Assembly (NCBI GenBank): GCA_013287405.1
Contig: JABDDW010000027.1
Span: forward strand, 1 to 21,399
DNA: 21,399 nucleotides
Source of the DNA: Deltaproteobacteria bacterium
Lineage (GTDB): Bacteria; Bdellovibrionota; Bdellovibrionia; JABDDW01
Direction: 5' to 3'
Numbering within the stretch: the stretch's first letter is position 1; every line of letters begins with the position of its first letter. A program made the position numbers and the translations under genes. Below, in pieces: positions 1-21,399 of this stretch. The notes under the pieces were generated by a model. That model did no database searches. It was given only the letters and a program-made list of their open reading frames with translations, and was not told the origin of the DNA.

Positions 1-2
1 AG

Positions 3-608
3 TCAGGCCTTCTCGGGGCTTTCGCTACAAAAGGCGTCCAAGAACAAATTAACAAGGCTAATGCCGGTGCGGGGAATGTAGCGGGTCTTAGTCAGAATGC
101 CACGGGAAGTGCCGCCGACGGACAAGGTGCTAATGTAGGCGGGAGTGCTCTCCGAGATACGGGAGCCAACGGTAATGGTACGGCCACAGTGGGTATTTCT
201 GGAGTGAAAACAAAGGGACGGGGCGGTGGTGTTTCGGGTTATGGTACCGGTACCCTCGGGGCGAAGAAAAACGCTTCGCTTATAGCTGGAGATAGTGAGG
301 CGACTTTTAGCCCGGGCATTGATCGCGAAGCCATTAGGCGAGTCGTTCAAGAAAACTTAAAGCAGATCAAAGCCTGTTACGAGAAGGGACTCAATCGTAA
401 TCCCGGGCTCTATGGAAAAATTGTCATCCGGTGGACGATCGGTCCAGGTGGACGAGTCACGGCGGCGGGGATAAAGAGTTCGACGATGGACTCCTCTGAC
501 GTAGAGCAATGTGCCGTAGCGCGTTTGAGATTATGGAAATTTCCTGAGCCTCCGGTGGGCGAACTAGCTGACGTAAGCTATCCGTTCGTCTTCCAGGCTC
601 AGGAGTAA
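3..608 (+). CDS. AgmX/PglI C-terminal-domain protein (TonB-like), 5' end missing
   Basis: The reading frame is open from the window edge, so about 201 C-terminal residues are seen and the start lies upstream. Residues 1-100 are low-complexity and rich in Gly, Ala, Asn and Ser, which looks like a flexible periplasm-spanning linker. The last ~95 residues match the AgmX/PglI C-terminal pattern: an amphipathic helix with IRRVVQENLKQIKACYEKGL, then GKIVIRWTIGPGGRV, a second conserved Cys (VEQCAV) and an aromatic-Pro tail (WKFPEP, YPFVF). This fold is TonB-like. Known family members occur in myxobacterial gliding machinery and widely in Bdellovibrio-type genomes. The next three genes encode a TolQ and two ExbD subunits, so it probably transmits proton-motive-force work through the periplasm. 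The outer-membrane partner is unknown. The two cysteines could form a disulfide. Confidence 0.8.
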   Translation, partial: SGLLGAFATKGVQEQINKANAGAGNVAGLSQNATGSAADGQGANVGGSALRDTGANGNGTATVGISGVKTKGRGGGVSGYGTGTLGAKKNASLIAGDSEATFSPGIDREAIRRVVQENLKQIKACYEKGLNRNPGLYGKIVIRWTIGPGGRVTAAGIKSSTMDSSDVEQCAVARLRLWKFPEPPVGELADVSYPFVFQAQE

Positions 609-644
609 AATAACGGAAAGCAAACAGTTTAGAGGGGGAGCAAA

Positions 645-1310
645 ATGCAGCCGACACCACAAGTAGATTCCACAAACTTTGTTATCGCCGCGTTTCAGGG
701 CGGTGGCTGGGGGATGGTCCCCATCGCAATTGTTATGGTCTTTGTCATATTTATAATTTTCGAACGCTTTATGACTCTTGCGAAATTGTCTGTTGATAAA
801 AAAGATTTTAACGACAAACTTTTCGGATTTATTCTTCGGGGTGATATCAGGCAGGCGATTACGTTTTGTGATAGCAAACCGGCACCCCTGACTAACACTT
901 TGAAGGCCGGGTTGGTTCAGGTTCTAAACCGCCGCCCTGACGAGGAAGTCCAGGTCGCAATGGATGGAGCCGCACTTAAGGAGGTTCCCGTCTTAGACGG
1001 TTGGACGGCTTTTCTAGCGGTTTTTGGAAACGTCGCCACCTTACTTGGTCTTCTAGGTACAATTGTCGGTCTGATCCATTCATTCCGAGCCGTAACCAAT
1101 GCTGATCCCGCGCAAAAGGCAACCCTCTTATCATCAGGTATTGCAGAAGCCATGAACTGCACGGCCTTCGGACTGATTGTCGCGATTCCCGCCATTATTG
1201 CTTATGGTTACTACCAGACTCGAACTCAAAGAATTGTGAATGATATGAATGAAAGCAGCATGAATTTGATGAATCTCATTGTGGCTAATCGAGACAAGAT
1301 AAAAGACTAG
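645..1310 (+). CDS. TolQ/ExbB/MotA-family proton channel protein
   Basis: A 221-aa inner-membrane protein. There are three hydrophobic segments, at about residues 22-43, 118-145 and 165-190. The cytoplasmic loop lies between the first two, as in TolQ/ExbB. The second segment has the family-typical run GNVATLLGLLGTIVGLIHSF, and the third is preceded by SSGIAEAMNCTAFGLIVAIP. Length is normal for ExbB/TolQ. A strong purine-rich ribosome site (GAGGGGGAG) precedes the ATG. It lies 36 nt after the AgmX-like gene and 17 nt before the first ExbD gene, so it should form the pentameric channel of one motor with them. TolQ and ExbB cannot be told apart from sequence alone. The AgmX-like neighbour argues for a gliding-type or general TonB-like motor rather than Tol-Pal, since no tolB or pal is present. 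Confidence 0.88.
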   Translation: MQPTPQVDSTNFVIAAFQGGGWGMVPIAIVMVFVIFIIFERFMTLAKLSVDKKDFNDKLFGFILRGDIRQAITFCDSKPAPLTNTLKAGLVQVLNRRPDEEVQVAMDGAALKEVPVLDGWTAFLAVFGNVATLLGLLGTIVGLIHSFRAVTNADPAQKATLLSSGIAEAMNCTAFGLIVAIPAIIAYGYYQTRTQRIVNDMNESSMNLMNLIVANRDKIKD

Positions 1311-1327
1311 AAAGAGGCGATACAAAA

Positions 1328-1807
1328 ATGTTTGATCAAATGGGGGGGAACAATCAAAGCGGTAAGCGATCAACTGATATAGAGTTGAATCTTGTTCCGT
1401 TTATTGACCTCATGAGTACGTGTATTAGCTTTTTGCTCATCACAGCGGTTTGGACCCAGGTCAGCATGATTCAAATCGGAAGTTCAATTTACGGAAAAAA
1501 GACGGCCACCGGACAAGTTGAAGAACCGAAACGTGAACAGATCAATTTAAAAATTGATGTGACCCATTCTGGCTACGTTGTAAATTTAGGACGTCAATCT
1601 TTTTCTATCCCTCGCGTGAACAGTGAATATGACCAACCGGGCTTGATCAGCGAGCTTAAGGAGATCAAAGGTAAGTACCCTGAAAAAATCGACGGTATAA
1701 TCACACTTCTTGACGATATTAAATATGACGAACTGATCAAAGGGATGGACTCAATGATGATAGCGGGTTTTCCCGAGATTGCTATTGCCACCCAGGGAGC
1801 TCAGTAA
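1328..1807 (+). CDS. ExbD/TolR-like biopolymer transport protein, first copy
   Basis: A 159-aa protein with a short cytoplasmic N-terminus, one membrane segment at about residues 23-45 and a periplasmic domain. The start of the membrane segment carries NLVPFIDLMSTCISFLL; Asp27 is the expected proton-carrying aspartate of ExbD/TolR. The periplasmic part ends in a hydrophobic strand-helix unit (IDGIITLLDDIKYDELIKGM, then AGFPEIAIAT) typical of the TolR/ExbD fold. A GAGGCG ribosome site lies just upstream of the ATG. It is followed directly by a second ExbD-like gene of different sequence, so the motor may contain an ExbD heterodimer. Confidence 0.88.
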   Translation: MFDQMGGNNQSGKRSTDIELNLVPFIDLMSTCISFLLITAVWTQVSMIQIGSSIYGKKTATGQVEEPKREQINLKIDVTHSGYVVNLGRQSFSIPRVNSEYDQPGLISELKEIKGKYPEKIDGIITLLDDIKYDELIKGMDSMMIAGFPEIAIATQGAQ

Positions 1808-1808
1808 A

Positions 1809-2423
1809 ATGCCTATCTACGCTCCAGGAAAAAGAGATCCGAGACATAAGCGAAACATTCATGGTGTCAATTCTCGAAGATCGTCCGTGACGGGACTGAG
1901 TCTCACGTCAATGGTAGATATGTTTACAATATTAGTTGTCTTTTTGCTGATGAACTATAGCAGCACCGGTGAAATCATTTATATACCCAAGGACGTTAAG
2001 CTTCCAAAAGCCTCCCAGACCAAGGAATTAAAACCCGCCCATATTGTGACCCTGACTCAGACCGATGTGGTTTTGGATAAAGATACGGTTGCCAAACTCG
2101 ACGATGTTAAAAAGCAAAAAGACTGGATGATAATATCCTTGCGTGATCACCTCGTCGCGGCTCTTAAAATGGACGAAATAAAGAATAAAGAGAATCAAGC
2201 CATTCGACAGTCCCTCCCGGGTGCTCCTAAGCCTGATGGCCAAAAGGAAGCTTCGGATTCAAACAATGCAAAAAAAATTACTGTCCAAGCTGATCGGGAT
2301 CAAGATTTTTTAACGATCAAGAAAGTCATGTTCACGGTGACCGAAGCTGGTGCAGAAGAGATTAATTTTGCAGTCATGAAAAAGGAAGATGTTTCCCCGG
2401 GGACGGTATCCTCCTCCAACTAA
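1809..2423 (+). CDS. ExbD/TolR-like biopolymer transport protein, second copy with long charged insert
   Basis: A 204-aa protein. The ATG at 1809 follows the previous stop by one base and has GGGAGC upstream; an in-frame ATG 30 nt earlier would overlap the first ExbD gene and is less likely. The N-terminus is basic (GKRDPRHKRN), then one membrane segment at about residues 31-52 contains SMVDMFTILVVFLL, with Asp37 as the proton-carrying residue. The periplasmic domain has a highly charged Lys/Asp/Gln-rich stretch at about residues 120-160 that is longer than in the first copy, then a C-terminal ExbD-like unit (FLTIKKVMFTVTEAGAEEIN). It is the last gene of the motor cluster. A 142-nt gap with a promoter separates it from lptC. 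Confidence 0.85.
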   Translation: MPIYAPGKRDPRHKRNIHGVNSRRSSVTGLSLTSMVDMFTILVVFLLMNYSSTGEIIYIPKDVKLPKASQTKELKPAHIVTLTQTDVVLDKDTVAKLDDVKKQKDWMIISLRDHLVAALKMDEIKNKENQAIRQSLPGAPKPDGQKEASDSNNAKKITVQADRDQDFLTIKKVMFTVTEAGAEEINFAVMKKEDVSPGTVSSSN

Positions 2424-2427
2424 GCTC

Positions 2428-2463
2428 TTTTAAAGGCTTACCCCCAAATTGACGCCCTTAAAA
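2428..2463 (+). terminator. possible weak hairpin after the motor operon
   Basis: Arms TTTTAAAGGC (2428-2437) and GCCCTTAAAA (2454-2463) pair at nine of ten positions around a 16-nt loop, four bases after the stop of the second exbD gene. The position suits an operon end, but the arms are AT-rich and no T-tract follows. It is only a candidate. Confidence 0.25.
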
Positions 2464-2511
2464 TCAAATTATATGCCACGACTTTATTAGAGACTTTGAA
2501 GAATTTTGGTG

Positions 2512-2540
2512 CTTAAACCGTGCCAAGAAAGTGGTACAAT
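2512..2540 (+). promoter_or_regulatory. candidate extended -10 promoter for the lptC-lptB-rpoN-hpf operon
   Basis: TACAAT at 2535-2540 matches the sigma-70 -10 consensus at five of six bases and is preceded by TGG, an extended -10 element. A weak -35, CTTAAA at 2512-2517, sits 17 nt upstream. Transcription would start near 2547, giving a leader of about 19 nt with an AAAGGG ribosome site at 2549-2554. An alternative TTGACG at 2449-2454 has a poorer -10. The promoter is inferred from sequence only. Confidence 0.5.
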
Positions 2541-2565
2541 AAATGCTTAAAGGGCCGATTTTAAA

Positions 2566-3666
2566 ATGAAACGTCTAAAGACTTGGGGTTTGACGGCCCT
2601 TTTGGTTTTAATAGTTTTAGAAGTGCTTACAATTGCTCCCAAGAGACTGGGTACCGCCCCTGACCCAGAGGTAGTTTCGCCGGAGGCGGCTAAGCCCGGG
2701 GGCGGGACACCACCACCATCCACAGTGGCTACAATGTCGCAGATCATGGAAGGTGTGCATTTAGTGGAAACCGGTGGAGGCCGAAAGCAGTGGGAGCTCG
2801 ACTCTCAAAAGGCTCAAGGCTTTAAAGATAAGGGGAGTTGGAAATTAGAAGGAGTCCGAGTGAAGTTTTTTAGTCTCAATGGCAGTACTTATTCGGTTAC
2901 TGGACATGATGGGACTGTTCAAATGGAAACTAAGGACATGTATATAGAAGGTAATGTTGTCACAACGACCTCTGAAGGTTACACATTTAAAACCAAATCC
3001 CTAAAATACTCCGCTGGTGAAAAATCCTTAACCACTCCTGATGCCGTGAAAATAACCGGTCCAAGATCTGAGGGTCCTTTTCAATTGGACGGGGTTGGCT
3101 TCAGGGCTGACCTCAACAATAGTTCGATGAAGCTTGACCACTCCGTCCACGCCGTTAAACAAATATCTTCCGACGGTGGGACCTCCCCGGTTTTGGGTAC
3201 AAATTTGGAAGACCGAGACGGCGTTAAAGTTATGAACATTCGATCTGAGCACTCTTTTGTAAATGGAAAGACTTCTGAAGTTCATTTTGAGGATAAAGTC
3301 CAGGTCGATATTGAATCTATAAGAATGACGGGTAACCAGGCTGACTTCCTTTACGATAAAAAGACCAGGGCCTTAACTTCGTTATTCATGCAAGGTAATG
3401 TGCGTGTTACAGATCAAGAGCACTGGGCCGCTTCTCAATATGTTCAAGTTTTATTCAAAAAAAATGAATTCGTCCTCTATGGAAATCCCAGCATAAATCA
3501 AAATGGTAATGAATTGCGCGGCCAAGAAATTCGATTTCTCAAGGGCGGAAAAGAGGTGCGGGTCTCAAAAGCCAAAGCTCGTGTAGAACAAGAGGATGCA
3601 GGTCCAAGCAGTTCTAAGGGGCTTAACCTCTTAACCAAGGGGTTTTCTAAAGGGATCGCACAATGA
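2566..3666 (+). CDS. LptC-like protein fused to an LptA/OstA-like domain
   Basis: A 366-aa protein, about twice the usual length of LptC (~190 aa). One N-terminal membrane anchor (about residues 7-24) is followed by a Pro/Gly-rich linker to ~57. Residues ~58-197 form an LptC-like repeat of beta strands ([42 protein letters not shown]). Residues ~215-342 look LptA/OstA-like ([46 protein letters not shown]). LptC and LptA together carry lipopolysaccharide from LptB2FG through the periplasm. The stop overlaps the lptB start by 4 nt (ATGA), which strongly supports the role. No separate lptA is in the window, so this protein may combine both bridge components. Confidence 0.75.
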
Positions 3667-4391
3667 GCGTCAATAATTTAGAAATTCAAAATATTTCAAA
3701 AAGCTTTAAGCAGCGAAAAGTGGTTGATCGCGTGAGTTTCACTGTTGAATCGGGGCAAATTGTAGGCCTCTTGGGGCCCAATGGAGCGGGAAAGACCACC
3801 AGCTTTTATATGGTTGTGGGGCTCGTCAAACCTGATGGCGGAGACGTCCTTATTAACAATCAGAGTATTGGGCGACGTCCTATGTATCAACGTGCTAGAC
3901 TTGGTGTGAGCTATTTGCCTCAAGAGCCTAGCGTTTTTAAAAAATTAACTGTCGAAGACAATATTCTTGTCGGTCTTGAAGCCTGTGCCCTTGATAGTGC
4001 GGCTCAGAAAGAAAAGTTAGAAGACCTTTTAGAGGATTTTAAAATTCGTCACGTGCGGCATAATTATGCTTACTCTTTGTCTGGGGGTGAACGCCGCCGA
4101 GTAGAAATTGCACGGGCCTTGGCGGGGAACCCTTCATTTTTGCTTTTGGACGAGCCTTTTGCCGGTATTGACCCTATTGCGGTTGGTGATATTCAGACTA
4201 TAATCAGTCAGCTGCGGCAGAGAGGTATAGGTATACTCATTACCGATCATAACGTTCGCGAAACTTTAAAAATTTGTGATCGAGGATATATTTTAAAAGA
4301 CGGACGAATCCAGGTGACGGGTTCGCCCACGGAAATTGCGGAGTCACCTATAGCCAGGCAATTTTATCTTGGCGAAAATTTCAAGTTGTAG
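3663..4391 (+). CDS. lptB: LPS export ABC transporter ATPase LptB
   Basis: A 242-aa cytoplasmic ATPase that powers extraction of lipopolysaccharide from the inner membrane with LptF and LptG. Motifs: Walker [10 protein letters not shown] (~38-46), Q-loop [17 protein letters not shown] (~84-100), signature [15 protein letters not shown] (~139-153), Walker [13 protein letters not shown] (~160-171) and the switch His in ITDHNVRET (His196). The short C-terminus and the LPQEPS and DHNVRET phrases are characteristic of LptB rather than of other ABC ATPases. The gene overlaps the LptC-like gene by 4 nt and sits 17 nt before rpoN, the usual lptB-rpoN order. LptF and LptG are not in this window. Confidence 0.95.
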
Positions 4392-4408
4392 ACTCTTAAA
4401 GGAGACAT

Positions 4409-5851
4409 ATGGCTTTAGAATTAAAACAAGGGCTTAGGCTTTCCCAGCAGTTGAGGATGACGCCCCAACTCCAACAGGCCATTAAACTCTTGCAGCTCTC
4501 CCGGTTGGAGTTAGAACAGACCATCACTAAAGAAATGGAAGAGAACCCTATCCTTGAAGAAGCTGGTGAAGTGGCCGAGGATGAAGCTGCGGCCAAAGAG
4601 TCTGAAAACCTCGATATGGTTGAAGACACTGAAGCTCCCCCACCGGCTGCAGACGATAACAAGAAAGAAGAATTTGAGTGGGAGAATTATGTCGAAGATA
4701 ACTACAAACAATCCACCGCACAGTCGGGAATACGAAACACCGAAGAAGTTCATAACTACGAGAATTTAATTACTCGCCACGAGAGTCTTCAGGAATATCT
4801 GATCTGGCAGCTCAAACTTTCTGGGTTTAACGATGAGGAACAACGTATTGGGATCAAAATTATTGGTAATATTGACGACGACGGCTATCTCAAAGTTCCA
4901 TTGGGCGAAATTTGCCCTGAAGAAAATCTTCCTGACGACGAAATTGAAGGGATTCTAAAACTGATTCAAGAATTTGATCCGCCGGGAGTGGGGGCTCGTG
5001 ATCTAAAAGAATGTCTCCTTGTGCAAGCTAAAGTTTTAGGTGAAGACACCCACGATGTCGTCGACGTCATTCGAAATTACATGAAGGATCTTGAGAAGAA
5101 GAACTTCGAAGGGATCGCTAAGGCTACAGGCAAGACACTTCAAGAAGTCATAGAGATTTGCAAAATTGTTTTCGATATGGAACCCAAGCCTGGACGAGGA
5201 TTCGCCACCTCTGAAACTCAATACGTAACTCCCGACGTCTATGTCTACAAAGTTGGGGATGAATACGTCGTCTCTCTCAACGAAGATGGGCTGCCTCGAC
5301 TAAAAATCAGCAATTTTTATAAGAATGTGCTTTCAGGTAAGACTTCAAGCAATATCACAAAAGAATATATTCAAGATAAACTGCGATCAGCGGTTTGGCT
5401 CATTAAGTCTATTCACCAACGGCAACGTACAATTTATAAAGTTACAGAAAGTATTGTTCGATACCAACGAGACTTTTTAGATAAGGGACTAGAGTTTTTA
5501 AAGCCCATGATCCTGCGCGATATTGCCAATGACATTGGAATGCACGAGTCGACCGTAAGCCGAGTGACAACGGCCAAATACGTCCATACACCTCGCGGAA
5601 TTTTCGAGCTCAAGTACTTCTTTAATAGCGGCATTAATAAGACAGATGGGGATTCTCTGGCCAGCGAGTCCGTGAAAGAAAAAATTAAAGAATTGGTTTC
5701 GAAAGAAGATTTGAAGAACCCCTACTCTGATCAAAAGATTGTGGAGCTGCTACGAGCAGATGCAGGAATCGATATTGCGCGTCGCACCGTTGCTAAATAT
5801 AGAGATATATTAGGGATTTTGCCTAGCAGTAAACGCAAAAAATATTTTTAA
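4409..5851 (+). CDS. rpoN: RNA polymerase sigma-54 factor
   Basis: A 480-aa sigma-54, normal length. Region I (residues 1-50) has the Gln/Leu-rich activator-interaction motif LRMTPQLQQAIKLLQLSRLE. An acidic linker follows (~50-90, many Glu and Asp). The core-binding domain includes PPGVGARDLKECLLVQ. The DNA-binding part has a helix-turn-helix (HESTVSRVTTAKYV, from about residue 379) and the RpoN box ARRTVAKYR (457-465) that reads the -24 element. AAAGGAG precedes the ATG. It is co-transcribed with lptB and hpf as in many proteobacteria. I found no convincing -24/-12 promoter in this window, so its targets lie elsewhere. Confidence 0.97.
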   Translation: MALELKQGLRLSQQLRMTPQLQQAIKLLQLSRLELEQTITKEMEENPILEEAGEVAEDEAAAKESENLDMVEDTEAPPPAADDNKKEEFEWENYVEDNYKQSTAQSGIRNTEEVHNYENLITRHESLQEYLIWQLKLSGFNDEEQRIGIKIIGNIDDDGYLKVPLGEICPEENLPDDEIEGILKLIQEFDPPGVGARDLKECLLVQAKVLGEDTHDVVDVIRNYMKDLEKKNFEGIAKATGKTLQEVIEICKIVFDMEPKPGRGFATSETQYVTPDVYVYKVGDEYVVSLNEDGLPRLKISNFYKNVLSGKTSSNITKEYIQDKLRSAVWLIKSIHQRQRTIYKVTESIVRYQRDFLDKGLEFLKPMILRDIANDIGMHESTVSRVTTAKYVHTPRGIFELKYFFNSGINKTDGDSLASESVKEKIKELVSKEDLKNPYSDQKIVELLRADAGIDIARRTVAKYRDILGILPSSKRKKYF

Positions 5852-5919
5852 TCGAATCTCTTGCCATCTGCCGATAGAGAATGAAACTCTCCTTACAACC
5901 TTTAATGAGGAGGTATTTT

Positions 5920-6318
5920 ATGGATTGCAAGTTTACTTTCAAGCACCTAGAACCCCTTGATTCAATTACCCAATATGCCCAAGGCCGAATCGAGAAAATC
6001 GAAAAATATAATATGCATAAAGAGATGAAGGTTCATTTTATTTTTAGCGTCCAAAAAGAAAGCCAGGAGGCCGAAGTGGTTGTTGATACCGGGGGGCAGC
6101 ACTATACGGCCAAAGCCTCAGACCCTACTCTTTATGCCGCCATTGACCTTGTGGTGGATAAACTTGAACATCAACTCCGAAAGCATAAAGATAAAATCCA
6201 AAATCACCATAATTTTAATGCCAGCAATGAAGGCTATCTTAAACAGGAAATTGCGGCCCAGGCCCGTGAACTTCATGAGGATGATAACAAAGTCTTAAGG
6301 ATGAAGGGGAAGAAGTAA
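5920..6318 (+). CDS. hpf: ribosome hibernation-promoting factor, short form (HPF/YfiA family)
   Basis: A 132-aa protein. The chosen ATG has a near-perfect ribosome site, GAGGAGG at 5907-5913; an in-frame ATG at 5881 would add 13 residues without such a site. The sequence begins CKFTFKHLEPLDSITQYAQ and has the beta-alpha-beta-beta-beta-alpha HPF pattern, including VVVDTGGQHYTAKASDPTLY and the helix AIDLVVDKLEHQLRKHKDK, whose basic residues face rRNA in known structures. It binds the decoding site of the 30S subunit and silences ribosomes in starvation. It lacks the long C-terminal dimerisation domain, although a ~30-residue polar tail is present. The position after rpoN is conserved in many bacteria. 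Confidence 0.92.
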   Translation: MDCKFTFKHLEPLDSITQYAQGRIEKIEKYNMHKEMKVHFIFSVQKESQEAEVVVDTGGQHYTAKASDPTLYAAIDLVVDKLEHQLRKHKDKIQNHHNFNASNEGYLKQEIAAQARELHEDDNKVLRMKGKK

Positions 6319-6326
6319 GAGCGGGA

Positions 6327-7154
6327 TCAGTGGTGCCCGTCTACCGGGGTTTCAAAGGGGTCTTGAGTCGGGTCGGCCAATTCGTAGGGGATTATTCTCG
6401 CTGAGCGTAGAAAAGATTTTTGCTCCTGGCCTAATCTAATGGTTTGAGGAACAGGAAAGATCAGATAGCCCTCCGTTGCATAAGCTCTAGCCAGTTTTGT
6501 AGCCTCCTCGAAACCTGGAAAATGGGCCTTTAGATTTTCAATTAGTCCATCAAAATGGGATGAGCCTGCAAAGGAGCCCTTTTCGAGGTTTTTTACTGCG
6601 ATGTTTAAGCGGTAGACAAAGGAAATTAGACTATAAAGTTGAACCTGGGACACCTTAGTTTCTGGCGACATATGCAAAAAATTATGGACTCGGGTGAGGA
6701 CTTCCCCAAGATTCAAGGTCATCAATGCTTGATTTGCCTCTTGAGGAGAAATAAGAGTTTCGGTTTTGCCCTCCGGTACATTGCTAGCTTTTCGTTTCTC
6801 CAAAAATCTTATAGCGTCTTGAAGATAAATGTAGCCGGCCTTAAGGGACTCTTCGTAGATTCCTACAGGAACTTGGTTATTTGCCTCAAGTACCTTTTTT
6901 TCAAGCTTTTGGCGATCATTCTCAAATTTAGGATCCCGACGTAACTCCGTGATGGCTTGCAATTGTTCGTTACGTGCGGAGAGGACCCGTCCGATACTAT
7001 TACGGGGAGTAAAAAGGTTAACGATCGCCATAGTTCCTTTACATCTTTCGATTCCATCTTCGGATTTGCTCTCGGGGTTCGTCGCCGTGGCGTTGACAAT
7101 AATTGGCACCAAAATTGAAAAAATGACTAAGGCGAGCCTATCAAAAAGGAGCAT
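6327..7154 (-). CDS. secreted protein of unknown function, single mature cysteine
   Basis: A 275-aa protein not matched to a known family. It has a signal peptide (hydrophobic ~8-20, cleavage near residue 23 after NATA). The mature part is largely helical and soluble: a charged stretch (LRRDPKFENDRQKLEKKVLE), then helices to ~200, and a Pro-rich tail ending DGHH. The only cysteine is Cys38, about 14 residues into the mature chain (GIERCKGTM). An AAAGGAAG ribosome site precedes the ATG. The gene is convergent with hpf with only 8 nt between stops, and divergent from the C39-like gene. It is probably periplasmic or exported. It could be a predation-related or envelope protein, but nothing in the sequence proves that. 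Confidence 0.7.
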   Translation of the reverse strand: MLLFDRLALVIFSILVPIIVNATATNPESKSEDGIERCKGTMAIVNLFTPRNSIGRVLSARNEQLQAITELRRDPKFENDRQKLEKKVLEANNQVPVGIYEESLKAGYIYLQDAIRFLEKRKASNVPEGKTETLISPQEANQALMTLNLGEVLTRVHNFLHMSPETKVSQVQLYSLISFVYRLNIAVKNLEKGSFAGSSHFDGLIENLKAHFPGFEEATKLARAYATEGYLIFPVPQTIRLGQEQKSFLRSARIIPYELADPTQDPFETPVDGHH

Positions 7155-7299
7155 ATTCTTCCTTTGCTAAAGTAAATCATGGATGAGCAACATATATGCC
7201 TGTTTATACACCTTTGCGGTCGGTGATATTGATCTGATCCAGGCACGACTGTTGCTCCGTATTTAAAACCATTGGAAGTTTACGGAGATATCTTTATCT
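7155..7299. promoter_or_regulatory. divergent intergenic region with a hairpin over the plus-strand ribosome site
   Basis: This 145-nt gap lies between two divergent secreted-protein genes and must hold both promoters. No pair of good -35/-10 boxes was found. Arms CTCCGTA (7255-7261) and TACGGAG (7281-7287) form a 7-bp stem with a 19-nt loop. The right arm contains the GGAG ribosome site of the gene starting at 7300, so an mRNA hairpin could mask it. Confidence 0.4.
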
Positions 7300-8172
7300 A
7301 TGAGAGTTTTTTTTGGTCTATTTATCTTGTTGCTAATAGGGCCCATAGCCGAATCCTCGGACGTACCAAAGACGGATTCCTTAACTGAATGCTCGACGGG
7401 TTTGGCCAATGTCCAAAGTATTCAACAGGGCGCTCTTAAATTTGACGAATCTATAAACTTTGCTCCCCCATTTCCGGCTTGGCAACTTGATCCGCGATTA
7501 AACGATCTGTTTGTAAGAGATGGTAACGGAGAAACCCAATGTGAACTGTGTTGGCCCACGGTCATGGCCAGTGCAATGGCCTACTTCAAGTATTGGAGTA
7601 CGCCTCCGATTTCAATGCTGCCCCTCGTAGCCGATCCAAGAACAGCAGATTTTACCAACCAGATTCGTGAATTTGCAAAGTTAAGCGGAACTGACCCCAA
7701 CACCGGGACGCACCCAGATCAAGAGGCGGCAGCAGTTCGGAGTTATCTGGAATCAGCTGGTATTGCTAATCCATGGGTCCATGTCATTGGCCCCTACGCG
7801 GAAACTTACGATCCTCCTCCGGATGAAGGCACAAATGAATATATCCGGGCGCCAGAACTCAAAGATGTTAGGGATGGAATCCAGGCCCACGAAGGTGTTG
7901 TAATGGATATCGGAGGCCACGTACTGTGGGTGGTTGGATACGATTACAACGTGGCTTGGGGCGATGATCATATCTTGTTAAAAATCGTAAATCCCCTCAT
8001 AGATTACTCAGGGAGACCCATCGATTCCCGATGGGACCCCTTCACTATGACGAAAATTCAGCCGGGACAGTTCAGCCCTCCCGTGACAAAGTATGCCATT
8101 CAAGGAGCCCCCTTTGGGCGGTATAAGGGCCTAAGCTTTGCTAGAAACCTCATTATTTTCAAGGTGAAGTGA
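7300..8172 (+). CDS. secreted C39-like papain-fold protein (putative cysteine peptidase)
   Basis: A 290-aa exported protein with a signal peptide (~1-19, FFGLFILLLIGPIAES). A Cys-His-Asn arrangement typical of C39-like papain-fold proteins is visible: Cys84 in ELCWPTVMASAMAYFKYW at the start of the active-site helix, His207 in VVMDIGGHVLWVVGYDYN, and Asn231 in LLKIVNPL. In the family the first motif is usually C-G-P-[ST]; here it is C-W-P-T, an unusual Trp. A second Cys (Cys81) lies three residues before the nucleophile. The mature N-terminus has Cys31 in LTECSTGL, like the cysteines of the other secreted proteins here. It could be an active peptidase or an inactive binding variant. The fold assignment is by motif only. 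Confidence 0.6.
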   Translation: MRVFFGLFILLLIGPIAESSDVPKTDSLTECSTGLANVQSIQQGALKFDESINFAPPFPAWQLDPRLNDLFVRDGNGETQCELCWPTVMASAMAYFKYWSTPPISMLPLVADPRTADFTNQIREFAKLSGTDPNTGTHPDQEAAAVRSYLESAGIANPWVHVIGPYAETYDPPPDEGTNEYIRAPELKDVRDGIQAHEGVVMDIGGHVLWVVGYDYNVAWGDDHILLKIVNPLIDYSGRPIDSRWDPFTMTKIQPGQFSPPVTKYAIQGAPFGRYKGLSFARNLIIFKVK

Positions 8173-8343
8173 TTATCTCAAGGTTTGAAACTCGCAGTCG
8201 CACCATTCAACACGTGTTCCAGAATCCACGACGCTGATATAAATCTTAGCTCATTTATTGAAGGATCGCCCGAAAGGGCTTTCATCAGGGTCTTCCTTAG
8301 ACTATGGGGCGAGGTATGGTTTTTAATTTAGAGGTTTTGGACA

Positions 8344-8559
8344 TCAAAAGAAATTTTTATCTACGGGTGAACCAAGCGTCTTGAGTAAGACAGGACGAGC
8401 TTCTACAAGGTGTCCATTTCCGTAAATGACAAGGACTCGATCGTATTTATTGAGTGCCGTGGCAATAAGAGAGACAAGGTGTTCTTCTCGAACCCCACCG
8501 CCCCACGAGGATCTCTCGCTCTGGACAAACCGATTTAAAATCTTGACCAAATACCTCAT
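8344..8559 (-). pseudogene. minus-strand remnant resembling the C-terminus of a TraB/GumN-like protein
   Basis: An open frame of 71 codons that starts right after an in-frame TGA and lacks a ribosome site, yet its sequence looks like real protein: a helix (EEHLVSLIATALNKY), a buried strand and turn (DRVLVIYGNGHLVEA) and a final helix (RPVLLKTLGSPV). The strand-Gly-x-Gly-His turn resembles the C-terminal end of TraB/GumN-type proteins, a tentative match. The upstream part would fall in metK and is missing. The metK promoter lies inside its first codons. I read it as the tail of a gene truncated by a past rearrangement; a small expressed protein is possible but less likely. Confidence 0.4.
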
Positions 8560-8571
8560 TTCTCATAGATT
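8543..8571 (+). promoter_or_regulatory. promoter of metK-ahcY
   Basis: TTGACC (8543-8548, five of six to the -35 consensus) is followed after exactly 17 nt by TAGATT (8566-8571, four of six to the -10). Transcription would begin near 8578, 30 nt before the ATG, with GAGGAG at 8593-8598 as the ribosome site. Confidence 0.6.
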
Positions 8572-8587
8572 TTCGGGATTCTATGAG
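8562..8587. promoter_or_regulatory. palindrome over the metK -10 and start site, candidate operator
   Basis: CTCATAGA (8562-8569) and TCTATGAG (8580-8587) are exact reverse complements separated by 10 nt. The element covers the -10 box and the predicted transcription start, so most of it is not in the mRNA. That favours a protein-binding operator over an RNA hairpin. A SAM/SAH- or methionine-responsive repressor is plausible from the genes controlled, but the regulator is not in the window. Confidence 0.45.
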
Positions 8588-8607
8588 TCAATGAGGAGTT
8601 TCGAAAA

Positions 8608-9768
8608 ATGTTTGGTGCCAAAGATTATTTCTTCACAAGTGAATCCGTTACCGAAGGTCATCCTGATAAGGTCGCTGATCAAATCAGTGATGCTATCTTA
8701 GATGAAATTTTGAAACATGATCCCAAGGCCCGGGTTGCTTGCGAGACTTTGGTCACTACAGGTGTGGCCTTTATTTCAGGGGAAATCACAACAAAGGCCT
8801 ATGTGGACTTTGCTGAAACCGCACGCAAGGTGATAAACAATATTGGCTATAATGATCCCTCCTTGGGATTTGATGGTCAATCCTGCGCTGTTTTGACGAC
8901 AGTGGGACGTCAATCTCCTGATATCGCCATGGGGGTGGATTCAACTGCCGGGAAGGAACAGGGAGCCGGGGATCAAGGCATGATGTTTGGTTACGCGATC
9001 GACGAAACTCCAGAGTTTATGCCTTTGACCATTAGCCTTGCTCATACATTAACTCGGACCCTTGCCACCGTAAGAAAGAGCAACACCCTAAAATATTTGA
9101 GGCCTGATGGAAAAAGCCAGGTCACCATCGAATACAAAGATGGCAAGCCCTTGAGGGCAGACGCCATAGTCCTCTCAACTCAACATCGCCCCGATGTAAC
9201 CCTCGAGCAAATTCGAGAGGACGTTATTGAAAAAGTTATTAAAAAAGTTATTCCGGCTCAGCTTATTGATGGCAAAACAAAAATTTATGTTAATCCTACG
9301 GGTCGATTTGTTGTCGGCGGACCTCAAGGGGACGCAGGTCTTACGGGACGCAAGATCATCGTTGATACTTATGGTGGCCATGGCGGTCATGGCGGCGGGG
9401 CTTTCTCCGGAAAAGATCCTTCGAAGGTAGATCGCTCGGCATGTTATGCCGCTCGCCATATTGCTAAAAATGTAGTGGCCAGCGGAGTTGCCACCCGATG
9501 TATGGTTCAAGTGGCCTACGCAATTGGCATCGCCCAGCCTATGAGTCTGATGGTCAATACTTTTGGAACTGAGAAGGTTTCTTCAGAGAAAATCAATAAG
9601 GCGGTTCGCGATCTTTGGGATCTGAGGCCGGCTTCGATTGTCGAATATTATGATTTGCTCAAACCTCGTTATTTACCAACTGCGGCCTATGGTCACTTTG
9701 GTCGTCAGGAAGAAAGTTTCACGTGGGAAAGAACCGAGCGCGTCGAAGCTCTCAAAAAACTATTATAA
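8608..9768 (+). CDS. metK: S-adenosylmethionine synthetase
   Basis: A 386-aa enzyme that makes S-adenosylmethionine from methionine and ATP. Signatures: [20 protein letters not shown] (~11-30), [12 protein letters not shown] (119-130), the phosphate-binding DTYGG (253-257) and the [17 protein letters not shown] loop (~261-277). The flexible part of the loop reads GGHGGHGGG, an accepted variant of the more common GG-x-x-x-HGGG. Length is normal. The start is fixed by GAGGAG nine bases upstream of the ATG and by the conserved N-terminus. It is followed 23 nt later by ahcY, so synthesis of the methyl donor and removal of its inhibitory by-product are co-transcribed. Confidence 0.97.
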
Positions 9769-9791
9769 AAAATCAACAGGAGAAAAAACCC

Positions 9792-11051
9792 ATGGCGGAT
9801 AAGTTCAAGATTAAAGATATTTCTTTGGCCGAAAAGGGCCGCCTCGATATTCAGTGGGCAGAAAGCCGGATGCCTGTTCTTATGGAGTTTCGTCGTGAAT
9901 ACGGAAAAACCAAGCCTCTTAAAGGTCAGCGGATCGCTGGATGTCTTCATGTTACAAAAGAGACAGCAGTTCTTATCGAAACTCTTGCAGCTGCGGGAGC
10001 TGAAATTAGCTGGTGGGGATGCAATCCTCTTTCCACAAACGACGCCGTAGCTGCGGCTTTGGCTAAAGCCGGGACGAGCATTTACGCTTGGCACGGAATG
10101 AACCGCGAAGAATTCTACTGGTGCATCGAAAAGACTTTGGAGTTTAAGCCCACGTTGACCCTAGACGATGGCGCCGATCTTATTATGACCGTGCATACGA
10201 AGAAGAAAGAATATTTGACGGACGTCGTTGGAGGCACTGAAGAGACAACCACTGGAGTGCACCGACTTAGAGCCATGGCCCATGAGGGAGCCCTAAAGTA
10301 TCCCGTGATTGCCATAAACGACGCAGAAACAAAATGGGACTTTGATAACGTTTACGGGACGGGGCAATCCAGCTGGGACGGGGTCATTCGTGCCACAAGT
10401 GTTTTGATTGCGGGTAAAACATTTGTCTCCGCCGGTTATGGACATTGCGGAAAAGGGTGCTCTGAACGAGCCAAAGGAATGGGAGCTAATGTCATTGTGA
10501 CTGAAGTGAAACCCACTGCGGCCCTAAAAGCGACTCTGGATGGCCACCGAGTTATGAAAATGGATGAAGCCGCACAGTACGGAGATATTTTTATTACGGC
10601 AACCGGAATGAAGGACGTGCTTGTGAAACGGCATTTTGAAGTTATGAAAGACGGTGCTGTCATCTGCAACACAGGGCACTATGACTGCGAAATTAATATT
10701 CCTGACCTTGAATCGTTAGCTGAAAGCAAACGCACTATTCGGGCTAACTGCGAAGAATACACGCTGAAAAATGGAAGGAGGGTTTATCTTTTGGCACAAG
10801 GTCGCCTCGTCAATTTGGCTGCAGCCGAAGGACATCCCAGCGAAGTTATGGACATGAGTTTTGCTAATCAGTTTCTTGGAATGGTCAAACTGGCTAAGGA
10901 TGGTAAATCCATGCCTCCTGGTGTTCACGATATTGACCCCGCCCAAGATCAAATGTTGGCCCTCACAAAACTGAGAACCCAAGGCTACTCGATTGATAAG
11001 TTGACTCCAGAGCAAGTTCGGTACGCCGATGCGTATCTTGAGGGAACTTGA
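9792..11051 (+). CDS. ahcY: adenosylhomocysteinase, short form
   Basis: A 419-aa NAD-dependent enzyme that cleaves S-adenosylhomocysteine to homocysteine and adenosine. The ATG at 9792 has AGGAG at 9778-9782; longer in-frame starts would overlap metK and are rejected. Motifs: CLHVTKETAVLIETLAAAGA (~51-70), WWGCNPLSTNDAV (~74-86), DDGADL (~125-130), TEETTTGVHRL (~149-159), the NAD loop GYGHCGKG (215-222), and HPSEVMDMSFANQ near the C-terminus. It ends LTPEQVRYADAYLEGT without the PDHYRY tail of the eukaryotic/E. coli-relative long form, matching the archaeal and Thermotoga-like short group. The position after the ribose-binding Glu is Lys (TEVKP) where Asp is common, a minor oddity. Confidence 0.95.
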   Translation: MADKFKIKDISLAEKGRLDIQWAESRMPVLMEFRREYGKTKPLKGQRIAGCLHVTKETAVLIETLAAAGAEISWWGCNPLSTNDAVAAALAKAGTSIYAWHGMNREEFYWCIEKTLEFKPTLTLDDGADLIMTVHTKKKEYLTDVVGGTEETTTGVHRLRAMAHEGALKYPVIAINDAETKWDFDNVYGTGQSSWDGVIRATSVLIAGKTFVSAGYGHCGKGCSERAKGMGANVIVTEVKPTAALKATLDGHRVMKMDEAAQYGDIFITATGMKDVLVKRHFEVMKDGAVICNTGHYDCEINIPDLESLAESKRTIRANCEEYTLKNGRRVYLLAQGRLVNLAAAEGHPSEVMDMSFANQFLGMVKLAKDGKSMPPGVHDIDPAQDQMLALTKLRTQGYSIDKLTPEQVRYADAYLEGT

Positions 11052-11139
11052 TCGGGCAGGTTTAACAAGCTCGTTTTTCAATCAGAAAAAGTATTTTTTT
11101 GAGTCGAAATTTGGGATGATATTTTTGCTCATTTTCCCA

Positions 11140-11168
11140 TTGACGCTCCAACCCTCGCGGGATATCGT
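11140..11168 (+). promoter_or_regulatory. promoter of the small lipoprotein pair
   Basis: TTGACG (11140-11145, five of six) and TATCGT (11163-11168, four of six) are separated by 17 nt. The transcript would start near 11175, about 55 nt before the first lipoprotein gene. The 178-nt gap after ahcY contains no clear terminator hairpin. Confidence 0.5.
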
Positions 11169-11229
11169 TTTCTCTTACTTTCACAAGTATATGGGACTAA
11201 ACAATTTAACTTTAGAAAAGGGATGGAAG

Positions 11230-11613
11230 ATGAAGACGAAGGTAATGACCTTGGGCTTATTTCTCCTGGGGATGGTGGGTTGTACGTCATACCCCATAGC
11301 TCAGAACGTAAAAATGGTTTCTTTTGACGATAACGTCGGTAAAGGAACGTCCGTGGGTCCAGTCAGGGGAGAGGACTGCATTTGGTCCATTTTTGGTTAT
11401 AAAATGGGTGGACTCCCCACATTAGACAAAGCCATGGCTAATGCTCGAACTCAATCGGGCGGTGGTATCACTGACGCTTTCAAATCTTCGAAGGACACCT
11501 TGAACGGAAACACACTTCGCTACATCAATAATGTGAGCACAGAAAATGATGGGTTCAATGCTGTCGTTGTAGGCAAACAATGTCTTGTCGTGAAAGGAAA
11601 CGGATACAAATGA
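11230..11613 (+). CDS. small lipoprotein, possibly TRL-like
   Basis: A 127-aa protein. The ATG at 11230 gives a clean lipoprotein signal: MKTKVMTLGLFLLGMVGC, with the lipobox LGMVGC and lipidated Cys18. The residue after it is Thr, which does not signal inner-membrane retention in the E. coli rule. A longer in-frame start at 11029 would fall inside ahcY and is rejected. The mature part has VGPVRGEDCIWSIFGYKMGG, then LDKAMANARTQSGGG and a final strand with a conserved-looking Cys (VVVGKQCLVVKG). The G-x-x-C pattern followed by a Gly-rich helix resembles TRL-like small lipoproteins; this is a tentative family call. It overlaps the next gene by ATGA. Confidence 0.65.
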   Translation: MKTKVMTLGLFLLGMVGCTSYPIAQNVKMVSFDDNVGKGTSVGPVRGEDCIWSIFGYKMGGLPTLDKAMANARTQSGGGITDAFKSSKDTLNGNTLRYINNVSTENDGFNAVVVGKQCLVVKGNGYK

Positions 11614-11933
11614 AAAATTTAAAGATTATCTTATCTGCTGGAGCTCTTATTTTAAATGGTTGTGCAACGACAACTCCGCTCCTTTCCGTGCCTGCTGTGT
11701 CCATGACCAACCCCAGCTTCCCACCAGATTATAAACCGACAAATTTGGGGGCCGTTAATTCTAAATATTGTTATGGTGAAGAAGCTTCAACCAAACACGG
11801 CGACACAGTCGGCCTTCTTGATGAAGTGACGATGAAAGCTCAGAAGGAAAAGAATGCCACTTTCATCAGTGACGCTCATTATTCATACGAAGGCGCTTCA
11901 TGCATTGTTCTTGAAGGGACTGCAATGAGATGA
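11610..11933 (+). CDS. second small lipoprotein of the pair
   Basis: A 107-aa protein starting in the 4-nt ATGA overlap with the previous gene, which suggests translational coupling. The lipobox is ALILNGC with lipidated Cys18. The mature part has a Cys in NSKYCYGEE, a helix (GLLDEVTMKAQKEKNA) and a terminal strand with a Cys (GASCIVLEGTA) that parallels the KQCLVVKG end of its neighbour. The two are probably distant paralogues with the same two-cysteine plan. Function is unknown. A strong terminator follows 27 nt after the stop. Confidence 0.65.
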   Translation: MKNLKIILSAGALILNGCATTTPLLSVPAVSMTNPSFPPDYKPTNLGAVNSKYCYGEEASTKHGDTVGLLDEVTMKAQKEKNATFISDAHYSYEGASCIVLEGTAMR

Positions 11934-11959
11934 TTTCTTCCGTACTCATGTTTTTTAAG

Positions 11960-11988
11960 ACCCCTATCTTGAGATAGGGGTTTTTTTT
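11960..11988 (+). terminator. strong intrinsic terminator after the lipoprotein pair
   Basis: CCCCTATC (11961-11968) and GATAGGGG (11973-11980) pair perfectly around a TTGA loop and are followed directly by eight T residues (11981-11988). An A at 11960 can extend the stem. This is a textbook Rho-independent terminator and ends the lipoprotein operon. Confidence 0.93.
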
Positions 11989-12029
11989 GGTTAAGACTTG
12001 TCCTCCTTGACATCCAAAACTCCTGTATT

Positions 12030-12049
12030 GCAACGTATAGCAACATATG
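12030..12049. repeat. tandem 10-nt repeat over the start of the ribbon-helix-helix gene
   Basis: GCAACGTATA (12030-12039) is followed directly by GCAACATATG (12040-12049), eight of ten identical. The second unit contains the ATG of the downstream gene. Ribbon-helix-helix proteins often bind tandem short repeats in their own promoter, so this may be an autoregulatory operator. TATAGC at 12036-12041 could act as a -10 box, although no -35 stands at the right distance; TTGACA at 12007-12012 is 23 nt away. Confidence 0.35.
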
Positions 12050-12256
12050 GTAGCAAATTCTTCTGTGGCGAATAAGAAAATAACAACGACGGTTTACATC
12101 ACTGAGGAGCAGAATCTCTTGCTCAAAGAACTTAATCGCAGAACAAAGGTTCCTGTGGCGGAGTTCATTCGAGAAGGCATTGATTTAGTTTTAGAAAAGA
12201 ATAAATCCCGGTTGCCTGGACAAATGGAATTTGTTGGAGAGGCAAAAAAGCCTTGA
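12047..12256 (+). CDS. ribbon-helix-helix (CopG/Arc-like) protein
   Basis: A 69-aa protein with one DNA-binding domain: strand [20 protein letters not shown] (~10-29), then [20 protein letters not shown] (~31-50), a classic beta-alpha-alpha ribbon-helix-helix in which Thr12-Val16 would insert in the major groove. A short basic tail follows. No ribosome site precedes the ATG at 12047 or an in-frame GTG at 12065, so translation may be leaderless. The stop overlaps the lepA TTG start (TTGA), so the two genes are translationally coupled. It looks like a solitary regulator; no toxin gene follows, which argues against a toxin-antitoxin pair. Confidence 0.75.
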
Positions 12257-14076
12257 ACAACACTGGCGGCGAACTTACGCCTCTCGATCATATTAGAAAT
12301 TTTTCAATTATTGCCCATATCGATCATGGCAAGAGCACTCTTGCCGATCGCCTTCTAGAAGAAACCGGCGCCCTTAGCCAACGGGAACTTAAAGACCAAT
12401 TTCTGGACAACATGGAACTGGAACGGGAACGGGGCATCACCATTAAGGCGCAAACCGTGCGACTTGATTTTAAATCTAAGGATGGAAAGACTTACCAACT
12501 CAATCTTATCGATACTCCTGGGCACGTTGATTTTAGTTACGAAGTTTCAAGATCATTGGCCGCAAGTGAAGGAGCCATTCTCGTCGTCGATGCTTCACAA
12601 GGTGTGGAGGCCCAAACCTTAGCTAATGTCTATATGGCCATTGATAATAATCTTGAGATCATTCCCGTCCTCAATAAAATTGATTTACCGGCAGCGGATC
12701 CCGAGAGTGTGCGAAGTCAAATTGAGGACACCATCGGAATAGATGCCAGCGAGGCTATCCTAGCTAGTGCTAAAGAAAAAATCGGTATTGCTGAAATTTT
12801 GGAGGCCGTTGTTCAGAAAGTCCCTCCTCCAAAAACTGATAAGGCAGGCGTTCTTCGAGCTCTCATATTTGACAGCTGGTTTGATCCCTACCAGGGAGTG
12901 GTCATTTTAGTGAGGGTTGTCGACGGCAAAGTAACACCGGGAGCAAAAATTCGTCTTATGGCCGTGGGTAAAGATTTTGAAGTTCTTAAAGTCGGAGCTT
13001 TTGCCCCGTTTGCGCGAGAAATGCCCGAGCTCAATCCCGGAGAGGTGGGCTTTATCATTGCTAATATCAAAGACGTCCATGACACCAAAATCGGTGACAC
13101 GGTGACCGATGCAAAGAAGCCCACAACCCAAGCTCTAAAAGGTTTTAAGGTTGTAACACCGATGGTGTTCAGTGGGATTTTCCCGGTGGACGGGCCCGAT
13201 TATGAGAACTTAAGGGATGCCTTAGATAAATTGACTCTTAATGACTCAAGTTTTACCTATGAACCAGAAACAAGTCTTGCTTTGGGGTTTGGCTTTCGCT
13301 GCGGGTTTTTGGGGCTCCTCCACATGGAAATCATCCAAGAACGCCTCGAACGTGAATACAAACTCAATCTTATTACAACCGCACCGAGCGTTGTTTACCG
13401 CGTGACAAAGACAAATGGTGAAGTTTTGGAATTAGAAAACCCAGCCCTTCTTCCACCTACAACCAGTATTTTGAAAATGGAAGAACCTATAATTCAAGCC
13501 ACGATACATTGCCCCACGGAATTTATCGGTGGAATCTTGAAGCTTTGCGAAGAAAAGCGAGGCGTGCAAAAAAAATTAGAATACGTTACGTCAATTAAAG
13601 CGATAATTATCTATGAGCTTCCACTTAATGAAGTAGTTCTTGATTTTTACGATAAGCTTAAAAGTATTTCTAAAGGTTATGCCTCCCTGGATTACGAATT
13701 CTTGGAGTTTCGAGAAAGTCAGCTTGTCAAAGTGGACATCCTTATCAATGGCGACCAAGTGGATGCCCTTTCTCTTATCGTTCATGAGAGTAAGGCGTAT
13801 AATCGAGGTCGAAAGCTCACGGAGAAGTTAAAGGAGTTACTCAGTCGACAACAGTTTCAGGTCGCTATTCAGGCCGCTATTGGGGCAAAAATCATCGCCC
13901 GAGAGACTCTTGGCGCGCTGCGAAAAGACGTCACTGCGAAATGTTATGGCGGAGATATCAGTCGTAAGCGTAAACTCTTAGAGAAACAGAAAGAGGGAAA
14001 AAAGCGGATGAAACAGGTGGGTAGCGTCGAAATCCCCCAAGAAGCTTTTTTAGCCATATTGAAAGTGGAGGAATAA
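12253..14076 (+). CDS. lepA: elongation factor 4 (LepA)
   Basis: A 607-aa translational GTPase that acts on stalled or mispositioned ribosomes. The likely start is TTG at 12253, inside the TTGA overlap with the upstream stop, with GGAGAGG at 12236-12242; no ATG lies before the conserved [22 protein letters not shown]-motifs: AHIDHGKST (21-29), [17 protein letters not shown] and SAKEKIG, where Lys replaces the common Thr-Gly but is compatible. Domains II-V and the LepA-specific C-terminus are complete ([20 protein letters not shown], then [10 protein letters not shown]). Downstream are two signal peptidases, an association (lepA-lepB) known from E. coli. Confidence 0.97.
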
Positions 14077-14822
14077 TGTCAGCGAAGAAAAACACCGGAG
14101 ATAAAAGGGGGACCTGGAGTAGTGGAATGGGGTCCTTGGTCCTCGCCGTGCTTGTGGCTCTGGCGATTCGTTGGGCTCTGATCGAGGCCTATGTCATACC
14201 GTCGGGAAGTATGCTCCCTTCGTTGCTTATTCAGGACCATATTTTTGTAAATAAACTCATTTACGGAGTGAGAATTCCATTTTCAAAGGAGTGGCTCCTC
14301 AAATTTCGTTTGCCGGAAAAAGGTGAGGTGATCGTTTTTAAATACCCCGAAGACGAGAGCACATTTTTTATTAAACGAGTTATTGGGACTCCCGGAGATC
14401 GGGTTTCATGGGACGGGACGCAGCTCACGATTAACGGCGAAAAAGTCGCCACTCAACCCAATCCAGAGAAAGACTTTTTCATGTCTATTTTGAATGATGA
14501 AGAGATGTCTGGTGGCAAAGAATCCTACGAAATTTTAGAAGAGAATCTCAATTCTCACAAGCATCCGACTCTTATAAAAAAAGAAGCCATGCACGTCCAA
14601 TGGGATAATCAAGAAGTTCCAAAGGATTCTCTTTTTGTAATGGGCGATAATCGCGACAATTCAAATGACAGCCGATACTGGGGTTATGTCCCCGTAAATA
14701 ATATCTTAGGGCGAGCCATGTTCGTGTGGTTGAGTTGTGACTCAACCCTTCCGGGACCTCTTAGTTTTGTTTGCAACCCTCTTTCCATCCGATTTAAGCG
14801 ATTCTTTCACCAAGTTAAATAA
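14076..14822 (+). CDS. lepB: type I signal peptidase, first of two
   Basis: A 248-aa inner-membrane protease that removes signal peptides from exported proteins. One membrane segment (~19-38) is followed by the catalytic Ser45 in IPSGSMLPSL, the general-base Lys100 in FFIKRVIGTPGD, and box E GDNRDNSNDSRYWGYVP. The start ATG shares one base with the lepA stop, with GGAGGA just upstream. The region between Lys100 and box E has a ~40-residue variable insert rich in Glu, Lys and Asn. The C-terminal tail has two cysteines. The second signal peptidase begins 6 nt after its stop. Confidence 0.94.
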   Translation: MSAKKNTGDKRGTWSSGMGSLVLAVLVALAIRWALIEAYVIPSGSMLPSLLIQDHIFVNKLIYGVRIPFSKEWLLKFRLPEKGEVIVFKYPEDESTFFIKRVIGTPGDRVSWDGTQLTINGEKVATQPNPEKDFFMSILNDEEMSGGKESYEILEENLNSHKHPTLIKKEAMHVQWDNQEVPKDSLFVMGDNRDNSNDSRYWGYVPVNNILGRAMFVWLSCDSTLPGPLSFVCNPLSIRFKRFFHQVK

Positions 14823-14828
14823 AAAGAC

Positions 14829-15533
14829 GTGGCGAAGAGTAAGAGAAACGTCTTTCGGGAATACGTTGAGAGCTTCGTGGTGGCGGTAGTCATTGCCCTC
14901 GTCTTACGAACTTTCGTTATAGCGGCCTATAAAATTCCAACGGGAAGCATGATTCCTACTCTAAAAATTGGGGACTGCCTCTTTGCCTTGAAGCTTCCTT
15001 ATGGGTTTCATTTGCCCTTTAGCCACTTGATCCTTTTTGGGCCACAGTCTCCGGATCGCGGAGATGTGGTGGTTTTTAAATATCCTGAGGATCCAAACAT
15101 TTCTTTTGTAAAAAGAGTTATTGCTTTGCCTGGGGACAAAGTTGAAATCCGACAAAAAAGGGTTTTTATAAATGACAAGATTTTGAGGTACGAGCCCGTA
15201 TCAGCAGAAGACGACCAAACCAAAGATATTCCAATGAGAGAGCTCTATATTGTCCAAAGAGAGACCATCGGATCCCATCAACATTATGTCATGTTCAGGC
15301 GGGGAGAGGACGACGATTCGTACGGACCTTTAGTCGTCCCCGAGAAGAAACTTTTTGTATTAGGCGACAATCGGGATTCGTCTGACGATAGCCGCTCTTG
15401 GGGGCTGGTGCCCTTTGAGAACCTAGAAGGCCGGGCGACTTTAATCTGGTGCTCGTTAGACTGGGAAAAGCGTGGGCGTAAACTTGGCCTTCCCTCTTTA
15501 CGGGGGGAGCGGCTCTTTACATTAATTCAATAG
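14829..15533 (+). CDS. lepB: type I signal peptidase, second of two
   Basis: A 234-aa paralogue of the preceding gene, starting with GTG and a weak upstream ribosome site, so it may depend on translation of its neighbour. Membrane segment ~14-33, catalytic Ser40 in IPTGSMIPTL, Lys95 in SFVKRVIALPGD and box E GDNRDSSDDSRSWGLVP are all intact, so both copies should be active. The variable region and tail differ strongly from the first copy, which suggests different substrate sets rather than a recent duplication. The stop overlaps the convergent gene by 7 nt. Confidence 0.94.
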   Translation: MAKSKRNVFREYVESFVVAVVIALVLRTFVIAAYKIPTGSMIPTLKIGDCLFALKLPYGFHLPFSHLILFGPQSPDRGDVVVFKYPEDPNISFVKRVIALPGDKVEIRQKRVFINDKILRYEPVSAEDDQTKDIPMRELYIVQRETIGSHQHYVMFRRGEDDDSYGPLVVPEKKLFVLGDNRDSSDDSRSWGLVPFENLEGRATLIWCSLDWEKRGRKLGLPSLRGERLFTLIQ

Positions 15534-16114
15534 GTTTCGTCTTTTGACTTAGGATTATGAGTTTGAAGTGGATAACCCCCCAAATAAATTTCCATGAGTC
15601 TTTCGAAAAAGAGAATTGAAGAATTCGCTCTAAGATCGAGACCCTTTATAGTTATAGATTGCTGGTGGGTGGTCATGGTCGCTAAAGCACCGGTTTTTTG
15701 AAAAGCTTCTTGGATAAGGGGAATTTCCACTCTTTCAAGCATAATCACCCAGTTGACATCGTTAAGAGAAATATCTAAGGAGGTCCCCGTCAGCGTTATT
15801 GAACTTTGAAATGGACTGGCTTTACCAAAATAGGTCTTTTTGTAGCCGTTTCCACTCCACAAAAGTTGGCTAAAAGTTGGGGCATTCTTGATTAAGAAGT
15901 CTACATCCACTTCTCTCGCCCTCAACCCTTGAAGAACTTGAGTTAATTCCGTTCGTAAATAAGATTTGCCCCTCTTACCAGGGCTCTTTGCTAACACCTG
16001 TCTGCAAATCTGGGCCTCGCCTTGAGGAGCGCCTGAACCCTGGATCGTAGCTGCGTACGAAGAAAAGTTAAAGCATATGACCAAACCTGAAATCAGTATT
16101 AGAATTCTATGCAT
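15527..16114 (-). CDS. secreted protein of unknown function, single mature cysteine
   Basis: A 195-aa protein. I chose ATG at 16114, where AAGG lies eight bases upstream; a GTG two codons earlier has no room for a ribosome site. The signal peptide is clear (MHRILILISGLVICF, cleavage near SSYA). The mature chain has one cysteine, Cys37 in AQICRQVLAK, about 15 residues after cleavage. The rest has a mixed strand/helix pattern (FQSSITLTGTSLDISLNDVN, WVIMLERVEIPLIQEAF) and ends in a polar DETY. I recognise no family. Its 3' end overlaps the second lepB by 7 nt on the opposite strand. Confidence 0.65.
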   Translation of the reverse strand: MHRILILISGLVICFNFSSYAATIQGSGAPQGEAQICRQVLAKSPGKRGKSYLRTELTQVLQGLRAREVDVDFLIKNAPTFSQLLWSGNGYKKTYFGKASPFQSSITLTGTSLDISLNDVNWVIMLERVEIPLIQEAFQKTGALATMTTHQQSITIKGLDLRANSSILFFERLMEIYLGGYPLQTHNPKSKDETY

Positions 16115-16120
16115 CCTCAC

Positions 16121-16306
16121 CGCCTTGAACGGCCAATTTGCAATATTTGATCCTAGGTTTGATCTAGTTACGACTATTTAGATGAGCGCTTATTCGAGCC
16201 CATTGTGGAGATTTATAAAACTTACATTTAAGATTTTCTTTTTTATCGATGAAGCAGTGGCTGATGATCGCCAATATCGTAAGTGAAATGAATCTGGTCA
16301 GAAATC
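16121..16306. other. intergenic region between two minus-strand secreted-protein genes
   Basis: An AT-rich 186-nt gap. On the minus strand a near-repeat TAGATCAAA / TAGGATCAAA (around 16143-16165) lies upstream of the 195-aa gene and could be a binding site. No convincing promoter or terminator hairpin was found. Confidence 0.3.
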
Positions 16307-16957
16307 TCAAAATCTATGGAGCTTAGGGTTTTTTCGTCTAACGGGGGGGTGATTTTCAATATAAAGCTCCGGGGCAACAGATCTCCCCTCGTTGCTTATG
16401 ACTTGGCTCACTCTTAACAAGCGAATAGCGGGGATGTTGACAGCAAAGCTTTCTACAACGTCTTTTACCAGCGACCGATAAAATATGAGGGTTTCTCTAT
16501 TGGGGGTCGCTGCCAGTGCATAGCCTCCTCCACCCGGTTTTTGCGACTTATATCTAACGCGAACGACCTCCCCATTTTTTAGATAAAGAGTTGCAACAGT
16601 AATCAAATTAGGTCCTGGACTAATCACCTCTACATTGGACGGAAGGCCTTGCGGGTTAAAGCTAATTGAGTTCAAGCCTCTAGTGATAGTGACGCGAGAA
16701 ATAAATTGAGGCGGAATTGAGTTAGATATCTTTTTAAACATACGGTCATAGTTTGGATTTTCTTCCGAACTGCTTCCACTTGTATTGGTCCCCCCTAGAC
16801 GATCCCGGCATTTCTCCAACGACAGAGTGGTGGCTCGGGTGAACTCAGACCCGTAGACGAAATTACGTCCTATGAATATCAAAACAAGAAAAGTACTTAC
16901 AAATCTCAATTGAACCCTTAACGACCTCTGAGGTCGTTTTGAAAATGTGGAAAACAT
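16307..16957 (-). CDS. secreted protein of unknown function, single mature cysteine
   Basis: A 216-aa frame with a long basic N-terminus and a hydrophobic signal segment (FVSTFLVLIFIGRNFVYG). A TTG at 16909 (200 aa) has a better ribosome site, AAGGG five bases upstream, gives a more normal short n-region, and would leave the 19-nt palindrome at 16920-16938 upstream; the ATG at 16957 has only a weak GGAT. Either start gives the same mature protein. Its only cysteine is Cys50 (from the ATG) in SLEKCRDRLGG, about 14 residues after likely cleavage. The body is strand-rich (FISRVTITRGLNSISF, LITVATLYLKNGEVVRVRY) and the C-terminus is basic and Pro-rich. No family was recognised. Confidence 0.6.
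   Translation of the reverse strand: MFSTFSKRPQRSLRVQLRFVSTFLVLIFIGRNFVYGSEFTRATTLSLEKCRDRLGGTNTSGSSSEENPNYDRMFKKISNSIPPQFISRVTITRGLNSISFNPQGLPSNVEVISPGPNLITVATLYLKNGEVVRVRYKSQKPGGGGYALAATPNRETLIFYRSLVKDVVESFAVNIPAIRLLRVSQVISNEGRSVAPELYIENHPPVRRKNPKLHRF
16920..16938. promoter_or_regulatory. 19-nt perfect palindrome near the start of the 16307-16957 gene
   Basis: AACGACCTC (16920-16928) and GAGGTCGTT (16930-16938) are exact reverse complements around a single T. On the minus strand it abuts the AAGGG ribosome site of the TTG start at 16909, so it may be an operator or a short mRNA hairpin. If translation starts at 16957 it is instead inside codons for the n-region. Confidence 0.4.
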
Positions 16958-17131
16958 TGCAAGATCCAGGCACGGTGGACTGGACTCTGGTGCGATTATA
17001 CGTAGAAAGGACCGCCTGCCTGGTGGTTAATTCATATACGAGTGCGAATTTTTGTCAGTGTTGTGTCCGATTCTTGCGCGAACTTGGATTTATAGGCAAA
17101 GGCTTCAGGCAACGGCCATCGGTTTGGGGAG
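16958..17131. other. 174-nt gap without a supported gene
   Basis: A plus-strand open frame of 89 codons crosses this region (16939-17208), but it has no ribosome site, runs into the four-helix-bundle gene in antisense and has no domain-like composition. No promoter or terminator could be defined with confidence. Confidence 0.4.
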
Positions 17132-17443
17132 TCAGGGTGGGGGAGGTTGATTCACCAATTTATACAAAGCGCCCCCTAAGTGATGAGCTTTACCTTTTAA
17201 GTCATTAAGATCTTCAGCTTCAATAAGAGATTGCGTCTCTCGCAATGAAGCGAATGCTATTTCATAATACCTGATCTTATCTTTAAAAGATCTCTTAGTT
17301 GATCCTTCAGCCAGATTTAATGGAATCGATAATGCGGCTCTGCAGAGTTGATCTCTTGCGTAAGCTGGCAATTCCCTATGCTTTTTACAGTCTTTGTAAA
17401 ACTCAATGGCCAGGGAGTGGGTTCTAAAATTTTGAAGCGACAT
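17132..17443 (-). CDS. four-helix-bundle protein (23S rRNA intervening-sequence family), minus copy
   Basis: A 103-aa protein with the family hallmarks: an aromatic N-terminal helix (LQNFRTHSLAIEFYKDC), a second helix ending in the conserved SIPLNLAEGS, then SFKDKIRYYEIAFASLRETQS and a C-terminal helix with LGGALYKLV. The family, first found in 23S rRNA intervening sequences, forms pentameric four-helix bundles and is related to Avd of diversity-generating retroelements; its general role is unclear. AAAAGGAGA precedes the ATG. The gene stands head to head with a paralogue, and the two share a perfect inverted repeat upstream. It ends in an odd Pro run (QPPPP). No rRNA is nearby. Confidence 0.88.
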   Translation of the reverse strand: MSLQNFRTHSLAIEFYKDCKKHRELPAYARDQLCRAALSIPLNLAEGSTKRSFKDKIRYYEIAFASLRETQSLIEAEDLNDLKGKAHHLGGALYKLVNQPPPP

Positions 17444-17448
17444 TCTGA

Positions 17449-17510
17449 TTCTCCTTTTTAAAAAAATTAAGTTCCGCTCAAGTGAAACTTAATTTTTTTA
17501 AAAAGGAGAA
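17449..17510. repeat. perfect 25-bp inverted repeat between divergent four-helix-bundle genes
   Basis: Nt 17449-17473 and 17486-17510 are exact reverse complements, separated by the 12-nt spacer CCGCTCAAGTGA. The outer end of each arm is the ribosome site AAAAAGGAGAA of the gene leaving in that direction. After a short unequal gap the symmetry resumes inside both genes: a 21-nt block that starts two codons (minus gene) or one codon (plus gene) into the coding sequence is identical. By symmetry both genes would need a promoter inside the palindrome; TTAAGT-N17-TAATTT (17467-17495) is a weak plus-strand candidate. Confidence 0.95.
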
Positions 17511-17517
17511 CTTTAAG

Positions 17518-17871
17518 ATGCTTCAAAATTTTAGAACCCACACTTTAGCCCTGGAATTTTACAAAAACTGCTCAAAGGTGAAAATGCCAGGTTTTATAAG
17601 GTCCCAATTTCAAAGAGCAAGCCTTAGCATCCTTAATAACTTAGCTGAGGGCAGCGCAAAAACTTCCTTCAAGGATAGGGCTCGATTCTATGAAATAGCA
17701 TTAGCTTCTTTTAGGGAGTGTGAAAGTATGCTCCTTGTTTTAGAGCAAAAGGAATTAATGGCTAGATACGATAAACTTGGAGCTTCACTTTATAGATTGC
17801 ATAGATTCACCCTGAACCCAGACGCAAAGAACCGATTCCCTGACCTGATCCCAGCTTACCTGAAGCCTTAA
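17518..17871 (+). CDS. four-helix-bundle protein (23S rRNA intervening-sequence family), plus copy
   Basis: A 117-aa paralogue of the divergent gene, roughly half identical by eye: LQNFRTHTLALEFYKNC, SILNNLAEGSAKTSFKDRARFYEIALASFRECES and LGASLYRL align. The ATG at 17518 is chosen from AAAAGGAG about ten bases upstream; a start at 17482 would translate the palindrome arm (KLNFFKKENFK) and is unlikely. It has a longer Pro/Arg-containing C-terminal tail (NPDAKNRFPDLIPAYLKP) than its partner. The first 21 nt after the start codon are identical to the partner, while the remainder has diverged. The two could form a mixed oligomer. Function is unknown. Confidence 0.88.
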   Translation: MLQNFRTHTLALEFYKNCSKVKMPGFIRSQFQRASLSILNNLAEGSAKTSFKDRARFYEIALASFRECESMLLVLEQKELMARYDKLGASLYRLHRFTLNPDAKNRFPDLIPAYLKP

Positions 17872-17993
17872 ACCTGTGAACAGGTCCTTCCCTATTCGTT
17901 CCACTCTAAAATCACAAAGAACCCATTTTTATGACCATTTTTCAACGCCAGGTCCATTGACAAAACCCCTGGGTTTCATTACTCTTTTTCACG
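17872..17993. other. intergenic region upstream of pyrB
   Basis: Just after the four-helix-bundle gene, ACCTGT and ACAGGT form a short perfect inverted repeat around GA (17872-17885), without a T-tract, so at best a weak terminator. The 3' half holds the pyrB promoter, listed separately. Confidence 0.35.
17957..17985 (+). promoter_or_regulatory. pyrB promoter with palindrome in the spacer, probably leaderless
   Basis: A perfect TTGACA (17957-17962) is followed after 17 nt by TACTCT (17980-17985, three of six to the -10). The start site would fall near 17992, two bases before the pyrB ATG, and no ribosome site exists upstream, so the mRNA is probably leaderless. The spacer contains AAACCC-CT-GGGTTT (17963-17976), an exact inverted repeat and a likely operator. 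Confidence 0.5.
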
Positions 17994-18914
17994 ATGAACC
18001 TCGCGGGGCGCTCCCTCACCGATATCTCTGATTTAAGTCGTGAGGAAGTCGTTTTTCTCCTAGCTGAGACAAAATCTTTAAAAATGAATTCTTCGAGGCC
18101 AACGCCACTCCCTGCACCCGGTGGCAGGAGTGTTGCCCTTCTTTTTTTTGAGCCTTCTACCCGCACCCGGACTAGCTTTGAAATGGCGGCCTTTCGCCTT
18201 GGCCTCAGAGTTCTTCATCTTGAGGCCAGCTCTAGCAGTGCCCAAAAAGGCGAAACTATTTACGACACGGCCAAAAATGTCGAGGCCCTTAGTCCCCACG
18301 GTATGGTCATCCGCCATTCAGGAAGCGGGATTCCTCTTCAAATTTCAAAACTTTTAAAAATTCCCGTCATTAATGCTGGCGATGGATTTCATGCCCATCC
18401 TACTCAGGCCCTCCTTGATGCTTTTACAATTCAAGAGAAATTTGGAAATATTTCTGGACTCAATATTCTTATTATAGGGGATATTGCCCATAGTCGCGTG
18501 GCCAGGAGCAATATCGCTCTCCTAAGAATGCTTGGAGCAAAGATCAAGGTCTGCGGACCACCGACTCTCATTCCTCCTTTGGCCTCGGAGCTGGGAGTGG
18601 AAGTGACTGATCGACTTGATGAGAATTTGGCCTCTGCCGATGTTATTATGGCCCTTAGAATGCAAATGGAAAGACAAAGCTCTTTTCAAATTCCTTCTCT
18701 TAAAGAATATACGACTCGGTTCGGGATCACCCAAGAAAGACTAAATTTAATAAAAAAGGACGCTATTATTTTGCATCCTGGGCCCGTGAACCGAGGGATT
18801 GAGATCATGTCGGTGGCCTTAAGGGATCCTCGATGTCAAATTATGGAGCAAGTGGAGAATGGAGTTTTGATGAGGTCGGTTTTGCTTAGAGAATTATTAG
18901 GAGTTGCTTGTTGA
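17994..18914 (+). CDS. pyrB: aspartate carbamoyltransferase catalytic subunit
   Basis: A 306-aa enzyme catalysing carbamoyl phosphate plus aspartate to N-carbamoyl-aspartate, the first committed step of pyrimidine synthesis. Active-site motifs: carbamoyl-phosphate loop FFEPSTRTRTSFE (51-63), Lys85 in SSAQKGETIYDT, the GDGFHAHPTQALLDAFTI segment (~129-146), RMQMER near 230 and HPGPVNRGIE near 265-275. Length and motifs fit the catalytic chain. No pyrI regulatory gene is adjacent, so it probably works without the E. coli-type allosteric subunit. The start is set by homology to the N-terminus, since no ribosome site is visible. It overlaps pyrC by 4 nt. Confidence 0.97.
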   Translation: MNLAGRSLTDISDLSREEVVFLLAETKSLKMNSSRPTPLPAPGGRSVALLFFEPSTRTRTSFEMAAFRLGLRVLHLEASSSSAQKGETIYDTAKNVEALSPHGMVIRHSGSGIPLQISKLLKIPVINAGDGFHAHPTQALLDAFTIQEKFGNISGLNILIIGDIAHSRVARSNIALLRMLGAKIKVCGPPTLIPPLASELGVEVTDRLDENLASADVIMALRMQMERQSSFQIPSLKEYTTRFGITQERLNLIKKDAIILHPGPVNRGIEIMSVALRDPRCQIMEQVENGVLMRSVLLRELLGVAC

Positions 18915-20203
18915 GCGCCACTTTTAAAAATGCCATTCTCTTTGACCCGAGCCTTAGAATAAATACTTTAGGCAGTATCGTGACTGAAGGCGGAAAAATC
19001 GTCGAGATCCTTAAAGACAAAAACGCCGACTCAGGGAAAATCTACGATTTAGCTGGTCAGCATTTGATGCCGGGCTTTGTGGACCTCCACGTTCATTTTC
19101 GTGAGCCCGGTCATGAACATAAAGAAACCATCGGCACGGGCACTCGTGCCGCAGCAGCGGGGGGATTCACCACGGTCTGTTGTATGCCCAATACAAATCC
19201 GGTCAACGATTCGAGTTTTGTCACTCAATATATAATGGAGAAGGCTCATCAACAGGGCGTGGTGCGGGTATATCCCATCGGAGCTATAAGCAAGAATCTA
19301 GAAGGCAATGCCATGGCTGGTATTCACGGAATGATCCAAGCTGGTTGTGTGGCCCTAAGTGATGACGGCAAATGCGTGATGAATGCCTATCTTGTGCGGA
19401 AAACTTTAGAGTATTTGAAAAGCTACAACGTTCCATTGATCGAACATTGTGAAGACGAAAACTTGGTTGGCCGCGGGGTGATGAATGAAGGCCTCGTAAG
19501 CTCGCAAATCGGCCTTCGAGGAATTCCCCACGCCGCTGAGGATGTGATCGTCTCAAGGGATATTAGTCTAAGCGAACATACAGGTGGCCCATTGCATCTG
19601 GCCCATCTTTCTTCGAGGGGAGCGGTGGAATCCATTGCTCACGCTAAAGCCCGCGGATTAAAAGTCACCGGTGAAGTGACCCCCCACCACCTTTTGCTTA
19701 CGGATGAGTCTCTTCGAAGCTATGATACATCGTTTAAGATGGCCCCACCTTTACGCACGGAGGCTGATCGAAGATCTCTGGTTGCAGCCCTTCAATCGGG
19801 AGTGATTGATTGCATAGCCACCGATCACGCGCCTCATAGCGAAGAGGATAAAAACACCGAGTTTGAAAGTGCGGCCAATGGAATAGTGGGTCTTGAAACG
19901 GCGTTTTCGGCTTGCTACAAGCTAGTTCTGACGGGGGAGCTGACCCTAGAAAGACTTGTGGAGAGTTTAACGACCTCGCCTGCGAAAATATTCAACTTTC
20001 GCGATCGAGGGCAACTCAAAGTAGGAATGCTTGCTGACTTTACTGTGATCGACTTGAAGAAAAATTGGAAAGTCGATTCAAATCAATTTTTTTCTAAATC
20101 CAGAAATACTCCGTTTGAGGGGTGGGATCTTAAATCTCAAGTTACCCGAACCGTGGTTGGGGGAGAAGAAATTTTCAATATTGAAAAGGGAATATGTCTG
20201 TAG
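18911..20203 (+). CDS. pyrC: dihydroorotase, class I
   Basis: A 430-aa zinc amidohydrolase that closes carbamoyl-aspartate to dihydroorotate. I chose TTG at 18911, which overlaps the pyrB stop as TTGA and has AGGAG seven bases upstream; another TTG one codon earlier is only four bases from that site. Metal ligands: DLHVHFREPG (His60, His62), a His in PLIEHCEDE, HLSSRGAVE, and the Asp of DCIATDHAPH. The product-binding GIVGLETAF follows. All expected ligands are present, so it should be catalytically active rather than a structural PyrC homologue. The gene overlaps carA by 10 nt. Confidence 0.95.
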   Translation: MSATFKNAILFDPSLRINTLGSIVTEGGKIVEILKDKNADSGKIYDLAGQHLMPGFVDLHVHFREPGHEHKETIGTGTRAAAAGGFTTVCCMPNTNPVNDSSFVTQYIMEKAHQQGVVRVYPIGAISKNLEGNAMAGIHGMIQAGCVALSDDGKCVMNAYLVRKTLEYLKSYNVPLIEHCEDENLVGRGVMNEGLVSSQIGLRGIPHAAEDVIVSRDISLSEHTGGPLHLAHLSSRGAVESIAHAKARGLKVTGEVTPHHLLLTDESLRSYDTSFKMAPPLRTEADRRSLVAALQSGVIDCIATDHAPHSEEDKNTEFESAANGIVGLETAFSACYKLVLTGELTLERLVESLTTSPAKIFNFRDRGQLKVGMLADFTVIDLKKNWKVDSNQFFSKSRNTPFEGWDLKSQVTRTVVGGEEIFNIEKGICL

Positions 20204-21288
20204 GAGCTAGAGAAAAGGGTTATCTGGTTTTAGAAGATAAAAAAATATTCAGCGGTGTTTTTAAAAATCTCAAAAAAATATTTGGAGTCGGGGAGGTCGT
20301 TTTTAATACCTCAATGCAAGGGTATCAAGAAATTGTGACCGACCCAAGCTACTATGGTCAGATTATTGTTATGACCGCCCCGGAACAAGGCAATTACGGG
20401 GTGGCCACCGAAGATGAAGAGTCAAAAAAAATTCATGCCGAAGGCTTTATTTGTGTTGAACTTAATGATTCTTTTACTCCTGGCCGAAAGAATTTCTCTG
20501 ATTCCCTTCAAGAGGCGGCAAAACCCATACTCACCGATGTTGATACTCGCGCTTTAACTTTGTACTTACGTTCTCGGGGAACACCCTATGGGGCCATTGT
20601 TACGGCTCCAAGCGAAAATGAAGCTCTTGATTTGGGTTTGTCTTTGATTTCAGACAAAAAGCGACGAATCGCTACCGATTGGTGCTATGAGGTGACCGTG
20701 AAAAAGACGGAAGTCCATAAGGGGCAAGCTGAAAGAGGCCGAGTGGCGGTTTTTGATTTTGGAACAAAATCAAACATTGTGGGTGAACTCAAGGCCCGAT
20801 TCAGTGAGGTCGCGGTTTTTGGATCGCGATCTTCGGCGCTGGAAATTTTGGATTGGGACCCTCAAGGGGTGGTTTTGACGAACGGCCCTGGGGACCCGGT
20901 GGGCGTCCAGGGTTCGGTCCAAGAAATAAAAAATCTTTTGGGTCAAGTGCCTCTTTTTGGAATATGCATGGGGCATCAGTTGCTGGCCTTAGCCGTCGGG
21001 GGAAAGACATTTAAGCTCAAATTTGGACATCGGGGCGCCAATCACCCGGTCAAAAATATGGCCACTGGGGAAATATACATGACTTCCCAAAACCATGGGT
21101 ATGCTGTCGATGAAAACTTGCCATCGGGGGTAATTTTAAGTCAAATCAATCTCTATGATAAAACAGTGGAGGGGATTGAAATTCCGACTCAGAAAGCTTG
21201 GAGCGTGCAATACCATCCGGAGGCTTGCCCCGGTCCCCATGACTCAAGAAAGCTATTTGATTATTTTGCGGATTGGGTAAAGAGATGA
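20194..21288 (+). CDS. carA: carbamoyl-phosphate synthase small subunit
   Basis: A 364-aa glutamine amidotransferase subunit that feeds ammonia to CarB. The N-terminal domain has EVVFNTSMQGYQEIVTDPSY and EQGNYGV; the C-terminal class I GATase has VLTNGPGDP, the nucleophile in LFGICMGHQLLALA, SQNHGYAVDE and the His-Glu of VQYHPEACPGPHDS. Met replaces the common Leu after the nucleophile. AAGGG lies a few bases before the ATG, which overlaps the end of pyrC. The adjacent pyrB consumes the carbamoyl phosphate. carB is not in the window and may be further downstream. Confidence 0.96.
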   Translation: MSVGAREKGYLVLEDKKIFSGVFKNLKKIFGVGEVVFNTSMQGYQEIVTDPSYYGQIIVMTAPEQGNYGVATEDEESKKIHAEGFICVELNDSFTPGRKNFSDSLQEAAKPILTDVDTRALTLYLRSRGTPYGAIVTAPSENEALDLGLSLISDKKRRIATDWCYEVTVKKTEVHKGQAERGRVAVFDFGTKSNIVGELKARFSEVAVFGSRSSALEILDWDPQGVVLTNGPGDPVGVQGSVQEIKNLLGQVPLFGICMGHQLLALAVGGKTFKLKFGHRGANHPVKNMATGEIYMTSQNHGYAVDENLPSGVILSQINLYDKTVEGIEIPTQKAWSVQYHPEACPGPHDSRKLFDYFADWVKR

Positions 21289-21399
21289 CAACCTACGAAA
21301 AAATTCTAGAGCAACTGATCCAACACTTTACTGGTGCTGAATATCAGAGGGAAGTTCTTGAGGCCAAGCGAGAGTTTTTTGAGCGAGCGGGGATCGTCG
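21285..21399 (+). CDS. start of an unknown gene after carA, cut by the window end
   Basis: The ATG overlaps the carA stop as ATGA, so it is likely to be in the same operon. Thirty-eight residues are visible. They look helical and charged (TTYEKILEQLIQHFTGAEY, then EVLEAKREFFERAGIV). This is not the N-terminus of CarB. It may be a lineage-restricted soluble protein, but the fragment is too short to assign. Confidence 0.6.
   Translation, partial: MTTYEKILEQLIQHFTGAEYQREVLEAKREFFERAGIV

What the first reader, a model, noticed from the sequence alone, without database searches (positions are those of the whole stretch)
17132..17871. Head-to-head four-helix-bundle paralogues around an exact 25-bp palindrome
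Two divergent members of the 23S rRNA intervening-sequence protein family share a perfect 25-bp inverted repeat (12-nt spacer) and an identical 21-nt block at the start of each gene. The rest of the proteins has diverged to roughly half identity. The palindrome has therefore been kept exact while the genes drifted, through gene conversion, selection on the site, or a recent copy of just this part. A shared cruciform-capable control region for two subunits of one oligomer would be a small undescribed system, and it resembles the paired inverted ends of rRNA intervening sequences but sits outside rRNA.
Basis: partly seen in the sequence, partly recalled or inferred. Interest (0 to 1): 0.7.

Follow-up and report, generated by a model that had tools for sequence, protein, structure and literature searches.

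The report
Paired-gene repeat element around a hairpin
Two small facing genes sit on either side of a DNA hairpin, and in other bacteria the same two-gene unit is scattered around the genome like a mobile element, with the two hairpin arms changing together.

Summary
In detail: two divergent PF05635 (23S rRNA intervening-sequence protein) genes flank an exact 25-bp inverted repeat. The reading changes: this looks like one copy of an element type. G450 has ten pairs at ten places, four with whole centres; some copies are 97-99% identical at their gene ends but lie in different flanks. One copy follows pyrH, another precedes frr, genes adjacent in 29 of 29 other loci examined. The repeated unit there (about 780 bp) holds only the two PF05635 genes. 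Arm sequences differ between genomes but stay largely self-complementary; between two related genomes three substitutions and one insertion are mirrored in both arms. Of 40 solitary PF05635 genes, none has upstream arms of 12 bp or more. Unexpectedly, PF05635 genes are often bordered by degenerate 7-nt repeats (not significant in the window). Best reading: a transposase-less, IVS-like mobile element outside rRNA whose hairpin hides both ribosome-binding sites. How it moves is unknown, and the window's own copy number could not be checked.

The parts
17132..17443 (-). gene A, PF05635/TIGR02436 four-helix-bundle protein, 103 aa
   Evidence: profiles over cut-off; clusters with P0006/P0008/P0010/P0012, support 100/98
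17518..17871 (+). gene B, PF05635/TIGR02436 four-helix-bundle protein, 117 aa
   Evidence: profiles over cut-off; clusters with P0002 (100/98) and P0003 (96/81); model with four long helices, pLDDT 88
17449..17473 (.). left arm of the exact 25-bp inverted repeat; holds the Shine-Dalgarno of gene A (CTCCT 17451-17455 = AGGAG on the - strand) and an A7 tract (17460-17466)
   Evidence: the mirror-image SD on the other arm is paired in the predicted stem
17474..17485 (.). 12-nt loop CCGCTCAAGTGA; several other genomes have loops like CYGCCCnnGGGTGA
17486..17510 (.). right arm; holds the Shine-Dalgarno of gene B (AGGAG 17504-17508) and a T7 tract (17493-17499)
17417..17437 (-). 21-nt block identical in both genes, copy in gene A
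17521..17541 (+). 21-nt block identical in both genes, copy in gene B
17099..17112 (.). left member of a 14-nt inverted repeat (93%) that brackets both genes; possible end of the unit
   Evidence: I4; could be chance
17856..17869 (.). right member of that 14-nt inverted repeat; overlaps a heptad-like stretch TTACCTG-AAGCCTT-AAACCTG-TGAACAG (17856-17883) seen by eye
   Evidence: I4; heptad period not significant in the window

Best explanation
The pair is a diverged copy of a small dispersed element: two head-to-head PF05635 genes around a central hairpin, multiplied as one unit, without a transposase of its own. Shown in relatives: the unit recurs at unrelated places, has defined ends, lies in a disturbed gene order, and decays by losing its centre. 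Inferred for the window: it is such an insertion in the interval between signal peptidase and pyrB genes. Mechanism, inferred: any RNA that crosses the centre from either side folds into one long stem that pairs the Shine-Dalgarno of the downstream gene (and has a T-tract after the inner stem), so read-through from host promoters cannot express that gene whichever way the unit lies; the genes are made only from transcripts that start inside the stem. The PF05635 proteins, kin of the DGR protein Avd, are taken to bind the hairpin or the heptad borders in moving or copying the unit, using host or other enzymes. The arms are kept complementary by selection on the stem together with template-switch correction or conversion between arms.
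For: Head-to-head pairs: 20 of 50 fetched relative loci show both genes, and 32 of 50 have a contig end within 150 bp of a match, as repeats (or hairpins) cause in assemblies. G450: ten pairs at ten places, best copies 96-99% alike over the last 135 nt of the gene match, similarity ending just outside the genes (L053 2458-3236). pyrH-frr adjacent in 29 of 29 other loci examined, whereas in G450 pyrH abuts one copy and frr another. Same place downstream of purD: intact pair in G493, centre-less remnant in G496. Fourteen whole centres, from the window and nine genomes, all fold into a stem; G493 and G496 arms differ by 3 substitutions and 1 insertion, each mirrored in the other arm. SD core paired in the stem in 11 of 13 centres parsed. 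Both gene types kept in the intact G450 copies and in G493/G496, so the pair is the unit. dN/dS 0.10-0.35 between same-side copies or orthologues where computable. lepA-lepB-pyrB-pyrC kept in four genomes of other groups, none with A or B there.
Against: No whole genome of the window's organism is held, so its copy number and an empty site in a near relative are untested. The repeated unit has no transposase gene, and I recognised no target-site duplication by eye. The mobility evidence comes from another phylum (window LepA 65-68% identical to the six genomes compared). Complementarity is not always perfect: G450 copies a, b, c have one extra A; G466 L086 and G461 have mismatches or bulges; one G475 copy (L079) has lost both N-termini and the original palindrome. 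Grouping of G493/G496 genes by side has weak support, and G475 sides are unresolved. The heptad border is not significant in the window. No promoter-like site lies between the start codons in the sigma-70 scan. The pyrH-frr split needs an insertion plus a later rearrangement, or a misassembly; the G450 contig ends inside the pyrH copy.
Confidence: 0.66

Rival explanations
1. The pair is a resident two-gene unit of the host, and the palindrome is a shared control site (operator, cruciform or bidirectional terminator) kept by selection; multiplication in other genomes is secondary.
For: Purifying selection on the proteins; SDs inside the arms; A-tract/stem/T-tract layout on both strands; A and B belong to different supported groups.
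Against: Unit repeated at unrelated places with near-identical copies; patchy presence, strong matches in 10 of 45 genomes of that phylum (my count at E below 1e-25). The terminator scan found none in the palindrome, but it allows loops of 3-8 nt only, so this is weak.
Confidence: 0.16
2. The exact arms are a passive by-product: a head-to-head inverted duplication whose centre is kept perfect only by quasipalindrome template-switching or short-tract conversion, without any function of the stem.
For: The G471 pair is 92% identical in protein and its palindrome runs 43 nt through both start codons; in G450 copy d the leaders and loop have swapped sides relative to the gene types, so exchange at the centre does happen; centre-less copies show it is unstable.
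Against: SD, A/T tracts and often a similar loop are retained across very different arm sequences and two phyla; G493 and G496 keep exact stems although synonymous sites are near saturation (pS 0.72 and 0.81).
Confidence: 0.16
3. Two chance neighbours of a common family with a coincidental inverted repeat.
For: Only that the family is common (29 of 41 genomes).
Against: Chance arm length at most 13 in 40 simulations; the hairpin recurs in nine other genomes, with both genes seen in seven of them.
Confidence: 0.01

Closest known systems
23S rRNA intervening sequence (IVS) encoding S23p, e.g. the 428-nt IVS of Coxiella burnetii (PMC4990558, abstract and passages read)
   Same: Small unit with a PF05635-type (S23p) ORF; called a selfish element, possibly mobile; inverted repeats; that paper also reports tandem heptamers (GACAGAT) just upstream of the ORF.
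   Different: Here outside rRNA, two genes head to head, a self-complementary centre between them, many copies per genome in some relatives.
TAACTGA heptamer direct repeats of Beggiatoaceae, Cyanobacteria and Bacteroidetes (PMC4679880, abstract and passages read)
   Same: Intergenic 7-nt repeats of patchy distribution, with a mobile factor suspected by the author.
   Different: The main text has no occurrence of 23S, S23 or intervening; here heptads of many sequences border PF05635 genes.
Diversity-generating retroelement protein Avd
   Same: Similar fold: the model matches 8ub7 chain C (probability 0.95, but E 0.76) below 2gsc and 2rld; kinship of PF05635 and Avd is stated in PMC10053308 (passages read).
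   Different: No reverse transcriptase was noticed among the ORFs next to these units (by eye; not searched with a profile).
REP/REPIN elements with RAYT transposases, and MITEs (recalled; PMC3116915 and PMC5896051 seen in a search listing only)
   Same: Short palindromic dispersed intergenic units.
   Different: They depend on a transposase (recalled); this unit codes for two proteins of its own that are not known transposases.

Membership tests
PF05635 / TIGR02436 protein family | profile score over the curated cut-off | tested here: met
   A 55.7 and B 56.5 bits vs 33.8; 61.2 and 59.6 vs 24
PF05635 / TIGR02436 protein family | four-helix-bundle fold like 2gsc/2rld | tested here: met
   model of B, four long helices; 2gsc best match, 2rld next
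23S rRNA IVS | located within a 23S rRNA gene | tested here: not met
   no rRNA found by Rfam in the window nor in 17 relative loci
23S rRNA IVS | excised from RNA by RNase III at a basal stem | not testable with these tools
   needs RNA
Insertion sequence / transposon | encodes a transposase | tested here: not met
   the repeated unit in G450 (L053 2458-3236) has only the two PF05635 genes; in the window the flanking ORFs 15527-16120 and 16307-16957 match no Pfam family
Insertion sequence / transposon | several copies at unrelated places in one genome | tested here: met
   met in G450, G466, G475; not testable in the window's organism
Insertion sequence / transposon | terminal inverted repeats and target-site duplication | tested here: inconclusive
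   14-nt inverted repeat brackets the window pair; GGGGTGA..CCCC-like hairpin at most gene ends in G450; no duplication recognised by eye
Diversity-generating retroelement | reverse transcriptase with template and variable repeats | not tested
   none noticed by eye among neighbouring ORFs

The most novel reading that the evidence does not exclude
PF05635 proteins are the mobility proteins of a wide, unrecognised class of transposase-less elements whose addresses are arrays of 7-nt repeats: solitary genes, rRNA IVSs and head-to-head pairs are forms of one system, the pair form having added a self-complementary centre that both silences read-through expression and serves as the structure the proteins act on.
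Probability: 0.33. Interest if true: 0.9.

Novelty: new variant of a known kind. Interest (0 to 1): 0.75.

Why it matters
[quoted passage not shown] A multicopy form outside rRNA, with sibling copies, remnants and a disturbed gene order, would make mobility testable. The link between PF05635 genes and 7-nt repeat arrays may also give a source for heptamer repeats whose spread had no evident mechanism in PMC4679880 (abstract).

Tried and rejected
Finding the window's own phylum: two genome-contig scans, with the PF05635 alignment A2 (nothing confirmed) and with PyrB (seven distant loci); the phylum of G543 holds one genome (no match) and that of G577 eight, two of them with one weak match each. 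A viral-contig scan with A2 confirmed nothing. The pair's DNA had no match in the plasmid collection and protein B none in the phage collection at E 1e-5. LepA did not place the window in any of the six genomes' groups.

Heptads as a window feature: not shown there, best lags 11 and 13. Many of the 60 flanks are copies in the same genomes and so not independent. The strict array counts used a threshold set after looking at examples; the same threshold on 30 Bacteroidota loci gave arrays within 400 bp in 7 of 30 loci, 9 arrays in 35,460 bases near the gene against 5 in 57,893 elsewhere, a weaker contrast than 19 in 89,510 against 4 in 652,860 (all 4 in loci that hold a PF05635 gene). In one search one place is counted twice (L069 and L176) and twelve loci (L040, L060-L068, L145, L146) were left out as duplicates. 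In one search the gene of five loci was not found by my profile and a default position was used.

Rfam gave nothing for the hairpin. In one search one row (G466x) was parsed wrongly by my script (a small side stem) and is not used; L072 and L073 of the 16-row alignment A4 are cut by contig ends and are not counted as whole centres. The count of structure pairs was not used because the MAFFT alignment shifts the arms.

Literature: searches (listings, and passages of seven papers) showed no paper that describes head-to-head PF05635 pairs around a palindrome or heptad arrays as a general mark of the family; only an open-licence library was searched. PMC3936711 reports 23S_rRNA_IVP genes in cas loci (passage) and a figure legend of PMC10910872 lists the domain; whether heptad arrays cause some such calls was not examined.

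Full report
WHAT IS THERE. Window genes A (17132-17443, -) and B (17518-17871, +) are both PF05635/TIGR02436 proteins, 53% identical over 94 aa. Between them lie exact 25-bp arms with a 12-nt spacer. The arms include both Shine-Dalgarno cores and an A7/T7 tract; the 74 nt between the start codons fold to -31.1 kcal/mol as RNA. Chance is not a good account: simulated windows gave at most 13 bp. The 21-nt common block is real but only marginally beyond what the shared protein motif LQNFRTH would give (p = 0.05); that motif is also present in relatives of both types.

REACHING RELATIVES. No genome is held for the window. Searching 'relatives' of an unrelated handle with the alignment A2 reached G450, an unnamed 2.5-Mb genome with 20 matches, which pair up head to head at ten places. 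Its phylum holds 45 genomes; 17 of 45 have a match at E 1e-12 or better, and ten of these (G450, 461, 466, 467, 469, 471, 475, 479, 493, 496) have matches below 1e-25 (my reading of the table). The window does not group with that phylum: its LepA is 65-68% identical to each of six compared genomes, while two members of that phylum are 88% identical to each other.

ARCHITECTURE. I fetched 50 places. In 20 of 50 both genes are seen head to head; in 32 of 50 a contig ends within 150 bp of a match. Fourteen centres are whole (window; four in G450; two in G466; one each in G461, G469, G471, G475, G479, G493, G496), and each folds into a stem-loop, -21.6 to -56.0 kcal/mol. Both genes are seen beside such a centre in seven of the nine genomes (not in G469 and G479). 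The arms are different sequences: G493 and G496 have 31-bp exact arms, G475 25, G471 43 reaching through both start codons, G450 16-20. Shared are an A-tract on one arm, a T-tract on the other, usually an SD in the arm (11 of 13 parsed), and often a loop like CYGCCCnnGGGTGA. Between G493 and G496 (PurD 90% identical) the arms differ by three substitutions and one inserted base, each present in complementary form on the other arm, although synonymous sites of the genes are near saturation (pS 0.72 and 0.81). Exceptions: G450 a, b and c carry one unpaired A; G466 L086 and G461 have mismatches or bulges; one G475 copy (L079) has lost both N-termini and has another 13-bp repeat instead.

A UNIT THAT MULTIPLIES. 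In a tree of 36 proteins, G450 genes fall into two types, one per side of the pair; type 2 (three genes) is supported 100/99 and three of the four type-1 genes 97/84. G493/G496 genes also group by side rather than by genome, but with weak support; the two G475 sides are unresolved; the two G471 sides group together 100/100. In G450, then, the pair is what is copied. In G450 copy d the leaders and loop are swapped relative to the gene types, a flip or exchange of the centre. WIN_A and WIN_B fall in separate groups, each with relatives elsewhere (P0006, P0008, P0010, P0012, 100/98; P0002 100/98 and P0003 96/81). G450 copies at different places are up to 99% identical over the last 135 nt of the gene match and similarity stops shortly outside the genes: for L053, 2458-3236, about 780 bp, including a heptad stretch on the right. 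L055 is 97-99% like L052 on both sides but lacks its 226-bp centre; L054, L056 and L057 also lack the centre; L058 and L059 have N runs there. dN/dS is 0.10-0.35 between same-side copies or orthologues and 0.22-0.50 between the two sides of a pair; two of 15 comparisons were saturated.

DISTURBED GENE ORDER. pyrH is followed by frr at 34-170 bp in 29 of 29 other loci examined (29 of the 38 other matching genomes were given as loci); in G450 pyrH is followed by one copy (the contig ends inside it) and frr is preceded by another copy elsewhere (names by NCBIfam). Downstream of purD, G493 has an intact pair and G496 a remnant in which the C-terminal ends of both genes are fused, followed by an array of CAGAGAA. 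For the window itself, lepA-lepB-pyrB-pyrC is kept in four genomes chosen because searches showed the two genes close together; none of the four has a match to A or B there (tblastn, E 1e-3). The window interval also holds two unnamed genes, so this is consistent with insertion, not proof.

HEPTADS. Best self-match lag of the 220 nt after the gene is 7 or 14 in 31 of 60 paired-type gene ends (copies of one genome included), against 49 of 488 control windows; in 28 of 39 downstream and 19 of 40 upstream flanks of mostly solitary genes from other groups, against 33 of 304; in 16 of 28 downstream and 14 of 29 upstream flanks in the phylum of G002 (a Flavobacteriales record), against 36 of 245. 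The repeat differs from genome to genome. The window's two ends do not show it (best lags 11 and 13). The Coxiella IVS paper reports tandem GACAGAT heptamers before its ORF (PMC4990558, passage read), which fits. Solitary genes lack the palindrome: 0 of 40 have upstream arms of 12 bp or more (one has 11; 40 of 41 loci had a match), and by eye I saw no close divergent pair among the matches of 54 of 398 genomes or among the listed matches of 29 of 41 genomes (whose list is cut).

PROTEIN. The model of B is a four-helix bundle (pLDDT 88) matching 2gsc and 2rld, and weakly (E 0.76) Avd in the DGR ribonucleoprotein 8ub7. 2gsc is listed with five chains; a homopentamer is reported for the Xanthomonas protein (PMC4990558, passage).

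MECHANISM. Shown: dispersal of the unit in relatives, co-changing arms, SDs inside most predicted stems, loss of centre in decayed copies. Inferred: silencing of read-through from either side; protein action on hairpin or heptads; use of foreign enzymes for movement. The symmetry would explain why a head-to-head pair is useful: whichever way host transcription crosses the unit, it meets the same stem before the sense gene. Exchange between arms (template switching, conversion, flips) plus selection on the stem would keep them complementary.

VERDICT. Main gap: nothing could be tested in the window's own species.

Noticed in passing
L008-L049 and L206-L235, flanks of PF05635 genes: Degenerate 7-nt repeat arrays border PF05635 genes in several groups, sometimes as inverted arrays on the two sides (L008, L030), with a different heptamer in each genome.
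   Followed up: partly
L053 2776-2848 against L052 2797-2869: Same loop and leaders in opposite orientation relative to the two gene types: the centre of the unit has flipped or been exchanged.
   Followed up: partly
L054-L057; L177 about 3180-3320: Copies that have lost the hairpin and N-terminal parts of both genes: palindrome-centred decay.
   Followed up: partly
L058 and L059: Runs of N lie at the centre of two G450 copies, perhaps unassembled hairpins.
   Followed up: no
window 14076-15533: Two signal peptidase I-like genes in tandem after lepA; in four syntenic genomes both match one and the same place.
   Followed up: no
window 15527-16120 and 16307-16957 (-): Two unnamed genes without a Pfam match in the same lepB-pyrB interval as the pair; they may have arrived separately.
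   Followed up: no
PMC3936711, PMC10910872: 23S_rRNA_IVP genes are reported in cas loci in the first and named in a CRISPR-related figure legend of the second; heptad arrays beside these genes might be mistaken for repeats of that kind in automatic scans.
   Followed up: no
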